A DNA stretch of 64,000 nucleotides from Pontibacter litorisediminis. Its GTDB lineage: Bacteria; Bacteroidota; Bacteroidia; Cytophagales; Hymenobacteraceae. The position numbers were made by a program, and so were the translations under genes. The notes under the pieces are model-generated. The model saw only the letters and a list, made by a program, of their open reading frames with translations. It did not search any database and was not told where the DNA came from. The DNA is taken from NCBI RefSeq assembly GCF_029360645.1, contig NZ_JARDUA010000004.1, positions 1 to 64,000 on the forward strand, given 5' to 3'. Below are positions 1-64,000 of this stretch, piece by piece (within the stretch, counting starts at the first letter, position 1; each line of letters begins with the position of its first letter).

Positions 1-132
1 GATTTATCGTATCTTCATCTAGAGCTGCCATTGAGTTAGAGTAAGGTGTAAAAGTGAGTCTGCAAACTCTTTTACACTTCTAATTCTTTGGCAGTTTCTT
101 TAAACTTTAAACAGCTTCAGTTATTAGATTTT

Positions 133-356
133 CCTGCCGCAAGTTTAGCGCAGCGTAACTTGTGGCTGTACATGAGGCCAGTTTGCAACTGGCTTTCTGC
201 GGCAGCAGAAGTGTATACTTTAGCAGAAGTATTTCTTTAGCAGCCATTGTTAAAGTATAGCCCAAGCCTTTGCACCTTTTGCTTCTCTGAAGCAAAGCAG
301 TTGAAAACTGCTGCCATACTTAGCCACAAGTTACGCTGCGCTAAACTTGCGGCAGG
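133..356. repeat. 35-nt perfect inverted repeat around a 154-nt centre
   Basis: Positions 133-167 (starting CCTGCCGCAAGTTTAGCGCA) are the exact reverse complement of 322-356. The centre holds smaller self-complementary pieces (AGTTTGCAACT; GCAGTTGAAAACTGC) and both orientations of the TATACTT heptamer. Size and shape resemble a MITE or a large palindromic intergenic repeat. No transposase or obvious target-site duplication is seen. Confidence 0.7.
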
Positions 357-434
357 CCAAAAGCCAAAAGAGACGCAAAGTATTGCGCCTCTACAAATCC
401 TATCTATCCTTTAATCCTGAAAATCCTGATTCAG

Positions 435-473
435 AAAAAAGCCGCTGCAGGTATAAACTGCAGCGGCTTTTTA
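435..473 (-). terminator. Rho-independent terminator, psd side
   Basis: The arms GCCGCTGCAG and CTGCAGCGGC (10 bp) enclose a 7-nt loop and are flanked by A and T runs on both sides, so it can work in both directions. It lies 46 nt downstream of the psd stop on the minus strand. Confidence 0.85.
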
Positions 474-518
474 ATTTGTCTTGATACGGGTGTCGTGCTA
501 CGTGATACGCCCGTAAGC

Positions 519-1202
519 TTACCCGAACAGCGTTGGTGGCGGGGTTTTCAGCTGGGCGATAACGGTTTGGCCGCCTTTGGTCTTCTGCCCTAGCTCCGCC
601 TTAATCTCTGTATCCAGCGGCACGAAGATATCCACGCGCGAGCCGAACTTGATGAAGCCGAACTCCTCGCCCTGGCTTACCTCGTCGCCCTCGTTCACAT
701 ACCACACAATGCGGCGTGCCATGGCTCCGGCAATCTGGCGGAAAAGCACCTCCGGCCCCGCCGTTGACTCTACCACCACGGTGGTGCGCTCGTTCTGCGT
801 GCTCGATTTCGGGTGCCAGGCCACAAAGTAGTTACCTGGGTGATACTTGAAGTACTTTACGATGCCGGAAACCGGGTTGCGCGTGATGTGCACGTTTATC
901 GGCGACATGAAAATGGAGATCTGCTTGCGCTTGTCCCTAAAGTACTCCGGCTCCTCCACTTCCTCGATCACCACCACTTTGCCGTCAGCCGGGGCAATGA
1001 TCAGGTCCTCGTGCAAGAGCAGGGTGCGGTAAGGGCTACGGAAGAACTGCAGGATGAGCAGGAAGAGAACGGCAGACACGGCGGAGAAGACTCTGTTGAA
1101 GGTGCCATTCTCAGCGTTGAAGTTGTAGAGCAACAGGTTCAGCACTACAAGCGCCAGTAATGTAAAAAATAATATCTTCCGTCCTTCCTTGTGAATTTTC
1201 AT
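519..1202 (-). CDS. psd: Phosphatidylserine decarboxylase proenzyme
   Basis: Decarboxylates phosphatidylserine to phosphatidylethanolamine at the inner membrane. At 227 residues it is the short form found in many Bacteroidota and archaea. Two hydrophobic segments lie at about 11-28 and 38-55. The core PADGKV motif is followed by a His-rich SPINVHITRNPVSG segment. Near the C-terminus FGSR (G187-S188) is the expected self-cleavage site, where the serine becomes the pyruvoyl group; the classical form is LGST. The gene shares strand and pathway with cdsA at 2705-3532, although a glutamate dehydrogenase gene and a hairpin lie between them. It starts at an ATG and ends just before a strong terminator. 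Confidence 0.95.
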   Translation of the reverse strand: MKIHKEGRKILFFTLLALVVLNLLLYNFNAENGTFNRVFSAVSAVLFLLILQFFRSPYRTLLLHEDLIIAPADGKVVVIEEVEEPEYFRDKRKQISIFMSPINVHITRNPVSGIVKYFKYHPGNYFVAWHPKSSTQNERTTVVVESTAGPEVLFRQIAGAMARRIVWYVNEGDEVSQGEEFGFIKFGSRVDIFVPLDTEIKAELGQKTKGGQTVIAQLKTPPPTLFG

Positions 1203-1239
1203 CCGTTTTTATGTTTGCCGCAGGTACTATATAACTCAT

Positions 1240-1271
1240 AATAGCCCATCCAGTTTCGTGGATGGGCTATT
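1240..1271 (-). terminator. Hairpin between gdh and psd
   Basis: A perfect 13-bp stem (AATAGCCCATCCA with its complement) and 6-nt loop lie 50 nt past the stop of the glutamate dehydrogenase gene on the minus strand. The T tract is weak, so termination may be partial. Confidence 0.65.
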
Positions 1272-1321
1272 ACCTGCTTCAAAATTATATAAACTTTCGA
1301 TTATTCCTCTAAAAAAATATT

Positions 1322-2602
1322 TTAGAAGCCGCCACGGTACTTGTAAGTCATGGCTACTTTATCGATTGCTACGATGTAAGCTGCGATACGCATCGGCACG
1401 TTATACTTCTGCGATGCCGCATAAACGCGCTCGAAGGCCTCGTTCATAATGCGCTCGGCCCGCTCGTTTACACGGTCCAGCGTCCATTTAAAGCCCATGC
1501 GGTTCTGCACCCACTCAAAGTACGATACGGTTACACCGCCTGAGTTGGCCAAAATATCCGGCACCACCATGATACCCTTCTCGTTGATGATGTTGTCGGC
1601 CTTGTAGGAAGTCGGGCCGTTGGCACCCTCCACGATCAGGCGGGCCTGTATCTTGTCTACGTTGTGGATCGTGATCACGTCCTCCACGGCGGCAGGCACC
1701 AGCACGTCCACCTTGGCAGTCAGCAGCTCGCCTGCATCGCTCATTAGCTCAGCACCTTTGTATCCCTCCAGGCGGCCGTTATGCGCGTTTTTATACTCAA
1801 TGGCTTCCTCAATATCGATGCCGTTGTCGTTCCAGTAGGCGCCGCTCACGTCGCTGATGCCCAGTATCTTCACACCGCGCTCAGCCATCAGCTTAGCTGC
1901 CCAGGCACCCACGTTGCCAAAGCCCTGCACCGCAGCCGTAGACTTGGCCGGGTTCATACCCAGCTTGTCCATGGCCGCCATGGCCGACACCATCACGCCA
2001 CGGCCTGTTGCCTCCACACGGCCAAGCGAACCGCCCAGCACCAGCGGCTTGCCGGTTACCACGGCATGCTCCGTGGAGCCTTTTGTCTTAGAATACTCGT
2101 CCATAAGCCAAGCCATCTCACGTGGTCCTGTGCCCATGTCCGGCGCAGGGATGTCGCGGTCCGGGCCGAAGATGTCTACCAGGGCCGAAGTATAGGCTCT
2201 CGTTAAACGCTCTATCTCACCGGCCGACATGGAGAACGGGTCGCAGATGATGCCGCCCTTGGCACCACCGTATGGGATATCCACCACGGCACACTTCCAG
2301 GTCATCCAGGCAGCCAGCGCTTTCACCTCATCCAGAAATACATCAGGCGCATAACGCACTCCCCCCTTAGACGGGCCAAGGATCGTGGAGTGAATCACGC
2401 GGTAGCCTTCGAACACACGCACCTTGCCATCGTCCATGGTGACAGGCACGTTCACGATTACCTGACGTGTTGGAGACTTCAGTACGTTGTACACTTCCTC
2501 ATCCAACCCCAGCACCTCTGCCGCTATATTAAAACGCGACATCATCGACTCAAAAGGATTTTCCTTATCCTTGATCGGAGCTGGCTCTTTGTATAACATC
2601 AT
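1322..2602 (-). CDS. Glutamate dehydrogenase (Glu/Leu/Phe/Val dehydrogenase family)
   Basis: Interconverts glutamate and 2-oxoglutarate plus ammonia in the cytoplasm. The 426 residues fit the RocG/GudB-like hexameric type, which is usually NAD-linked. The N-terminal domain has KGGVRY, the lysine-bearing MTWKCAVVDIPYGGAKGG active-site region and the PAPDMGTG segment with the catalytic aspartate. The dinucleotide-binding domain follows with GFGNVGAWAA. The start is one of two adjacent ATG codons. A hairpin at 1240-1271 follows. It is one of three members of this family in the window, with 14321-15553 and 25479-26579. Coenzyme preference cannot be read with certainty from sequence alone. Confidence 0.93.
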   Translation of the reverse strand: MMLYKEPAPIKDKENPFESMMSRFNIAAEVLGLDEEVYNVLKSPTRQVIVNVPVTMDDGKVRVFEGYRVIHSTILGPSKGGVRYAPDVFLDEVKALAAWMTWKCAVVDIPYGGAKGGIICDPFSMSAGEIERLTRAYTSALVDIFGPDRDIPAPDMGTGPREMAWLMDEYSKTKGSTEHAVVTGKPLVLGGSLGRVEATGRGVMVSAMAAMDKLGMNPAKSTAAVQGFGNVGAWAAKLMAERGVKILGISDVSGAYWNDNGIDIEEAIEYKNAHNGRLEGYKGAELMSDAGELLTAKVDVLVPAAVEDVITIHNVDKIQARLIVEGANGPTSYKADNIINEKGIMVVPDILANSGGVTVSYFEWVQNRMGFKWTLDRVNERAERIMNEAFERVYAASQKYNVPMRIAAYIVAIDKVAMTYKYRGGF

Positions 2603-2704
2603 CTACTCTTTAATTTATAAGTGAGTAATTAATCAGTGAATTAAATTCGGCGGTAAAGTTGAGAATTATACTTACAACCTCCTAAGGCCGGCCCACAAAA
2701 TTTT

Positions 2705-3532
2705 TTAGAAGATTTCGAGGAAAGCCACCACGAACGGAATGACCATCAGAAGGCTGTCGAAGCGGTCGAGGAGGCCGCCATGGCCAGGTAGCAGGGTGCC
2801 AGAGTCTTTCACGCCCAGGCTTCGTTTTAGCATTGACTCCGACAGGTCGCCCAACACCCCCGCAACGCCCACCAGCACCGCCATGCCTACCCATTGGTAT
2901 ACTTCCAAATCCAGGAAAAGATACGAGAGCCCGTATCCCACCAACACCGTAAGCACGGTGCCGCCAACCCATCCCTCCCAGGTTTTGCCCGGGGAGATGC
3001 GCTCGAAGAGCTTGTTCTTGCCGAAGTTCTTGCCCGCGATGTAGGCCCCGGTGTCGGAGGCCCAGATCAGCAGCAGCAGGCCAAGTATGGGTTGCCAGCT
3101 GTACTCCTCGCCGAAGTAGCCCAGCAGGTGCAGGAGCCCGAACGGGCCGCCGATGTACACCACGCCCGTTATGGTGAAAGCGATGTTGGTGAAGGGCTGC
3201 GGCTTTTTGCGGTACATCTCGGCGATAAACACCAGGAACAGCAGCGGCACAGACAGGTACAGCAGCTCGCCGGGCATCACCTGTTTCTGCACCAGAAACA
3301 TGGAGGTGTAAAACACGGCCCCAAGCAGCAGCCCCAGCGGCTTGTTGGGGCGCATGCCCTGCACCCCCACCAACGTATAAAACTCGGAGATGCCCAGCAC
3401 CGTGAGCCCCAGGAACAGCAGGAAATAGGTCCATTCGCTAAACCAGATGCCGCCGATGAACATGGCGGCGCCCAGCACCCCTATGATAAGCCGTTGGTTT
3501 AAATTACTGAGGGTTGATAACTTGTTACTCAT
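2705..3532 (-). CDS. cdsA: Phosphatidate cytidylyltransferase
   Basis: Makes CDP-diacylglycerol from CTP and phosphatidic acid, the branch-point precursor for phosphatidylserine (then the Psd substrate) and phosphatidylglycerol. The 275-residue protein is mostly hydrophobic with about seven to eight membrane segments. The C-terminal family signature is present as GDLSESMLKRSLGVKDSG followed by PGHGGLLDRFDS, with its essential acidic residues. Upstream, ASDTGAYIAGKNFGK is also typical of the family. It lies 51 nt downstream of the CPBP protease gene on the same strand. An overlapping 250-codon frame at 2682-3434 is a GC-driven shadow. Confidence 0.95.
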   Translation of the reverse strand: MSNKLSTLSNLNQRLIIGVLGAAMFIGGIWFSEWTYFLLFLGLTVLGISEFYTLVGVQGMRPNKPLGLLLGAVFYTSMFLVQKQVMPGELLYLSVPLLFLVFIAEMYRKKPQPFTNIAFTITGVVYIGGPFGLLHLLGYFGEEYSWQPILGLLLLIWASDTGAYIAGKNFGKNKLFERISPGKTWEGWVGGTVLTVLVGYGLSYLFLDLEVYQWVGMAVLVGVAGVLGDLSESMLKRSLGVKDSGTLLPGHGGLLDRFDSLLMVIPFVVAFLEIF

Positions 3533-3583
3533 GCAAAGGACATGCGCCGGCTGTGCGACGGGTGTAAGGGTTGAGGGTTTGGT

Positions 3584-4552
3584 TTATAGTTTGTCTTCTG
3601 CCCCTGCGGCCTCGGCCACACCTTGCCTGCTCAGCAGCGGCTGCCGGGAGTAAGCCTGGTACAGAAAATAAAGGATAGCGGCGCTTATCAGTACTGATAA
3701 CGCGATGCTGTACCAAGGCATTGCCTCGGTACTCTCGATATCGGCATCAATGGCGCGTGTCTGCTGCAAGTATAGCATTAAGACTGTAAAGCCGTTGTTG
3801 ACGAAGTGCGCCACGACCGGCACGATTATCCGGCCCGACCAAAAGTATAAATATCCGAAAAGGGCACCAAGTATAGCCCGGGGCAAAAATCCAAAAAACT
3901 GCACATGGATGGCCGCGAAGATGATGCCTGTAATCCAGATAGCCACATGCATGTTGCCCGACCAGCGGAAGATCTGCTGCTGCGCAATGCCCCGGAACAC
4001 CAGCTCCTCGCCCACGGCAGGTATAAGGGCGAACACCACCAGCCCGATCAGCAGCTCCGGCACCGAGTTGAACCGGGTGATCAGTTTGGTGAGCTCAGCC
4101 AGCTGCTCCTCCTGCGCCCGCGCCCACTGCTCAAAGCCGCCCATAAAGTCCGGGAAGCTCATGTTGGCGTTCCAGTTGATGATAACAGAGTTGGCCGGCA
4201 TGATGGCCACGATCAGCAGGCCGCTGAGCAGCACGAGCAGCCACGGTGAAGGCACTTTCTGGTTCAGGTAATCGCCCACCCTATAGTTAAGCGAGATCAG
4301 CAGGAAAATTGGCGCCACGACAAAGGCAAAGAACTGCAGCACGCCCTGCAGCAGCAGCATCACGCCCGGGCCCTGTGGGTGCCCGGCCGGGTCGGCGGCT
4401 ATGCTGGCGAGCTCTATAAAGCTGATCCCGAAGATCAAGTTTGACAGTATACCCACCACAAACATCGCCACAAAGTAGCCGCCGGCCATGTACACTATCA
4501 GCAGTAATAATACCCAACTTGGGTGCAGATCTTTCGAGATGAAACCTTTCAT
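3584..4552 (-). CDS. CPBP family intramembrane metalloprotease
   Basis: A polytopic membrane protein of 322 residues with the CPBP/Abi (Rce1-like) C-terminal domain. Motif 1 is GEELVFRG (E182, E183, R187), followed by FAAIH (H216) and VAHFVNN (H249), the usual metal and catalytic positions. The N-terminal half has several further membrane segments. Bacterial members are linked to protein maturation, bacteriocin immunity or unknown roles, and no substrate can be named here. It is the first gene of a minus-strand run with cdsA and diverges from dusB across 53 nt that contain a 14-nt palindrome at 4574-4587. Confidence 0.88.
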   Translation of the reverse strand: MKGFISKDLHPSWVLLLLIVYMAGGYFVAMFVVGILSNLIFGISFIELASIAADPAGHPQGPGVMLLLQGVLQFFAFVVAPIFLLISLNYRVGDYLNQKVPSPWLLVLLSGLLIVAIMPANSVIINWNANMSFPDFMGGFEQWARAQEEQLAELTKLITRFNSVPELLIGLVVFALIPAVGEELVFRGIAQQQIFRWSGNMHVAIWITGIIFAAIHVQFFGFLPRAILGALFGYLYFWSGRIIVPVVAHFVNNGFTVLMLYLQQTRAIDADIESTEAMPWYSIALSVLISAAILYFLYQAYSRQPLLSRQGVAEAAGAEDKL

Positions 4553-4573
4553 AGGGAGAATTAGGTTTTAATG

Positions 4574-4587
4574 GCGTAAATTTACGC
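4574..4587. promoter_or_regulatory. 14-nt palindrome between divergent CPBP and dusB genes
   Basis: GCGTAAATTTACGC is a perfect palindrome in the 53-nt gap between two divergent genes. It could be an operator or a short hairpin; no cognate regulator gene is adjacent. Confidence 0.4.
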
Positions 4588-4605
4588 GAATAATTAAATT
4601 TTGCT

Positions 4606-5595
4606 TTGGTAAAGATTGCTAACATAGAGTTAGGGGAGTTTCCGTTGCTGCTGGCACCGATGGAGGACGTGAGCGACCCGCCCTTCCGCAAAGTGTGCAA
4701 GGCCAACGGCGCCGACCTCATGTACACGGAGTTCATCTCCTCTGAGGGTTTGATACGTGACGCCGCCAAAAGTGTGCAAAAACTCGACATTTTTGACTAC
4801 GAGCGCCCCATCGGCATCCAGATCTTCGGCTCGGACATCGAGTCGATGCGCGAGGCCGCGATCGTGTCCGCACAGGCAGGCCCGGACCTGATCGACATCA
4901 ACTACGGCTGCCCGGTAAAGAATGTGGCCTGCAAGGGCGCGGGCGCCGCTTTGCTGCGCGATGTGCCCAAGATGGTGAAGATGACCGAGGAGATCGTGAA
5001 GGCGACAAACCTGCCGGTTACCGTGAAAACCCGCCTTGGCTGGGACGAGGACACCAAGTATATTGTGGAGACGGCGGAGCGCCTGCAGGACATCGGCATA
5101 AAAGCCCTTAGCATTCACGGACGCACACGCGTGCAGATGTACAAAGGCGAGGCCGACTGGACCCTGATCTCGGAGGTGAAGAACAACCCGCGCATGCACA
5201 TTCCGATCTTCGGCAACGGCGACATCGATTCGCCGCAGAAGGCGCTGGAGTACCGCAACAAGTATGGCGTGGACGGCATTATGATCGGCCGCGCCAGCAT
5301 TGGCTACCCGTGGATCTTCAACGAGATCAAACATTATATGGCAACTGGCGAGATACTGCCAGGGCCTACGTTGGAGGAGCGCGTGGAAGTATGCCGCCAG
5401 CACTTTACGCACTCGCTGGAGTGGAAAGGCGACAAGCTCGGTATCTTTGAGATGCGCCGCCACTACACCAACTATTTCCGTGGTTTGCCGCACTTCAAGC
5501 CGCTGCGCATGAAGCTGGTGCAGTCCGAGGACATCCAAGAAATCTACGACACCCTGGACGAGATCGTGCAGACCATGAGCTACGAAGAAGTATAG
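4606..5595 (+). CDS. dusB: tRNA-dihydrouridine synthase B
   Basis: An FMN enzyme that reduces specific uridines in the tRNA D-loop to dihydrouridine. The TIM-barrel domain begins LLLAPMEDVSDPPFR. The catalytic cysteine is C102 in NYGCPVKNVACKGAGAALL, and RLGWD, SIHGRTR and GNGDI complete the FMN and substrate site; a helical domain follows from about residue 245. The length of 329 is normal. The start is TTG: no in-frame ATG or GTG exists upstream before a stop, and the resulting N-terminus MVKIANIEL matches what is usual for the family, so TTG is accepted. The gene stands alone and is followed by a hairpin at 5624-5657. Confidence 0.93.
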   Translation: MVKIANIELGEFPLLLAPMEDVSDPPFRKVCKANGADLMYTEFISSEGLIRDAAKSVQKLDIFDYERPIGIQIFGSDIESMREAAIVSAQAGPDLIDINYGCPVKNVACKGAGAALLRDVPKMVKMTEEIVKATNLPVTVKTRLGWDEDTKYIVETAERLQDIGIKALSIHGRTRVQMYKGEADWTLISEVKNNPRMHIPIFGNGDIDSPQKALEYRNKYGVDGIMIGRASIGYPWIFNEIKHYMATGEILPGPTLEERVEVCRQHFTHSLEWKGDKLGIFEMRRHYTNYFRGLPHFKPLRMKLVQSEDIQEIYDTLDEIVQTMSYEEV

Positions 5596-5623
5596 CCCGT
5601 CAACGTCTCAGGTTTTCCGAAAC

Positions 5624-5657
5624 ACATCCCCTGCCCCACCGGCCGGGGATTTTTCTT
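5624..5657 (+). terminator. Probable terminator after dusB
   Basis: GC-rich hairpin (ATCCCC...GGGGAT with CCGGCC inside) followed by TTTTT, 30 nt past the dusB stop. Confidence 0.65.
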
Positions 5658-5835
5658 TCTGCTGCGCAAAAATCCGCAAGAACCGGGTTGAGCCGGAGGA
5701 CCTAGTTCTGGAAATTGCCGCTGCCTGCTACTGATGCAGCAAGTCCTCTGAGCATTGGCAACACCTACGGTAACAGGTATAAAAACTTATTGGAGCCGGA
5801 GGAGCAGCCATTCATGTTTAGAAGTATGAACCCAT

Positions 5836-5843
5836 TACTTTTG
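5836..5843 (+). promoter_or_regulatory. Bacteroidota -7 box upstream of the DMT transporter
   Basis: TACTTTTG matches TAnnTTTG. No clear TTG is found 19-21 nt upstream. Transcription would start near 5850, upstream of both possible starts of the next gene. Confidence 0.45.
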
Positions 5844-5937
5844 CACTACCCAAACGTCTTAACCTTTTAACTTTATACTTATTAAAACCGCTACTACCCC
5901 CGCTACACAGGAAACCGCTACCCCGGCAATTGCCTGG

Positions 5938-6786
5938 GTGCTGGTGGCTATACTTGCCCTTATCTGGGGCACCTCGTTTATATTGATAAAAAAGGGACTG
6001 GTGGTTTACTCTCCGAATGAGGTGGGAGCCCTGCGGATGGTGATTGCCTGCGCCGCGCTGCTGCCGTTCGCCATCAGAAACCTGCGCAAGGTGGAGCCGA
6101 GCCGCTGGAAGTTCCTGTTGGGCAGCGGCCTGTTGGGCAATTTTTTCCCGGCCTTCCTGTTTGCCATTGCCGAAACACGCCTGGCCAGCGGCTTGGCAGG
6201 CGTGCTTAACTCACTCACCGCGCTGTTCACGCTGCTGGTAGGCGCCGCCCTTTTCAACCAGTCTATCACCTGGATGCGCATGCTCGGCATCATCATTGGC
6301 ATTGCAGGCACGGCTATCCTTATCTTCACGGGCAACGGCAACTCCGAACTGGATAACATGTACTATGGGCTGTACATTGTAGTGGCCACCGTTTTCTACG
6401 GCACCAGCGCCAACATCATCAAGCACCGCCTGCACGGCATGAAGGCTGTGGCCATCTCCAGCCTGGCGCTGCTTACGGTGGGGCCGGTGGCGTTGGCATA
6501 CCTGCTCACCACCGACTTCTTCTATAAGCTGCAGCATGTGCCGGGGGCTTGGGAGGCGCTGATGTACATTGCCATACTCGCTGTATTCAGCACGGCCATT
6601 GCGCTGGTGCTTTTCAACAAGCTCATCCACATTTCCACAACCCTCTTCGCCAGCTCCACCACCTACCTTATTCCGGTGGTGGCGCTCATGTGGGGCGTGC
6701 TCGATGGCGAAACCATACACCTGTGGCACTACGTGGGCATGGTGGTGATCCTGGTGGGCGTCTTCATCGTGAACAGGGCAAAGTAG
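5938..6786 (+). CDS. DMT superfamily (EamA domain) transporter
   Basis: A 10-segment inner-membrane permease with two EamA repeats (about 1-130 and 140-280), a family that exports amino acids or other metabolites. The first repeat begins with LALIWGTSFILIKKG, a typical EamA motif. The substrate is unknown. The start is odd. The frame is open from 5863, but the only usual start codon is GTG at 5938, which leaves no residues before the first membrane segment. An ATT at 5881 would add 19 Thr/Ala-rich residues and sits closer to the putative promoter at 5836. The body is certain, the first codon is not. Confidence 0.85.
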   Translation: MLVAILALIWGTSFILIKKGLVVYSPNEVGALRMVIACAALLPFAIRNLRKVEPSRWKFLLGSGLLGNFFPAFLFAIAETRLASGLAGVLNSLTALFTLLVGAALFNQSITWMRMLGIIIGIAGTAILIFTGNGNSELDNMYYGLYIVVATVFYGTSANIIKHRLHGMKAVAISSLALLTVGPVALAYLLTTDFFYKLQHVPGAWEALMYIAILAVFSTAIALVLFNKLIHISTTLFASSTTYLIPVVALMWGVLDGETIHLWHYVGMVVILVGVFIVNRAK

Positions 6787-6851
6787 GCCCTTGCAGGGAG
6801 AGCAAACCATCCTGTAAAGCAAAGGAAACTATCTTTTATACCTGCATAATC

Positions 6852-6885
6852 CGCCGCCGCATGAGCGTGCGGCGGCGCTTTTTTT
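6852..6885 (+). terminator. Rho-independent terminator after the DMT transporter
   Basis: CGCCGCCGC and GCGGCGGCG form a 9-bp GC stem with an 8-nt loop, followed by CTTTTTTT. Confidence 0.85.
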
Positions 6886-6976
6886 ACAGCACTGCCTGCG
6901 CCGCGCTGTGCAAACATTTCTGAGTTTCCTGATTCTTTTCTATATTAGGGAGTTTTCAAACCCGCGAACGATCTGA

Positions 6977-8965
6977 ATGAAGCTTTATAAGCCCCTCCTG
7001 AGCCTTTTGCTGCTCGTGCTGCTATCGGTGCAAGCCATGGCGCAAGACCTGGTTTCCAAAGAAGATATTGAGGAACTGCAACTACAGGCTATTAACGACA
7101 CTGCCTTTACCCTGCGCACCGTTACTGAGGCGGGCAACCTGATGAAGTTTACCGGCACACTGCCGTTGCGCATCAACGGGGAGCTGCAGGAGAAGGAGTT
7201 CCTGGAGGGCGAAACAGTTTTCTCGCTGAACGAAAGGGCCAACCTGGTGCAGGTAAGCGCCAACATGGGCACCCATACCCTGGCCCGGCTCTACCGCTTG
7301 GATGTGGAGGAGGAGCGCGGCGTGCGCGAGTTCCCAATGTGGCTGTCTATACTTCCGCCGATCATTGCCATTGTGCTGGCGCTTATTTTCCGGGAGGTGC
7401 TCCTGGCGCTCTTTGCCGGCATCTGGATAGGCGGCTTTGTGATCTACGGCCTCTCGGCAAAATCAGTCTTTACAGGCCTGCTGGCTGTCGGTGACACCTA
7501 CCTGATGGAGGCCCTCACCGATGCCGACCACGTCTCCGTGATTATTTTCTCGATGCTGATTGGCGGCATGGTGGCCATTATCTCTAAAAACGGAGGCATG
7601 GCTGGCGTGGTAAACCTGCTTTCGCGCTATGCCCGCTCCGCCAAAAGCTCGCAGATGGTTACCTGGGTGCTGGGGGTCGCTATTTTCTTTGATGATTACG
7701 CCAACACGTTGATCGTGGGCAACACGATGCGCCCCGTTACCGACAAGCACCGCGTCTCGCGCGAGAAACTGGCTTACCTGGTAGACAGCACCGCCGCCCC
7801 TGTGGCTGCCATTGCCTTTGTAACCACCTGGATCGGAGCCGAGCTAGGCTATATCAAGGATGCCGCTGCCAGCCTTGGCATAGAGGAAGGCGCTTACTCC
7901 ATGTTCTTTCACTCGCTGGAGTACGCTTACTACCCCGTGCTGACGCTGGTCTTTATGCTGATGCTAATCCTGATGAACCGTGATTTTGGCGGGATGCACC
8001 ACGCGGAGATCCGGGCACGCGAAACGGGCGCCGTGACAGCCGCCGGTTTTGACAAGGCCGGCCAGGAAAAGCAGCGGCAGGAAATGGCCGAGTTCGAGCC
8101 TGTTGACGAAACCCGCACCCGCGCTATCAACGCGCTGCTGCCTGTGCTCACGGTTATTGGCGGCACCGTAGTCGGACTTCTGTATACAGGTTATAATCCG
8201 GATGTATGGGCTGACCCAAGCCTGGGCTTCTTCCGTAAGCTCTCCAGCACCATCGGCGATTCTAACTCTTACACCGCCCTGGTCTGGGCCTCCCTAAGCG
8301 GGGTGATCATGGCCATACTTCTAACTGTCAGCCAAGGCATCATGTCGCTCACAGCCACCATGGAATCCCTGACGGCCGGTTTTAAGACGATGCTGCCTGC
8401 CATCCTCATCCTGGTGCTGGCCTGGTCGCTGGCGGCGGTTACACAGGAGCTGTACACGGCAGAGTACCTGACCTCGCTGTTTTCGGGAAGCATCTCGCCG
8501 CACTTCCTGCCGGAGATCACTTTCTTCCTGGCGGCAATCATAGCTTTCTCCACCGGCTCCAGCTGGGGCACCATGGCCATCCTTTACCCGCTCATGATGC
8601 CGGCTGCCTGGTACGTGTGCCAGCAGCAAGGTTTCAGCGTGGAGGAAACCATGCCGATCATTTACAACGTGATCTCGGTAGTGTTGGCGGGCTCTGTCTT
8701 CGGCGACCACTGCTCCCCTATCTCCGACACCACTATCCTGAGCTCCCTGGCCTCTGGCTGCAACCACATAGACCACGTAAAGACACAGCTGCCTTACGCC
8801 CTGACCGTGGCCTTGGTAGCCAACATCGTCTGCACGAACTTATCCACTTTTGGCGTGCACTGGCTGCTGGTCTACTTTATCGGTGCGGCCATACTTTGGG
8901 GCATCATCAAGCTGCTGGGCAAGAAGAACGTGGTAGAGGTGGTACCCGTCACCGAGGCAGTTTAA
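6977..8965 (+). CDS. NhaC-type Na+/H+ antiporter with a secreted N-terminal domain
   Basis: Length is 662 residues. A clear signal peptide (1-22, ending AMAQ) is followed by a soluble, presumably periplasmic region to about 115. The antiporter domain then runs to the C-terminus with about a dozen membrane segments. The hallmark IFFDDYANTLIVGNTMRPVTD and VDSTAAPVAAIAFVTTWIG blocks are present, as is the late STGSSWGTMAI / VFGDHCSPISDTT region of the NhaC/arginine-ornithine antiporter group. Expected to exchange Na+ for protons in ion and pH balance, but an organic substrate is possible for this subgroup. The extra N-terminal domain has no function I can name. A strong bidirectional hairpin follows. 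Confidence 0.88.
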   Translation: MKLYKPLLSLLLLVLLSVQAMAQDLVSKEDIEELQLQAINDTAFTLRTVTEAGNLMKFTGTLPLRINGELQEKEFLEGETVFSLNERANLVQVSANMGTHTLARLYRLDVEEERGVREFPMWLSILPPIIAIVLALIFREVLLALFAGIWIGGFVIYGLSAKSVFTGLLAVGDTYLMEALTDADHVSVIIFSMLIGGMVAIISKNGGMAGVVNLLSRYARSAKSSQMVTWVLGVAIFFDDYANTLIVGNTMRPVTDKHRVSREKLAYLVDSTAAPVAAIAFVTTWIGAELGYIKDAAASLGIEEGAYSMFFHSLEYAYYPVLTLVFMLMLILMNRDFGGMHHAEIRARETGAVTAAGFDKAGQEKQRQEMAEFEPVDETRTRAINALLPVLTVIGGTVVGLLYTGYNPDVWADPSLGFFRKLSSTIGDSNSYTALVWASLSGVIMAILLTVSQGIMSLTATMESLTAGFKTMLPAILILVLAWSLAAVTQELYTAEYLTSLFSGSISPHFLPEITFFLAAIIAFSTGSSWGTMAILYPLMMPAAWYVCQQQGFSVEETMPIIYNVISVVLAGSVFGDHCSPISDTTILSSLASGCNHIDHVKTQLPYALTVALVANIVCTNLSTFGVHWLLVYFIGAAILWGIIKLLGKKNVVEVVPVTEAV

Positions 8966-8985
8966 GTATAGAACCGTTTATGAAA

Positions 8986-9026
8986 CAGGAGCGGCTGCCT
9001 TTGCTTAAGGCAGCCGCTCCTGTTTT
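8986..9026. terminator. Bidirectional terminator between nhaC and a GNAT gene
   Basis: A 16-bp perfect stem (CAGGAGCGGCTGCCTT with its complement) and 5-nt loop, with T run on the plus side and a matching run on the minus side. It serves two convergent genes. Confidence 0.9.
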
Positions 9027-9042
9027 ATAGGTCCTGAATGAC

Positions 9043-9981
9043 CTACGCCAGCCTCAGTTCGTAAAAATCATGGACGATGGTGCGGGCGCCGTAGCTTTCC
9101 TTGTTCCGGATGAGCCCTTCGTTCAGGTACCGCCCCTGCCGCTCTGTGGAGATACCGAAGCTAAAGTACCTTTTGTGCGGGTATACTTCAGTCAGCAGCC
9201 AATCCAGCAGCACATCCAGGGCGTGCACGTTGCGCCCCTGCTCTGAGGTGGCGATGTACTGCGAGTGCACCACCTGCGGCGTCTCGTAAACCAGCACCCC
9301 TGCCAGCATTTCATCCGCAGCGGTGGCCGTATAGAGCCTGATGTTCTCCGGAAAGCGGGAGGCAAGTAGCGCCATCTCCTCAGCTGTGTGCGCAGGCAGG
9401 GTGTTATACTTCTGCTGCAGCAGTTTCCGCTCCAGCTCAAAGAAAGCTGCGTACTTCCCTGAGAGCCCTACCTGAAAGCCTGCTCTCTTGCCCTGCGATA
9501 AGCGCCACCTCCTGTCCTTGCTGTACTTCGCAGCTCCCCCTATGTCTATCACTGAGCTGGCATCGCGGCGGCAAAGTACGGCCTCGTGGCGGAACAAGGC
9601 GTACAGGTCCTCCTCGGCTGGCAGCTGGTGGTAGATATGCGGAACGGCTTTGTAAAGTATACTTGTAAATCCCAACTCCTGGAAGTATGACTTCATGGCC
9701 TGCACCACCTCCAGCATCAGCGCGGCCTTCATGCGCTTTTCTGTCACCAGGCCTGCATAACTCAGGCCGCCGTGGCTTTGCACCTGCCGCCCCTCCTCGT
9801 TGGCGGGCAGCAGCGCCACCAGCCTGCCTTTGTGGTAGAACAGCAGCGAGTGATCCGTGAACCGATCGGCATGGTACTCCACGTAATCGCGCAGCAGCAG
9901 GAACGTGCCGTTCTTAGAACCCGCCACAAACGCGTCCCACTCTGCTTTATACTTCGCGCTATACTTTACTACTTCCACCAT
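9043..9981 (-). CDS. GNAT-fold acyltransferase-like protein
   Basis: A soluble 312-residue protein resembling the FemAB/BioF2-like double-GNAT proteins common in Bacteroidota. The N-terminal half has the typical KNGTFLLLRDYVEYH and FTDHSLLFYHKGRLVALLPA segments; the C-terminal half carries a GNAT-like core around MLAGVLVYE and HSQYIATSEQGRNVHALDVLLDWLL. Substrate and acyl donor are unknown; relatives act on peptidoglycan precursors, amino acids or surface polysaccharide. It lies alone, convergent with nhaC. The stop is 17 nt from the shared terminator. Confidence 0.7.
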   Translation of the reverse strand: MVEVVKYSAKYKAEWDAFVAGSKNGTFLLLRDYVEYHADRFTDHSLLFYHKGRLVALLPANEEGRQVQSHGGLSYAGLVTEKRMKAALMLEVVQAMKSYFQELGFTSILYKAVPHIYHQLPAEEDLYALFRHEAVLCRRDASSVIDIGGAAKYSKDRRWRLSQGKRAGFQVGLSGKYAAFFELERKLLQQKYNTLPAHTAEEMALLASRFPENIRLYTATAADEMLAGVLVYETPQVVHSQYIATSEQGRNVHALDVLLDWLLTEVYPHKRYFSFGISTERQGRYLNEGLIRNKESYGARTIVHDFYELRLA

Positions 9982-10054
9982 CTATTTCCTGACAAAGGAC
10001 TGTGTGACAAAGGACAAAAGACAATACCTTACCTCTTTAACTCTCTAACTCCCA

Positions 10055-11236
10055 TCACCTGTTCAGCACAATCCGGAAGGTCGTGCCTTTTCCTACCTCC
10101 GACCATTTTACATACAGCCTGCCCTCGTGGTAATTGTCGATGATGCGCTTGGCGAGTGCGAGCCCCAGCCCCCAGCCCCGCTTTTTGGTAGTGAAACCGG
10201 GCAGGAATACAGAGTCGACCTTGCTTTTAGGGATGCCTTTGCCTGTGTCGGTGATATCCACGGCAATGCTGCTCTTGCCCAGCAGCACCAGCTGTATGTT
10301 GATGCTTCCGCGGCCCTCCATGGCGTCCACCGCGTTCTTGCAGATGTTCTCGATCACCCAATCATAAAGCGACACATTCACCTTGGCCGTGATGTCCGGG
10401 GAGAAGGTGGACTCCACGGTGAAGGCAACCTTACGCGAGATGCGGTTTTGCAGGTAGTTGATGGCATTCTGCGTTACCTGCAGGATGTTCTCGTCGCGCA
10501 GCGTAGGCACCGAGCCAATGTTGGAGAATCGCTCCGTGATGATTTCCAACCGCCGTACATCTTTGCCTAGCTCTTCCAGAATCGGTTCGTTCTCAAACTT
10601 AGGGTTCGCCTTGATGTACTCATACCACGCCATCAGCGAAGAGAGCGGCGTGCCCAGTTGGTGCGCGGTTTCCTTGGCCAGGCCCACCCATACCCGGTTC
10701 TGCTCGGCGCGGCGTGAGTAGCTGAAGGCAAAGTAAGCCACCAGCGCGAAGCAGGAGATGACGATAAGCTGCACGTAAGGGTAATAGCGCAGCTGCGAGA
10801 GCAGCTCTGAGTCCTTATAGAAAACATAGTTCACCGAGCCCTCCGCCCACGGCACCACAATCGGCTCATGCTGCTCCTTCATCTTCTCTATCTCGCGCTG
10901 CAGGTACTCGTTTATTTTATCAGGTTTGTTCGAAATGTTTTCCGGGATATTGATGTTCTTAGAATCGAGAATATTTTCGTTCTCATCTGTCAGGATAACA
11001 GGCACTGTGGTGTTGGAGGACAGGATCTCCTCCTCGATGAACACGATGTTATCGTCGCTGGGGGCGTTGATCATGTAGCGGAGACCCTTGGCATAAAGCT
11101 GCACCAACTCCTGCTCACGCTCCGATAACTTGCTGACAAGTATGTTGGTATAGGTAATGGTGGCGGCGCCGATGATGAGGGCAATGATAACAACAACAAG
11201 CTTTATCCTGTTCTTCTGGGAGTAGATGGGAATCAT
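10055..11236 (-). CDS. Orphan sensor histidine kinase
   Basis: A membrane sensor of 393 residues. TM1 is at about 11-33, an extracytoplasmic sensor domain at 34-152 and TM2 at about 153-173. The HisKA region carries the phospho-acceptor in KETAHQLGTPL (H192), and the ATPase domain has the N box ENICKNAVDAM (N298, N302), G1 DTGKG (331-335) and GWGLGL (355-360). No response regulator gene is adjacent. It diverges from hemA with about 110 nt between the start codons. Input and target are unknown. Confidence 0.9.
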   Translation of the reverse strand: MIPIYSQKNRIKLVVVIIALIIGAATITYTNILVSKLSEREQELVQLYAKGLRYMINAPSDDNIVFIEEEILSSNTTVPVILTDENENILDSKNINIPENISNKPDKINEYLQREIEKMKEQHEPIVVPWAEGSVNYVFYKDSELLSQLRYYPYVQLIVISCFALVAYFAFSYSRRAEQNRVWVGLAKETAHQLGTPLSSLMAWYEYIKANPKFENEPILEELGKDVRRLEIITERFSNIGSVPTLRDENILQVTQNAINYLQNRISRKVAFTVESTFSPDITAKVNVSLYDWVIENICKNAVDAMEGRGSINIQLVLLGKSSIAVDITDTGKGIPKSKVDSVFLPGFTTKKRGWGLGLALAKRIIDNYHEGRLYVKWSEVGKGTTFRIVLNR

Positions 11237-11294
11237 GCAGTAAACACGAAATTTATTTGAAATTAGTATAAATTAAACATAGAGGGCAAGTAAG

Positions 11295-11325
11295 TTTCAT
11301 TTTAAAAATTAGAGCTTTAACTTTG
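11295..11325 (+). promoter_or_regulatory. hemA promoter (Bacteroidota type)
   Basis: TAACTTTG at 11318-11325 matches TAnnTTTG, with TTTC at 11295-11298 as a near -33 element and a 19-nt spacer. Its position rules out a TTG start at 11323 and supports ATG 11350. Confidence 0.7.
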
Positions 11326-11349
11326 CGCCTTAGTAGAACCCACGTTATT

Positions 11350-12633
11350 ATGCTTCAGAACTTTAAAGCAATCAGCCTGTCGTATAAGAAAGCGCCGCTG
11401 GATATCAGGGAGCTGATTGCCTTAGATGAATCTTCCTGCAGACTTTTCTTACAGACCCTCAAGGGCTTTATACAGGCTACTGACATTCTTGTACTTTCTA
11501 CCTGCAACCGCACCGAAGTATACTATAACTCCGACGCCGACTTCAGCACCGAGATCGTAAAGCTTTTGGGCATCACCAAGGGCATCGACAATATCTCCAG
11601 ATACTTCGACTACTTTACCATACTAAACGAGCACGATGATGCCGTGCAGCATTTGTTTGATGTGTCGATGGGCCTGGAGTCGCAGGTGGTAGGGGATATG
11701 CAGATATCCAACCAGGTGAAGATGGCTTACCAGTGGAGTGCCGACAACGAAACGGCCGGCCCTTTCCTGCACCGCCTGATGCACACGATCTTCTTCACCA
11801 ACAAGCGCGTGGTGCAGGAGACCTCCTTCCGTGACGGTGCCGCCTCCACCTCTTATGCCGCGATTGAACTGATTGAGGAGCTGACGGCCGACATCACAGA
11901 CCCAAGCATACTGGTGGTAGGCTTAGGCGAGATCGGCGCCGATGTGTGCCGCAACCTGAAAGACCTGGGCTTCAAGAATGTGAAGATCACCAACCGTACC
12001 AAGGCCAAGGCCCAATCGCTGGCAGAGGAGTGCCAGATGGAGGTGCTGCCCTTCGAGGACATTGTGCAGGGCATGAAGGAGGCAGACGTGATCATCTCAT
12101 CGGTGGCCCGCGAAACGCCGTTCTTCACCAAGGAGATGGTAAAGCGCCTGGACATCCTCACCTACAAGTTCTTTATAGACCTGGCTGTGCCGCGCAGTGT
12201 GGAGCCGGAGGTAGAAAGTGTACCGGGCGTGCTGCTTTACAACATCGACACCATCCAGAATAAAGCCTCTGAAGCTTTGCAGCGCCGCATCAACTCGGTG
12301 CCGAAGGTGAAGGAGATCGTGGCCGAGTCTATCGAGCAGTTCAACGATTGGTCGAAGGAGATGATGGTATCGCCGACGATCCAGCGCCTGAAGGGTGCGC
12401 TTGAGGCGATTCGCCAGGAGGAGATGTCGCGCTATGTGAAGAAACTGGGGCCGAAGGAGGCCAAGCTGGTAGATAGCATCACCAAGTCGATGATGCAGAA
12501 GATCATTAAACTACCGGTGCTGCAACTGAAGGCCGCCTGCAAGCGCGGCGAGGCCGAAACACTGATAGACCTGCTTAACGACCTGTTTAACCTGGAGAAC
12601 CAGCCTGCCGAGGCAGATCATAAAACCGAGTAA
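11350..12633 (+). CDS. hemA: Glutamyl-tRNA reductase
   Basis: Reduces glutamyl-tRNA(Glu) to glutamate-1-semialdehyde, the first step of C5-pathway tetrapyrrole synthesis, using NADPH. The catalytic cysteine is C52 in LSTCNRTEVY. The glutamate-recognition region is followed by GLESQVVGDMQI, an NADPH-binding Rossmann segment VVGLGEIGADVC and a C-terminal helical dimerisation domain. The ATG at 11350 is preferred to a TTG 27 nt upstream because the family N-terminus starts near MLQNFKAISLSYKKAP and the putative -7 box overlaps the upstream codon. The resulting 427 residues are normal. A hairpin at 12662-12711 may end the transcript. Confidence 0.95.
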   Translation: MLQNFKAISLSYKKAPLDIRELIALDESSCRLFLQTLKGFIQATDILVLSTCNRTEVYYNSDADFSTEIVKLLGITKGIDNISRYFDYFTILNEHDDAVQHLFDVSMGLESQVVGDMQISNQVKMAYQWSADNETAGPFLHRLMHTIFFTNKRVVQETSFRDGAASTSYAAIELIEELTADITDPSILVVGLGEIGADVCRNLKDLGFKNVKITNRTKAKAQSLAEECQMEVLPFEDIVQGMKEADVIISSVARETPFFTKEMVKRLDILTYKFFIDLAVPRSVEPEVESVPGVLLYNIDTIQNKASEALQRRINSVPKVKEIVAESIEQFNDWSKEMMVSPTIQRLKGALEAIRQEEMSRYVKKLGPKEAKLVDSITKSMMQKIIKLPVLQLKAACKRGEAETLIDLLNDLFNLENQPAEADHKTE

Positions 12634-12661
12634 ACGGCACATTTTTTTTAGTGAAAAAACA

Positions 12662-12711
12662 ACTGAGGCCTCCGCAAATCTCTGGTTTATGAGATGGACG
12701 GGGGCCTCAGC
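12662..12711 (+). terminator. Hairpin after hemA
   Basis: CTGAGGCC pairs with GGCCTCAG across about 34 nt. It lies 29 nt past the hemA stop and upstream of the convergent arsR-type gene. The T tract is poor. Confidence 0.45.
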
Positions 12712-12758
12712 CGTTTCTTCGCAGGCAAAGAAGTGCCGCACCTAGTGCAGGCTTTATC

Positions 12759-13067
12759 TTAGATATCAATGCAGCATTCTTCCAAGCAGTCAATCACATC
12801 GATCAGTTTGGGGATGGCCAGCGAATAGTAAATTTTGGTACCCACTTTAAAAGACGAGAGAACCCCCTTGTCTTTCAGTGTAATGAGGTGCTGCGATGCA
12901 ATGGCCTGCGGAAGGTCTAACTGCTTATATATCTCTGTAACAGTCATTTTATCCTCTTTTCCGAGTAAATCCACTATCGCCAGTCTTTTGGGGTGTGCCA
13001 ATACCTTCAGCATGGCTGCCGCCTTATCTATCTTCTTCGATTCAACTCTTGACAACAAACTTTTCAT
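12759..13067 (-). CDS. ArsR/SmtB-family winged-helix repressor
   Basis: A 102-residue DNA-binding protein. The winged-helix core includes LKVLAHPKRLAIVDLL, a recognition helix in LPQAIASQHLITLKDKGVLSS and the wing KVGTKIYYSL. The C-terminus ends CLEECCIDI, three closely spaced cysteines that could bind a metal or thiol-reactive ligand. The classical alpha3 CxC metal site is absent. It is single and convergent with hemA. Its upstream neighbour across an AT-rich gap of about 120 nt is anmK, transcribed divergently. Ligand and targets are unknown. Confidence 0.85.
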   Translation of the reverse strand: MKSLLSRVESKKIDKAAAMLKVLAHPKRLAIVDLLGKEDKMTVTEIYKQLDLPQAIASQHLITLKDKGVLSSFKVGTKIYYSLAIPKLIDVIDCLEECCIDI

Positions 13068-13178
13068 AATTAAATTTTATACCTAACAGTTTCTACAATT
13101 CATTTATTCAATCCTATTCATAATAAGATATATACGAAGCCTGCACTATTTGGCTGAAAATCATTGGCATGCTTTTAC

Positions 13179-13186
13179 TATTTTTG
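13179..13186 (+). promoter_or_regulatory. -7 box close to the anmK start
   Basis: TATTTTTG (TAnnTTTG) lies 5 nt upstream of the ATG at 13191. If used, the mRNA would be nearly leaderless. It also argues against the TTG start at 13164. Confidence 0.4.
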
Positions 13187-13190
13187 GCCA

Positions 13191-14264
13191 ATGGATACTT
13201 CTTATCATGTGATCGGCTTAATGTCCGGGACATCCCTCGATGGCCTCGACATTGCTTACTGTAGATTTACGTACAAATCCCAGAATTGGATATATGAGAT
13301 ACTAAATACTACTACATTACCATATACTAATGAACTAATTGTCTCTCTCCAAGGTGCCGAGACCGCGAGCGGCCTGGAACTGGTGGAACTGGACCATGCC
13401 TTCGGCAGATTCATGGGCCAGCGAGTTCATGAGTTTGTACAACAACACGCAATACGCCCGGATTTTGTTGCCTCTCACGGACATACCATTTTCCATCAAC
13501 CCGCCAAGCACATCTCCCTGCAGCTGGGCCACGGCGCCTACCTAGCCGCACACGCGCAGCTGCCCGTGGTCTGCGACTTTCGCACCCTCGACATCGCACT
13601 TGGGGGGCAGGGCGCGCCGCTGGTGCCCATCGGCGACGAGCTGCTCTTCGGCCAGTACGACTATTGTGTAAACCTGGGAGGTATAGCCAATGTTTCCTAC
13701 AGCCACAACGGCACCCGCCTGGCCTTCGACACCAGCGCCTGTAACATGCTGCTGAACACCCTGGCCAACAGCATGGGCCTGCCTTACGATGATAACGGCA
13801 AGCTTGCCCGCTCCGGTACGCTGCAGCAGGATTTATTAGACGCCCTGAACGAACCGGCCTACTTCGCTGCCCCGGCCCCCAAATCGCTGGGCAAGGAGTG
13901 GGTGCTGGAGCACAGCCTGAAAAGCCTGGAGGAGAGCACAGCCTCCGTGGCTGATAAGCTGCACACGGTCTGCCACCACATTGCCCAGCAACTGCGCAAC
14001 GCCCTGCCCCTGCTGCACGGGGGCCAGCACCGTGTACTATTAACAGGAGGCGGCGCGTTTAACGGCTACCTGGCGGGGCAGATACAGCAGCAGCTCGGCC
14101 CGCAATACAACGTAGAGGTTCCGGCACCGGAGGTGGTGTCGTTTAAGGAGGCGCTGATCTTTGCCTTTCTGGGCGTGCTGCGCTGGCGGGGCGAGCCTAA
14201 CTGCCTCAGCAGCGTAACAGGGGCCAGCCGTAGCAATGTTGGCGGGGCGGTGTACCTCTGCTAA
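13191..14264 (+). CDS. anmK: Anhydro-N-acetylmuramic acid kinase
   Basis: Phosphorylates and hydrolyses 1,6-anhydro-MurNAc to MurNAc-6-phosphate in peptidoglycan recycling. It belongs to the ASKHA fold: the phosphate 1 loop is GLMSGTSLDGLDIAYC at the N-terminus, followed by VCDFRTLDIALGGQGAPLVPIGDE and VNLGGIANVSY, and the adenosine region contains LLTGGGAFNGYL. The 357 residues are typical. ATG 13191 is chosen over an upstream TTG (13164) because family members begin just before GLMSGTS. It ends 56 nt before the next dehydrogenase gene. No other recycling gene is adjacent. Confidence 0.93.
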   Translation: MDTSYHVIGLMSGTSLDGLDIAYCRFTYKSQNWIYEILNTTTLPYTNELIVSLQGAETASGLELVELDHAFGRFMGQRVHEFVQQHAIRPDFVASHGHTIFHQPAKHISLQLGHGAYLAAHAQLPVVCDFRTLDIALGGQGAPLVPIGDELLFGQYDYCVNLGGIANVSYSHNGTRLAFDTSACNMLLNTLANSMGLPYDDNGKLARSGTLQQDLLDALNEPAYFAAPAPKSLGKEWVLEHSLKSLEESTASVADKLHTVCHHIAQQLRNALPLLHGGQHRVLLTGGGAFNGYLAGQIQQQLGPQYNVEVPAPEVVSFKEALIFAFLGVLRWRGEPNCLSSVTGASRSNVGGAVYLC

Positions 14265-14281
14265 GCCCTCTTTAAAATTTG

Positions 14282-14289
14282 TACCTTTG
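14282..14289 (+). promoter_or_regulatory. -7 box upstream of the 14321 dehydrogenase
   Basis: TACCTTTG matches TAnnTTTG 31 nt before the ATG. The -33 region (CTCTG ending at 14260, 21-nt spacer) is a poor match. Confidence 0.5.
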
Positions 14290-14320
14290 CATAACCCTAA
14301 ATCACAACTGATAAACTGGA

Positions 14321-15553
14321 ATGAAAGACTTACTTGCAAAGTTCGAGAACAAGATACCGGAAATAGTTTTTGAGTGGAAAGACCCTGAGACAGAGGCAGA
14401 AGGCTGGGTGGTGATCAACTCGCTGCGCGGTGGTGCGGCAGGAGGCGGCACACGGATGCGCAAAGGGCTGGACAAGCGTGAGGTGGAGTCTTTGGCGAAG
14501 ACCATGGAAGTGAAGTTTACTGTTTCAGGTCCTGCCATCGGCGGCGCCAAGTCTGGCATCAACTTCGACCCGGCAGACCCCCGCAAGCGCGGCGTGCTGG
14601 AGCGCTGGTACAAAGCCGTGATCCCACTCTTGAAGAGCTATTACGGCACCGGCGGCGACCTGAACGTGGACGAGATACACGAGGTGATTCCCATCACAGA
14701 GGACTATGGCCTGTGGCATCCGCAGGAGGGCGTGGTGAACGGCCACTTTAACGCTACCGAGCCGCAGAAGATAAACAAGATCGGACAGCTGCGCCAGGGC
14801 GTGGTAAAGGTAATCGAGGACCCGCACTTCTCCCCTTCCACGGCCCGCAAGTATACTATCGCCGATATGATCACGGGCTTTGGCGTGGCCGAGGCTGTGC
14901 GCCACTACTATGACATCTGGGGCGGCGCGTTTGCAGGCAAGCGGGCCATTATACAAGGCTGGGGCAACGTGGGCGCAGCAGCAGGCTATTACCTGGCTTC
15001 CAAAGGCGTGAAGATCGTAGGCATCATCGACAGGGCCGGAGGGCTTATCCATGACAAGGGTTTTACCTTTGAGGAGATTACGGACCTGTTCCTGAGCCGC
15101 CAGGGCAATGCCCTGAACCCGGACACAGCGGGCATGCTTTCGTTTGAGGAGGTGAACAGCCGCATCTGGGATTCGCCCGCTGAGATCTTCATTCCAGCGG
15201 CCGCCTCCAGGTTGGTTACGCGCGAGCAGGTGGAGCGCATGATCCAGAGCGGCATGCAGGTTATCTCCTGCGGCGCCAACGTGCCGTTCCAGGACCCGGA
15301 GATCTTCTTCGGCCCCACCGGCGAGTTTGCCGACCGCAACCTGTCCGTCATCCCTGATTTTATCGCCAACTGCGGCATGGCCCGCGTGTTCGCTTACCTG
15401 ATGGGCAGCGATGTGGAGATAACCGATGAGGCGATCTTCAGCGACACGTCCCACATCATCCGCACGGCCCTGGAGCGATCGCATGAAAAGCAGGTGCAGA
15501 AGACGGAGATCGCTAAAACTAGTTTTGAGATTGCCCTGAGCCAGTTGCTCTAA
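14321..15553 (+). CDS. Glu/Leu/Phe/Val dehydrogenase family protein (second paralog)
   Basis: A 410-residue amino acid dehydrogenase homologue clearly different from the one at 1322-2602. The N-terminal domain has RGGAAGGGTRMRKGL, then EVKFTVSGPAIGGAKSGI with the conserved lysines, and GGDLNVDEIHEV with the catalytic-aspartate position. The nucleotide-binding domain has IIQGWGNVGAAAGYYL. The DLNVDE stretch replaces the usual APDMGT motif, so substrate choice may differ. The family is known in Bacteroidota, but I know of no defined substrate. The mscS-type gene follows 15 nt later and is probably co-transcribed. Confidence 0.85.
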   Translation: MKDLLAKFENKIPEIVFEWKDPETEAEGWVVINSLRGGAAGGGTRMRKGLDKREVESLAKTMEVKFTVSGPAIGGAKSGINFDPADPRKRGVLERWYKAVIPLLKSYYGTGGDLNVDEIHEVIPITEDYGLWHPQEGVVNGHFNATEPQKINKIGQLRQGVVKVIEDPHFSPSTARKYTIADMITGFGVAEAVRHYYDIWGGAFAGKRAIIQGWGNVGAAAGYYLASKGVKIVGIIDRAGGLIHDKGFTFEEITDLFLSRQGNALNPDTAGMLSFEEVNSRIWDSPAEIFIPAAASRLVTREQVERMIQSGMQVISCGANVPFQDPEIFFGPTGEFADRNLSVIPDFIANCGMARVFAYLMGSDVEITDEAIFSDTSHIIRTALERSHEKQVQKTEIAKTSFEIALSQLL

Positions 15554-15568
15554 GTATAACGTTTCCCT

Positions 15569-16735
15569 ATGCAAGAGTTGTTAAACAGTGGCTGGCTCCG
15601 CCAGGAGTTTCTCGGCAACACGGTGGCGGAGTACCTTTTATCCGCGGCCATACTGCTGTTCGGCCTTCTCTTCAACACCCTTTTCTCCAGGCTGATTTCG
15701 GGCCTGGTGTACCGCCTGGGCAGCCGCTTTTGGCCAGAGGCTAATTTACCGGAGTTCCGCCGCCTGCTGGTGCAGCCGCTGGAGGTGCTGCTATTCCTGG
15801 TGTTTCTGTACCTGGCGTTCCAGGTGCTGGACTACCCGGTGCAACCGGATGACCTGAAGGCAGGCGACCCTTTCCTGAAGACCTTCCTGTTCCGCACGTA
15901 CCAGGTGTTTGTGATTGTAGCCCTGACGTGGGTGCTGCTGCGCTTTGTAGACTTTGTGGGGCTGGTGTTCACGTACCGCACCGAAAAGACAGCCTCAAAG
16001 CTGGACGACCAGCTGGTGCCTTTCTTCAAGGACTTCACGAAGGTGCTAGTGGTGATCTTTTCTTTCCTGATCATGCTGGGCTCGGTGTTCGGGGTGAATG
16101 TAACAGGCTTAGTGGCCGGCTTGGGTGTCGGAGGTCTGGCCATTGCCTTTGCCGCCAAAGAGAGCCTGGAGAACTTGCTGGCCTCCTTCACCATCTTCCT
16201 GGACCAACCTTTTATGGCCGGCGACCTGGTGCAGGTAGGCGAGCTGATAGGCGTGGTGGAGAAGGTAGGCTTCCGGAGCACGCGCATCCGCACACTGGAG
16301 AAAAGCTTCGTGACGGTGCCCAACAAGCTGATGATAGACAAGCCGCTCGACAACCTGACGCTGCGCACTTTCCGCCGCGCCAAGTTCGATATCAGGCTTA
16401 CGTACCACACCACCTCCGAGCAGCTCCGTGCCATCACACGCGACGTACAGGAGTACATAAACCAGCACCCGCGCACCAACGAGGATGGCCGTATCCGGTT
16501 CCTGAGCCTTGGACCAGACTCTAAGGATGTGATGGTCCTATACTTTGTGGACACCATGGACTGGAACGACTTTATTGACATAAAAGAGGAGATTAACTAC
16601 AAGATCGTGGAGATCGTGGAAAAGCACGGCGCTGAATTCGCCCTGCCAACACAGAAGCTTTACCTGCATAAGCCCGAAGAAAAGCTACAGCCCCAGCAGG
16701 AGAAGCCTTATTTTGGAGGATCAGACTTAGAGTAG
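15569..16735 (+). CDS. MscS-family mechanosensitive channel
   Basis: A small-conductance mechanosensitive channel of 388 residues that releases osmolytes on hypo-osmotic shock. Four N-terminal membrane segments precede the pore helix GLVAGLGVGGLAIAFAAKESLENLLAS. The beta domain follows with FLDQPFMAGDLVQVGE, VGFRSTRIRTLEKSFVTVPN and a cytoplasmic alpha/beta domain. The extra N-terminal segments make it larger than E. coli MscS (about 286 residues). It is probably the second gene of a transcript with the 14321 dehydrogenase and ends at a strong terminator. Confidence 0.92.
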   Translation: MQELLNSGWLRQEFLGNTVAEYLLSAAILLFGLLFNTLFSRLISGLVYRLGSRFWPEANLPEFRRLLVQPLEVLLFLVFLYLAFQVLDYPVQPDDLKAGDPFLKTFLFRTYQVFVIVALTWVLLRFVDFVGLVFTYRTEKTASKLDDQLVPFFKDFTKVLVVIFSFLIMLGSVFGVNVTGLVAGLGVGGLAIAFAAKESLENLLASFTIFLDQPFMAGDLVQVGELIGVVEKVGFRSTRIRTLEKSFVTVPNKLMIDKPLDNLTLRTFRRAKFDIRLTYHTTSEQLRAITRDVQEYINQHPRTNEDGRIRFLSLGPDSKDVMVLYFVDTMDWNDFIDIKEEINYKIVEIVEKHGAEFALPTQKLYLHKPEEKLQPQQEKPYFGGSDLE

Positions 16736-17065
16736 ACACAAATAAAAAAGCCGGAGAAGCTCCGGCTTTTTTTTCACCCTTATATCTTAATTCTTCTGAA
16801 TTGCAAGGTTACACTATCATCTTAACCAATCCGGGAAGCATGTTCCCGTTATACCTAAATCCTTAAGCTCTACAAGCACCGTGTCTCGTAGTTTTGGTTT
16901 CTTTAACGACCTGCTTTGCCCATAGTTACACACGAAGTATAACTTTTACCCTGTACGGAACCAATTCTAAAGTAAACAGGCCATACTAGTAAGTAAACAG
17001 ATAGAATTTTTTAAGGATAATTACCTTCTGCCGCTAAAATCAGGCATATCAGGGAACTATGTGCT
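16736..17065. other. Intergenic stretch, mscS to AsmA gene
   Basis: Apart from the terminator at 16744-16774, this AT-richer gap between convergent genes shows one AAGTATA heptamer near 16937. I see no gene, repeat-family match or RNA. Confidence 0.55.
16744..16774 (+). terminator. Rho-independent terminator after mscS
   Basis: AAAAAAGCCGGAG pairs with CTCCGGCTTTTTT across a 3-nt loop, with a T8 run. Confidence 0.92.
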
Positions 17066-19573
17066 TTAGTTAAAATCGAAGTACTCGCCTTCCTGCAGCT
17101 CCACTTCCTTCTCTTTCTGCTTCGGCTTTTTACCGCGCAGCAGGTCGCGCAGCTCCTGCCCCTCCTGCTTCAGGTCTGTCTTGATCTTCTGTCGCACCCG
17201 CTCATCGTCATAGGCGATTTTAAAGTTGCTCTCGCTTCCCTTTAGCGTCAGAAACAGGTTGCTGTTGCCCGCATCCGGATCTTCGGCCACCGTTCCGAAG
17301 CGGGCATCCTTATCAGGCCGCTTGTTGCTGAAGAGCGGCAGCCTGATCTTGTAGTCCATCACCTGGTCAAAGGTGTGGGTGCCCGACACCGACACCACCG
17401 GCGCTGCCGACAGGTTGGAGCGGATATCCATCTCCGGGATATAGATCGTGCCCTGCTGGATCCAGAACGAGTTGTGCAGCTCGGCAAAGCGCATGTTTGC
17501 CAGCTCTGAGCGCTTTACAAAGGCTGACATCTTCTGCATAGGCGGGAAGTTGATGAGCTGGCCATTGCGCACCGTGGCCTGTATCTCGGCCTGCAGCAGC
17601 TCGGTCTTGGGGTTGAGCTGACTATCGAAGTAGACGTCGGAGATGATGTTGGCCGTAAGCAGCCCACGAAGGTGACGCTCCTCGACGAAGTTCTGGTGGA
17701 AGTTCTCGAACACGTGGAACAGGCTGTCGACACTCATGTTATTGAGCCGGGCGGCGGTGCTCAGCTTGATGTGGTTGCGGCTCCGGGCGTCCAGGTTACC
17801 GCGCACGGCGAAGTCGCCGCCAATGGCCCGGAAGGAGATATTAGGCGACGACACCACCTGGTTCCGCAGCTTTACCTGCCCCTCGATATTTTTCCCCCTG
17901 AATCTTCGGAACCGCATCCGGTCGATGGAGGCGCTCAGGTCGAAGGCGATGTTGGGGGAGACGATAAACCTGTAGCCCTCTCCGGTGCGGGCGCCCTCCG
18001 GCGTGTTTTGCTCCTCGCTCAGCAGCTGGTCAAAGTTCAGGTACCGGCTCTTGAAGTCTGCCTCCACCAGCAGGCGCTGGTTCTCCAGGATCAGCCAGGC
18101 CATCACGTTCTTGAACATCCCGTTGATGGCGAAGTCAGACTCGCCCAGCTTGCCCTTGAAATCAGACACGGCGACATCGTTGCGCTTGAACATGAAGTTG
18201 CCGTTAAGGCTGCTCAGCGGCAGCGGCATTTCCTGCAGCGTGAGCGACACGTTGTGCAGCGTGATGTCGCCGGTAGTGTTGAGGGTGCTGTTGCCTGGGC
18301 GCGCCTTAAACTCATTCAGATTGCCCGAGAAAGCGATGCGCACATCCGCCAGGCCACTGCCGCTGCGCACCTGCGCTATCTTGGCCAGCCCCAGCACATA
18401 ACCCACATCCAGCATCCCCTCCACATCAAAGGCAACGTGCGGGTTGTCGAAGTTGCTATACTTCAGGTTGCCTTTAAAGGGCCGGCCGTTCAGCACGCCC
18501 TTCAGCTCCTTTAGCTCCAGCACCGAGCTGGCCGCGTTCTGCCTCTCGCCGTTCGTAAAACTGCCCGTCAGGTAGATCTTCTCGACGCGCTGCTGCACAT
18601 CAGGGTGGAAAAAAGACGCATCGCGCGCACCAAAGTTTATACTTATACCTGGGGTGTGCCTGCCAGAGGCCTTGCCCTTCACGGTACCGTTAAAGTAGAC
18701 CTCGCCTTCGCTGCGGTACCGGCTAAGCTCCTCAGTCATCCCTTCCGGCAGCAGCGAGAGCAGCGACTGTATATTTGTGTTCTTGCCCTCCAGCTTCAGG
18801 TCCAGCTCTGTCACACCGCCATAGGCAATGCCGCCGCCCACCTCGTAAGCCGCCTCTCCCACCTTTACCACCGATGGCTGCAGCGCGATGGTTTGCGCCT
18901 CCCGGTTTATACTTAAGGCTGAGGCAAGGTTAACTTTCTTCCCCTTAAAGTACTCACCGGTGCCAACTTTAATCGTCTGGATAGTGGCCTGCCCTTCGGC
19001 CTCAATGGCTATTGTCTCAGGAGAGATGGCAAGGGCTGCTGCCAGCTGGTGCGCGTTGACCTCGTAGCGCTGCTTCAGCTGCTGGTCGATGTAGTGCACG
19101 GCCACCTCGCGCAGGTTTATGCTTTCCAGGTCAAAGGAGAAGTCACTCTGCTCGGAGGAGGTGTCGGTTGCGATGATCTCGTAGTTGACGCTTCCGTCGG
19201 GCAGCACCTTCACGTACACTTCCCCCTGCTCCATGTAGAACTCTTTCACGCTGTATTCGCCGCGCAGCACATCCCAAAGGCTGAAGGTAAAGTATAGCTT
19301 GTTGGCCCGCGCCAGCGACTCCTGGCTCTCTGGCAGCCCCTCGTGCACGTTCACCTCATCCAGGGTAACGGCCACCTGCGGAAACTTATCGAAGAGCGAG
19401 AGCGAAATCTGCCGCACATCCACCTTTGTTTTGATATGCTTGTTGGCCTCTGCCACAAAAAGCCCGATTATTTTATCTTGATAGGTGTACACCAGCGCCA
19501 ACGCCAAGCCCACAGCCACCACTACACCGGCGGCTCCATAAAATAGCACTTTTTTTACCACTCCTTTTTTCAC
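17066..19573 (-). CDS. AsmA-family inner-membrane-anchored protein
   Basis: A large envelope protein of 835 residues: one N-terminal membrane anchor (about 8-30), then a long beta-rich periplasmic region. The AsmA N-terminal pattern is visible in YQDKIIGLFVAEANKHIKTKVDVRQISLSLFDKFPQVAVTLDEVNV, and the C-terminal AsmA-like domain includes LDARSRNHIKLS and repeated short beta segments. AsmA relatives (TamB, YhdP, YicH) form bridge-like grooves that carry phospholipids between membranes; a similar role is likely here but is inferred. The last 50 residues are rich in Lys and Glu. It stands alone between two intergenic regions. Confidence 0.85.
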   Translation of the reverse strand: MKKGVVKKVLFYGAAGVVVAVGLALALVYTYQDKIIGLFVAEANKHIKTKVDVRQISLSLFDKFPQVAVTLDEVNVHEGLPESQESLARANKLYFTFSLWDVLRGEYSVKEFYMEQGEVYVKVLPDGSVNYEIIATDTSSEQSDFSFDLESINLREVAVHYIDQQLKQRYEVNAHQLAAALAISPETIAIEAEGQATIQTIKVGTGEYFKGKKVNLASALSINREAQTIALQPSVVKVGEAAYEVGGGIAYGGVTELDLKLEGKNTNIQSLLSLLPEGMTEELSRYRSEGEVYFNGTVKGKASGRHTPGISINFGARDASFFHPDVQQRVEKIYLTGSFTNGERQNAASSVLELKELKGVLNGRPFKGNLKYSNFDNPHVAFDVEGMLDVGYVLGLAKIAQVRSGSGLADVRIAFSGNLNEFKARPGNSTLNTTGDITLHNVSLTLQEMPLPLSSLNGNFMFKRNDVAVSDFKGKLGESDFAINGMFKNVMAWLILENQRLLVEADFKSRYLNFDQLLSEEQNTPEGARTGEGYRFIVSPNIAFDLSASIDRMRFRRFRGKNIEGQVKLRNQVVSSPNISFRAIGGDFAVRGNLDARSRNHIKLSTAARLNNMSVDSLFHVFENFHQNFVEERHLRGLLTANIISDVYFDSQLNPKTELLQAEIQATVRNGQLINFPPMQKMSAFVKRSELANMRFAELHNSFWIQQGTIYIPEMDIRSNLSAAPVVSVSGTHTFDQVMDYKIRLPLFSNKRPDKDARFGTVAEDPDAGNSNLFLTLKGSESNFKIAYDDERVRQKIKTDLKQEGQELRDLLRGKKPKQKEKEVELQEGEYFDFN

Positions 19574-19688
19574 TTGGCGAAAGTTCAGATTTATAGCGTC
19601 TTATCAAACATAAAGGTACTGCAGTAATAGTGGGTGAACAATAGGACGTAAGGCTTCAGAAAACTTTTTAACATTTTTTGATCAAATG

Positions 19689-19720
19689 TTTTGCAAATAA
19701 AAAACTATGCCCCATATTTG
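19689..19720 (+). promoter_or_regulatory. tRNA-Val promoter
   Basis: TTTTG at 19689-19693 and CATATTTG at 19713-19720 are separated by 19 nt, one mismatch from TAnnTTTG. The start would fall near 19726, almost exactly where the duplicated tRNA unit begins (19724). Confidence 0.65.
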
Positions 19721-19759
19721 CATCATCAAACGAGGACGGAAGGTCATCGAAAGCATCAC

Positions 19760-19834
19760 GGGGTGTTAGCTCAGCTGGTTCAGAGCACCTGCCTTACAAG
19801 CAGGGGGTCACTGGTTCGAATCCAGTACGCCCCA
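19760..19834 (+). tRNA. tRNA-Val(UAC), copy 1
   Basis: A 75-nt cloverleaf. The acceptor GGGGTGT pairs with ACGCCCC with a G-T pair, the anticodon arm is CCTGC-CTTACAA-GCAGG with anticodon TAC, and the T arm is intact. CCA is not encoded. It reads GUA and, with modification, other valine codons. Confidence 0.97.
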
Positions 19835-19835
19835 C

Positions 19836-19863
19836 AAAAGGACAACTGCAAAGTTGTCCTTTT
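19836..19863 (+). terminator. Terminator after tRNA-Val copy 1
   Basis: A perfect 12-bp stem AAAAGGACAACT with its complement, 4-nt loop GCAA and terminal TTTT. Confidence 0.85.
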
Positions 19864-19939
19864 CTTATGTGTATACTTTTTCTATCTCTTACCTCTCCGG
19901 TAGTTAAGGATTAGCATAAAAGTAGCAGCACATCTATAA

Positions 19940-20079
19940 CATCAAACGAGGACGGAAGGTCATCGAAAACATCACGGGGTGTTAGCTCAGCTGGTTCAGA
20001 GCACCTGCCTTACAAGCAGGGGGTCACTGGTTCGAATCCAGTACGCCCCACAAAAGGACAACTGCAAAGTTGTCCTTTT
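19940..20079 (+). repeat. Tandem tRNA-Val unit, copy 2
   Basis: Second copy of the 140-nt leader-tRNA-terminator unit, offset by 216 nt. The sequence between the copies (19864-19939) is unrelated to the promoter upstream of copy 1. Confidence 0.9.
19976..20050 (+). tRNA. tRNA-Val(UAC), copy 2
   Basis: Identical to the copy at 19760-19834 over all 75 nt. No TAnnTTTG-like promoter is visible in the 76 nt before the duplicated leader, so its expression may depend on read-through from copy 1. Confidence 0.97.
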
Positions 20080-20082
20080 TTT
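20052..20082 (+). terminator. Terminator after tRNA-Val copy 2
   Basis: Same 12-bp stem and GCAA loop as the first copy, with a longer T run. Confidence 0.88.
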
Positions 20083-20224
20083 ATATCCCTACTTTTTCAT
20101 TCCTGCTCGTAATGCGCACATTCGGTGCAGGTTATACTTTACCAACGCCCCACTGCCAGGCATAGTATATCTCTCCTGCCATCGTTACTACGGCAGCCAG
20201 TAGTTTCCCAAAAAATTAAATGGT

Positions 20225-20827
20225 TTATACTTGGGCCTTAGCCCCCGAGAATTGCTTGTGCAGGGCCAGCACCTGCGGGATGATAAGCTGCTTGTCATCG
20301 TTATAGATGATGTGCTGGGCACGGCGCATTTTCTCCTCCTCACTCAGCTGGCGGGCAATGATGGCCTTTATGTCGGCTTCGGTGCGGTGGGTGTCGCGTT
20401 TGAGCAGGCGTTCGATACGCAGCTCCAGTGGCGAGGCTACCACAATGATCTCATCCATCTGCCTCCACGACTCTGACTCAAACATCAGCGCAGCCTCCTT
20501 CAGCACATAAGGCTTATCGGCATGAGTGGCAGCCCAGGCGGCAAAATCGTTGCCAACGTGCGGATGCACCAGGCTGTTGAGCCGCGCCAAACGCTCCGGG
20601 TTGTTAAAGACCATGCCTGCCAGGTAGGCACGGTTCAGTTCGCCAGCTTCGGTGAAGGTGGCCGGGCCGAAGGCCTCCAGCAGCTCCTGCCGCAGCGCTT
20701 TGTCGTGGTGCATCACCCATTTGGCGCGGGTGTCGGCATCATATACCGGTACGCCCAGCACAGCAAACAGGCGGCTCACAATAGATTTGCCCACCCCTAT
20801 GCCACCGGTTATACCTATCTTCAGCAT
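20225..20827 (-). CDS. coaE: Dephospho-CoA kinase
   Basis: Phosphorylates dephospho-CoA at the 3'-OH, the last step of CoA synthesis. The P-loop is GGIGVGKS (residues 8-15), followed by YDADTRAKWVM with the usual conserved Asp, and a lid region with RLLKRDTHRTEADIKAIIARQ. The 200 residues are normal. ATG 20827 is chosen because it sits 2 nt after the ybbR stop and gives the family N-terminus MLKIGITGG; a longer open frame to 20863 would overlap ybbR and add unrelated residues. It is the last gene of the yajC-ybbR-coaE cluster. Confidence 0.95.
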   Translation of the reverse strand: MLKIGITGGIGVGKSIVSRLFAVLGVPVYDADTRAKWVMHHDKALRQELLEAFGPATFTEAGELNRAYLAGMVFNNPERLARLNSLVHPHVGNDFAAWAATHADKPYVLKEAALMFESESWRQMDEIIVVASPLELRIERLLKRDTHRTEADIKAIIARQLSEEEKMRRAQHIIYNDDKQLIIPQVLALHKQFSGAKAQV

Positions 20828-20829
20828 GA

Positions 20830-21765
20830 TTATCGCTTGGTAACTTTTATGCGGGTAGGCCACACCTGCACGTTGCGCAGCCCGCGCGGCTGTTGCACTA
20901 GCTCCGGCACCAGGGTGGAGTCAATAGGATTGAACTTGCTGTAGTCAAGCACCACCTTAAAAGCAGAGCGGTTCAGCAGGGACATGGAGTCCTGCAGCAT
21001 CTGGTAGCGCAGCACCACAATAGGCGGGCGAAGGTTCAGCGACACTCCCTCAGGCACGTTTACCAGCTCCGGCAGCACCTGCCGCTCCTCTGCCACCAGG
21101 TTCTTCACATTCACGATCACCTGTGCCTCCTCCACATCCGCCTCCACCAGCGACTTATAGTCGTAGTTGATCGGCACCGGCACTTTGGATGGCTCTACCA
21201 AGGTTTGCTCCGGCAAGCGCAGCAGGAAAGGGTCTGGCAGGCTGTCTACCAGTGAGGCGGGGCCGGTAAAGGTAACGCTGTCGGGGTTCACGCGGATCGC
21301 GCCTACCACAGCGTGCTGGTTGTCGGTTAGCTTCTGCTTCGGGTCCACCTGCAGGGCAATGCGCTTCTGCACTTTAGGGTCAAAGTCGAAGTAGATGGTA
21401 TCGGTAACAACAAAGTTGAGCTGGAGGCCGTCCAGGGCATTGACAAGCGAAGGGCGCAGGGCTGAGCCCAGCAAGTAGTCATTGCGCGGCAAATCGCGGA
21501 TGTAGATCTCGGCGGGCTGCACCTCCAGGCGGAGGCTCTTGCGCAGCAGCTTCCATCCTTTCCCGGTCACGTTGATGGATACCTCCTGCGGTAGCGGCTT
21601 GATGGGGACAAGCTCGTTTTCATCATACACAAACCGGATGGGGTATGAGGTTTGTGTGCTGTAGCTTTTGTTTAGGGCATTCAGAAGCCAGAAGGTAGAG
21701 GCCGCCACAAAACAAAGCAATACCACTCGCCAGTATTGCTTTGTTTGTGGCTGAAATGGCCTCAT
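20830..21765 (-). CDS. YbbR-domain (CdaR-like) membrane-anchored protein
   Basis: An N-terminal membrane segment (WRVVLLCFVAASTFWLLNALNK) is followed by extracytoplasmic repeats of YbbR type (patterns like PQEVSINVTGKG and PDSVTFTGPASLVDSLP). Firmicute relatives regulate diadenylate cyclase; in Bacteroidota the gene sits between yajC and coaE and its role is unsettled. The ATG at 21765 gives a short basic N-terminus directly before the membrane segment and is preferred to a TTG at 21804, which would start 2 nt after the yajC stop. The length is then 311. Transcribed with yajC and coaE. Confidence 0.82.
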   Translation of the reverse strand: MRPFQPQTKQYWRVVLLCFVAASTFWLLNALNKSYSTQTSYPIRFVYDENELVPIKPLPQEVSINVTGKGWKLLRKSLRLEVQPAEIYIRDLPRNDYLLGSALRPSLVNALDGLQLNFVVTDTIYFDFDPKVQKRIALQVDPKQKLTDNQHAVVGAIRVNPDSVTFTGPASLVDSLPDPFLLRLPEQTLVEPSKVPVPINYDYKSLVEADVEEAQVIVNVKNLVAEERQVLPELVNVPEGVSLNLRPPIVVLRYQMLQDSMSLLNRSAFKVVLDYSKFNPIDSTLVPELVQQPRGLRNVQVWPTRIKVTKR

Positions 21766-21806
21766 GAACCATAAGGCTATATTTTTTACTCCCTCTAAAG
21801 GCAATG

Positions 21807-22115
21807 TTACGCTGGTTTTTGCACCTTCATGGTCGCTTCCATGGAGACGGCGGTTTTATCGAACGTCAGGCGGACGCCTTTGTCTACTTCTAACGTAATG
21901 GTATCATCGTCTATTGCGATCAGTTTGCCGTGCAGGCCGCCTATGGTTACCACAGTCATGCCTTTTGCCAGCTCCTCGCGGAACTTCTTCTGGTCGCGCA
22001 TCTTTTTCTGTTGCGGACGGATCATGAAGAAGTAAAACACAAGGATAATGGCCCCGAACATAAGCAGCTGAGGCAGCATGCCTCCGTCCGGAGTCTGAAG
22101 AAGGATATTGTTCAT
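21807..22115 (-). CDS. yajC: Preprotein translocase subunit YajC
   Basis: Accessory membrane subunit of the SecDF-YajC complex that assists Sec-dependent export. The 102 residues contain one membrane helix (LLMFGAIILVFYFFMIRP) followed by the signature QQKKMRDQKKFREELAKGMTVVTIGGLHG and a small beta domain. It lies 35 nt downstream of the DUF1573 lipoprotein gene and upstream of ybbR, a common Bacteroidota order. Confidence 0.95.
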   Translation of the reverse strand: MNNILLQTPDGGMLPQLLMFGAIILVFYFFMIRPQQKKMRDQKKFREELAKGMTVVTIGGLHGKLIAIDDDTITLEVDKGVRLTFDKTAVSMEATMKVQKPA

Positions 22116-22150
22116 TGATGTAGTCTCTTTTGTGCGTTATAGGGTATGGA

Positions 22151-22699
22151 TTAGTTGCGGCGTACCGGGCCGTCTGATCCAGCTACCGGAATGCTGCTGC
22201 CTTCTACATTACCCTTCATGGCTACGCGCACGATGTTGGGCTCTGTGTTGGCACGAATGGTAACCGTTGGCTGCTGTTGCCCCATCTTGCCGGTGCTGTT
22301 AAACTTAACTGCCACTTTACCTTTCTCGCCTGGAGCAACAGGGGTCTTGGTCCACTCTGGCACTGTACAGCCACAGGTAGCCGTAGCGCTTTCGATAACG
22401 AGCGGCGTGCTGCCGGTGTTGGTGAACTCAAAGGTGTGCTCAATCGTCTCGCCCTGCTTGATCGTACCGAAGTCGTACTCGGTTTCTGCAAACGTCATCA
22501 CGGCAGCGTTCTCAGCAGTTGCCGCTTCGCCTCCGTCTGCAGCGGTAGCCACCACGTTCGGGTTTTCGATCGGCTGAACAGGCGCCTCGGCGGCCGTTGT
22601 GTTCTCAGCTACTGTATCGTTGCCGGCTTGGTTGTTATCGCAGCTTGTGGCAAGCATGGCTACAGCCATACCTGCTACCAGAAACAGATTCTTTTTCAT
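22151..22699 (-). CDS. DUF1573 lipoprotein
   Basis: The lipobox LATSC places the acylated cysteine at about residue 20, so the mature protein is membrane-anchored outside the cytoplasm. A low-complexity Ala/Thr/Glu linker (about 21-65) leads into one DUF1573 immunoglobulin-like domain (YDFGTIKQGETIEHTFEFTNTG ... SATATCGCTVPEW ... GEKGKVAVKFNSTGK). The CGC motif is typical of the family. The function of DUF1573 is not established. It belongs to the cluster idh-DUF1573-yajC-ybbR-coaE. Confidence 0.88.
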   Translation of the reverse strand: MKKNLFLVAGMAVAMLATSCDNNQAGNDTVAENTTAAEAPVQPIENPNVVATAADGGEAATAENAAVMTFAETEYDFGTIKQGETIEHTFEFTNTGSTPLVIESATATCGCTVPEWTKTPVAPGEKGKVAVKFNSTGKMGQQQPTVTIRANTEPNIVRVAMKGNVEGSSIPVAGSDGPVRRN

Positions 22700-22717
22700 G
22701 ATCAGTATGCTAATAGA

Positions 22718-23716
22718 TTAAAGTTTCGAAATGATGTTCTGCGCGAACTGCATCGTGTTGGCCTTGCCGCCAAGGTCGCCGGTGCACTCTTCTTTGTTAG
22801 CCAGTGTAGCCTCCAAAGCAGCCTCAATGCGGTTGCCCTCTTCTTTCAGGTCAATGTGGTGCAGCATCATGATGGCGGAGCGCAGCAGGGCCGTCGGGTT
22901 GGCGATGCCTTTGCCGGCGATGTCCGGGGCTGATCCGTGTACGGCCTCGAAAATAGCCATCTCGTCACCGATGTTGGCACCGGCCACCACGCCCAGTCCG
23001 CCTACCAGGCCTGCGCACAGGTCAGACAGGATATCGCCGAACAGGTTGGTGGTCACGATCACGTCGAACTGCTCTGGCTTTGCCACCAGCTGCATGCACA
23101 TGTTGTCGATGATCTTGTCGTCGGCCTGGATGTGCGGGTACTCTTTTGCAACTTCGTTGAACACGCCCAGAAACAGGGCGCCGGCGCTCTTCAGGATGTT
23201 GGCCTTGTGCACGGCCGTCACTTTTTTGCAGCCATGCTTGTCAGCGTAGGCAAAAGCGGCGCGGACAATCTTCTGGCAGCCTACGCGCGTGAGGCGGGCC
23301 ACTGAGTCAGAGATCTGCAGGCGCTCGTCAAACATCTCCAGGCCAGAGTAAAGCCCTTCGGTGTTCTCGCGGAACAGTACAGAGTTCACGTTGTCGAAGC
23401 GCGTCTCGATGCCTTTGGTAGTCTTGGCCGGCCTTACGTTAGAGTACAGGTCAAACATCTGGCGCAGCTGCACATTTATACTTTTAAAGCCTTTGCCCAC
23501 TGGCGTAGTGATAGGTCCTTTCAGCGCTACTCTGTTCTTCTTCAGGGAAGCGATCAGAGTGGTCGGGATCAACTCACCGATAGCGTCGAAAGTGGTTTGG
23601 CCAGCGTTTTCTTCTTCCCACTGCACGGGCACGTTGGCAGCACTAAAGATAGCTTTTACAGCTTCTGTGATCTCCGGTCCTATCCCGTCGCCAGGAATAA
23701 GGGTAACTTGTCTCAT
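22718..23716 (-). CDS. NAD-type isocitrate dehydrogenase
   Basis: Member of the isocitrate/isopropylmalate dehydrogenase family, 332 residues, beginning VTLIPGDGIGPEI. ENTEGLYSG and GKGFKSINVQLRQMFDLYSNVRP resemble the short NAD-dependent isocitrate dehydrogenases more than LeuB. The metal site DNMCMQLV, then NLFGDILSD and VHGSAPDIAGKGIANPTA complete the active site. No leucine-biosynthesis gene is near, which also favours isocitrate. It would feed 2-oxoglutarate to the glutamate dehydrogenase encoded elsewhere in the window. 3-isopropylmalate dehydrogenase remains a weaker alternative. Confidence 0.85.
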   Translation of the reverse strand: MRQVTLIPGDGIGPEITEAVKAIFSAANVPVQWEEENAGQTTFDAIGELIPTTLIASLKKNRVALKGPITTPVGKGFKSINVQLRQMFDLYSNVRPAKTTKGIETRFDNVNSVLFRENTEGLYSGLEMFDERLQISDSVARLTRVGCQKIVRAAFAYADKHGCKKVTAVHKANILKSAGALFLGVFNEVAKEYPHIQADDKIIDNMCMQLVAKPEQFDVIVTTNLFGDILSDLCAGLVGGLGVVAGANIGDEMAIFEAVHGSAPDIAGKGIANPTALLRSAIMMLHHIDLKEEGNRIEAALEATLANKEECTGDLGGKANTMQFAQNIISKL

Positions 23717-23718
23717 GC

Positions 23719-24024
23719 TTATAGTTCTTTGCGGCTATTTATTTCGTTGATAAGTGAGTCTACGTCGCCAAGCAGCTTCTCCGCTTTCTCTTTTGCGTCC
23801 TGTATCACACGCTGTCCCTCAGACTTTGCCGTGGTCGGCATGTTTTCGCCTTTGGCAATTAGTTGCTCCAGCAGGTCCGAAAGGGTGTCGCGGTACTTCT
23901 CCAGGCGGTAGCTTAGCCAGTATCTTGTTTCACGGCCTTTCTCGGGGGCAAAGAGGATACCGGCCACGGCTCCTACAGCGGCGCCGGAAACAAAAGCCAG
24001 CATTGCACTTGTCTTCTTGCTCAT
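23719..24024 (-). CDS. YtxH-like small membrane protein
   Basis: 101 residues. An N-terminal hydrophobic, glycine-rich segment AMLAFVSGAAVGAVAGILFAPEKGRETR is the YtxH hallmark. The remainder is a charged alpha helix predicted to form a coiled coil. Relatives are stress-associated proteins of unknown mechanism. The stop is 2 nt from the idh start codon region, so co-transcription with idh is likely. Confidence 0.85.
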   Translation of the reverse strand: MSKKTSAMLAFVSGAAVGAVAGILFAPEKGRETRYWLSYRLEKYRDTLSDLLEQLIAKGENMPTTAKSEGQRVIQDAKEKAEKLLGDVDSLINEINSRKEL

Positions 24025-24113
24025 AGTTCTTGTATTCTTTATAAATCGGGTACAAACTTTTTTTCTCTTACTACGGAGAAACCGTCCTTAAGGCCGCCTT
24101 TACCAGACCCGGC

Positions 24114-25286
24114 TTATTTGTTGTCTATCAGGCCACGGCCCGACTTGCGGATTTCGCCTTTGGCCGCCAGCTCCTGTGCCATCTTGTCCAGCACACCGTT
24201 AATGAATTGCTTGCTCTTAGGGGTGCTGTACAGCTTCGAGATCTCGATGTACTCGTTGATGGTCACCTTTACCGGTATGCTGCGGAAGATGTACATCTCG
24301 CTGAGGGCCATCTTCAGGATGATCTTATCGAGTAGGGCCACACGCTCCACGTCCCAGTTCTTCACACTGGCCGCGATCATGGCCTCATACTTCTCGTCCT
24401 GCTCCACCGTCTGGAAGTATAGGTCCTCAAAGAAGGCCTTATCGTCTTCCCAGTTGGCCGACAGGTCCAGCAGTTGCTTGTCTTCCTCGGCCTCCTCGGC
24501 AAAGATCTTAACAGTTTTGTTCACCAGGCTTCTTACAATCGACTTGTTCTCCACCCAGTTCAAATCCTGCTCCTCAAACAAAGATTGTAAGTTTTTTTCT
24601 TTAAAGATAATGTTTTTAAAAATATGTTTCACCACCTCAGCGTCCTCTTCCAGGGTGTGCTCAGGCTGTTTTACATACTCCAGAAACACTTCATCCTTCT
24701 TCAGGATGTTCTTGTAAACGGCGCGGATCTCGCTGATATCGGAGCCCCAGCTAATGTTGCGGCGGATGATGCTTTCCTGGTAAGACTTGCTCTGCAGCAG
24801 GCGCTGCACTACCTTGTTGCGTAGGAAGGCGGTGGCATCCGGACCTTCGGCGGCGGTAAAGCGGTTGACTTTTTTCTCTTCCTCCTCCTCTATCAGGCTC
24901 ACCAGTACCTCCAGTATCTGCAGGGTGCCCAGGTAGTGGTCGTAAATGCGCTCCACGGCGCTCAGCATCTGGTTGCCGTAGTATTTAAAGTCTTTCTTGG
25001 TGGCGTTTTTGTAGAACACGATTGCTCTGTTCACCGCATCTATTACATCCTTGTCGGCACCTTCAGCATCAAATTCCTGCTTCTCGTACCATTCTTTGAA
25101 CATCAGCGTGGCCATTTGCTTTCTGCCTTCGAGCAGCTTTCGGTCCTGCACCTCCATGGAGTTCAGGTCGGGGGCAAAATCCTCGTTTATCTGGTCTAAG
25201 GCCAGCAGATAGTCTGAACCTACGGCTTGCTGATAGGCATAAATGGCCTGCATCGCCTTAATTCGTAGTGTTCTGCGGTTGAGCAT
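24114..25286 (-). CDS. nusB: Transcription antitermination factor NusB (long Bacteroidota form)
   Basis: Binds boxA RNA with NusE to promote antitermination on rRNA operons. At 390 residues it is far longer than the roughly 140 of E. coli. The N-terminus starts with the NusB-like MLNRRTLRIKAMQAIYAYQQA, then comes a helical insertion, and the C-terminal NusB fold occupies about 270-375 (ERVALLDKIILKMALSEMYIF, VKVTINEYIEISKLYSTPKSKQFINGVLDKM). Such long NusB proteins are usual in this phylum. It appears to be first in the run nusB-ytxH-idh-DUF1573-yajC-ybbR-coaE. Confidence 0.92.
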   Translation of the reverse strand: MLNRRTLRIKAMQAIYAYQQAVGSDYLLALDQINEDFAPDLNSMEVQDRKLLEGRKQMATLMFKEWYEKQEFDAEGADKDVIDAVNRAIVFYKNATKKDFKYYGNQMLSAVERIYDHYLGTLQILEVLVSLIEEEEEKKVNRFTAAEGPDATAFLRNKVVQRLLQSKSYQESIIRRNISWGSDISEIRAVYKNILKKDEVFLEYVKQPEHTLEEDAEVVKHIFKNIIFKEKNLQSLFEEQDLNWVENKSIVRSLVNKTVKIFAEEAEEDKQLLDLSANWEDDKAFFEDLYFQTVEQDEKYEAMIAASVKNWDVERVALLDKIILKMALSEMYIFRSIPVKVTINEYIEISKLYSTPKSKQFINGVLDKMAQELAAKGEIRKSGRGLIDNK

Positions 25287-25478
25287 ATTCTTATTTTAAA
25301 GAGCGTGTGTTGGTAAAGTATACTTGTGTGGGCACAGTGCCCGGTAATTTTGTGTTTCCTGCTACGTAAAAGCGGAGAATGCAGGCTATAGTTCCGCAGT
25401 ATGAGGGCGAAAAGCAAAAGTGCCACAGGTCAATGCAGCACTTTTGTCTTTTAACAGTATGGTTACAAGCTGTAGGGC

Positions 25479-26579
25479 TTAGTAAGTGGAGCGCACCTTG
25501 CCGATGCTCTCGATACGCTTCTTGGCCATTTTCACGGCAGCGGCCTGGTTGTGGATGCCTTCTTTCTCGGCAAGCTCAAAAATATCCAGGGTATAGCCGT
25601 AGATGCGCTCTGTCTGGGCATAGGCGCTCTCGCGGTTGTAGCCGATCAGTTCAGAGTACACGTTGATCAGGCCACCGGCGTTGATCAGGAAGTCCGGGGC
25701 GTAGATGATGCCTTTCTGCATCAGCGCAGGGCCGTGCACCTGCTCATCGCGCAGCTGGTTGTTGGCCGAGCCGGCAATAACCTGGCACTTCAGGCGGTTC
25801 AGGGTGTCGTCGTTGATGGTGCCGCCCAGTGCGCACGGAGCGTAGATGTCCACGTCCAGGTCGTAGATCTCATCCATACCTACCACTTTGGCGCCGTACT
25901 TGCCAGACACCTCGCGCAGGCGGTCCTCATAGATATCGGTGATGAAGATTTCGGCGTTCTCCTTGGCAAGCAGCTCCACCAGGTAACCTCCCACATGGCC
26001 CACGCCCTGCACAGAGATCTTCTTTCCTTCCAGCGAGTCTGAGCCGAATGCTTTTTTAGCAGCAGCCTTCATGCCCATGTACGTGCCGTATGCCGTTACC
26101 GGAGAAGGGTCGCCGCTACCGCCCATAGACTCAGGCAGGCCTGCCACGTGCTCCGTCTCCATGCGGATGTATTCCATGTCCTTGGTGGTGGTGCCCACGT
26201 CCTCAGCCGTGATGTAAGCGCCGTTCAGGTTCTTCACAAAGCGGCCGTATCTGCGCATAAAGGCCTCGCTCTTGTCTTTCTTGGCATCGCCGATGATCAC
26301 GGCTTTACCGCCACCCAGGTTCAGGCCAGAGATAGCCGCCTTGTAGGTCATGCCTCTGGACAGGCGCAGCACGTCGTCCAGCGCCTCTGCCTCGGAAGCG
26401 TAAGACCACATGCGGGTACCACCCAGCGCGGGGCCAAGCACGGTATTGTGTATACCGATGATAGCCTTCAGACCAGTTTCTTTGTCGTGGCAGAAAACAA
26501 CTTTCTCATGGTTGTGTTCTGATATCTGATCAAAGACTGACTTGTCTTTTTTCACTTCAACTTCTTTTAATTCCACCAT
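25479..26579 (-). CDS. Leucine dehydrogenase
   Basis: Oxidatively deaminates branched-chain L-amino acids to 2-oxo acids with NAD. The 366 residues match the leucine dehydrogenase length. K80 in MTYKAAISGLNLGGGKAV is the catalytic lysine position of the Bacillus enzymes, and the second lysine is in GGGKAV. AEDVGTTTKDM carries the aspartate, and VQGVGHVGGYLVELL binds NAD. It is the third Glu/Leu/Phe/Val family member in the window and the only one with the clear leucine-dehydrogenase pattern. Expected to act in branched-chain amino acid catabolism or precursor supply for iso-fatty acids. A well-formed promoter lies upstream at 26655-26684. Confidence 0.93.
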   Translation of the reverse strand: MVELKEVEVKKDKSVFDQISEHNHEKVVFCHDKETGLKAIIGIHNTVLGPALGGTRMWSYASEAEALDDVLRLSRGMTYKAAISGLNLGGGKAVIIGDAKKDKSEAFMRRYGRFVKNLNGAYITAEDVGTTTKDMEYIRMETEHVAGLPESMGGSGDPSPVTAYGTYMGMKAAAKKAFGSDSLEGKKISVQGVGHVGGYLVELLAKENAEIFITDIYEDRLREVSGKYGAKVVGMDEIYDLDVDIYAPCALGGTINDDTLNRLKCQVIAGSANNQLRDEQVHGPALMQKGIIYAPDFLINAGGLINVYSELIGYNRESAYAQTERIYGYTLDIFELAEKEGIHNQAAAVKMAKKRIESIGKVRSTY

Positions 26580-26654
26580 TGATAGTTTTGATTAGGGGTT
26601 GTTCTATCTTTGTGAAGGGGGGAGGTAAGATATAGCCCTCCCCTTTTCGCGCAG

Positions 26655-26684
26655 CAAAATTAAATCTTTTTTTGGTTATTTCAA
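26655..26684 (-). promoter_or_regulatory. Leucine dehydrogenase promoter
   Basis: On the minus strand TTG (26682-26684), a 19-nt spacer and TAATTTTG (26655-26662) fit the Bacteroidota consensus. The leader would be about 70 nt. Confidence 0.75.
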
Positions 26685-26735
26685 TTTGCAGGGGCTATCT
26701 CTGCGTAAAAGCGCAAAAGGCATCAAGTTCTGACT

Positions 26736-28517
26736 GTGAAATCGTTACGATATCTAAATAAATACCTTCTTAAGTATAAGTACAGGCTCCTGCTGGGGCT
26801 TGTGTTTACCATTATCTCCAACTTCTTCCAGATTTTGCCGGCCCAGGTGGTGCGCCACGCCTTTAACCTGATAAAGGAGGGTATAAACCTGCACGGCCTG
26901 TTCGGAGGCATGGCGCAGCAGGAGGTGGTTTACGACATCTTCTCCAGAAGCATCCTGGTGTATGGCGTTATCATACTCTTAATGGCGCTGCTGCGGGGCG
27001 TGTTCCTGTTCTTTGTACGGCAGACTATTATCGTGATGAGCCGCCTGGTGGAGAACGACCTGAAGAACGAGATCTACGCCCATTACCAGAGCCTGCCGCT
27101 CAGCTTCTACCGCAAGAACAACACCGGCGACCTGATGGCGCGCATCTCAGAGGACGTGAGCCGGGTGCGCATGTACCTGGGGCCAGCCATCATGTACGGC
27201 ATCAACCTGGTGATCCTTTTCCTGATGGTGATCCCCTACATGTTGTCGGTGAACGTGAAGCTGACCATGTACACGCTGATCCCGCTGCCGATCCTGGCTA
27301 TCAGCATTTACTACGTCAACAACATCATCCAGCGCAAGTCCGACGAGATACAGCGCAGCCTCTCAGGCATCACCACCTTTGTGCAGGAGGCCTTCTCGGG
27401 CATCCGGGTGATCAAATCTTTTGTGCGGGAGGACGACTCGCACAACAACTTCACCACGGCCAGCAACACCTACAAGGACAAATCGCTGGAGCTGAACTTT
27501 GTAAACTCGCTCTTTTTCCCGCTGGTGCTGTTCCTGGTGGGCCTGAGCACGATCATCACCATTTACATTGGCGGCCAGGAGGTGATCAAAGGAAGTATCA
27601 CCACGGGTAATATTGCTGAGTTCATCATCTACGTGAACATGCTAACCTGGCCGGTAACCTCGCTGGGCTGGACGGCCAGCCTGGTGCAGCGCGCCGCCGC
27701 CTCGCAGGAGCGCATCAACGAGTTCCTCAACACCAAAAACGACATCGTTACCCGCCAGAACATCAGCAGGGAAATTATCGGCGACATCCGGTTCGAGAAC
27801 GTGGACTTCGTGTACCCCGACACCGGCATCCATGCGCTCAGGGGCGTCTCGTTTGACATCAGGCACGGCGAAACGCTGGCTGTGATCGGCAACACCGGCT
27901 CGGGCAAGAGCACCATCGCCAACCTGCTGCCGCGCATGTACGATGTCACGGGCGGGCGAATATTGATAGACGGTGTGGATGTGCGCGATTACAACATCGA
28001 TAGCCTGCGCAGCCAGATCGGCTATGTGCCGCAGGACGTGTTCCTGTTCTCCGACACGATTCGCAACAACATCGGCTTTGGCCTGCCAAGTATAACCGAG
28101 GAGCAGATGGTGCAGGCCGCCAGGGACGCTGACGTGTATGAAAACATAGCCCGCTTCCCGGAGGGCTTTAACACCAAGCTGGGCGAGCGCGGCATTACGC
28201 TTTCAGGCGGGCAGAAGCAGCGCGTGTCCATTGCGCGGGCGCTGGTGCGGGAGCCAAGCATCCTTATCCTCGACGACTCGCTCTCTGCCGTAGACACCAA
28301 GACCGAGAACGCTATCCTCAACAGCCTGCGCCGCATCATGCAGAACCGCACCAGCATCATTATCTCGCACAGGGTGTCGTCGGTGAAGCTGGCAGACCGG
28401 ATACTGGTGCTGGACGATGGCGTGATTGTGCAACACGGCACGCACGAGGAGCTGATAAACCAGGACGGGCTGTACAAACAGCTGTATGAGCGCCAGCTGC
28501 AGCAGGAGGATGTATAG
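26736..28517 (+). CDS. ABC exporter, fused permease and ATPase
   Basis: A 593-residue half-transporter of the MsbA/type IV exporter class. Six membrane helices (about 15-320) are followed by a nucleotide-binding domain with Walker A GNTGSGKST, Q-loop IGYVPQDVFLFS, signature LSGGQKQR, Walker B ILILDDSLSAVD and H-loop ISHRVS. It probably works as a homodimer. The substrate is unknown; lipids, peptides and drugs are all common for this class. The start is GTG; no in-frame ATG lies closer to the expected N-terminus. No partner gene follows, since the next is an XRE-like regulator 150 nt downstream. A second half-transporter is encoded at 30325-32094. Confidence 0.92.
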   Translation: MKSLRYLNKYLLKYKYRLLLGLVFTIISNFFQILPAQVVRHAFNLIKEGINLHGLFGGMAQQEVVYDIFSRSILVYGVIILLMALLRGVFLFFVRQTIIVMSRLVENDLKNEIYAHYQSLPLSFYRKNNTGDLMARISEDVSRVRMYLGPAIMYGINLVILFLMVIPYMLSVNVKLTMYTLIPLPILAISIYYVNNIIQRKSDEIQRSLSGITTFVQEAFSGIRVIKSFVREDDSHNNFTTASNTYKDKSLELNFVNSLFFPLVLFLVGLSTIITIYIGGQEVIKGSITTGNIAEFIIYVNMLTWPVTSLGWTASLVQRAAASQERINEFLNTKNDIVTRQNISREIIGDIRFENVDFVYPDTGIHALRGVSFDIRHGETLAVIGNTGSGKSTIANLLPRMYDVTGGRILIDGVDVRDYNIDSLRSQIGYVPQDVFLFSDTIRNNIGFGLPSITEEQMVQAARDADVYENIARFPEGFNTKLGERGITLSGGQKQRVSIARALVREPSILILDDSLSAVDTKTENAILNSLRRIMQNRTSIIISHRVSSVKLADRILVLDDGVIVQHGTHEELINQDGLYKQLYERQLQQEDV

Positions 28518-28667
28518 CGACTTTACCGATTTTTAGGTGCCGTTGGCCATTTCTGAGGCTACTTCGCCTTGCCAAAGATAGCTTGTGGGATTTTTTTAGG
28601 GCAAAATCTGTTATGCTTACGTATAGCAAATTTACTATCACTTTTACACCCACTAAACGCACTGCAT

Positions 28668-29081
28668 ATGGCTATTGACCTACAGCAAATTGGTAAAAGG
28701 TTTAGGTTCTACACCAACCTGAAGGAACTGGAAATGGAAGACCTCAAGTCCATCACCGGCAGCGACGAAGAAACCCTCACCCATATTATTAATGGCTGCA
28801 ATATCGTGCTAGACGAGTTGGTAGCTATTGTAAAGCACTTTGAGGACCTGAACCCGCAATGGCTTATTTACGGCGAGGGCAGCATGTTTAAGCCCATGGA
28901 TGAGAACGGCCATTGCCACGAGCCAAACAAGAAAGACTGCCTGAAGAAAGACAAGGCTGCTTACCTGAGGCAGATGAAGGACATGCTGATTGAGCTGGAA
29001 GCAGCTGAGATAGCCAAAGGCCATAAACCGGATGTAGACGCCCTACGGGCTAAATTAGATGCATTGCGGGCGGCACAGTAA
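28668..29081 (+). CDS. XRE-like helix-turn-helix protein
   Basis: A 137-residue soluble protein. The N-terminal 70 residues resemble the Bacteroidota XRE-type HTH proteins: IGKRFRFYTNLKELEMEDLKSITGSDEETLTHIINGCN, closed by NPQWLIYGEGSMF, a variant of the family hallmark WLLTGEG-M. The HTH helices are degenerate compared with canonical XRE domains. The C-terminal third is charged and helical. ATG 28668 is chosen because the upstream in-frame extension (from 28569) has no family character. Targets are unknown; probable DNA binding is inferred. Confidence 0.7.
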   Translation: MAIDLQQIGKRFRFYTNLKELEMEDLKSITGSDEETLTHIINGCNIVLDELVAIVKHFEDLNPQWLIYGEGSMFKPMDENGHCHEPNKKDCLKKDKAAYLRQMKDMLIELEAAEIAKGHKPDVDALRAKLDALRAAQ

Positions 29082-29100
29082 GTGCCGCTTTTTTTGTACC

Positions 29101-29718
29101 TTATCCTTCTCCCGGCACTGCTATGCCGTTAAGGATAAGGTTGATGGTATACAGCACATCCCGCTCTATTTTCTCGAAGTCAATGGAAGGCAACTGGTGG
29201 AAATCGGCGCGCTGAAACTCCTCGAACTGGATCAGGTCCTTTACCACCATCATGGAATAACCCACCCGCTCTGCCTCACAGGGGATAAAGACGCCTTTAG
29301 AAATGCCTTCTTTTATCACAGTGGCATAATAATTCGCCTCCTTGCCCCTGGACTCCCGGAACAGCTCCTGGAACATAGCGCGTGTCTCGATCAGTACCTT
29401 GATAGAGATCGTGTGCTCCGACACGATTTCCTGGTAGTAGCGCAGCGAGGACTGAATGTATAACAGCAGACGTTTATGAGGGTTAGGCTCGTGCTCAGCC
29501 AGCTGCTTGATGTGCGAAAGGCGGGCCTTCCACTCCTGCGAGAACGCCTCGATGTAAAGCAGCTCCTTGCTTTTGTAGTAGTAGTACAGCGACGGCTTCT
29601 TCATGCCAATGGCCGCAGCGATATCGTCGAGGGTGGCCTTGCTGTAGCCTAGCCTACCGAACACGCTTTTGGCTGCCTCTAGGATCAGCTCTTTTTTAGC
29701 CTCTGCTTTCTTGCCCAA
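29101..29718 (-). CDS. TetR-family transcriptional repressor
   Basis: 205 residues. The N-terminal HTH domain (about 8-55) reads LILEAAKSVFGRLGYSKATLDDIAAAIGMKKPSLYYYYKSKELL, a standard TetR signature; the rest is the helical ligand domain. The gene is followed on the plus strand by the convergent XRE-like gene, and upstream lie a GyrI-like protein and an ABC exporter on the same strand. The 91-nt gap before its start holds a promoter (29772-29801) overlapped by an 18-nt palindrome (29790-29807), as expected for autorepression. The ligand may be a substrate of the neighbouring exporter. Confidence 0.92.
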   Translation of the reverse strand: MGKKAEAKKELILEAAKSVFGRLGYSKATLDDIAAAIGMKKPSLYYYYKSKELLYIEAFSQEWKARLSHIKQLAEHEPNPHKRLLLYIQSSLRYYQEIVSEHTISIKVLIETRAMFQELFRESRGKEANYYATVIKEGISKGVFIPCEAERVGYSMMVVKDLIQFEEFQRADFHQLPSIDFEKIERDVLYTINLILNGIAVPGEG

Positions 29719-29771
29719 AGTATAAACGCTGTGGTTTCCGAGGGGATGGTGAAGTATGGGTCCTCTCTTCC

Positions 29772-29801
29772 CAAATATATAGTATAAATCTATACTTGCA
29801 A
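29772..29801 (-). promoter_or_regulatory. tetR promoter
   Basis: On the minus strand TTG (29799-29801), 19-nt spacer, TATATTTG (29772-29779). The leader is about 45 nt. Confidence 0.7.
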
Positions 29802-29807
29802 GTATAG
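29790..29807. promoter_or_regulatory. 18-nt palindrome, candidate TetR operator
   Basis: CTATACTTGCAAGTATAG is a perfect palindrome covering the -33 element of the tetR promoter, with a second, overlapping inverted pair AGTATA-AATC-TATACT at 29781-29796. Both are built from the TATACTT word that is common in the whole window, so operator function is likely but not certain. Confidence 0.55.
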
Positions 29808-29809
29808 GG

Positions 29810-30328
29810 CTACTCCTTTACCGGCACCTCCAGCACGCCCTTGTCATCCTCCGGGAACCACTCCACGTAGAACTCCTCCAGCTTCAGTTTTTCCTCCTTG
29901 GCGTAGTCGAACACGGCGGCGTAGAGCTTCTTAGGCAGCAGGGCTATGCTGGCCGTTGCCTCGGCCCGAACCACCTTACGGCCTCCAGGCACCGTGCGCA
30001 GCGTGTACCCCTCGGGTAGTTTGGCGGCGGAGTCAGGGATGATAACACCGATAAAGGCGCGGATGCTGTCGCCGCTTTTGTCAGGGTCGTTGTAGTAGAT
30101 GTTGCCGGGGTATCCCTCCAGCTCCTTCTGCTCCAGCACCTGCGACACTCGCTGAAAGGCGTTGCCGAGCGTTTCATCCTCTACAGACCCCTCAAACAGC
30201 TGCCCCGCCACATGCATGGGCTTAGAAGTGGTAAGGGTAACATCCGGCGCTGCAAACCCGCCCAGGTAAGTATAAAACACCAGCAGGAGAATGGCAATGG
30301 CTGCCACTACGTAGAAAAGTTTTTTCAT
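29810..30328 (-). CDS. Membrane-anchored GyrI-like domain protein
   Basis: 172 residues: an N-terminal membrane helix (LFYVVAAIAILLLVFYTYLGGF) and then a domain resembling the GyrI/AraC effector-binding (SOUL-like) fold, with YPGNIYYNDPDKSGDSIRAFIGVII and LEEFYVEWFPEDDKGVLEVPV. Such domains bind small hydrophobic molecules. The start codon overlaps the stop of the upstream ABC exporter by 4 nt (ATGA), so the two are translationally coupled, which suggests an accessory ligand-binding partner for the exporter. The precise role is unknown. Confidence 0.72.
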   Translation of the reverse strand: MKKLFYVVAAIAILLLVFYTYLGGFAAPDVTLTTSKPMHVAGQLFEGSVEDETLGNAFQRVSQVLEQKELEGYPGNIYYNDPDKSGDSIRAFIGVIIPDSAAKLPEGYTLRTVPGGRKVVRAEATASIALLPKKLYAAVFDYAKEEKLKLEEFYVEWFPEDDKGVLEVPVKE

Positions 30329-32094
30329 AAATCGATCATGTTCTTGTACTGCATCTGGTACAGCTGGGCGTAATAGCCGTTTTTCTCCAGCAGTTCTTCG
30401 TGGTTGCCTATCTCCTTCAGCTCGCCGCGGTCCAGCACAATGATTTTATCAGCTTTCTGAATGGTGCTGAGGCGGTGTGCGATGACAATGGAGGTGCGCC
30501 CGTGCATGAGCTGGTCTATGGCGTACTGTATCAGTTCCTCGGTTTCGGAATCTACGCTGGAGGTGGCCTCGTCCAGGATGATGATCTCCGGGTTATACAC
30601 CATCGCCCGCACAAAGGAGATAAGCTGCCGCTGGCCCACAGACAGGGTGGCGCCACGCTCCATTACCTGGTAGTGCAGCCCACCCGGCAGGCGCTCAATG
30701 AACTTACGCGCCCCCACCAGGTCGGCAGCGTGCCACATCTGCTCCTCCGTGATGGCTTTGTTGCCCAGGCTGATGTTATCGGCAATGCTTCCGGAGAACA
30801 GGAACACATCCTGCAGCACCACGCCAATGTGGTGGCGCAGCACGCTCAGGTCGTACTCCTGCAGATCGTGGCCATCCACCACAATATGCCCCTTGTTGAT
30901 TTCGTAGAAGCGATTGAGCAGGTTGATCACCGAGGTTTTTCCGGCCCCCGTTGCCCCCACGAAAGCCACCGTCTCGCCCGCCTTTACCTCAAATGAAAGG
31001 TCGCGCAGCACCCAGTCTTCGTCTTTGTAGGCAAACCACACGTTCTCGAAACGCACGCTTCCCTTTATTTTCTTTGGGGCGTAGGTGCCGTTGTCGGGGA
31101 TCATCTCCTTGCTGTCGAGCAGGCGCATGAGGCGCTCGGTGCTTACCACGCCCAACTGCAACGTGTTGAAGCGGTCGGCTATCATGCGGATCGGGCGGAA
31201 GAACATCTGAATGTACAGTATAAACGCCATCAACGTGCCCAGCGTAATCTCATCCTCTATCACGCCGTAAGCGCCATACCATACCAGCAGGCCCAGGCCT
31301 GCCGCACCGATAATCTCGGCCACCGGGAAGTAAACCGAGTAGTATAAAACGGACCGAATATTGGCGCGCGTGTGCTCCTTGTTGATTTCCTTGAACTTCT
31401 CCATCTCCCGCTTCTCGTTCGTGAAAATCTGCACGATGCTCATGCCCGTGATATGCTCCTGCACAAAAGAGTTGAGCCGCGCCACCGCTGTGCGCACCTC
31501 CTGGAAAGTGTTCTTGATCTTCTCCTTAAAGATGTAGGTACTGATGAGCATGAGCGGGAAGGTAGACAAGCTCACCAGGGCCAGCTCCCAATCGATATAG
31601 AACATGAAGCCGAGGATGAACACCAGCTGCAGGATATCGCCAATCATGGCCGCCAGGCCCTCGCTGAACACATCAGAAAGCGTCTCCACATCAGACACGT
31701 TGCGGGTTACGAGTGTGCCAATGGGGGTACGGTCGAAGAACTTGAGGCGCAGGTTGAGGATGTGTCGGTAAAGCACAATCCGGATGTCGCGGACCACGTG
31801 CTGGCCCAGCCAACCGGCAAAGTAGGTATGCAGGTACTGCACAATGGCATGCACCACCAGCAACACGCCCAAAATCACGAACATGCGGTTCAGGCCCTCC
31901 CAATCGTTGTTCAGAATCTCGTGGTCCACGGTATACTGAATGAGGAAGGGGCGCACCGCAGCCAATATGGCCGAGGCAAAGGTCAGGAACACGATAAAGT
32001 AGAATATCCTGATATAGGGTTTCACAAACGTGAAAAGCCGCTTCAGCACGTCCGAATCGAATACTTTACCGCTTTGTTTAGGTGTATCTTCCAA
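30325..32094 (-). CDS. ABC exporter, fused permease and ATPase
   Basis: A 589-residue half-transporter with six membrane helices (about 25-330) and an ATPase domain: Walker A GATGAGKTS, Q-loop VVLQDVFLFSG, Walker B IIILDEATSSVDSETE and H-loop IAHRLS. The signature is LSVGQRQL rather than LSGGQ, a variant seen in some MsbA/LmrA relatives. It is translationally coupled to the GyrI-like gene and upstream of tetR, so it is probably a regulated exporter of lipid-like or toxic compounds. It might pair with the half-transporter at 26736-28517, but their separation and opposite strands favour independent homodimers. Confidence 0.9.
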   Translation of the reverse strand: MEDTPKQSGKVFDSDVLKRLFTFVKPYIRIFYFIVFLTFASAILAAVRPFLIQYTVDHEILNNDWEGLNRMFVILGVLLVVHAIVQYLHTYFAGWLGQHVVRDIRIVLYRHILNLRLKFFDRTPIGTLVTRNVSDVETLSDVFSEGLAAMIGDILQLVFILGFMFYIDWELALVSLSTFPLMLISTYIFKEKIKNTFQEVRTAVARLNSFVQEHITGMSIVQIFTNEKREMEKFKEINKEHTRANIRSVLYYSVYFPVAEIIGAAGLGLLVWYGAYGVIEDEITLGTLMAFILYIQMFFRPIRMIADRFNTLQLGVVSTERLMRLLDSKEMIPDNGTYAPKKIKGSVRFENVWFAYKDEDWVLRDLSFEVKAGETVAFVGATGAGKTSVINLLNRFYEINKGHIVVDGHDLQEYDLSVLRHHIGVVLQDVFLFSGSIADNISLGNKAITEEQMWHAADLVGARKFIERLPGGLHYQVMERGATLSVGQRQLISFVRAMVYNPEIIILDEATSSVDSETEELIQYAIDQLMHGRTSIVIAHRLSTIQKADKIIVLDRGELKEIGNHEELLEKNGYYAQLYQMQYKNMIDL

Positions 32095-32324
32095 AAGTAT
32101 GCTTCTGCTAAAGTGTGGTTAATGCTGCTGCACTGTCTCCTCTGTACGAGCGCTATTGTTTAACCGATTGTAAAGTTAATGGTTTTGGAGCAGGATTTTC
32201 AGGATTTGTAGTGGAAGGGGAGGTTATACTTCGCTGTTTCCTTTTGGCGCAAGTCTCTGGCCTTTTATCCTGCTTAGGGGTGTTGGGTCTCCGACTTAAC
32301 TGGCTTCAAGAGCCATACTTATAC

Positions 32325-32720
32325 TTTGGATGTACTTTTTATACTTCTCTGGCGCAAGCGTCGGCTTGTGCCTTCTTATACTTTAGCCACTGCTTCCCAC
32401 TGCTTGAACCAAGGCGTCCTTACTAGCTACTGCTTATCCACAGCCTTACAAGCGGCTCTTTTCATAGCCAGCTTTCTGCTCTCCAACCCGAGATGGCTCG
32501 TCTTGGGGGTAGGGGCCCTCGATAAGGGCATCGCGCTAGGAGCTTTTCCTTTGCTCCTGCGTCGCAATGCCTTCGGCACCGGAAATCTAGAAGGCGCTCA
32601 ACCCAAAGACTGGGTCCATATTTCGATAGCCACTGCCTTTGCTGTGGAACAAGTATAGTTCCCCTCCTTGGTTAAGGTGGGGCTAGGGGTGGTTGGAACC
32701 GGTGCTGCAGAAAGCGAATC
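32325..32720 (+). repeat. Modular intergenic repeat, copy R1
   Basis: Shares ordered blocks with R2, R3 and (reverse complement) R4: CTGGCGCAAGCG at 32349, CAGCCTTACAAGC near 32440, GGGGTAGGGGCCCTCGATAA with GGGCATCGCGCT at 32505-32537, GGCACCGGAAATCTAGAAGG near 32575 followed by CGCTCAACCCAAAGACTGGG, and a closing AGGGGTGGTTGG. A 110-codon open frame spans it but is broken in the other copies. Confidence 0.8.
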
Positions 32721-32735
32721 TGGAGATTCGCTTTT
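32711..32735. terminator. Hairpin at the end of repeat R1
   Basis: AAAGCGAATC-TGGA-GATTCGCTTT, a 10-bp perfect stem with A and T runs at its ends. No gene directly upstream on the plus strand needs it. Confidence 0.5.
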
Positions 32736-32774
32736 ATACTTTGACACGGGAGCGACTCCCGCACCAGTTAAAAC

Positions 32775-32811
32775 AAAAAAGGCCGGAGCTATACTTAGCT
32801 CCGGCCTTTTT
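32775..32811 (-). terminator. Terminator after the PLP enzyme gene
   Basis: AAAAAGGCCGGAGCT pairs with AGCTCCGGCCTTTTT. The loop is ATACTT, so the junction spells TATACTT. Works for the minus-strand gene ending at 32833. Confidence 0.9.
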
Positions 32812-32832
32812 CTATACTTCAGAATCTATACT

Positions 32833-34140
32833 TTATACTTCGGCTGCTACAGCTATTTCTACTTTTGCCAGCGCCTGCTCCACATCGGAGATAATGTCCT
32901 CCGGATGCTCCACGCCTACCGAGATACGCACCATGCCTTCACCAATGCCCATTTTGGCGCGGTCAGCTGGGGAGATATCGGAGTGGGTCATGGAGGCGGG
33001 GTGCTCGGCCAGCGACTCGGTGCCGCCCAGGCTTACGGCCAGCTTAATCAGACGCAGGCTGTTCAGGAACTTGAAGGCCTCTTTCTCACCGCCTTTGATA
33101 TCAAAGGAGATCATAGAGCCGGCGGCAGTGCACTGCTTCTGGTAAATGGCCTGCTGCCGCGGGTTGTCCTGCAGGTCGCCGAGGTAGTAGATTTTCTCCA
33201 CCTTCGGGTGCTGCTTCAGGTAGTTGGCTACCACTTCTGCGCCACGGGCCTGCGCCTCCATGCGGATCTTCAGGGTCTCCAGGCTGCGCATCAGCATCCA
33301 GCCGGTCCAGGGACTGGCCATGGAGCCGGCAAAGGTGCGCATGCCCTTCACCTGCTTCAGCAGCGCGGCAGATCCTGCACAGGCACCGGCAATCAGGTCG
33401 GAGTGGCCCCCGATGTACTTGGTGGCGGAGTATAACACCAGGTCCGCGCCATGCTTGAGCGGGTGCGAGAACACCGGCCCCAGAAAGGTGTTATCCACGG
33501 CCACCACTACTTTCTTATCGGCGGTGGAGTATTTCTGGCCCAGGGCCACGCATTCCTCTATGTCCACCAGGTGGTTGGTAGGGTTGGCAGGCGTCTCAAT
33601 ATAAATCATCGCCAGCTTGTCGGCCACGCCAGAGGCTTCGAGCAACTGCGCTACTTCTTCGGTCGTGGCACAAGCCTGGAAGCCTATACTTTGGATGCCG
33701 AACTTGGGCAGGATGTTCTTGATGTAGTAGTCGGAGCCACCGTAGATTGGCTCGCTGTGCAGGATCACGTCACCAGGCTTGAGCAGGGCTAGTAGCGTGG
33801 TACTAATGGCAGCCATGCCGCTGGCAAACACTGCTGCCTCCTCGGCACCGTCCCAGAAGCGGAGGCGGTTTTCCAGTATCTCCAGGTCGGGGTTGTTGAG
33901 GCGGCTGTAGATCAGGCCCAACTGCTCCTCGGCGTTCTTCTCGCGCAGGCCGTAGGCCAGTTCAAAAAAAGCCTTGCCCTCCTCGGCATTTTTAAAGACA
34001 AAGGTGGATGTTTGGTAAATAGGGGCTTTCACGGCCATTTCCGACCACTCGGGATTGTACCCGTAGCTCATCATTAAACTCTCTGGCCGCACGTGCTTTC
34101 CGTTTAGGTGCGGCCCCAGATGGTCCTCTTCCAGTTGCAT
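32833..34140 (-). CDS. PLP-dependent trans-sulfuration family enzyme (cystathionine gamma-synthase / methionine gamma-lyase type)
   Basis: A 435-residue fold-type I PLP enzyme of the Cys/Met metabolism family. Landmarks are YSRLNNPDLEILENRL, the phosphate-binding SGMAAIS, the cofactor aspartate in VAVDNTFLGPVFSHPL and the PLP lysine in YSATKYIGGHSD; the C-terminal LAVSLGGTESLAEHPASMTHS is typical. The family includes cystathionine gamma-synthase, cystathionine gamma-lyase and methionine gamma-lyase, and the specificity cannot be fixed here. The N-terminal extension of about 30 residues before YQTSTF is longer than in E. coli MetB. It stands alone between truA and a terminator. Confidence 0.87.
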   Translation of the reverse strand: MQLEEDHLGPHLNGKHVRPESLMMSYGYNPEWSEMAVKAPIYQTSTFVFKNAEEGKAFFELAYGLREKNAEEQLGLIYSRLNNPDLEILENRLRFWDGAEEAAVFASGMAAISTTLLALLKPGDVILHSEPIYGGSDYYIKNILPKFGIQSIGFQACATTEEVAQLLEASGVADKLAMIYIETPANPTNHLVDIEECVALGQKYSTADKKVVVAVDNTFLGPVFSHPLKHGADLVLYSATKYIGGHSDLIAGACAGSAALLKQVKGMRTFAGSMASPWTGWMLMRSLETLKIRMEAQARGAEVVANYLKQHPKVEKIYYLGDLQDNPRQQAIYQKQCTAAGSMISFDIKGGEKEAFKFLNSLRLIKLAVSLGGTESLAEHPASMTHSDISPADRAKMGIGEGMVRISVGVEHPEDIISDVEQALAKVEIAVAAEV

Positions 34141-34174
34141 AAGGTTAGATTTATGGGTTAAAGGTTGATTAGTT

Positions 34175-34921
34175 TTAAGGTATAAATAGTTCTGATGGAT
34201 ACTCTACTTTAGCCAGATACAGCCCCTCAGATGGCGCTGCCCCGCTGGACCTGCGTCTGTCCTGGCTGGCCACGATCTGCTCGAATTCCTGCACCGTTAG
34301 CTTGCCACGGCCCACATCTACCAGCGTGCCTACGATCAGGCGCACCATGCCCCGCAAAAAACGGTTGGCCCGTATGGTAAACTGCAGCTCCTCCCCTGCC
34401 TGCCGCCACACGGCCTCATACATGTTGCAACGGTAATGCTTGGTATCGCCCTTTACTTTGCTGAAGGTAGTAAAATCCTCGTACTTAAGCAGTATGGCGG
34501 CGGCCTCATTCATCTTTTCCACGTCCAAAGGGCGGCTGTGGTACCATGCGTGGTAGCGCTTAAAGGGGTTTTTGCGTAGGGTGATGTGGTAATGGTAAGT
34601 GCGGGCAAAGGCATCGTAGCGGGCGTGCGCATCAGGCTGCACCAGGTATAAGTCCACGGCGGAGATATCCTCCGGAAGGATGCGGTTGAGGCGGTAAACC
34701 ACCTGCTGCGGGTCTAGGGGTTGCTGCGCGTTAAAATGCACGAACTGCTGGCTGGCATGCACCCCCGTATCGGTGCGGCCGCTGCCGGTGGTGCTGACAG
34801 GCTCGCGCAGCACCTTGTTTAAACTATCCTCTAACACCTCCTGCACCGACAGGGCGTTTGGCTGCACCTGCCACCCATGAAACCTTGTTCCGTCGTAAGC
34901 TATCTCTAAAAAATACCGCAT
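34175..34921 (-). CDS. truA: tRNA pseudouridine(38-40) synthase
   Basis: Isomerises uridines 38-40 of the tRNA anticodon arm. The catalytic aspartate is D51 in TTGSGRTDTGVHA. RYFLEIAYDGTRFHGWQVQ at the N-terminus and RFLRGMVRLIVGTLVDVGRGKL near the C-terminus are family landmarks. The 248 residues are normal. A -7-like element TATCTTTG on the minus strand at 34926-34933 lies only 5 nt before the ATG, which would give a leaderless or nearly leaderless transcript. Confidence 0.95.
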   Translation of the reverse strand: MRYFLEIAYDGTRFHGWQVQPNALSVQEVLEDSLNKVLREPVSTTGSGRTDTGVHASQQFVHFNAQQPLDPQQVVYRLNRILPEDISAVDLYLVQPDAHARYDAFARTYHYHITLRKNPFKRYHAWYHSRPLDVEKMNEAAAILLKYEDFTTFSKVKGDTKHYRCNMYEAVWRQAGEELQFTIRANRFLRGMVRLIVGTLVDVGRGKLTVQEFEQIVASQDRRRSSGAAPSEGLYLAKVEYPSELFIP

Positions 34922-34938
34922 AAGGCAAAGATAAAAAT

Positions 34939-34970
34939 AAAACCCGCAAGCCTGCTATGCCCACGGGTTC
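34939..34970 (-). terminator. Probable terminator between the GAF gene and truA
   Basis: On the minus strand GAACCCG pairs with CGGGTTTT, followed by TTTTATTTTT, 27 nt past the GAF gene stop. Confidence 0.6.
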
Positions 34971-34996
34971 TGAATAATACGGTAAGGGATGCCTGC

Positions 34997-35560
34997 TTAC
35001 GCCTTTGTGTCCGCTCCGTTAACTTTGCGCCTCAGGTAGCGGAGCTCTATTTCGTCCATCACAATGGAGGCCAGGTTTTCCAGCGTTTTCTGGTCGCTCT
35101 CCGAGAATTGGCGCGGCTCCTTGTCCACGAGGCAGAACGTGCCGATATTAAGCCCATCTGCCGTTACCAGGGGCGCCCCGGCATAAAAGCGCAGGCCGAA
35201 GCCGCCCGTTACGAGCGGGTTTGCCAGCAGGCATGGTTCTGTTAGGGCATCCTGAAACACAACGGGCTCCTCGCTTAGCACCGACAGCGAACACAGGCTC
35301 TCGCCCCGCGGCACACTTGCTACACCTGGCATGCCCACATTAGCCTTAAACCAAACCCGGTCCGCATCTACCAAAGATACCAGGGCAATGGGGACGTTGA
35401 ACATGTGCGTAGCCATCGCGGCTATATGGTTAAAGGCGCCTTCCTGCGGCGTGTCCAGTATTTCGTACTCTCTCAACTTTTGGAGCCTTTCCTCCTCACT
35501 AACCGGAGTTAAGTCTACCCCGATAAAGGTGTTATCTATCTTATTGTTGTTGTTCGTCAC
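34997..35560 (-). CDS. GAF-domain protein
   Basis: A 187-residue soluble protein consisting mainly of one GAF domain (about 35-175) with EERLQKLREYEILDTPQEGAFNHIAAMATHMFNVPIALVSLVDADRVWFKA, a lead-in common to GAF sensors of Bacteroidota and cyanobacteria. CSLSVLSEEPVVFQDA and FYAGAPLVTADGLNIGTFCLVD complete the pocket. There is no attached kinase, cyclase or HTH domain, so it may be a stand-alone ligand, redox or light sensor. The ligand is unknown. It lies alone, with the thiolase gene ending 200 nt upstream. Confidence 0.85.
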   Translation of the reverse strand: MTNNNNKIDNTFIGVDLTPVSEEERLQKLREYEILDTPQEGAFNHIAAMATHMFNVPIALVSLVDADRVWFKANVGMPGVASVPRGESLCSLSVLSEEPVVFQDALTEPCLLANPLVTGGFGLRFYAGAPLVTADGLNIGTFCLVDKEPRQFSESDQKTLENLASIVMDEIELRYLRRKVNGADTKA

Positions 35561-35667
35561 TCCGATTGTTTTACCTTCTTAGGAAGCATGTCTTTGCCCC
35601 TTCGTTCAATGAAAAGGTTTTTACTCCTCCTTAAGTTCATTCAGGCGACAGGCTACTATGTAAATAA

Positions 35668-35702
35668 AAGCGGGGCTGCCCGTACTTTGAGCAACCCCGC
35701 TT
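35668..35702 (-). terminator. Terminator after the thiolase gene
   Basis: AAGCGGGG pairs with CCCCGCTT, extended by TGC/GCA after one mismatch. T-rich on the minus-strand exit side. Confidence 0.7.
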
Positions 35703-35763
35703 CCTACACTTTGCCTCCACAACATGCCCACAGGTCTGGAAGACGCCGTGAGGGCTGTGTGAT

Positions 35764-36963
35764 TTATACTTTTTCGTAAATAACAGCTGCGCCCTGCCCC
35801 ACGCCCACGCACATGGTGGCCAGGCCATACTTTACGTTGTCGCGGCGCTTCATTTCGTGCAGCAACGTGGCGGAGATACGGGTGCCGCTTGCCCCCAGCG
35901 GATGCCCAATGGCAATGGAGCCACCGTTCACGTTCACGATCTCTGGGTTTATCTCCAACTGCTGCACACACGGCACGGCCTGGGCGGCAAAGGCCTCGTT
36001 TATCTCAGCCAGGCCGATGTCGTTTATACTTAGCCCGGCACGCTGCAGGGCCTTCCGGGTAGCCGGCACCGGGCCCATGCCCATGTGCGCCGGATCCACA
36101 CCAGCCACGGCAGCAGACACGATACGCGCTATTGGCGTCAGGTTGTAGCGCTTCAGCACCTCTTCGCTCACGATGATAGACACGGCCGCGCCATCGTTAA
36201 TGCCCGAAGAGTTACCGGCCGTCACCGAGCCTTCTTTTTTAAAGGCGGGGCTAAGCGAGCTCAGTTTCTCTACAGACGAAAGGCGCGGGTGCTCATCTGT
36301 ATCGAAGACAATGTCCTCGCCTTTGCGCTGCGGGATGCGCACCGGCACAATCTCATCCCTGAACTTACCGGCCTCAGCGGCAGCCTTATACTTTACCTGA
36401 GACTGGTGCGCGAACTCATCCTGGGTTTCACGTGAAATGCCGTAGCGCTCCGCCACATTCTCGGCTGTCTCGCCCATGCCGAACGGGTAGTGCAACTTGG
36501 CCAGGGCCGGGTTGGTAAAGCGCCAGCCAATGGTGGTGTCGTAGATTTCAGCAGAACGCGAGAAGGCTGCCTCGGCCTTGGCCATCACGAAGGGGGCACG
36601 CGTCATACTTTCCACGCCACCAGCCAGATATACATCGCCATCGCCGCACGTAATAGCACGACCGGCGTCTATGATAGCCTGCAGGCCAGAGGCGCAAAGG
36701 CGGTTTACAGTTACGCCGCCTATCTCCTGCGGCAGCCCCGCCAGCAGCAGCGCCATGCGGGCCACGTTGCGGTTATCCTCGCCGGCCTGGTTGGCCGCCC
36801 CCATCACCACATCCTCAATCAGCGCGGGGTCCAGGTTGGGGTTGCGGGCCACGATTTCTCTCATCACCAGCGCCGCCATATCATCGGGGCGCACGGTGCT
36901 GAGGGTGCCGCCAAACTTGCCGACAGGGGTTCTGAGTATATCAACTATATAAGCAGTGCTCAT
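35764..36963 (-). CDS. Acetyl-CoA C-acyltransferase (thiolase)
   Basis: A 399-residue thiolase carrying out thiolytic cleavage of 3-ketoacyl-CoA or the reverse condensation. The acyl-accepting cysteine is C90 in VNRLCASGLQA. The C-terminal catalytic motifs are GHPLGASG (His) and CVGVGQGAAV (second Cys; CIGGGQG is more usual). GGVESMTRAPFVM resembles PcaF/PaaJ-like and fatty-acid oxidation thiolases. The window also encodes an acyl-CoA dehydrogenase (51981-53120) and a 3-hydroxyacyl-CoA dehydrogenase-like protein (61319-61996), but not in one operon. Degradative use is more likely than biosynthetic use. Confidence 0.9.
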   Translation of the reverse strand: MSTAYIVDILRTPVGKFGGTLSTVRPDDMAALVMREIVARNPNLDPALIEDVVMGAANQAGEDNRNVARMALLLAGLPQEIGGVTVNRLCASGLQAIIDAGRAITCGDGDVYLAGGVESMTRAPFVMAKAEAAFSRSAEIYDTTIGWRFTNPALAKLHYPFGMGETAENVAERYGISRETQDEFAHQSQVKYKAAAEAGKFRDEIVPVRIPQRKGEDIVFDTDEHPRLSSVEKLSSLSPAFKKEGSVTAGNSSGINDGAAVSIIVSEEVLKRYNLTPIARIVSAAVAGVDPAHMGMGPVPATRKALQRAGLSINDIGLAEINEAFAAQAVPCVQQLEINPEIVNVNGGSIAIGHPLGASGTRISATLLHEMKRRDNVKYGLATMCVGVGQGAAVIYEKV

Positions 36964-36991
36964 CTTAATTTTAGTTTTACAGGTCTTTGTC

Positions 36992-36999
36992 TAATTTTG
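36992..36999 (+). promoter_or_regulatory. -7 box of the DUF4293 gene
   Basis: TAATTTTG (TAnnTTTG) 30 nt before the ATG, with TTTT at 36969-36972 as a weak -33 and a 19-nt spacer. Confidence 0.6.
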
Positions 37000-37028
37000 C
37001 AACTCTTGCAAGATAATTTAACCATCAC

Positions 37029-37529
37029 ATGATACAAAGAATTCAAACCGTATTTCTGGCCCTGCTGGCCATTGCCCTGATCGCGATGCTGTTCCTGCCG
37101 CTATGGTCTAAAACCGACCCAACCACGGGCGAGGAGGTGGTGCTGACTGCCTGGAACCTGAAGTCATACTTCCTGACGGAGCAGGGAGAGCCGGGCGAGG
37201 TGGGTAACGTGCCGCAGCAAGGCACCATTGCCATCGGCATGCTGGCCATTGCCGCCGCTGTTATCGCCATTTATGAAATCTTCCAGTACAAGAGCCGCCT
37301 GAACCAGATGAAGCTTGGCCTGCTGAACACGCTGCTTATTCTGGCGACGCTCGGCACGATGCTGTACTATGCTTACTTTGTAGGCGCTGACCTGGTAGTA
37401 GCCGGCGAAAAGGGCACCTACGAGGCGGGCTTTTACATGCCGCTGCTGGCGCTGGTGCTTAATTCCCTGGCCAACCGCTTTATCCGCCGCGATGAGAATT
37501 TAGTAAGGTCGGTGGATAGGTTGAGGTAG
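37029..37529 (+). CDS. DUF4293 membrane protein
   Basis: A 166-residue protein with four predicted membrane helices (about 5-27, 67-87, 98-120, 136-152) and a soluble loop between the first two. MIQRIQTVFL at the start and FIRRDENLVRSVDRLR at the end are characteristic of DUF4293, a small Bacteroidota-specific family without a known function. It is monocistronic, with its own -7 box and a hairpin terminator. Confidence 0.88.
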   Translation: MIQRIQTVFLALLAIALIAMLFLPLWSKTDPTTGEEVVLTAWNLKSYFLTEQGEPGEVGNVPQQGTIAIGMLAIAAAVIAIYEIFQYKSRLNQMKLGLLNTLLILATLGTMLYYAYFVGADLVVAGEKGTYEAGFYMPLLALVLNSLANRFIRRDENLVRSVDRLR

Positions 37530-37548
37530 TGTGAAGACAAAGTATAGC

Positions 37549-37582
37549 AAAGGCGGGTGTTGTTTCGGCGGCACCCGCCTTT
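37549..37582 (+). terminator. Terminator after the DUF4293 gene
   Basis: AAAGGCGGGTG pairs with CACCCGCCTTT, an 11-bp perfect stem and 12-nt loop. Confidence 0.75.
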
Positions 37583-37639
37583 GCTGTATTTTAAGGGCTG
37601 TTACACGTGTAAAGGGTATACTTTATACTTGCTTCGACT

Positions 37640-38010
37640 ATACTTTATGCTTACCTGGCGCAAGCGTCCGCTTGTGTCTTCCATAGCCAATCTACTTGAA
37701 ACAAGCTAACCTTTCCAAACCACCGCTGATCCTCTAGTTCCCATAAGCCTATAGTTTCATTTCTGGCTTTGGCTCCCTCCCGGCCGGGTGGCCTCGCCTT
37801 GTGGGTAGGGGCCCTCGATAAGGGCATCGCGCTGTCTACATTTCCTTTGCTCCTAACGTCGCAATGCCTCGCTCTCGCTCGGCACCGGAAATCTAGAAGG
37901 CGCTCAACCCAAGGGCTGGGAACAAGTTCGATAGCTAAGGCAGACGGAGCTTGGACAGAGCTCCTCTCCTTTGACAGGGAGGGGCAGGGGTGGTTGGAAT
38001 TGGCACTGCA
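37640..38010 (+). repeat. Modular intergenic repeat, copy R2
   Basis: Same block order as R1: CTGGCGCAAGCG at 37655, CCGCTGATCCTC, GGTAGGGGCCCTCGATAAGG at 37805 with GGGCATCGCGCT, GGCACCGGAAATCTAGAAGG near 37881 and CGCTCAACCCAAGGGCTGGG. Then GATAGCTAAGGCAGACGGAG, which is shared with R3 but not R1, and a closing GGAGGGGCAGGGGTGGTTGG. It has a small insertion (CGCTCTCGCTC) before GGCACC. Confidence 0.8.
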
Positions 38011-38042
38011 AAACTCCTGCCTTGGAGAGACACAGACAAAAA

Positions 38043-38071
38043 GAGCGGCGCCAGTATAGCTAGCGCCGCTC
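38043..38071 (-). terminator. Terminator after the DUF4476 gene
   Basis: GAGCGGCGC pairs with GCGCCGCTC (9 bp). The 11-nt loop contains AGTATA. It is 57 nt past the stop on the minus strand and there is a T run in TTTTTGTC. Confidence 0.7.
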
Positions 38072-38127
38072 CAACATATCTCACACTAAACTTTGAACGC
38101 TCTAACTCCTCAAATCTCTAACGCTTC

Positions 38128-38904
38128 TCACCTTCTCCTTCTGGCATACTCCTCCAGCTCCCGCACACTGCTGTCGTGGCGGAAGGCGTCGTAGATGTAG
38201 TAGAAGCGGTCGCGGTCGCAGAGGTAGTCGTAGGCATACTTGGCGAACTCTATGCGGGTGCTTTCATGATCGAATTGCTGCAGCAGGCGCTTCAGGTCGT
38301 CGGCCATGATGCTGTTACCGCGCAAGGCGTCGCGGGCTATACTTAACTTGGTACTCTCGAAGTCGCGGTGGCGCATGGCATCTATCAGGCGGTCCAGCTC
38401 ACGGCCGGAAAGCAGGTTGCGGCAATTGCCATCGTAGTAGTCATCGCGGTAGCGGTCATCTTTGTACCGGTCGTCGTACCGATCATCATAGCGGTCGTGG
38501 CCGCAGTACTCGTCGTGGCGGTGATGGTCCGGGTAGCGGGGTAGCGGCGGTGCGGGGACTATGACCGGCCTCAGCGGCACCTCGCTCAGCAGCTTGAGGT
38601 AAGCCTTGCCGCTCCGGCCCAGGGTGCGCACGCCATAGTTTGCCTCCACCCCGTGCGGCACAAGTATGTTCTGCCCCATTTTATACACGCCGTGCCGGCT
38701 GCGCACGCGAAGTTCGATATAGTGCTCGCCCGGCCGCACGTCGTTCAGGCGCACATAATTGGTAAAGGAGCGGTTAAGAGTGTGCCCATTCACCCTAACC
38801 TGAAAAGACTCGCCGCGCTCGGCGGTAAAAGTAAGTATGGAGGCCTGTGCCCAAACCGGCAGCGCCAGCAGCACGAGCAGGAACGGTAGTAGAAGCTTTT
38901 TCAT
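38128..38904 (-). CDS. Secreted DUF4476 protein
   Basis: 258 residues from ATG 38904. A signal peptide (MKKLLLPFLLVLLALPVWAQA) is followed by a PEGA-like beta domain (about 20-100: FQVRVNGHTLNRSFTNYVRLNDVRPGEHYIELRV). A strongly charged His/Asp/Arg/Tyr-rich linker at about 120-160 repeats HDRYDDRYDDRYKDDRY, and the C-terminal DUF4476 helical domain runs through LLSGRELDRLIDAMRHRDFESTKLSIARDA. DUF4476 is frequent in Bacteroidota and has no established function. The longer open frame (to 38943) would put 13 polar residues before the signal peptide and is rejected. A 10-bp inverted repeat lies directly upstream. Confidence 0.85.
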   Translation of the reverse strand: MKKLLLPFLLVLLALPVWAQASILTFTAERGESFQVRVNGHTLNRSFTNYVRLNDVRPGEHYIELRVRSRHGVYKMGQNILVPHGVEANYGVRTLGRSGKAYLKLLSEVPLRPVIVPAPPLPRYPDHHRHDEYCGHDRYDDRYDDRYKDDRYRDDYYDGNCRNLLSGRELDRLIDAMRHRDFESTKLSIARDALRGNSIMADDLKRLLQQFDHESTRIEFAKYAYDYLCDRDRFYYIYDAFRHDSSVRELEEYARRRR

Positions 38905-38934
38905 GGCAAGTATAGGTTTTTGCTTATACTTGCC
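38905..38934. promoter_or_regulatory. Inverted pair of TATACTT words abutting the DUF4476 start
   Basis: GGCAAGTATA and TATACTTGCC form perfect 10-bp arms around a 10-nt centre, beginning one base upstream of the start codon. It could be an operator, a 5'-UTR hairpin or a paired copy of the iterated word. Confidence 0.5.
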
Positions 38935-38975
38935 TGAAGCCAATTATTGTGCCAGTTTGGTTTTTAGCTGCTGAT

Positions 38976-39656
38976 TTACTTCTCCCGCCTCAGGTGAAGG
39001 TTATAGTGCAGGCCAATGGCTAAAGAACCCGGGTATGGATGCTCATCTTTTTTCCTCAGCCCATTATTAAAGCTCCTGCTGATCATGTAGTAGTTGAAGT
39101 AAGCATTCAATCGCCTGCTTACCGGATAGCCAATTCCAAATCCGGCCGTGAGGTAGGCATTGAAGCCAGAAGCCTTTTCATCATAAGTAACAGTGGTTAC
39201 CTCATCCCGCCGTTCTGTTTTCTCCAACCTTGTAGTGCTGTAGATAGGCGTGAACATACCTGTGCCGTAAAACTGCAGTCGCCTGAAAGGGTAGAACAGT
39301 ATATACTCAACCGTGATTGGCATGGCAACCCCTCGCGTTCGGGCCACCTCATCATAATAGATCAGCCTGTCCTCGGCCTCTACATAAACATAGCCATGGT
39401 CTATCTTGGCCGTACCATAAGAAAAACCAGCCTGCACTCTTGCTCTGTTGTTTAGCTTATAACCGATATGCACTACCCCGTATGTATGAATATCACCGCC
39501 TTTAGGCTCTTGCTTATACTTGAGGTTATACCCCATTGTAGTTGCCGTAACACCTATATAATGCTGTTTGGCTGTTGCGGTGTCTTTGGAGACAACTAAC
39601 TGGGCCTTTGCCGCAAATGAGATGAGCAGCAGAAGAGATAATAAGATTGTTTTCAT
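38976..39656 (-). CDS. Predicted outer-membrane beta-barrel protein
   Basis: 226 residues from ATG 39656, which gives a clean signal peptide (MKTILLSLLLLISFAAKAQ). The rest shows alternating hydrophobic/polar strands, Tyr-rich turns and a final strand ending in an aromatic-rich segment (LAIGLHYNLHLRREK). GVVHIGYKLNNRARVQAGFSYG and YLTAGFGIGYPVSRRLNAYFNYYMISR are typical of Bacteroidota outer-membrane beta-barrel (porin-like) families. No specific function is recognised. An upstream extension to 39692 would spoil the signal peptide and is not used. Confidence 0.72.
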   Translation of the reverse strand: MKTILLSLLLLISFAAKAQLVVSKDTATAKQHYIGVTATTMGYNLKYKQEPKGGDIHTYGVVHIGYKLNNRARVQAGFSYGTAKIDHGYVYVEAEDRLIYYDEVARTRGVAMPITVEYILFYPFRRLQFYGTGMFTPIYSTTRLEKTERRDEVTTVTYDEKASGFNAYLTAGFGIGYPVSRRLNAYFNYYMISRSFNNGLRKKDEHPYPGSLAIGLHYNLHLRREK

Positions 39657-39866
39657 TTGAGGTATGGCAACAGGAACATAAATGCTTAGCACCTATAAAC
39701 ATACCTATATTAAAGTATAACAACAAGGTAATTTTACTACCTTTTGTCACATCGGTTTGAGCGAATTTTCCATCTCGCTATACTTTATAGAATGCCATTA
39801 CTGCCAAGAAAGCTACTTTTGCAATGGCATTTCCTCAGTCTTTTGTAGCATCAGCCCCTGAAAAAA

Positions 39867-39901
39867 GCAAGCGCCACAGGTGCTGTACCTGTGGCGCTTG
39901 C
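39867..39901 (-). terminator. Terminator after purM
   Basis: GCAAGCGCCACAGGT pairs with ACCTGTGGCGCTTGC (15-bp perfect stem, 5-nt loop), followed on the minus strand by TTTTTTC. Confidence 0.9.
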
Positions 39902-39922
39902 AAAGTATAAGTTAAGTATGAT

Positions 39923-41092
39923 TTAGCCTTCGTAGTAGAACTCGCCATATGGGCTGCGGATAGTGAGCTCATTGGCTTTGCTCTTCTCCACCCGGCCGAT
40001 AATCTGTGCCTCCACGCCGAAGCTTTTCGAGATATTGATCAGATCCTGCGCATGCTTCTCCGACAGGTAGATCTCCAGGCGATGGCCCATGTTAAATACC
40101 TTGTACATCTCTTTCCAGTCGGTGTGGCTCTGCTCCTGAATGATGCGGAACAGCGGCGGCACCGGCAGCAGGTTATCCTTGATGATGTGCACCTTCTCGG
40201 TGAAGTGCAGCACCTTGGTCTGGGCGCCGCCAGAGCAGTGCACCATGCCATGTATGTTCTGGCGGTGCTGCTTCAGAATCTCCATAACAATTGGCGCATA
40301 AGTACGCGTTGGCGAGAGCACCAACTTGCCCACCTCTATGCCTGTTTCAGGGTCCACATCGGTCAGGCGCAGGTTACCCGAGTACACCAGGTCTACGGGT
40401 AGCTCCGGGTCATAACTTTCAGGGTAGGAGGCGGCCAGGTATTTATGGAACACGTCGTGGCGGGCCGAGGTGAGGCCGTTGCTGCCCATGCCGCCGTTAT
40501 ACTCTGTCTCGTAAGTGGCCTGCCCGTAAGAGGCGAAGCCCACGATCACGTCGCCGGGCTGTATGGTGTGGTTTGAGATCACCTCGTCGCGGCGCATGCG
40601 GGCCGTCACGGTGCTGTCCACGATAATGGTGCGCACCAGGTCGCCCACGTCTGCTGTCTCGCCGCCAGTGCTGTAAATACCCACGCCGTTGTCACGCAGC
40701 ATCTGCAGCACCTCTTCAGTACCATTGATGATAGCGGCAATCACCTCGCCGGGTATCAGGTTCTTGTTACGGCCGATGGTGGAGGAGAGCAGGATCTTAT
40801 CGGTAGCACCCACACACAGCAGGTCGTCGGTGTTCATTACCACCGCATCCTGGGCAATGCCTTTCCACACGCTCAGGTCACCAGTCTCTTTCCAGTACAT
40901 GTAGGCCAGCGAGGACTTGGTGCCGGCCCCATCGGCGTGCATGATGGCGCAGTAGTCCTCGTCTCCCGTCAGGATGTCGGGGATGATCTTGCAGAAAGCT
41001 TTCGGGAAGAGTCCTTTGTCGATGTTCTTGATGGCGTTGTGCACATCCTCTTTGGAGGCGGATACGCCGCGGCGCAAATATCTGTTTTCCAT
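39923..41092 (-). CDS. purM: Phosphoribosylformylglycinamidine cyclo-ligase (AIR synthetase)
   Basis: Closes FGAM to AIR with ATP in purine synthesis. The start at ATG 41092 gives MENRYLRRGVSASKEDVHNAIKNIDKGLF, the usual Bacteroidota N-terminus, and 389 residues; these PurM proteins are longer than the 345 of E. coli. HADGAGTKSSLAYMYWKETGDLSVW, GGETADVGDLV and GMVHCSGGAQTKVLHF are the nucleotide-binding and catalytic landmarks of the AIR synthase superfamily. Divergence from E. coli PurM is clear, so a related AIR-synthase-fold role cannot be fully excluded. A -7-like TAAATTTG on the minus strand at 41113-41120 lies 21 nt upstream. Confidence 0.87.
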   Translation of the reverse strand: MENRYLRRGVSASKEDVHNAIKNIDKGLFPKAFCKIIPDILTGDEDYCAIMHADGAGTKSSLAYMYWKETGDLSVWKGIAQDAVVMNTDDLLCVGATDKILLSSTIGRNKNLIPGEVIAAIINGTEEVLQMLRDNGVGIYSTGGETADVGDLVRTIIVDSTVTARMRRDEVISNHTIQPGDVIVGFASYGQATYETEYNGGMGSNGLTSARHDVFHKYLAASYPESYDPELPVDLVYSGNLRLTDVDPETGIEVGKLVLSPTRTYAPIVMEILKQHRQNIHGMVHCSGGAQTKVLHFTEKVHIIKDNLLPVPPLFRIIQEQSHTDWKEMYKVFNMGHRLEIYLSEKHAQDLINISKSFGVEAQIIGRVEKSKANELTIRSPYGEFYYEG

Positions 41093-41242
41093 AGTTTCAG
41101 GAGATTTGCCTACAAATTTAACAAAGGGAACGGCATTCGCGACAGCAGCGGCCACTTTTATACTTTAAAAGATGGAGGTTGCAACGGTTCGGCCACGGCA
41201 GGGGTCAACGATATATAAGTATAACCATAAACTAATGTAGCT

Positions 41243-41797
41243 ATGAAGACGAAACTGCTGCTCCCGCTGCTGGGTGCCCTCTCCTACTTTTCCTCTCCTG
41301 CGCAGGCACAAGACGATGCTCCCACTTCTAAACCCCGGGCTATGGCGCCCTATAAAACCTCTCTCGGCCTCCACTCCACCTGGGGCGGCCCATCCGGCTT
41401 CTCCTCCGAGCTTCGCCTGAAGCGCTTCGTTAGCCCACAGTCGGCGCTGGAGCTGCAGGTGGGGCAGTGGCAGTACCAAGGCGCCTACCAGGCCTCGCTG
41501 CACTACCTGTGGCAGCCGCAGCTGCTCACCTCCAGCCGCATCAGGCCCTACGCAGGCATCGGCATTGGAGCCGTGGGCAGCACACGCGGCCTGTTTAACG
41601 AGAAGCAGGACATGGTGGTACGTGCCGTGGCCCTCACTTCCATCGGCATTGAGTATACTTTCCCGAAACTGCCGCTGGCCATCTCCGTGGACTACCGCCA
41701 TACGCTGATCCGTTTTAACGCCCACACGTTCAACGCCATTAACGACAATAACCATAACACACTGAGCGTTGGCCTGAAGTACACGTTCGGGAAGTAG
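41243..41797 (+). CDS. Predicted outer-membrane beta-barrel protein
   Basis: 184 residues with a signal peptide (1-22, ending AQAQ). The mature part has alternating strands, SSELRLKRFVSPQSALELQVGQWQYQGAYQASLHYLWQP, a Gly-rich PYAGIGIGAVGS and a C-terminal aromatic strand NTLSVGLKYTFGK that suits BAM-dependent insertion. It resembles small OmpW/OmpX-like barrels of Bacteroidota without a known role. It diverges from purM and is monocistronic. Confidence 0.72.
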   Translation: MKTKLLLPLLGALSYFSSPAQAQDDAPTSKPRAMAPYKTSLGLHSTWGGPSGFSSELRLKRFVSPQSALELQVGQWQYQGAYQASLHYLWQPQLLTSSRIRPYAGIGIGAVGSTRGLFNEKQDMVVRAVALTSIGIEYTFPKLPLAISVDYRHTLIRFNAHTFNAINDNNHNTLSVGLKYTFGK

Positions 41798-41892
41798 TTT
41801 ATACTTTGGATGGCGCTTTTGTTTAGCGAGAGTTTTGCAGTGCCGCCCCTACCCTTTTCTCGAAGCAAGTCTGGGATTTGCTGCTTAGCTAA

Positions 41893-41963
41893 GGAGGGGA
41901 GCCTGTAACTGCTTTGGCTCAAGTATAAGTTTCATGGCGACTGGCGTAGCATCAGCAGAAGCA
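41893..41963 (+). repeat. 71-nt intergenic module, copy R5
   Basis: Aligns without gaps to 62570-62640 on the same strand, 60 of 71 positions identical by hand, from GGAGGGGAGCCTGT to AGCATCAGCAGAAGCA, and contains AAGTATAAGTTTCAT. The surrounding gap (41798-42024) also has a fragment of the CCCCTACCC block. Confidence 0.75.
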
Positions 41964-41973
41964 AGCATAAAAA

Positions 41974-42003
41974 AGGCCGCACAAGTATAAACTCATGCGG
42001 CCT
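41974..42003 (-). terminator. Terminator after the PorE-like gene
   Basis: AGGCCGCA pairs with TGCGGCCT around a 14-nt loop containing AAGTATA. T run on the minus-strand exit side. Confidence 0.8.
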
Positions 42004-42024
42004 CTCCTTGTAGCGCTACACTGA

Positions 42025-43971
42025 TTACTCCTGTATACGTACCACTTTGAATTCGGTGCGGCGGTTGCGCTGATGTTGCTCCTCGGTCTTCGCGTTTTTC
42101 ACGACCGGGCGGCTCTCGCCGTAACCCTTGGCGGTGATGCGCGAGCGATCAATCCCTTTTGAGATGATATATTCCACGGCAGACTCGGCTCGGCGCTGCG
42201 ACAGGTCCTGGTTGTAGACATCGGAGCCGCGGGCGTCGGTGTGGGAGCTAAGCTCTATGGAAATGGTGGGGTTGTCCAGCAGGATCTGCACCAGCTTGTC
42301 CAGCTCCACGGCTGCGTCCGGGCGGATGTTGGCTTTGTCGAAGTCGTAGAAGATGTTCTCCAGTACAATCGGCTTCTCTTTCACAATCTCGTTCAGCACC
42401 AGCGTAGCCGTCAGGCGCACTTCGTTTATAGGGTCTTTCAGCTCGCTTTGGGGCGGCATTTTGCCTTCTGTGGTCACACGCTGGCGGGCGGTGAAGAAGT
42501 TTGGCTTCTCGGCCACTAGAGAATAAGTAGAGGCTGAGTCGAGCGGGAAGGAGAACTTGCCCTCGGCATCGGTGCTGGCCATGGCAATCTGCTTGCCCGT
42601 CTCATCCTGCAGTATAACGGTGTTGTTTGGTACTGCCGTACGCTGGCGGGCGCCCTCGCGCAACTGGTACAGCGTGCCGTCCACGAAGAACTTCACCAGC
42701 TTGCGGTCGCTGCGCACAAAGCGGTATAGGTCGTCGCCGCCTTTGCCGCCATCGCGGTTAGACGAGAAGAAGCCAAACTGCTCGTTCACAAAGTACATCC
42801 CGAAATCATCGCCCGGAGAGTTTACGGGCCTGCCCAGGTTCACCGGCTTACCGTTCTCGATGCGGAACAGGTCGAGATTGCCCAGGCCTGGCAGGCCATC
42901 AGAGGCAATGTACACTGTGCCATCCGGCCCCACCGAGACAAAGCTCTCGTTGCCGGGTGTGTTGATGCCTGGCCCCAGGTTTTCGGGCGCCGTAAAGCGG
43001 CCGTTATCGTCTAGGGTTGATTTATAGATGTCGGTGCCGCCCAAGCCTCCTCTGCGGCTAGAGGAGAAGTACAGCGTCTTGCCATCCGGGGTAAAGGCCG
43101 GGGAAGAGTCCCAAGCTTCGGGATCATTTATACTGAGCAGCTTCGGCTCCGTCCAGCCGTTGGCGCGGCGGTTCGTCACGAACAGGTCCACGTTGCGGCG
43201 GCCCTTTTTGGTGCCCTCGTTGCCGCGGGCAAACACCATGGTGCCGCCATCGTTGGTAAAGGTGGCGAAGGCCTCGTGCAGCTCCGTGTTGTTGATGCTT
43301 TCATACTTGTGCACGGCACCGCCCATCTCGGCGGCAGAGTCGGTGAGGGTGGTGGTGTAGATGTCCAAGAGACCCTCGCCATTGCCTAGGTACTCTTTGC
43401 CGGGGCCGCGTGTGGAGGAGAAGACCAGCTCGTTGCCCAACACATAGGGGGCAAACTCAGAACCGTCGGTGTTCAGCGCCTCCAGGTTCTGCACCTTAAA
43501 GCGCTCGCCCAGGCCCAGTATCTCGTTTAGCTGCTGCAGGTTCTCCAGCTCGCGCACCGCCATGGAGCGCAGCTGTGGCGTAGTGGCCACCTGCACATAC
43601 TCGCCCATGCGGCGCAGCGCCTCCTCGTACTTTCCGTTTGCCTTCAGGGCCAGCGGGTAGTAAAAATAGGCGTCCTCTTTCCGGTAGTTGGCGTCTATGG
43701 CGGCCTTATAGTAGGGCTCTGCCTCAGCCAGGCGGTTGGAGCGGCGGTAAGCCTCCGCTATCTTATAGTTCACCTCGCCGGCGTTGCCAGTCTTGCCCAA
43801 GGCTTGCTTGTAGAACTCTATGGCCCGCTCATACTCCTCCTGCCCAAAACGCTTGTCGCCTTTGCTTAGGTATTGGCTGGCGCAGCTGCTGAGCACCAGC
43901 AAAAGCAGCACTATAAAACCGGTGTATTGCAGTTGTCTTGCCAGGGGCTTTAATCGAAGCATGTTGTGCAT
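42025..43971 (-). CDS. OmpA-family lipoprotein with TPR, beta-propeller and carboxypeptidase-like domains (PorE-like)
   Basis: About 648 residues. The lipobox LVLSSC puts the lipid anchor near residue 30. TPR-like helices (about 35-150: YERAIEFYKQALGKTGNAGEVNYKIAEAYRR) come first, then PD40/WD40-like propeller blades (about 160-420: SPAFTPDGKTLYFSSSRRGGLGGTDIYKS), a carboxypeptidase-regulatory beta domain (about 450-530) and a C-terminal OmpA domain (ELSSHTDARGSDVYNQDLSQRRAESAVEYI, ITAKGYGESRPV) that should bind peptidoglycan. This domain order is that of PorE, a type IX secretion and gliding component, but several paralogs share it. The start may be ATG 43971 or 43962; both precede the same signal peptide. 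Confidence 0.88.
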   Translation of the reverse strand: MHNMLRLKPLARQLQYTGFIVLLLLVLSSCASQYLSKGDKRFGQEEYERAIEFYKQALGKTGNAGEVNYKIAEAYRRSNRLAEAEPYYKAAIDANYRKEDAYFYYPLALKANGKYEEALRRMGEYVQVATTPQLRSMAVRELENLQQLNEILGLGERFKVQNLEALNTDGSEFAPYVLGNELVFSSTRGPGKEYLGNGEGLLDIYTTTLTDSAAEMGGAVHKYESINNTELHEAFATFTNDGGTMVFARGNEGTKKGRRNVDLFVTNRRANGWTEPKLLSINDPEAWDSSPAFTPDGKTLYFSSSRRGGLGGTDIYKSTLDDNGRFTAPENLGPGINTPGNESFVSVGPDGTVYIASDGLPGLGNLDLFRIENGKPVNLGRPVNSPGDDFGMYFVNEQFGFFSSNRDGGKGGDDLYRFVRSDRKLVKFFVDGTLYQLREGARQRTAVPNNTVILQDETGKQIAMASTDAEGKFSFPLDSASTYSLVAEKPNFFTARQRVTTEGKMPPQSELKDPINEVRLTATLVLNEIVKEKPIVLENIFYDFDKANIRPDAAVELDKLVQILLDNPTISIELSSHTDARGSDVYNQDLSQRRAESAVEYIISKGIDRSRITAKGYGESRPVVKNAKTEEQHQRNRRTEFKVVRIQE

Positions 43972-43998
43972 GAACAAGTATGGTTAAGGTTAGCCGGA

Positions 43999-44481
43999 TC
44001 AGAAGTAGCGGGAAAGCCAGCTGTCGCCGGCCGGCCGTGGCCATGCCTGCTGCAACTCCCCGTAATGGGTTATAAGCGTATCGAAGTATAAAGTTTCCTG
44101 ATTAATATCGCCGGCGGCTACTTTGCCTTTCAGCTCTGGCATGCTCACCAGCGCTACCTCCCCCTCTTTCTCGAAAGCCAGCTGCGTGCGGTCCATAAAC
44201 GACAGCCCGTAGCGCTGCTCCAGCTCCCGCACAAACCGCACTGAGGCATCTATAGAGCAACCGCTGGCGGCGGTTGCCTCCTCGTTGTTGGCCAGCACCA
44301 GGAATCGCCCGTGCAGCAGCGCCGCCGAGGACTGCAAACCTTTTCCGTGGCTGCTCCACTCGGTAGCAAAACGCTCCAGCAGCGGCTCTATGTCAGTCTG
44401 CTCCGCCTCCGTTAAAGGTCTGCTGGCCTGGTAAATCCAGATACGCGCCTGCGGGGGCAGTTGGTCAAACGGAATATACAT
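43999..44481 (-). CDS. Conserved Bacteroidota protein of unknown function
   Basis: 160 residues from ATG 44481 (MYIPFDQLPPQARIWIYQASRPL). The upstream in-frame extension to 44520 is Asn/Gln-rich and unlikely. Conserved-looking parts are FATEWSSHGKGLQSSAALLHGRFLVLA, ASGCSIDASVRFVRELEQRYG and DRTQLAFEKEG. Homologues are often labelled ABC transporter ATPase, but no Walker motif is present and the label should not be copied. It follows the two Fe-S genes on the same strand and may be co-transcribed with them. No signal peptide or membrane segment is seen. Confidence 0.75.
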   Translation of the reverse strand: MYIPFDQLPPQARIWIYQASRPLTEAEQTDIEPLLERFATEWSSHGKGLQSSAALLHGRFLVLANNEEATAASGCSIDASVRFVRELEQRYGLSFMDRTQLAFEKEGEVALVSMPELKGKVAAGDINQETLYFDTLITHYGELQQAWPRPAGDSWLSRYF

Positions 44482-44573
44482 AATTAATTGTTGAATTATT
44501 GGTTGTTGATTGTTGCTCATTCATCGCTCTATGAAGTATACCCCCACAGCAACTAACTAGCAGCAAGCAACAA

Positions 44574-45392
44574 TTATTTAGAAAGCCCTTCGGCTTGGGC
44601 AATGAGCTCGGCGATATCGAACACTTTTACGCTTTCTTCCTGCTCCTTGTTCTTTACGCCATCGTTCATCATCACCATGCAGAACGGGCAGGCCGTAGCG
44701 ATCACGCCGTTACCGGCTCCTAGTGTGGCCAGCGCCTCTTCCGTACGTTCTACGTTAATGTCTTTTCTGCCTGGCTCCGGCTCTTTAAACATCTGGGCGC
44801 CACCGGCACCGCAGCACAGGCCGTTGGCGCGGCTGCGCTTCATCTCCACCAGGTCGGCATCCAGGGCCGCCAGCACGTCGCGCGGCGCCTCATAGATATC
44901 GTTGGCGCGGCCCAGGTAGCAGGAGTCGTGGTAGGTAATACGCTTGCCTTTAAAAGCCTCGCCTCCCTGCACCTTCACCTTGCCTTCGTTTATGAGCTGC
45001 TGCAGGAACGTGGAGTGGTGGATCACCTCGTAGTTTCCGCCCAGGTCCGGGTACTCGTTTTTGATGGTGTTGAAGCAGTGCGGGCAAGCCGTTACGATCT
45101 TCTTCACGTTGTAAGCGTTCAGCACCTCTATGTTGGTAAGTGCCTGCATCTGGAACAGGAACTCGTTGCCGGCACGCTTGGCGGGCTCGCCGGTGCAGCT
45201 TTCCTCGGTGCCTAGTACAGCGTATTTCACGCCTACGTGCTCCAGAATCTGCACAAAGGCACGGGTAACTCTTTTATAGCGGTCGTCGAAGGAGCCGGCA
45301 CAGCCAACCCAAAAAAGCACTTCTGGTTCCTCGCCATTGGCAGCCATCTGGGCCATGGTCGGCACCTTTACTAATCTTTTATTCTCTTCCAT
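44574..45392 (-). CDS. Cysteine-rich (CCG-domain) heterodisulfide-reductase-like protein
   Basis: 272 residues from ATG 45392 with two CCG domains, the fold that binds unusual Fe-S clusters in HdrB, GlpC and SdhE-type subunits. The first has VGCAGSFDDRYKRV, ESCTGEPAKRAGNE and TACPHCFNTIKNEYP; the second has YHDSCYLGRANDIYEAPRDVL, GLCCGAGGAQMF and ATACPFCMVMM. It pairs with the membrane Fe-S protein encoded directly upstream (45496-46869), and together they probably pass electrons between a quinone or membrane carrier and a soluble partner. The physiological donor and acceptor are unknown. Confidence 0.88.
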   Translation of the reverse strand: MEENKRLVKVPTMAQMAANGEEPEVLFWVGCAGSFDDRYKRVTRAFVQILEHVGVKYAVLGTEESCTGEPAKRAGNEFLFQMQALTNIEVLNAYNVKKIVTACPHCFNTIKNEYPDLGGNYEVIHHSTFLQQLINEGKVKVQGGEAFKGKRITYHDSCYLGRANDIYEAPRDVLAALDADLVEMKRSRANGLCCGAGGAQMFKEPEPGRKDINVERTEEALATLGAGNGVIATACPFCMVMMNDGVKNKEQEESVKVFDIAELIAQAEGLSK

Positions 45393-45495
45393 CTGATTAT
45401 TTGTAACGGACAAAGGACTTGTTGACAAAAGATAAAGGACTCCATTCGAAGGGCCCTCAAGTAGTCTTTTGTCCTCTGTCTAAAAATTCTTTTAT

Positions 45496-46869
45496 CTAGT
45501 TTTTAGAAGGCACATACAGCTCCTCGGACCAGTTAAAGCGGTCGGATGCCGGGAAGGCCCACGGCGCACCGTTGTTCTCGATGTTGGTGAACATGGCGTT
45601 CAGCGAGGCTGGCGCGGCAGACTCCTCCAGTACCAGGTAACGGCGCAGGTCCATGATCGTGGACAGCTGGTCGATGTTCACTGGGCAGGACTCCACGCAG
45701 GCGTTGCAGGTAGTACAGGCCCACAGCTCCTCCGGCGTAATGTAGCCGCGCAGCAACGTCTTCTCATCGGTTGTCGCCACGCGCTCCTCGCCCAGCTCCT
45801 TGTAGTGGTTCGGCGCGAAAATGGCCGGGTGCTCCCCTTTCTCCTCCATGCGGTCGCGGGTATCCATCACGATCTTTCGCGGCGAGAGCAGCTTGCCAGT
45901 AAGGTTGGCCGGGCAAACCGAAGTACAGCGGCCGCACTCTGTACAAGTATAAGAGTCCATCAGCTGCTTCCAGGTCAGGTCTTCCACGTCTTTGGCGCCA
46001 AAGCGCTGCATCACCGGGTTGCCCTCCGCGTCTACCTCCGGGGCGGGCGGCTGGTAACTCGGGTCCAGCATGGCTTTGATCTCGTGCGTGATGGCTGGGT
46101 TTGTCGTGAACTTGCCTTTCGGCACTAACTTGGAGTAGTACACGTTCGGGAAGGCCATGATGATGTGGAAGTGCTTAGAGCTTGGCAGGTAGTTCATGAA
46201 GGCAAGTATGCCCAGGATGTGGAACCACCATCCTACCTTGGCTATGATGTACAGCTGCTCCGGGTCACTACCGAAAGCATCCACAAAAAACTGGCTCACG
46301 GGATAGGCCCCCACCACTTCATCGCCGGCAAGCTGCACCCGCTTCAGGTCAGCGGTATTGAACACAAAGAGCGCCAGCATCAGCACAATCTCTGTGATCA
46401 GGATAATGTTGGCGTCCAGCTTAGGCCAGGCGCGCAGCTCCGGTCCGTTTGCGAGCCGTGGCACCTTGGTTACATTGCGCCTCCACAGGAACATCACACA
46501 GGCGATAATCACCAGCGCGGCCAGTATCTCGTTCAATGCCATCAGGCCGCTGTAAAGCGGGCCGACAAAGCCCAGCACGCGGTGCGTTCCGAAGATACCG
46601 TCGATCAGGATCTCCAGCACCTCGATGTTAATCACGATAAAGCCAACGTACACAAACAGGTGCAACACCGCCGGCAGCATGCGCTTAAACATTTTCTGCT
46701 GCCCGAAAGCCACCAACAGCGTTTTGTTGATACGCTCAGACGGGTTGTCCGAAATATCAACATCGCGTCCCATCAGGACGTTTTTGCGGATCTTGCGGAT
46801 CTGCCATATAAACAACCCGATGCCAACGGCAGCCACAACCAAAAAGATGATGTTCTCTATTCCTATCAC
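45496..46869 (-). CDS. Membrane-bound 4Fe-4S oxidoreductase (HdrC/GlpC-like with a NarI-like membrane part)
   Basis: 457 residues. The N-terminal half has about five to six membrane helices (first IENIIFLVVAAVGIGLFIWQI) with histidines suited to heme or quinone binding (VLHLFVYVGF, GWWFHILGI). The C-terminal half has two 4Fe-4S motifs, CTECGRCTSVCP and CTTCNACVESCP, both complete CxxCxxCxxxCP. It is the likely membrane partner of the CCG protein in the next gene; the pair resembles the membrane-linked HdrDE / DsrMK style of electron transfer. Known in Bacteroidota mostly from genome annotation, so the pathway is inference. Confidence 0.88.
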   Translation of the reverse strand: MIGIENIIFLVVAAVGIGLFIWQIRKIRKNVLMGRDVDISDNPSERINKTLLVAFGQQKMFKRMLPAVLHLFVYVGFIVINIEVLEILIDGIFGTHRVLGFVGPLYSGLMALNEILAALVIIACVMFLWRRNVTKVPRLANGPELRAWPKLDANIILITEIVLMLALFVFNTADLKRVQLAGDEVVGAYPVSQFFVDAFGSDPEQLYIIAKVGWWFHILGILAFMNYLPSSKHFHIIMAFPNVYYSKLVPKGKFTTNPAITHEIKAMLDPSYQPPAPEVDAEGNPVMQRFGAKDVEDLTWKQLMDSYTCTECGRCTSVCPANLTGKLLSPRKIVMDTRDRMEEKGEHPAIFAPNHYKELGEERVATTDEKTLLRGYITPEELWACTTCNACVESCPVNIDQLSTIMDLRRYLVLEESAAPASLNAMFTNIENNGAPWAFPASDRFNWSEELYVPSKN

Positions 46870-46971
46870 GGCAAATTATTCGTTATACATACTAATTTAT
46901 AGATAAAGATAGCAGAATCTTGAGAAAGATGTACGCCAGCGCACTTTTTTAAAATATTTTTCTGCCGAATG

Positions 46972-47002
46972 TTTGCTACTTAAAAATTGGTTACTACTTT
47001 TG
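46972..47002 (+). promoter_or_regulatory. tRNA-Phe promoter
   Basis: TTTG (46972-46975), a 19-nt spacer and TACTTTTG (46995-47002) match the Bacteroidota consensus. Transcription would begin near 47008. Confidence 0.8.
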
Positions 47003-47038
47003 CATACCCTTTCGGAACAAGGGGACACAACAAGAGCT

Positions 47039-47111
47039 GGTGATGTAGCTCAGTTGGTAGAGCAAAGGACTGAAAATCCTTGTGTCGGTGGTTCGATTCC
47101 ACTCATCACCA
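47039..47111 (+). tRNA. tRNA-Phe(GAA)
   Basis: A 73-nt cloverleaf with acceptor GGTGATG/CATCACC, discriminator A, D-arm GCTCAGTTGGTAGAGC, anticodon loop CTGAAAA (anticodon GAA) and T-arm with GTTCGATTC. CCA is not encoded. Confidence 0.97.
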
Positions 47112-47113
47112 CG

Positions 47114-47144
47114 AAACCCTCACTTTAACCGGTGAGGGTTTTTT
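47114..47144 (+). terminator. Terminator after tRNA-Phe
   Basis: AAACCCTCAC pairs with GTGAGGGTTT, then a T run. Confidence 0.88.
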
Positions 47145-47276
47145 GTTTTTATACCCCCTGGTAAAACCGGCACTTCCTATACTTTGTTTCCGCCCCTGCA
47201 GTTGTAAAAACCGCATTATGCCCTTCGCCATGGTTTTTATACTTTAGCCTCAGAACCGCACCAACACCATCCTGCC

Positions 47277-47390
47277 ATGAAGAACAGAATATACTGGAGC
47301 GCCATCTTTGCCGGCATGTCGGCCGGCATCGGCACGGTGCTCCTGCTCTCGCTTGTTTACCTTTTGTTCATCCAGCCCATACAATTTTAA
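47277..47390 (+). CDS. 37-residue single-span membrane peptide upstream of tlpA
   Basis: ATG at 47277 and stop TAA at 47388-47390 give MKNRIYWSAIFAGMSAGIGT plus a hydrophobic stretch to VYLLFIQPIQF. The two positive residues at the N-terminus, a Gly/Ala/Leu-rich helix and the 4-nt gap to the following tlpA-type ATG suggest a real small gene or a coupling leader. It is too short for normal gene finders. Function unknown. Confidence 0.5.
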   Translation: MKNRIYWSAIFAGMSAGIGTVLLLSLVYLLFIQPIQF

Positions 47391-47394
47391 CAGC

Positions 47395-47901
47395 ATGACG
47401 CGAAGGAGAATGTTTTGGGCTGCCTATGCCGTGGGCTTTGCCGTAGCCGCCGTTATCGCGGTGTTTGCCTTTACCATGCTCAACAGGCTAGTGCCACGGC
47501 AGGTAGACTGGCAGGCGCTGGAGCTTACCAGCCTGGAAGGGGAGCCGGTAAGCCTGGAGGACTACCGGGGCAAGCCGCTGCTGGTGAACGTGTGGGCTAC
47601 CTGGTGCAAGCCTTGCCTGAAGGAGATGCCGGCCATGGAGGCGCTGCGGCAAAACCTGCCAGACAAGATTTCTATACTTACCGTGTCAGATGAGGAGGTG
47701 GAGAAGCTGCTGAAGTTCCGCCAGAGGAAGGGCTATACGTTTACCTACCTCCGCGCCACCAAGCCGCTAGCCACGCAATCGCTCACTATCTTCCCCACCA
47801 CGTACTTGCTCGACAGCAAGGGCGAAGTAGCAGCCATATACATTGGTGCCCAGGAGTGGAACGGCGAGGCGTTTCGGGAGAAGGTGCTGCAAATGAACTA
47901 A
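47395..47901 (+). CDS. TlpA-like membrane-anchored thioredoxin
   Basis: 168 residues from ATG 47395: a membrane anchor (about 7-27) and a periplasmic thioredoxin fold of the TlpA/ResA group with the redox motif WCKPC (C71, C74) and cis-proline region FPTTYLLD. Probably reduces disulfides outside the cytoplasm, for example on apocytochromes or lipoproteins. The alternative upstream start at 47308 would read through the 37-residue peptide in another frame and is rejected. It ends in a 4-nt convergent overlap with the DnaJ-TPR gene. Confidence 0.88.
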
Positions 47902-49001
47902 GGCTGGCATTTGGCCCGCAGCTCCAGCAGCGCCGCGCTATACCCCAGCTCGTAGGCTTGGGAGAAGTGCACACACGCTGAGTCTGCCAGCTGCTGCTCC
48001 ATCTCGGTGCGGCCCAGCAGGTAATACAGGCGGCCATTGGCTTTATCGGCAACAAGGCCGGCCCGGTAATCCTGCTCCGACTGCCCCCACTGCCCCTGCT
48101 TATAGTAGGCAAAGCCCCGGAACGTTAATGCCTCCACCTGCTCTGGCCCGATGCTGCTATTGCGCAGGAACGTGCTCAAGTCAGTGATAGCGTCCTCATA
48201 CCGGTGCAGGTAAAAGAGGCGCACCTCCCCACGCTTCAGGTAGGCGAGCCACAGCCTATCGTTCAGCTCCAGCGCCCTTGTCAGGTCTTCCTCGGCCTGC
48301 TGGTACTGCTCCAGCTGCTGCAGGCTGCGCCCACGCATGTAGTATACTTGCGCCGAGGGCTGCTCCTGTAGCGATATGGTCTTGTTCAGGTCCTGCAGCG
48401 CCGAGGTATAGTTCTCGTAGACATCCAGCTCGATCATGGCGCGGGCCTCGTAGGCGGCCGCCTTATCCGGAATAAAGTCAATGGCATCCGTAAGCAGGCG
48501 ATGGGCGCTGGTGTACTTGCCGTCGGCAATGTAAGTGAGGGCTGTTTTATACTTGTCCTCCCCGGCAATGTGGTCCATCACGGTTTTAAGCAGCAGGCTG
48601 AAAAGGATGAGCCCGCCGGCAAAGGCCAGTGTAATATACCAGTCTTTGCGGGAAAAGCTGTTGCTCTTGGGCTGGCGCTTCTTGTAGTGGCGCTCGCTTA
48701 CGCCGGCCGGCTCGCGGGTGGTGTAATGGCGCGGGTCGTAGCGCCGCGGCTGGTGCTGCATCACGGCACGGTACTGCTGCTCGCGCTGGTACTGCAGCCG
48801 CAGATCATACATGGCGCGCTTGCTCGGGACAGACAGCACCTGGTAGGCGGCGTTCACCTGCTTGAACATCTCCTCGGCAAGCACGTTGCCCGGGTTCTTG
48901 TCGGGGTGATACTTGATGGCGAGCCGCTTGTACGCTGCCTTTACCTCCTGCGCCGAGGCCGTATGGCTTACACCTAAAACTTGGTAGTGGTTATGGTTCA
49001 A
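47898..49001 (-). CDS. DnaJ-domain membrane protein with TPR repeats
   Basis: 367 residues: an N-terminal J domain (2-65) with the HPD motif (H32-D34) in YHPDKNPGN, a basic linker, one membrane helix (about 123-142: [21 protein letters not shown]) and a C-terminal TPR array (about 150-360) with repeats such as [29 protein letters not shown]. It lacks the Gly/Phe and zinc-finger regions of DnaJ itself, so it is a type III J-protein that probably recruits DnaK to a membrane-associated client. Clients are unknown. Transcribed toward tlpA. Confidence 0.9.
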
Positions 49002-49160
49002 GCAGGTAAAAATCTTTAGAGAAGAACAGTCTTAAATTTAACTAAACCTATACAATTAACCTCAAAATCCGTACTACAGTTTTAACAAGTTATACTTTAC
49101 GTAAATTTTTTAATCTACCCTCGTATACAGAACAAGTATCAAAAAAAGCAGAATAGAACT

Positions 49161-49544
49161 ATGGCTCTAGAACAAGATAACGGAACCCGCGAACGGAACC
49201 CTCACCTCATGGAGAACCTGATGGGGTACATTGATACCCGCATAGACATTATACGTCTGGAGATACAGGAAAAGCTGAAGGCTGCCCTTGTTGGCGCCAT
49301 GCACGGCGTTTTGCTGGGGGTTATCGCTTTCATGGTTCTTATCTTTGTAAACGTATTTCTGGGGCTGCTGCTAAACCACCTCCTCGACAGCTCTTTCTGG
49401 GGCTTTGGCATTGTGGCGCTCTTCTACATCATACTTTTAGTTATACTTGTAGTAGGCCTGGACAAGAAGGTGTTCCAAGGTATGGCCGACAAGGCATTCG
49501 ACAACACGATTTATAAATCAGACAAACGAGAGAAACACATATGA
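49161..49544 (+). CDS. Holin-like small membrane protein (DUF1469 type)
   Basis: 127 residues. A polar N-terminus with an amphipathic helix (LMGYIDTRIDIIRLEIQEKLK) precedes two membrane helices (about 42-66 and 73-97). This matches the phage-holin superfamily III / DUF1469 proteins, which in bacterial chromosomes are not phage genes. The stop overlaps the start of the next gene by 4 nt (ATGA), so the two are coupled. Function is unknown; a role in membrane organisation is often assumed. Confidence 0.75.
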   Translation: MALEQDNGTRERNPHLMENLMGYIDTRIDIIRLEIQEKLKAALVGAMHGVLLGVIAFMVLIFVNVFLGLLLNHLLDSSFWGFGIVALFYIILLVILVVGLDKKVFQGMADKAFDNTIYKSDKREKHI

Positions 49545-50158
49545 GCGAACTTAACAACCCATTGTTTGACAACGAGCGCGAGTTCTTAGAGCGGCAGAAG
49601 GAGGAGTATAAAAGAGCGCTGATGGGCGATGTTGACCAGATCAAATCGCAGGGGCAGGAAATCGGCAAGAAAGTGGCCATAGCGGGCGGCGTGCTATTCG
49701 CTGGTTGGCTGTTACGGCGCGCCTTCTCCGGCGGGGGCAAAAAGAAAGACAAGGCCGGCAAGAGAGGCAAGAAGCAGAAGCACGAGCCGCACGGCACGTT
49801 TGTGGCCGCCGCTTACCCGTCGCACTACACCTCTACCCCGTACATCGATTACGATTCTTATGTGCATGAGCAGGAGGACAGCTATACGTTGGCTTCGGAG
49901 CAGATGCCCCGCGCCACCCCGGCCGGAGACGTAAAAAAAAAGTCTGAGCCGTTCCTGAGCCCGAAGCTAAGCAAGGCCCTGCAGCAGCAGGTGCTGGCGC
50001 TGCTGATGATGTATGCCACCAAAAAGCTGGAAGAATACTTAAACAGTGTCTCTGAAAATAACGATATTGCGGCTAAGCCCACTACAGCTGAGCCTGTGGT
50101 AGCGGTTACTGAGATAGAGACAACCGAGTATATCGTTCCGGAGAAGGATGCCATTTAA
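49541..50158 (+). CDS. Uncharacterised protein coupled to the holin-like gene
   Basis: 205 residues with no family that I recognise. A charged N-terminal helix (about 10-40: EREFLERQKEEYKRALMGDVDQIKSQGQEIGKK) leads to one short hydrophobic segment (VAIAGGVLFAGWLLRRAF). A Lys/Gly-rich stretch with RGKKQKHEPHG, a disordered Tyr/Ser/Pro region and a helical segment near 155-185 (LQQQVLALLMMYATKKLEEYL) follow. It overlaps the upstream gene by 4 nt and the downstream GGGP-synthase gene by 11 nt, so the three form one unit. The two small membrane proteins may help anchor or regulate the lipid enzyme, which is inference from overlap only. Confidence 0.65.
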   Translation: MSELNNPLFDNEREFLERQKEEYKRALMGDVDQIKSQGQEIGKKVAIAGGVLFAGWLLRRAFSGGGKKKDKAGKRGKKQKHEPHGTFVAAAYPSHYTSTPYIDYDSYVHEQEDSYTLASEQMPRATPAGDVKKKSEPFLSPKLSKALQQQVLALLMMYATKKLEEYLNSVSENNDIAAKPTTAEPVVAVTEIETTEYIVPEKDAI

Positions 50159-50912
50159 CAGCCACAGCCCAAGACAATCGTTTACCCCAGGCAGGAAGCA
50201 CTTTGCCGTGCTACTCGATCCCGATAACCTGACGGAGGCTTCCTGCCTGAACCTTATCGCCCTGAGCGAGACCCACGCCGTGGATTTCTTTTTTGTCGGC
50301 GGCAGCCTCATCACCTCCCAAAACCAGGCCGGCATCATTGCTCTCCTTAAGAGGCACAGCAGCGTACCTGTTATACTTTTCCCGAGCAGCGGCCAGCACA
50401 TCGACACTCAGGCCGACGGCATCCTGCTGCTTTCCCTCATCTCAGGCCGCAACCCCGACTTTCTCATCGGCCATCACGTTGTCTCAGCCCCCCTGCTTAA
50501 AGCCAGCCAGCTACAGGTGTACCCCACCGGCTATATGCTGATCGATACCGGCCGCCAGACCACCGCCTCGTACATGAGCGGTACCACACCCATCCCTTAC
50601 GACAAGCCGGCCATTGCCGCCTGCACCGCCATGGCCGGCGAGTTGCTGGGCTTGCAATACATTTACATGGATGGCGGCAGCGGAGCGATGAAGGCTGTTT
50701 CGGCGGAGATGATTGCGGCCGTGCGCGAGGCGGTGGAACTGCCGCTTATCGTGGGCGGGGGCATCGATACCACAGCCAAAGCCACGTCAGCACTGGAGGC
50801 AGGCGCCGACGTGATCGTGATCGGCAACCACATAGAAAAAAACCCCGGCTTTTTGGCCGAGGTTTCTTCACTTGTAGCTTCGTATAATGTTGCCTTAGAT
50901 GTTCATCGCTGA
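50148..50912 (+). CDS. Geranylgeranylglyceryl phosphate synthase (bacterial GGGPS/PcrB-like)
   Basis: A 254-residue TIM-barrel prenyltransferase homologue. It joins a polyprenyl diphosphate to glycerol-1-phosphate, the first committed step of archaeal ether lipids. Landmarks are FAVLLDPDNLT near the N-terminus, DFFFVGGSLIT, YPTGYMLID, YIYMDGGSGA and LIVGGGIDT followed by VIGNHIE. Homologues exist in several Bacteroidota and in Bacillus (PcrB, heptaprenyl). The product in this organism is unknown. The start overlaps the upstream gene by 11 nt. The 3' end overlaps the convergent araC-type gene by 18 nt. Confidence 0.88.
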   Translation: MPFNSHSPRQSFTPGRKHFAVLLDPDNLTEASCLNLIALSETHAVDFFFVGGSLITSQNQAGIIALLKRHSSVPVILFPSSGQHIDTQADGILLLSLISGRNPDFLIGHHVVSAPLLKASQLQVYPTGYMLIDTGRQTTASYMSGTTPIPYDKPAIAACTAMAGELLGLQYIYMDGGSGAMKAVSAEMIAAVREAVELPLIVGGGIDTTAKATSALEAGADVIVIGNHIEKNPGFLAEVSSLVASYNVALDVHR

Positions 50913-51821
50913 TTCGCGACGGCGCATCTTGCCGGCAGGTATACCGAACATCATCTTAAAGCGGCGGCAGAAGTAAGCCGTGTCTTTGTACCCAACTTCT
51001 TTGCCGATCTCGCGGATGCTCTTCTTGGTAGTGCGCAGCAGGAACACAGCACGCTCCATACGCTGGTACTCAATGTAGTCCTGCGGGTTAATGCCGGTCA
51101 GCATCTTAAAGTACTGTCCTACATAATCCTCCGACACATTGGCCACGTTAGAAAGCACCTTGTTAGACAAATCGCCGCCCAGGTTCTCCTTGATGTAGTT
51201 GAACAGGTCAATGAGGCGAGGATCTTTAAAGTACGTGCTGTTCGTTGCCAGCTGCTCCACAAACATTCTGTTCTTGAGGATGTGGCGCACGATCTCCACC
51301 ACGATCTGCTCGGTGTACAGGTTAATCAGGCGCTCCTTGCCTGGCAGCTCCTGCATGCTCTCCTCCACCACTTTGATCACCAGGTTGGCGAGCTTAGAAT
51401 TGTTAGAGATAAGGAATGCCGGCAGGTCCAGCGATGCAAAGAAGTTAACCGAGTCAAAAACCTTTGCTTCAAAGCTCACATACGTGTGGCTTTCCTCAGC
51501 GTCTCCGATCAGGTCCAGGTCGTTGTTGCTTCTAAAGAACTTCTCTCTGTTCGTGATCAGGTCGTCGTTTGTGATGGACTTTCCTTCACCGGACGGGCCA
51601 TAGGTAACCTTGGTGCTGCGGCCGCCAGGAATGAATAGAAGTTCCCCTTCTTCTACCACCTGCTCCTCATCACCGAAAAAGATACTGCCGTTGTGCAGCA
51701 GGATCAAATTGTTACCTACATCATAGTAGTTGCGCACCGTAAACGGCTGCTGCAACACCAGATTTTTAGCCTTAATGAATCGCACCCCAAGCGATTCAAT
51801 AATCTTATTGTAATCTTCCAT
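50895..51821 (-). CDS. AraC-family transcriptional regulator
   Basis: 308 residues from ATG 51821 (a TTG 12 nt upstream is less likely). The N-terminal 190 residues form a beta-rich sensory domain (FTVRNYYDVGNNLILLHNGSIFFGDEEQVVEEGELLFIPGG) with an insertion carrying charged residues. The C-terminal AraC domain has both HTH units: VLSNVANVSEDYVGQYFKMLTGINPQDYI and SIREIGKEVGYKDTAYFCRRFKMMFGIPAGKMR. Its leader holds a good promoter at 51897-51928. Targets are unknown; the GGGPS operon converges with it and shares 18 nt at the 3' ends. Confidence 0.9.
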   Translation of the reverse strand: MEDYNKIIESLGVRFIKAKNLVLQQPFTVRNYYDVGNNLILLHNGSIFFGDEEQVVEEGELLFIPGGRSTKVTYGPSGEGKSITNDDLITNREKFFRSNNDLDLIGDAEESHTYVSFEAKVFDSVNFFASLDLPAFLISNNSKLANLVIKVVEESMQELPGKERLINLYTEQIVVEIVRHILKNRMFVEQLATNSTYFKDPRLIDLFNYIKENLGGDLSNKVLSNVANVSEDYVGQYFKMLTGINPQDYIEYQRMERAVFLLRTTKKSIREIGKEVGYKDTAYFCRRFKMMFGIPAGKMRRRESAMNI

Positions 51822-51896
51822 GTGTGTTACCAACTAACTTTTATACTATAAACCCTTTAATTTTGGCCTAAAGCTAAGACTAATCTTTACAAAATT

Positions 51897-51928
51897 CAAA
51901 ATTAATATTAAAATTTATTTTAATTCAA
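51897..51928 (-). promoter_or_regulatory. araC-type gene promoter
   Basis: On the minus strand TTG (51926-51928), a 21-nt spacer and TAATTTTG (51897-51904). The leader is about 70 nt and AT-rich. Confidence 0.7.
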
Positions 51929-51980
51929 TAAAGACTATCTATAGCTCAAATCACATGGAAACAGCCTTTTAAGCCTTTTG

Positions 51981-53120
51981 TTACTTCAGCAGTTCTCTCG
52001 AAATTACTATTTTCTGAATCTCAGAGGTGCCTTCGTAAATTTGTGTGATCTTTGCATCACGCATCAGGCGCTCCACATGGTATTCTTTCACGAAACCGTA
52101 ACCACCATGTACTTGCACTGCTTCCACGGTTGTTTCCATAGCTACTTTAGAAGCGAACAGCTTAGCCATAGCACCAGACATGCCGTAGTCGCGGTGAGCA
52201 TCTTTATCGCTCGCGGCCTGGAGGCATAACAAGCGGGCAGCCTCAATGTTTGTGGCCATATCAGCCAGTTTAAACTGTATCGCCTGGTGTTTAGCGATCT
52301 CCACACCAAAGGCCTTACGCTCCTTCGCGTATTTCACGGCCAGTTCCATGGCTCCTGAAGCGATACCTAACGCCTGGGCAGCGATACCGATACGTCCTCC
52401 AGCCAGTGTTTGCATCGCAAACTTAAATCCGAAGCCATCTTCTCCAATCCTATTCTCTTTTGGTACTTTTACGTCAGAAAACATTAAAGAGTGGGTATCG
52501 GAGCCGCGAATTCCTAATTTATTTTCTTTTAATCCTACTGTAAACCCTTCCATGCCGCGCTCTACGATCAGTGCATTAATGCCGCGGTGTCCTTTTTCAG
52601 GGTATGTCTGCGCTATTACAAGGTAAACAGAAGCGGTGCTGCCGTTCGTAATCCAATTTTTTGTACCATTCAACAGGTAGTAATCGCCCTTGTCTTCGGC
52701 GGTGGTGCGCTGTGAGGTGGCATCGGACCCGGCCTCTGGTTCAGAGAGGCAGAAAGCGCCGATGATCTCGCCTGTAGCCAGCCTTGGCAGGTATTTCTGC
52801 TTCTGCTCCTCGGTGCCGAATTTCTCCAAACCCCAGCACACCAGCGAGTTATTCACAGACATCACCACCGACGCAGAGGCATCTACCTTAGAGATTTCCT
52901 CCATGGCCAGCACATAAGAAATGGTGTCCATGCCGCCCCCACCGTACTTAGGGTCAACCATCATGCCCAGGAAGCCCAGCTCGCCCATTTTCTTGATCTG
53001 CTCAGTCGGGAATTTCTGCTGCTCGTCGCGCTCAATTACCCCAGGCAGCAGCTCAGTCTGTGCAAATTCTCGCGCAGCGGCCTGAACTGCCAAGTGTTCC
53101 TCTGTTAGTTCAAAATTCAT
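51981..53120 (-). CDS. Acyl-CoA dehydrogenase
   Basis: An FAD enzyme introducing the alpha-beta double bond into acyl-CoA. 379 residues: N-terminal helical domain (LTEEHLAVQAAAREFAQTELLP), middle beta domain with the FAD-contact motif FCLSEPEAGSDATSQRT and NGTKNWITNG, C-terminal helical domain with RIGIAAQALGIA, QVHGGYGFVKEYHVERLMRDAKI and the catalytic base E363 in IYEGTSEIQ. Typical of short- and branched-chain acyl-CoA dehydrogenases. It could work with the leucine dehydrogenase and thiolase encoded elsewhere in the window. Monocistronic, with its own promoter. Confidence 0.93.
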   Translation of the reverse strand: MNFELTEEHLAVQAAAREFAQTELLPGVIERDEQQKFPTEQIKKMGELGFLGMMVDPKYGGGGMDTISYVLAMEEISKVDASASVVMSVNNSLVCWGLEKFGTEEQKQKYLPRLATGEIIGAFCLSEPEAGSDATSQRTTAEDKGDYYLLNGTKNWITNGSTASVYLVIAQTYPEKGHRGINALIVERGMEGFTVGLKENKLGIRGSDTHSLMFSDVKVPKENRIGEDGFGFKFAMQTLAGGRIGIAAQALGIASGAMELAVKYAKERKAFGVEIAKHQAIQFKLADMATNIEAARLLCLQAASDKDAHRDYGMSGAMAKLFASKVAMETTVEAVQVHGGYGFVKEYHVERLMRDAKITQIYEGTSEIQKIVISRELLK

Positions 53121-53167
53121 ATTGGTTATCTAAAGGATGATTTTTGATTATTTTTTTAATTCCGGTA

Positions 53168-53199
53168 CAAAATTATGAAATTCAGTTGCATTTATTCAA
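53168..53199 (-). promoter_or_regulatory. Acyl-CoA dehydrogenase promoter
   Basis: On the minus strand TTG (53197-53199), a 21-nt spacer and TAATTTTG (53168-53175), with a leader of about 40 nt. Confidence 0.72.
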
Positions 53200-53281
53200 C
53201 CTGATATTCTAATAATTGTTGCAGCACAAGTAGGGCCAGACGGAAAAAAACAGAAATAGGTGCAAATTCCGGTAAAAAGAA

Positions 53282-53313
53282 AGCGCCGCCAGTGCAATAA
53301 GCAAAGGCGGCGC
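53282..53313 (-). terminator. Terminator of the pan operon
   Basis: GCGCCGCC pairs with GGCGGCGC with a 16-nt loop, 29 nt past the zinc peptidase stop. TTTCTTTTT follows on the minus strand. Confidence 0.75.
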
Positions 53314-53341
53314 CCATTTAATCAGGCAGATTAAACAATTC

Positions 53342-54016
53342 TTAGTCGCGGCGACCCATCAACAGCGAAGCGTAGTACAAGAGCGTGGCCAGCGATCCAA
53401 GCGCGGCAACCACATACGTCATGGCGGCCCACTTCAGAGCGTCTTTCGCCATGCCGTGCTCCTGTGAGGTCACAATGCCACGGCGGTCGATCCAGGCCAG
53501 GGCACGTCTGCTTGCGTCAAACTCCACGGGCAGCGTCACAAAGCTGAACAGGGTGGTCAGGGCAAACAGCGCCACACCAATAGCCAACGGAATTGGCGTG
53601 GTCTGCAGCATAAAGATACCAATCAGCAGTATCCACTGCATGTAACGGGAGGCAATGCTTAGCGCCGGCACCATGGCGGAGCGGAACTTAAGGAAGCTGT
53701 ATGCCTGCGCGTGCTGCACGGCGTGCCCGCACTCGTGGGCGGCTACGGCGGCGGCGGCGGCGCTACGGGCCTCGTACACATACTCACTCAGGTTCACGGT
53801 TTTGTCGGCCGGGTTGTAATGGTCGGTAAGCCTGCCGGCTACCGATATCACGCGCACATCCGTAATGCCGTTGTCGCGCAGCATCATCTCCGCCACCTCG
53901 CGGCCGGTAAGGCCAGAGCTAAGCGGTATTTGCGAGTATTGTTGAAACTTACTCTTTAATCGCCAACTCACAAGCCAGCTTGCGAGCATCATGGCAATCA
54001 TTATTATCCAGATCAT
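53342..54016 (-). CDS. Neutral zinc metallopeptidase (YugP type)
   Basis: 224-residue membrane protein. The HEXXH zinc site is HECGH (H94, E95, H98) in a family context (AAVAAHECGHAVQHAQAYSFLKFR). There is an N-terminal membrane helix and about three further helices after the active site (about 115-220). Family members are uncharacterised membrane peptidases. It is the last gene of the run panC-panD-flippase-rfaE2-yugP, 7 nt after rfaE2. Confidence 0.88.
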   Translation of the reverse strand: MIWIIMIAMMLASWLVSWRLKSKFQQYSQIPLSSGLTGREVAEMMLRDNGITDVRVISVAGRLTDHYNPADKTVNLSEYVYEARSAAAAAVAAHECGHAVQHAQAYSFLKFRSAMVPALSIASRYMQWILLIGIFMLQTTPIPLAIGVALFALTTLFSFVTLPVEFDASRRALAWIDRRGIVTSQEHGMAKDALKWAAMTYVVAALGSLATLLYYASLLMGRRD

Positions 54017-54023
54017 GATTCAG

Positions 54024-54518
54024 TCAGTTATGTTTGTTTAATTGGTTTTCTATCTTCTTTACGATGCTCGTGGTGGAATAGCCCTTTACGAGCGGCACTG
54101 TCTTCACCGACCCGCCACGCGCCTGCACCACCTCGTGCCCCACGATCTGCTCCACGGCGTAGTCATCGCCCTTTACCAGGATGTCCGGCTGCACCGCCTC
54201 TATCAGTTTCAGGGGCGTGTCTTCGTCAAAGAGCACCACTGCATCTACAAACAAAAGGGATGCCATAACGCGCGCGCGTGACATTTCGTCCTGAAGCGGG
54301 CGGCTGGGTCCTTTGATGCGACTGATGGAGGCATCGGTATTCAGCCCCAAAACAAGTTTATCGCCGAGTTGTTTGGCTTTTTCAAGGTAATCGACGTGGC
54401 CCAGGTGCAGCAGGTCGAAACAGCCGTTGGTGAAAACGATTTGCTGGCCCTGGGCGCGCCAGCTTTGCACCTGCTCCAGGAGTTGCGGCAGGCTGTAGAT
54501 TTTCTCTTTTGAGTTCAT
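54024..54518 (-). CDS. rfaE2: D-glycero-beta-D-manno-heptose 1-phosphate adenylyltransferase
   Basis: Makes ADP-heptose from heptose 1-phosphate for the lipopolysaccharide inner core. This is the stand-alone C-terminal half of HldE. The nucleotidyltransferase motif HLGH (38-41) is in NGCFDLLHLGHVDYLE; GLNTDASISRIKGPSRP and VKGYSTTSIVKKI are the usual downstream motifs. 164 residues is normal. The kinase half is not in the window. It follows the flippase-like gene by 3 nt. Confidence 0.93.
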   Translation of the reverse strand: MNSKEKIYSLPQLLEQVQSWRAQGQQIVFTNGCFDLLHLGHVDYLEKAKQLGDKLVLGLNTDASISRIKGPSRPLQDEMSRARVMASLLFVDAVVLFDEDTPLKLIEAVQPDILVKGDDYAVEQIVGHEVVQARGGSVKTVPLVKGYSTTSIVKKIENQLNKHN

Positions 54519-54521
54519 GGC

Positions 54522-55544
54522 TTAGGCAGAAGTATGGCTTTGCTGTGTTGCCGGCTTTGTGCGGCGCAGCATGCTTGCCATAAAGCTAATCACTCCCATC
54601 ACAACAACCAAGAGTGTCTGCGAAGTATGCGCCAGCAGCGCGTAAGCCATGCCGGCCTCTTTGGGCACGCCGTAGAGCAGCAGCGTGGCCTGCACCATCA
54701 GGTGGTACACGCCGATACCGCCCTGCACCGGCGCCGCCATGCCCAGTGTGCCGGCCAAAAGCACCGATAGAGCCGCCCCCCAGCCTAGGCTGGCCGTGGC
54801 AGGCAGGGCATAAAACACCGTCAGGCTCATGCCGTAGTACATCAGCCACACAAACAAGGTATGGCCCCAGAAACGGTACTGGTTCTCGAGTTTGGCGATG
54901 CTGAACACGCCTTTCAGCACCCCCTTTGCAAAGCGCACTGCCTTTCGGAAATATACGTTCTTGCGCAGCAGGCTCAGGTAGCGCACCCCCACAAACAGCA
55001 GCGCTGCCGTAAGGATGAACAGCACCCAGAAGGCCCAGTAGAACGAGCTTACACTTTGCTCCAGGCTGGCATACTTGTCTGTGAAAAGGCCGAGGAAGAA
55101 GCCGCGTATGCGGCCAAACTCTACCAAAAAGGTTAGCCCCACTACCGCCAGCAGCATCACCATGTCGATAAAGCGCTCTGCTATGACGGTACCGAAGCCC
55201 GTGTTGATGGGCAGGTTATCCGAGCGGCGCAGCATGGTACAGCGCACCACCTCCCCCATGCGGGGCAGCACCAGGTTGGCCACATAGCCAACCATCATGG
55301 CGTTGTAGATCGTGCGGAGCGGAGGGTTGTAGCCCGTGGGCTTTATCTGCATCTGCCAGCGCACGGCGCGGCTCAGGTATGCCAGCACCCCCATCAGCAC
55401 CGACACCATTACCCAGCCGTAGTCTGCGTTCTGCAGCTCTGCCCACATTTTCTGAAAATCGAGCTCCTTTAGCGCATACCACATCAGAAACGCAGACACG
55501 CCTAGCAGCAGGACATACTTCAGAAACGAGAGCAGTTTATTCAT
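54522..55544 (-). CDS. Flippase-like membrane protein (UPF0104 / lysylphosphatidylglycerol synthase TM family)
   Basis: 340 residues with about eight membrane helices, starting LLSFLKYVLLLGVSAFLMWYAL. Conserved features are YLSRAVRWQMQIKPTG and GYVANLVLPRMGEVVRCTMLRR with the family pattern NLVLPRxGE, and the C-terminal APVQGGIGVYHLM. The family includes the transmembrane part of MprF and putative glycolipid flippases. Its place between panD and rfaE2 is common in Bacteroidota and may point to envelope lipid or LPS work. Substrate unknown. Confidence 0.87.
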   Translation of the reverse strand: MNKLLSFLKYVLLLGVSAFLMWYALKELDFQKMWAELQNADYGWVMVSVLMGVLAYLSRAVRWQMQIKPTGYNPPLRTIYNAMMVGYVANLVLPRMGEVVRCTMLRRSDNLPINTGFGTVIAERFIDMVMLLAVVGLTFLVEFGRIRGFFLGLFTDKYASLEQSVSSFYWAFWVLFILTAALLFVGVRYLSLLRKNVYFRKAVRFAKGVLKGVFSIAKLENQYRFWGHTLFVWLMYYGMSLTVFYALPATASLGWGAALSVLLAGTLGMAAPVQGGIGVYHLMVQATLLLYGVPKEAGMAYALLAHTSQTLLVVVMGVISFMASMLRRTKPATQQSHTSA

Positions 55545-55553
55545 GCAAGGGGG

Positions 55554-55901
55554 TTATACCAGGCGGTTGTGCTGGTCAGGGAACACCAGCGTAGGTGTGT
55601 GGGCTTTGGCATCCTCAAACTTGATGCTGCAGTAAGAGATAATGATCACCACATCCCCCACCTGCACCTTGCGGGCCGCCGGGCCGTTCAGGCAAATGGT
55701 GCCGGTACCGCGCTCGCCCTTGATCACATAGGTCTCGAAGCGCTCGCCGTTGTTGATGTTAACGATCTGTACTTTCTCATTCTCCACGATGTTGGCGGCG
55801 TCCATCAGGTCCTCATCTACAGTGATGCTGCCCACGTAGTGGAGCTCGGCCTGCGTAACCTTACAGCGGTGGATTTTGGATTTTAAAACCTCAATATACA
55901 T
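55554..55901 (-). CDS. panD: Aspartate 1-decarboxylase proenzyme
   Basis: Decarboxylates aspartate to beta-alanine for pantothenate. The pyruvoyl enzyme self-cleaves at G24-S25 in [30 protein letters not shown] contains the lysine and arginine of the active site and [24 protein letters not shown] closes the fold. ATG 55901 gives [12 protein letters not shown] and 115 residues, the family norm; eight extra upstream residues in the open frame are not expected. It is 95 nt after panC and 9 nt before the flippase-like gene. Confidence 0.95.
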
Positions 55902-55996
55902 GGTGTAATTTGTAATGGAGCGCAAAGTTAGATAATTGGCTGCATAATAACTACCAACACTAACAGCGGCTTATCCTACCTGTTCCCCTAAACAAT

Positions 55997-56851
55997 CTAT
56001 ACTGCGTTTAGATTCACCAGAATGTTGTCGATGAGGCGGACGGTGCCCACATAGGCGGCAATGCAGAGGGCAACCTCCTGCCCCGGCTGCACCTCCGCCA
56101 GCGGCTGCAGGGTATCCGGGTCGGCTACCTCAAAGTACTCCAGCTGCACCTGGTTTGCGTTAGACAGGTAGGCCTCCACGGTGGCTTTTATAGTATAAAC
56201 CGGCTTAGTACCGAGCTGCTGCCTGGCCAGCTGCAGGGCGTTGTACAGGATAGGGGCCGTTTGGCGCTGCTCCGCGTCCAGGCGCTTGTTCCGCGACGAC
56301 ATGGCCAGCCCGTCTGCCTCGCGCATCGTCGGGAAGCGCACCACCTCCACATCGAAGCTCAGCCCCTGCACCAGCTGCTTTACGATGGCCACCTGTTGCA
56401 GGTCCTTCTGCCCAAAGTAAGCCCGGTGCGGCTGCACGTAGTGGAACAGCTTGCCCACAACCGTAGCCACCCCGTTAAAATGGCCCGGGCGGTGCTCCCC
56501 TTCCATCACAGCTTCCAGCGGCCCGAAACTAAACTGCAGCAGCGACTGTTGTGCATATACCTCCCCTGCGTGCGGGGCGAACAGAATGTCGCAGCCAACT
56601 GACCTGAGCAGCGCGGCGTCCTGCTCCATGGTGCGGGGGTAAAGCCTGTAATCGTCCGGGTTATTAAATTGGGTTGGATTCACAAAAATACTGCAAACGG
56701 TAACGTCGTTCTCCTGCACAGAAGCGCGCAGCAGCTGCAGGTGCCCTTCGTGCAGGGCGCCCATGGTTGGCACAAAGCCGATGCGTTTGCCGCCGCAGCG
56801 CAGGCTGTACATGCGGCTCCGGATGATGTTTACCCGCTCAATAACGTCCAT
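55997..56851 (-). CDS. panC: Pantothenate synthetase
   Basis: Condenses pantoate and beta-alanine with ATP. 284 residues. PTMGALHEGHLQLLR carries the HIGH-like motif (H34, H37), IFVNPTQFNNPDDYRLYPRT binds pantoate, YFGQKDLQQVAIVKQLV and MREADGLAMSSRNKRLD carry the KMSKS-like SSRN loop. It is the first gene of the panC-panD-flippase-rfaE2-yugP run. It diverges from the glycogen-synthase-like gene, with a start-to-start gap of 137 nt. panB is not in the window. Confidence 0.95.
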   Translation of the reverse strand: MDVIERVNIIRSRMYSLRCGGKRIGFVPTMGALHEGHLQLLRASVQENDVTVCSIFVNPTQFNNPDDYRLYPRTMEQDAALLRSVGCDILFAPHAGEVYAQQSLLQFSFGPLEAVMEGEHRPGHFNGVATVVGKLFHYVQPHRAYFGQKDLQQVAIVKQLVQGLSFDVEVVRFPTMREADGLAMSSRNKRLDAEQRQTAPILYNALQLARQQLGTKPVYTIKATVEAYLSNANQVQLEYFEVADPDTLQPLAEVQPGQEVALCIAAYVGTVRLIDNILVNLNAV

Positions 56852-56913
56852 GTTGGTGGTGTGTGTGGTGATGCTCCTGTAAAGCCGGCAAAAGTAAGTT
56901 ACAGCGTTTTAAA

Positions 56914-56944
56914 TTGAAAATCAGAATAAAAAATACTAATTTTG
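56914..56944 (+). promoter_or_regulatory. Promoter of the glycogen-synthase-like gene
   Basis: TTG (56914-56916), a 20-nt spacer and TAATTTTG (56937-56944). Very good consensus match, with a leader of about 40 nt. Confidence 0.8.
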
Positions 56945-56988
56945 CACGACCCTATACTGTTGCTTATTAAAATCTTAATTTCATACCC

Positions 56989-57801
56989 ATGTCAAAATTG
57001 CGAATCCTATACGCCGCCACCGAGATCAATCCCTTCTTACAAACCTCAAAAGTAGCAGAGTTCCTACAGACCCTGCCGCAAGGTATGCAGGAGCGAGGGA
57101 TGGAGATCCGGATCTTTGTGCCGCGGTTCGGCCTGATAAACGAGCGCAAGAACCGTTTGCATGAGGTAGTGCGCCTTTCAGGTATCAACATCGCCGTGGG
57201 TGACGATGAAAAGCCGTTAGTAATCAAAGTGGCTTCCATCCCGAATGCGAAGCTACAGGTTTATTTTATCGATAACGAAGATTATTTCCACAGAAAGTCT
57301 GTTTTCGTGGACAAGAACAACAAATTCCACCAGGACAACGACGAGCGCGCGATCTTCTTCTGCAAAGGGGTGCTGGAGACCGTGAAGAAACTGGGCTGGG
57401 CGCCGGATATTGTGCACTGCAACGACTGGATGACAGGCCTGATCCCGATGTACCTGAAAACCACGTATAAGAAGGACCCGATCTTTAAGGACTCAAAGTC
57501 GATGTTTACGGTGTACAACAACAGCTATACCCATAAATTCAGCGAAGACCTGCTGGAGAAAGTGAAGATGCTGGACATTGACGACAGCATGCTGAAGCAC
57601 CTGGAGTCGGCTGACACGAACGGCTTTATCAAATGCGGCATGGAGTATGCCGACGCCGTGATCAAGACGAATGAAGACTTCAGCGAGAACATCAATGCGC
57701 TGTTCTCTGACTTTATGAAGAAGAAGACCATCAGCACGGTTTGCGCTGACGACACTCTTCTGGACAATTACTATAATTTATATAACGAACTGAGCAAATA
57801 A
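56989..57801 (+). CDS. Glycogen/starch synthase, N-terminal (GT5) domain only
   Basis: 270 residues that match the N-terminal Rossmann domain of GlgA-type synthases: ILYAATEINPFLQTSKVAEFLQTLPQGMQERGMEIRIFVPRFG, DNEDYF, DERAIFFCKGVLETVKKLGWAPDIVHCNDWMTGLIPMYLKT and FTVYNNSYTHKF. The canonical KTGGL of GlgA is replaced by QTSKV, and the C-terminal GT-B domain (about 200 residues with the catalytic KxGG region) is absent. Such one-domain proteins occur divergent to panC in many Bacteroidota, so this is not a recent truncation. Glycogen synthase activity is doubtful and the true role is unknown. Confidence 0.85.
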   Translation: MSKLRILYAATEINPFLQTSKVAEFLQTLPQGMQERGMEIRIFVPRFGLINERKNRLHEVVRLSGINIAVGDDEKPLVIKVASIPNAKLQVYFIDNEDYFHRKSVFVDKNNKFHQDNDERAIFFCKGVLETVKKLGWAPDIVHCNDWMTGLIPMYLKTTYKKDPIFKDSKSMFTVYNNSYTHKFSEDLLEKVKMLDIDDSMLKHLESADTNGFIKCGMEYADAVIKTNEDFSENINALFSDFMKKKTISTVCADDTLLDNYYNLYNELSK

Positions 57802-57894
57802 GATTCTGTTTAGCCTCTCTTCTTTTTTGTACTTTGCGTAATGTATAAGTAGCAAGAGGGGCATCCCGCCAGAGGCGTTGTACTATAAAACTAC

Positions 57895-57946
57895 AAAAGG
57901 CTGCCGCTTATATTACATTTCCGTAATAAAGCAGCAGCCTTTTTTA
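57895..57946 (+). terminator. Terminator after the glycogen-synthase-like gene
   Basis: A long imperfect hairpin (AAAAGGCTGC...GCAGCCTTTT with inner ATTAC/GTAAT) and a T6 run, about 95 nt past the stop. Confidence 0.75.
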
Positions 57947-58046
57947 TTTAGCACCACCCAATTGACAGCCAACAGGTTAGGCTGTACACTACTACTCAAA
58001 ACACAAAGCTAAGGTGTAGAAGTTATAGAGATATATAAGAAATAGG

Positions 58047-58054
58047 TACATTTG
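58047..58054 (+). promoter_or_regulatory. -7 box upstream of glmS
   Basis: TACATTTG (TAnnTTTG) 43 nt before the ATG. No clear -33 element. I see no glmS-ribozyme features in the short leader. Confidence 0.5.
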
Positions 58055-58096
58055 CAGTTACCTATGTGTTTCTATGAGAGAAAATAAAGAAAATCT

Positions 58097-59932
58097 ATGT
58101 GTGGAATTGTAGCTTACGTTGGGCATCGGGAAGCGAGCCCAATCATTATTAAAGGCCTGAAAAGGCTAGAGTACCGCGGATACGACAGCGCGGGCATTGC
58201 GCTGATGAACGGCGACCTGAACGTTTACAAGAAAAAAGGCAAAGTGGCAGAACTGGAGGCCTATATTGGCTCCCTGGACACGCACGGCAACATCGGCATG
58301 GGCCACACCCGCTGGGCCACGCACGGTGAGCCGAACGATGTGAACGCGCACCCGCATTATTCTACCTCCCGTAACATTGCCATCATCCATAATGGCATCA
58401 TTGAGAACTATGCCTCACTCAAGAAGCTCCTGATCGAGAAAGGCCATACGTTCCAGTCAGACACAGACTCGGAGGTATTTATCAATTTGATCGAGGACAT
58501 CCGCACCAACAACAACTGCACCCTGCCGGAGGCGGTTCGCTTGGCCATGCACGAGGTGGTGGGTGCCTACGCGATTGTGGTGTTGGCCCAAGATAGCCCC
58601 AACCAGCTGATCGCGGCGCGTAAAGGCAGCCCGCTGGTAGTGGGCATCGGCAAGGGAGAGTACTTCCTGGCCTCAGACGCCACACCGATCATTGAGTACA
58701 CCAATGAGGTAGTGTATTTGAACGACTACGAGCTGGCCATCATCAACAACGGTGAACTGGACATCCGCACCAAAGAGGACGTGAAGCAGACGCCGTACGT
58801 GCAGACGCTGGAGATGGAGCTGGAGTCTATCGAGAAGGGCGGGTATGAGCACTTCATGCTCAAGGAGATCTTCGAGCAGCCACGCTCTATCCTGGACAGC
58901 ATGCGCGGCCGCATGATTGCCGAAAGCGACCACCTGATGATGTCGGGCATCCGCGAGTTCGAGAACAAGTTCGTGAACGCCAACCGCATCATTATTGTGG
59001 CCTGCGGCACCTCGTGGCATGCCGGCCTGGTGGCCGAGTACCTGATCGAGGACCTGGCGCGCATACCGGTGGAGGTAGAGTATGCCTCTGAGTTCCGTTA
59101 CCGCAACCCGATCATCAACGAGAAGGACATCGTGATCGCCATTTCCCAGTCTGGTGAGACGGCGGACACATTGGCGGCTATCGAACTGGCAAAATCCAAA
59201 GGCGCCACGATCTTCGGCATCTGCAACGTGGTGGGCTCTTCTATTGCCCGTGCTACAGATGCCGGCGCCTATACGCACGCCGGGCCTGAGATTGGCGTGG
59301 CCAGCACCAAGGCCTTTACCGCGCAGGTAACGGTACTCACGCTGATCGCCATGATTATCGGCAGCAAGCGCGGCGCCCTGGAAACGACCAAGCTGCGGGA
59401 ACTGATGGTAGAGCTTGAGACAATACCAAGCAAGGTAGAGGAGGCCCTGAAGCTGAACGACCAGATCGTGCAGATTGCGGAGCAGTACAAGGACGCGCCT
59501 AACTGTATTTACCTGGGCCGTGGCTACAACTTCCCGGTTGCCCTGGAAGGAGCCCTGAAGCTGAAGGAAATCTCTTACATCCATGCCGAAGGCTACCCTG
59601 CCGCAGAGATGAAGCACGGCCCGATCGCGCTGATCGACGAGCAGATGCCGGTGGTGGTGATTGCCACAAAGGACAGCTCGTATGAGAAAATCGTGTCGAA
59701 CGTGCAGGAGGTGAAGGCCCGTAAAGGTAAGGTAATCGCGATCGTGACAGAGGGCGACACTACCATTCCGGCCATGGCAGACCACGTGATCGAGATTCCG
59801 GAGACAAGTGAGCACCTGGTGCCGCTGCTATCCGTTGTCCCGCTGCAGTTGCTGTCTTACCACATTGCTGTGATGCGCGGCTGCAATGTAGACCAGCCCC
59901 GCAATTTGGCTAAGTCTGTTACCGTGGAATAG
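58097..59932 (+). CDS. glmS: Glutamine-fructose-6-phosphate aminotransferase (isomerizing)
   Basis: Makes glucosamine-6-phosphate from fructose-6-phosphate and glutamine, the entry to UDP-GlcNAc for peptidoglycan and LPS. 611 residues. The N-terminal Ntn glutaminase starts MCGIVAYVGHREA, so Cys2 becomes the catalytic N-terminus; the segment GHTRWATHGEPND is typical. Two SIS domains follow (about 290-430 and 460-600) with ACGTSWHAGLVAEY, ISQSGETADTLAAIE, and the C-terminal NLAKSVTVE. Single gene between two terminators. Confidence 0.97.
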   Translation: MCGIVAYVGHREASPIIIKGLKRLEYRGYDSAGIALMNGDLNVYKKKGKVAELEAYIGSLDTHGNIGMGHTRWATHGEPNDVNAHPHYSTSRNIAIIHNGIIENYASLKKLLIEKGHTFQSDTDSEVFINLIEDIRTNNNCTLPEAVRLAMHEVVGAYAIVVLAQDSPNQLIAARKGSPLVVGIGKGEYFLASDATPIIEYTNEVVYLNDYELAIINNGELDIRTKEDVKQTPYVQTLEMELESIEKGGYEHFMLKEIFEQPRSILDSMRGRMIAESDHLMMSGIREFENKFVNANRIIIVACGTSWHAGLVAEYLIEDLARIPVEVEYASEFRYRNPIINEKDIVIAISQSGETADTLAAIELAKSKGATIFGICNVVGSSIARATDAGAYTHAGPEIGVASTKAFTAQVTVLTLIAMIIGSKRGALETTKLRELMVELETIPSKVEEALKLNDQIVQIAEQYKDAPNCIYLGRGYNFPVALEGALKLKEISYIHAEGYPAAEMKHGPIALIDEQMPVVVIATKDSSYEKIVSNVQEVKARKGKVIAIVTEGDTTIPAMADHVIEIPETSEHLVPLLSVVPLQLLSYHIAVMRGCNVDQPRNLAKSVTVE

Positions 59933-59953
59933 TCCGCAGTAAGTATAAAATAG

Positions 59954-59982
59954 AAAAGGGAGCTGTTATGGCTCCCTTTTTT
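59954..59982 (+). terminator. Terminator after glmS
   Basis: AAAAGGGAGC pairs with GCTCCCTTTT (10 bp), with an extended T run. It also faces the convergent gene at 59995. Confidence 0.88.
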
Positions 59983-59994
59983 AATATAGCTGTT

Positions 59995-60621
59995 TTAGTT
60001 TCGGTGATAAGTCAGCGAATCGAGGAACAACTGAATTACCTTGTTGTCCTGATGGTCGCTGCCGGTGTTAAGCATCGTGATAAAGATTATACCCTCGCTC
60101 TCGCCGCCCAGCGCCGCCACCGTGTACCGCTGCACCTCGCTGCCTAGCTTCAGTTCCACTGTTTTCCCTTTCGCCTGCTGCCCCGACTTTAGCTTCTGCT
60201 CGAAGGGCTGCTCTGTTACACTATAGCCGAAGCTTGCCTCCTCGTTTGTCACTTCCTTCAGCATCAGGTCCACCAGGCTTGAGGGGTTAATGGACTTGTA
60301 CTTCTGCACCAGCACCCCGTTTCCGTTGGCCGTCAGCAGCGTCATTTGCTCCAGATCCGGATCGGGGGAGGTGAAGGCAGGGTGCAGTTCCTTGGGGTAC
60401 TGTAATGAAATCCAGTCGTCCTGATAGGTGAGCACATCTTTCTGCTGCACGGCCACCGTCACCTCCTTGCCATTGGCGAGTTTCATTTTATACTCTTTGC
60501 CCAGGGTGATATCCTGGGTTTTGCCGTTGATGGTGATCTGGTAGTTGGCGGCCTCGTTAGCTTGTGCCATGGCTCCGGCACCTGCCATACTTAAGAGCAG
60601 TGCGAGTAAAGTTGTTCTCAT
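59995..60621 (-). CDS. Secreted protein of unknown function
   Basis: 208 residues with a signal peptide (1-20, MRTTLLALLLSMAGAGAMAQ). The mature part looks like a small two-domain beta-rich protein: YQITINGKTQDITLGKEYKMKLANGKEVTVAVQQKD, then DWISLQYPKELHPAFTSPDPDLEQMTLLTANG and a C-terminal EGIIFITMLNTGSDHQDNKVIQLFLDSLTY. No cysteine and no recognised catalytic motif. I do not recognise the family. Monocistronic. Confidence 0.7.
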   Translation of the reverse strand: MRTTLLALLLSMAGAGAMAQANEAANYQITINGKTQDITLGKEYKMKLANGKEVTVAVQQKDVLTYQDDWISLQYPKELHPAFTSPDPDLEQMTLLTANGNGVLVQKYKSINPSSLVDLMLKEVTNEEASFGYSVTEQPFEQKLKSGQQAKGKTVELKLGSEVQRYTVAALGGESEGIIFITMLNTGSDHQDNKVIQLFLDSLTYHRN

Positions 60622-60869
60622 TTGTTTTCAGTAAAAGGTACACTTGCTGCTCAAGATAGGGAAAGCGGCATCAATATAGAAGTATAGTGATCTAAAAATA
60701 AAGGGCAGTTCATAGTGGATCTATGAGGTATCCTGTACAGCTATTCAGGTATACTATGCTTTTCCGGAGGCACAAGCGGGGCAGGCTTGCAGCCCGTAGC
60801 TTGCTGTACGCTCAGCTTTACAATCTAAGTGGCTTGAGGAACCATACTTGCTTCTGCTATACTTCTGTA

Positions 60870-61210
60870 GGCGTTTTTCCCGCAGCTTGGCACGAGCTAT
60901 CTTTTATAGCGACTGCTGATCCTCAGCCTTACAAGCCTATCGTTGCATCTCCTGCTTGGCTCCCTCCAGGTCGGGAGGCCTCGTCCTGGGGGTAGGGGCC
61001 CTCGATAAGGGCATCGCGCTGTCTACATTTCCTTTGCTGTCGCAATGCCTTCGGCACCGGAAATCTAGAAGGCGCTCTTTTTCGAGGGCCCCTACCCCCA
61101 CCCAAGGACTGGGAAATATTTCGATAGCTTAGGCTGACGGAGCTTGAATAGAGCTCTCCTCCTTAGCCAAGGAGGGGCAGGTGTGGTTGGACCCGGTGCA
61201 GCTGAATTCT
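60870..61210 (+). repeat. Modular intergenic repeat, copy R3
   Basis: Blocks in the order of R1/R2: GCTGATCCTCAGCCTTACAAGC near 60915, GGGGTAGGGGCCCTCGATAA at 60988-61020 with GGGCATCGCGCT, GGCACCGGAAATCTAGAAGG near 61046, ACCCAAGGACTGGG, GATAGCTTAGGCTGACGGAG, AAGGAGGGGCAGGTGTGGTT. It differs by a 22-nt insertion after GGCGCTC that is the reverse complement of its own GGGGTAGGGGCCC block. Confidence 0.8.
60988..61099. repeat. 18-nt perfect inverted repeat inside R3
   Basis: 60988-61005 (GGGGGTAGGGGCCCTCGA) and 61082-61099 are exact reverse complements, 76 nt apart. The second arm is the block inserted relative to R1 and R2. Confidence 0.85.
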
Positions 61211-61318
61211 CTCCCCTGCTTTTAGGAGAGGGCCGGGGTGGGATGACTTCCTCTCCTAAGAGGGGTTAGGGGTAGGCTTTCACTAGGCCAGAGTAAATGT
61301 CAGCCTCCAAAGTATACC

Positions 61319-61996
61319 TTAAAAGCTCCCGCCTTTCAGGTACTTTGTTTTTAGGAGCGGGCAGATCTTGTAACGCTCTTCTTTGGTATCCTCATATACT
61401 GCCTGCAGCACCTCGTACACGTTTTTCACGCCGATTTGGTTAGCCCACTCAAAAGGTCCTTTCGGGTAGTTGGTACCGAGCTTCATGCCCAGGTCAATAT
61501 CGTGTATCCCTGCTGTTTTCTCCTGTAGGGTATAGCATGCCTCATTGATGATCATGCATAGAAGGCGTGGCGTTACCATGCCTACACGGTCATCCACCAG
61601 CAGGTACTCTGTGCCCAGGGCCTGGCATACTTCGTCCAGTTGCGCCTGGCAGCCTTCGTGCAGCACGCTCACCTCCAGCACCGGGCGGTTGAACAGCGTA
61701 GGCAGTCCGTTAAATCCGATCAGCGTGCAAGGCTGCTCCAGCTCTGCCTGGCTTGCCAGCGCGGCCAGCTGCACCGTGGCGGCATTGCAGAAAACCACCT
61801 GCCCCGGCGCGTACATGGCCAGGCGCTCCGGCTGCTCGTGCAGCAGGAAGTCGAACACCACGTCTGTGGGTTTCAGCTGCTCATCTACCAGGGTATGGCT
61901 GTGCAGGAAAGTATAACTTACGCCTTCCCGCTCCTCCTGAAACTTTTGCTTAAACTCCACGGCCATTTCCGGGCCAGACAAAACAACAATGCGCAT
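61319..61996 (-). CDS. 3-hydroxyacyl-CoA dehydrogenase C-terminal-domain protein
   Basis: 225 residues from ATG 61996 (MRIVVLSGPEM); the open frame to 62053 would overlap ridA and is not used. The C-terminal part matches the 3HCDH C-terminal domain (VDDRVGMVTPRLLCMIINEACYTLQEKTAGIHDIDLGMKLGTNYPKGPFEWANQIG). The N-terminal half replaces the NAD-binding Rossmann domain with a shorter segment lacking GxGxxG, although DVVFDFLLHEQPERL and VVFCNAAT echo its second half. It may have lost NAD binding or use another cofactor. It diverges from ridA with 48 nt between start codons. Enzyme activity is uncertain. Confidence 0.75.
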   Translation of the reverse strand: MRIVVLSGPEMAVEFKQKFQEEREGVSYTFLHSHTLVDEQLKPTDVVFDFLLHEQPERLAMYAPGQVVFCNAATVQLAALASQAELEQPCTLIGFNGLPTLFNRPVLEVSVLHEGCQAQLDEVCQALGTEYLLVDDRVGMVTPRLLCMIINEACYTLQEKTAGIHDIDLGMKLGTNYPKGPFEWANQIGVKNVYEVLQAVYEDTKEERYKICPLLKTKYLKGGSF

Positions 61997-62004
61997 ATTT
62001 TCTG

Positions 62005-62012
62005 TACTTTTG
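62005..62012 (+). promoter_or_regulatory. -7 box of ridA
   Basis: TACTTTTG (TAnnTTTG), 32 nt before the ridA ATG. -33 element not evident. Confidence 0.5.
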
Positions 62013-62044
62013 ATAGTAAAGATACAAACTAAAACCAAACCTCT

Positions 62045-62425
62045 ATGGCACATACCATCATCAACTCTGCCAAGGCTCCTGCTCCTATCGGGCCTTACAG
62101 CCAGGCAACTATGGCTAACGGCATCCTTTATGTTTCAGGCCAAATCCCATTGAACCAGGAAACTGGCGAACTGGTGAGCAGCAGCATCGAAGAAGAAACA
62201 CACATGGTGATGAAAAACCTGCAGTTTATACTTTCAGAAGCAGGCATGGACTTCAGCAACGTAGTAAAGTGCTCTATTTTCGTGAAAGACCTGAACAACT
62301 TCGGCAAGATCAACGAGACCTACGGCAGCTACTTCACCAGCAACCCACCTGCCCGCGAAACCGTGGAGGTGAGCCGCCTGCCCAAGGATGTGAACGTGGA
62401 GATTTCGTGTATTGCAGTAAAATAG
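62045..62425 (+). CDS. ridA: RidA family enamine/imine deaminase
   Basis: Hydrolyses reactive enamines/imines such as 2-aminoacrylate that PLP enzymes release. 126 residues. INSAKAPAPIGPYSQATMANG and YVSGQIPLN open the fold; R104 in NPPARETVEVSRLPKDVNVEIS is the carboxylate-binding arginine and E119 the acid. The PLP trans-sulfuration enzyme encoded at 32833-34140 is the kind of enzyme that produces its substrate. Divergent from the 3HCDH-like gene. Confidence 0.95.
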   Translation: MAHTIINSAKAPAPIGPYSQATMANGILYVSGQIPLNQETGELVSSSIEEETHMVMKNLQFILSEAGMDFSNVVKCSIFVKDLNNFGKINETYGSYFTSNPPARETVEVSRLPKDVNVEISCIAVK

Positions 62426-62569
62426 CTTCGTGAGACGAAGGGTTTCTGACAAAAGACAGGGTTGGCAAGTATAGCTTCTCTGTCTTTTGTGTTTTTATAC
62501 TTTCTCCAACCGGCGCTGTGCCTAACCACCCCTGCCCCTTCTTGTCTTTTTCGAGGGCCCCTACCCCCA

Positions 62570-62640
62570 GGAGGGGAGCCTGTCATTGCTGATGCTAAAG
62601 TATAAGTTTCATAGCTGCTGGAGGAGCATCAGCAGAAGCA
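62570..62640 (+). repeat. 71-nt intergenic module, second copy
   Basis: Gap-free partner of 41893-41963, 60 of 71 identical. Flanked on the left by the TCGAGGGCCCCTACCCCC block. Confidence 0.75.
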
Positions 62641-62689
62641 TAAACCCACCCCTGACCCTTCCACGGAGGGGAATCAGCAGGCAACTATC

Positions 62690-63020
62690 ACCCCCTCTTC
62701 GAAGAGGAACTTTGGTTCACGTTGCTAAGCCGAGGCTATCTGAAGCTGATACCAGTCTTTGGGTTGAGCGCCTATGCGAGTTTTTCCGGTGACGAGCGAC
62801 AGCGAGGCAGCCCGAGGCACGAGGGCAGGAAAAGCTCCCAGCGCGATGCCCGAAGACGAGCCCTCTCGGGCTGGAGAGCAGAAAGCCAGAGATGAAACAA
62901 GCAGTTTGTAAGGCTGTGGATCAGCAGCAGCTAGTAAGGGAAGCTTGTGTCCAGTGGCAGAAAGCAGCAGCTAATAGCGGCACAAGCGGACGCTTGCGCC
63001 AGGGAAAGCTAATATTTTTG
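62690..63020 (-). repeat. Modular intergenic repeat, copy R4 (inverted)
   Basis: Read on the minus strand it follows R1: CTGGCGCAAGCGTCCGCTTG (62983-63002), TCCACAGCCTTACAAAC, GCTTTCTGCTCTCCAGCCCG, GGGCATCGCGCTGGGAGC, CACCGGAAAAACTCG, GGCGCTCAACCCAAAGACTG. The GGGGTAGGGGCCCTCGATAA block present in R1-R3 is cleanly missing between TCGTCTT and GGGCATCGCGCT. Confidence 0.8.
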
Positions 63021-63067
63021 CCTTGAAGCCTTACAGCAAGGCTGGCGACATTCACTCCTTTTACCCC

Positions 63068-64000
63068 TCAAATATTCGCTCCTTTGGCGGCATCACTTTC
63101 GCTGGTCGGCTCCTCCTCCGGCTCACCGTATACGTCGCGCTCGTGCTTGCCGGGCTCGGCGTTTACAGCAGAGTTGCCCACCTCCACCTCCTTCCGTATC
63201 ACCCGCACCGCATACTCTGCCGGGTAAATGTTATGGCCATACTTGCGCGAGTACACAAACGTGAAAACGGCCCCGAAAAAGATAATCTGTGAGGTAAAAA
63301 ACACCCAGGTAAGTATAATCACCACCGAGCCTGCCGCGCCGTAAACGGAGGCCATGTCGTTTTTGCCGAGGTAAAACCCGATCAGGCCCCGGAACAGCAC
63401 AAACAGCAGCGAGGTTACCAGGGCCCCCACCGTCACGTCGCGCCACTTGATCTTAGCATCCGGCAAGAATTTATAGATACAGGCAAACAGGAACGACATC
63501 AGCAGAAAGGCCGACAAAAAATTAGCCGCGTGCAGCACATACACGATCCAACCTGCAAAGCGCGCCGTCAGAAAATCACCGATAGCCACCAGTATGGTGT
63601 TGGCCAGCAGCGAGAGCAGCAGCACAATGGCAATAGTCAGGATCATTCCAAAGGAGAGCACGCGGTCTAGCACCAGCTTCACGTAGCCGCGCTTGGGCAC
63701 CGGCTTTACGTGCCATATCTCGTTTAGGGAGTCTTGCAGGGAGATGAAAACCCCTGTGGCGGCAATAAATAAGGCACTGACGCCAACAATGGCAGCCAAG
63801 TTAAAATCGCCGAACTCGTTCACGTTCTCCACCATCTTCTGCACTGAGTAGGCCCCTTCCGTACCAATCAGCTCCTTGATGCGGTAGTATACCTCCCCCG
63901 ACACGGCCTGCTCGCCGAAAAAATAGCCCGCTGCGCTGATGATGATAATGAGCATGGGTGGCAGTGCAAAGATGGTGTAGTACGCCAGCGCAGCCCCTTT
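63068..64000 (-). CDS. YihY/BrkB-type membrane protein (5' end beyond window)
   Basis: The frame stays open to the window edge. The residues upstream of the first ATG (63955) read KGAALAYYTIFALPP, the conserved YihY motif AxAYYxxFALPP, so the gene starts beyond 64000 and is partial here (at least 310 residues). About five to six membrane helices are visible, with LFIAATGVFISLQDSLNEIW and the GYLxLVLDR-like segment of the family. The C-terminus is a charged, Glu-rich cytoplasmic tail (EPEEEPTSESDAAKGANI). YihY proteins were once called RNase BN in error; their function is unresolved. Confidence 0.88.
   Translation of the reverse strand, partial: KGAALAYYTIFALPPMLIIIISAAGYFFGEQAVSGEVYYRIKELIGTEGAYSVQKMVENVNEFGDFNLAAIVGVSALFIAATGVFISLQDSLNEIWHVKPVPKRGYVKLVLDRVLSFGMILTIAIVLLLSLLANTILVAIGDFLTARFAGWIVYVLHAANFLSAFLLMSFLFACIYKFLPDAKIKWRDVTVGALVTSLLFVLFRGLIGFYLGKNDMASVYGAAGSVVIILTWVFFTSQIIFFGAVFTFVYSRKYGHNIYPAEYAVRVIRKEVEVGNSAVNAEPGKHERDVYGEPEEEPTSESDAAKGANI

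Follow-up and report, generated by a model that had tools for sequence, protein, structure and literature searches.

MUSE and the double-hairpin elements are short, GC-rich, sporadic pieces of DNA without coding capacity that are nested in and shuffled with palindromic repeats. Mitochondrial GC clusters are known to merge and shuffle palindromic elements (PMC4478555). Mosaic repeats such as BOX are also established (PMC3049150), and template switching has been described as a process that builds and repairs hairpins (PMC8794818). Short palindromic repeats are usually ascribed to a dedicated transposase (REP/RAYT) or to drift. Here, we describe repeats of Pontibacter among which a 21-nt piece appears to spread between unrelated families, while more than 100 elements per genome appear to keep their addresses and exchange their contents. 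The literature searched contained no description of these repeats.

The DNA analyzed, hereafter called the window, comprises the first 64,000 nt of contig NZ_JARDUA010000004.1 of Pontibacter litorisediminis. A first-pass annotation of the window had pointed to a block of about 20 nt that seemed to be gained, lost, and inverted among four repeats (R1 to R4), and had suggested an active micro-mobile module or recombination guided by short repeats. We propose that this block is an ultra-short non-coding insertion module, composed of the core GGGGGTAGGGGCCCTCGA and a 3- to 4-nt site-dependent tail, that resides inside high-copy palindromic intergenic repeats.

The block and its family A host repeat

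The 18-nt core GGGGGTAGGGGCCCTCGA occurs five times in the window at ≤1 mismatch, compared to 0.03 expected from shuffles, and 80 times in the 5.0-Mb genome at ≤2 mismatches, while a reversed control of the 18-mer had no match in the genome. Exact copies in the window start at 32505 (R1), 60988 (R3), 61082 (R3, inverted), and 62551 (inverted); the R2 copy at 37801 has one mismatch in its core (GTGGG...). The complete insert is 21 to 22 nt long in families A, C, D, and H, with the last 3 to 4 nt varying with the site, and reads GGGGGTAGGGGCCCTCGATAA (21 nt) at site 1 (Table 1).

Table 1. Positions in the window of the family A repeats, the block copies, and the neighboring family C palindromes
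Feature	Position	Strand	Basis
R1, family A copy with site 1 filled (32505-32525) and no block at site 2	32366..32631	+	Profile match, alleles
R2, family A copy with site 1 filled (37801-37821, 1 core mismatch) and no block at site 2	37671..37936	+	Profile match, alleles
R3, family A hairpin repeat, block at both sites	60877..61129	+	Profile match; RNA fold z = -6.6
R3 site-1 block GGGGGTAGGGGCCCTCGATAA, 21 nt, 5' arm of hairpin	60988..61008	+	Sequence, sorted flanks
R3 site-2 block, 22 nt, minus-strand reading GGGGGTAGGGGCCCTCGAAAAA, opposite hairpin arm	61078..61099	-	Sequence, junction comparison
R4, family A hairpin repeat, neither site filled	62734..62986	-	Profile match, alleles; fold z = -0.3
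R4 empty site 1, single C (element strand) where other copies hold the 21-nt block	62852..62852	-	Sequence, alleles
Block in family C palindrome loop (CTCCCCTCCT-21 nt-AGACAAGAAGGGGC)	62548..62568	-	Sequence, junctions
Empty family C palindrome immediately 3' of R3, ends approximate	61157..61193	+	Sequence; C form without block in the junction comparison
Empty family C palindrome immediately 3' of R1, ends approximate	32656..32696	+	Sequence

R1 to R4 are members of a dispersed family of ~270-nt repeats, family A, for which covariance model searches recovered at least 129 copies in the P. litorisediminis genome and no fewer than 150 in either of two relatives. The core of family A is an imperfect hairpin with GTCTT/AAGAC, GGG/CCC, and GCGC/GCGC pairings, preceded by a small front hairpin (AGCCC-GNGA-GGGCT) that alternates between AGCCC/GGGCT and AGGCC/GGCCT. 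Arm covariation is evident over 172 copies (CTCTC/GAGA in 99, CTCCC/GGGA in 31, and CTCGC/GCGA in 4), the inner stem comes in six types with a matching partner arm in most copies, and CCCG is paired with CGG in 7 of 9. Family A is a high-copy dispersed repeat whose inner stems and apical hairpins are exchangeable modules, as in mosaic intergenic repeats of the BIME/BOX kind. A structured RNA function was considered and is not claimed: RNAalifold returned only 17 pairs, 5 of them compensated, and R4 alone folds no better than shuffles. An Rfam search of positions 60600 to 63100 matched no family.

Several further observations concern the repeats and their surroundings. The apical part of family A consists of exchangeable short palindromes (GCCCTTTCGGGC, GCCGCCACGGCGGC, TTTCGCTGAAGCGAAA, and others) whose matching stems covary. 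The gene on the 3' (right-hand) side of a family A element lies on the opposite (minus) strand in 63 of 83 cases in P. litorisediminis. At loci L068 to L074, the intergenic spaces beside family A, both 5' and 3', are arrays of further repeats (CTGGCGCAAGCGTCCGCTTGTGCC, TGTCATCTCGA...GAGATGACA, and GGACAGGTCGCGACCTGTCC), which also differ between species at the same place. Elsewhere in the window, positions 19713 to 19882 and 19929 to 20098 hold two 170-nt direct copies that are 94% identical, 216 nt apart, and unrelated to the block.

The block occupies two sites in family A, one on the 5' arm of the hairpin (site 1) and one on the 3' arm (site 2). Among 89 copies extracted from P. litorisediminis, a set whose allele counts are enriched for block-bearing copies (many loci were fetched via the block), site 1 is filled in 55, the rest holding mostly a single C or T (CGGG/TGGG). 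Site 2 is filled in 12, 10 of which also carry the site-1 block and 2 of which have site 2 only, and the association between the sites is not significant (Fisher p = 0.12). The site-2 tail is always AAAAAG or CAAAG and never ATAAG, while the site-1 tail is ATAAGG or a close variant, and private site-1 variants at three loci (L009, L021, and L034) are absent from site 2 of the same element. Per-element inversion and arm-to-arm copying were rejected on account of this fixed tail difference and the unshared private variants. Because the site-2 tails differ and the private variants are unshared, R3 did not invert its own block but holds two standing alleles. The tails indicate that the site-2 block is a lineage of its own, separate from that at site 1.

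These allele counts recast much of what the first-pass annotation had described. The block does lie at a fixed place, namely, site 1, in R1, R2, and R3 (32505, 37801 with one mismatch, and 60988), and the inverted R3 copy does follow GGCGCTC directly, at a point that is uninterrupted in R1 and R2. The supposed inversion is the standard second site on the opposite arm, common to 12 of the 89 copies, with the tail AAAAAG in place of ATAAG; R3 is one of the 10 double-block copies. R4 indeed lacks the block at its usual place, but the gain and loss had been called clean and the joins are not quite so: R4 site 1 reads CGTCTT-C-GGGCATC, with 21 nt elsewhere replacing that single C, and the second copy in R3 is 22 nt replacing one A. 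R4 is an ordinary empty copy: a lone C where filled copies have 21 nt is a common allele, and what looks like an excision in R4 is thus a standing allele. The copy at 62551-62568, which had been attributed to R4, belongs to a separate family C palindrome ~165 nt away.

Insertion contexts across Pontibacter

When the flanks of all 82 matches to the block in the P. litorisediminis genome (≤3 mismatches) were sorted, the contexts were A site 1, A site 2, the loop of family C (host palindrome CTCCCCTCCT...AAGGAGGGG), one family D palindrome (CCCCCTT...AAGGGGG), and two A/C hybrids only. In other Pontibacter species, the same core interrupts repeats of family H (CTCCCTCTCCTGTTTT...GGAGAGGGCTGGGG), family F (GCGAGT..., TTACT..., and CTTGAT...), and family E (AAATCCT...GATTCAGAC), and it is also found in the apical loop of family A and in a TGTCATTTCGAACT repeat. 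Some contexts look local to single species, for example, the apical loop at L291 and at L256/L320. At one codon position in a Y1_Tnp gene, relatives are empty or carry a D repeat, and P. litorisediminis has a D repeat with the block in its loop. Genus-wide, the 18-nt core was found in at least eight sites of at least six unrelated palindromic repeat types, with precise junctions.

Junctions were derived by comparing the empty and filled forms of each repeat and were obtained for A site 1, A site 2, C, D, E, F (two sites, F1 and F2), and H. With the replaced base set off by hyphens, they read TTTT-T-AGG in H (26 empty, 12 filled), CCCCCTT-T-GAAGG in D (28 of 47 empty forms; 16 filled), GGGT-T-GAGCGCC at A site 2 (125 empty, 13 filled), and CCT-T-... 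in C (64 empty, 11 filled). In H, C, and D and at both A sites, 21 to 22 nt substitute for one base, usually T; in E no base is lost at insertion, and in F ~19 nt enter a T run. The block tails are nearly fixed per site. In predicted folds of the empty forms, the junction lies in or beside a loop for H, D, C, F1, and A site 1, and weakly so for E, while the F2 insertion point is inside a predicted stem. The GGG...GGG at A site 1 looked like a 3-bp target-site duplication, a candidate that fails in every other context; in E and F no base is duplicated apart from T-run ambiguity.

With one genome sampled per species, the closest relative being ~88% identical at genes, the block (≤1 mismatch) was present in 47 of 50 Pontibacter genomes, at 0 to 72 copies each. 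No exact match was found in 235 sampled genomes of the same order outside the genus, 23 of them from the same family, and the named database matches to the block are Pontibacter and two Nocardioides. Because at least eight sites in at least six repeat types are interrupted, usually with replacement of one T, the block is, as far as its junctions indicate, a genuine ultra-short insertion module.

Exchange among dispersed copies and the origin of insertions

We matched family A elements of P. litorisediminis to those of two relatives by their flanking DNA, which yielded 38 orthologous pairs. Orientation was the same in 38/38 pairs; these positions are probably inherited, because independent insertion, given the orientation bias, would agree in only about half to two thirds of cases. 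The site-1 state was concordant in 10/23 and 6/13 scorable pairs, where shuffling of the pairs gave 12.2 and 6.3. Sequence identity, compared separately for the two arms, the front hairpin, and the apical region, was the same in orthologous as in shuffled pairs. Nearest neighbors within a genome were on average closer than those between genomes for the apical region, and closer for most genome pairs for the right arm, while the left arm of P. litorisediminis had no such excess; overall, this within-genome signal is modest. Some module alleles are species specific, for example, ATCTAGAAGG (46/87, 6/47, and 0/25). From this pattern of fixed addresses and exchanged contents, we infer ectopic gene conversion, or recombination, between copies that share short conserved segments, and the presence or absence of the block at any one element would mainly reflect shuffling.

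Two of the matches, at L033 and L040, are hybrids that consist of the left half of an A element through the block, followed by the right half of a C element; in five relatives, the A element at L033 is of full length. Since A site 1 and a C block lie in direct orientation 160 to 310 nt apart at three other loci (L037, L058, and L066), recombination or slippage between two blocks would explain the hybrids. As judged from their joins at the block, the two hybrids show that the block probably also seeds deletions.

The annotation's suggestion of recombination guided by short repeats is supported for what is seen in the window: orthologous block states are scrambled, and two elements are fused exactly at the block. 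Its micro-mobile module holds over the history of the genus, in view of the range of sites and repeat types, while a recent jump in the window and ongoing activity are unsupported. It had named copies always in the same context as an observation that would speak against mobility, and this is partly what we see, the 82 genome matches being confined to A site 1, A site 2, the C loop, one D loop, and two hybrids. At the junctions, where it had advised identifying target duplications, one base is instead replaced in H, C, D, and both A sites.

The P. litorisediminis genome contains five Y1_Tnp loci. At four of the five, neither the block nor family A was found within ~1.5 kb, and no intact RAYT gene is flanked; the fifth locus is interrupted by the D repeat that carries the block. 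Across the 50 genomes, Y1_Tnp and block counts were not correlated (Spearman 0.11, p = 0.43). Seven genomes that lack a Y1_Tnp match contain as many as 65 block copies (65, 50, and 46 in G040, G030, and G048). A RAYT was accordingly rejected as the current driver, given the uncorrelated counts and the lack of flanking by the block. Separately, we observed a D-type palindrome at the same codon position of a Y1_Tnp (RAYT-like) gene in five species (L100, ~1600-1670, G000 C2:260406, and, in relatives, L196, L197, L199, and L207), where it appears to disrupt the frame. In a tree of this gene with weak internal support, the D carriers are not grouped, suggesting parallel insertion or exchange. Palindromes of the TTTCGGATTTGTAATCCGAAA type flank the RAYT-like genes at L097 and L099 and are likely the REPs of these genes.

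The best explanation overall, which we regard as somewhat probable, is rare insertion by microhomology template switching at hairpins followed by ectopic recombination. The block would rarely be copied into a new palindrome position, typically replacing one T at or beside the loop, as the junctions suggest, and most likely by polymerase template switching at stalled hairpins via 1 to 4 nt of junction homology. Block-bearing and block-free versions of a repeat would then be exchanged between its copies, more than 100 of which are dispersed in the genome, through gene conversion or ectopic recombination, with recombination enzymes presumed to act over short conserved segments, so that an element gains or loses the block without changing place. 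Closely spaced direct copies may recombine and delete the intervening DNA, and R1 to R4 would be a snapshot of this exchange among dispersed copies. We favor template switching as the rare insertion step because Y1_Tnp counts are uncorrelated with those of the block, intact genes are unflanked, and block-rich genomes without Y1_Tnp exist. Against it, the junction homology is only 1 to 4 nt, the F2 insertion point is inside a predicted stem, and the switching is deduced from junctions in genomes compared at no closer than ~88% identity. Loss and re-insertion at hotspots, instead of in-place exchange, could also give orthologous and random pairs equal identity; the 38/38 orientation agreement argues against this, and the 63/83 orientation bias weakens that argument but does not remove it. 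The simplest assumption is that the block is selfish or neutral for the cell.

Other origins of the insertions were weighed against the same data. We think it unlikely that the block is a ~21-nt non-autonomous transposable element moved as single-stranded DNA into hairpin loops by an HUH/Y1 (RAYT-like) or other transposase. The precise junctions in at least eight sites of at least six repeat types, mostly after T, would suit such an element, as would the GTAG motif within the block, the five Y1_Tnp loci, and the lack of target duplication, which is typical of IS200/IS605-type insertion; the right end of the insert varies with site, though, one base is lost rather than conserved, and neither the counts over the 50 genomes, the seven Y1_Tnp-free genomes, nor the unflanked RAYT genes point to a Y1 transposase. 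Just as doubtful is a purely vertical mosaic, in which every repeat family acquired the block a single time in the distant past and the block increased only as its hosts multiplied and recombined, with no insertion since the genus began. The confinement of the 82 genome matches to A site 1, A site 2, C, one D, and two hybrids and the nearly fixed tails agree with this, but the apical-loop contexts at L291 and L256/L320 look species local, and one site in the Y1_Tnp gene is empty, D, or D plus block depending on the species. Quasipalindrome correction, by which intra-hairpin template switching would have copied the site-1 block to site 2, was suggested by the position of the two sites on opposite arms and by the strong covariation of other arm segments; we consider it very improbable, given that site-2 tails are unlike site-1 tails in 12/12 cases, private site-1 variants are uncopied, two elements have site 2 only, and the sites are not associated (p = 0.12). 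A bolder reading, less likely than not, is that the block is a bacterial ultra-short invasive element, 21 nt without terminal repeats, that is actively copied into unrelated hairpin loops by an unrecognized enzyme or by hairpin-directed replication; if true, it would be among the smallest mobile DNA units known in bacteria. As a caution, the presence or absence of the block is not to be read as recent jumps.

Comparison with known systems

REPs, REPINs, and BIMEs associated with RAYTs share with the Pontibacter repeats high-copy short extragenic palindromes arranged in mosaics and a GTAG motif (PMC3116915, PMC3733652). In contrast to a REP, a 20- to 40-bp imperfect palindrome with an unpaired terminal GTAG, the block has a palindrome of its own of ~9 nt and an internal GTAG (GGGG-GTAG-GGG) that is not an unpaired foot; it is no hairpin unit alone, its hairpins forming only with some flanks. 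None of the intact RAYT (Y1_Tnp) genes has the block at its flanks, and the number of RAYTs does not follow that of the block. The terminal inverted repeats and target-site duplications of MITEs are likewise missing from the block, which is rich in G at its left end and reads ANAAA at its right, so that the two ends form no inverted repeat. ISPpu9, ISPa11, and IS1397 also use palindromic repeats as insertion targets (PMC1525189), but these are kilobase-sized and encode their own transposase, while the block is 21 nt and encodes none.

The BOX elements of Streptococcus (boxA/B/C) are likewise composite repeats in which an optional inner module varies while the outer parts stay (PMC3049150). The boxB module, however, is found in BOX alone and varies in the form of tandem arrays, whereas the block is not tandem and is shared by six or more unrelated types of repeat. 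Template-switch (quasipalindrome) mutation is similarly hairpin associated and produces multi-base compensatory changes and copied segments (PMC8794818). There, the inserted segment is the reverse complement of its own opposite arm; here, site-1 and site-2 tails differ in every element, and the block would come from a different repeat and not from the other arm of its hairpin.

The fungal mitochondrial GC clusters and ultra-short elements (yeast GC42, double-hairpin elements, and Podospora MUSE) are also short, GC-rich, sporadic, and non-coding, and the block, itself a short GC-rich non-coding piece of sporadic occurrence nested in other repeats, nests, merges, and shuffles with other palindromic repeats as GC clusters do. 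GC clusters and MUSE are mitochondrial, are mostly palindromes themselves, and have putative target duplications reported, whereas the block is bacterial, ~21 nt, and barely palindromic (AGGGGCCCT) and replaces one base. These repeats would offer a natural system for measuring hairpin-driven template switching, gene conversion, and short-repeat deletion in bacteria. By this comparison, mitochondrial GC clusters are the nearest counterpart of a 21-nt module that appears to move between six or more unrelated types of repeat, and the module resembles mobile micro-elements so far known mainly from mitochondria.
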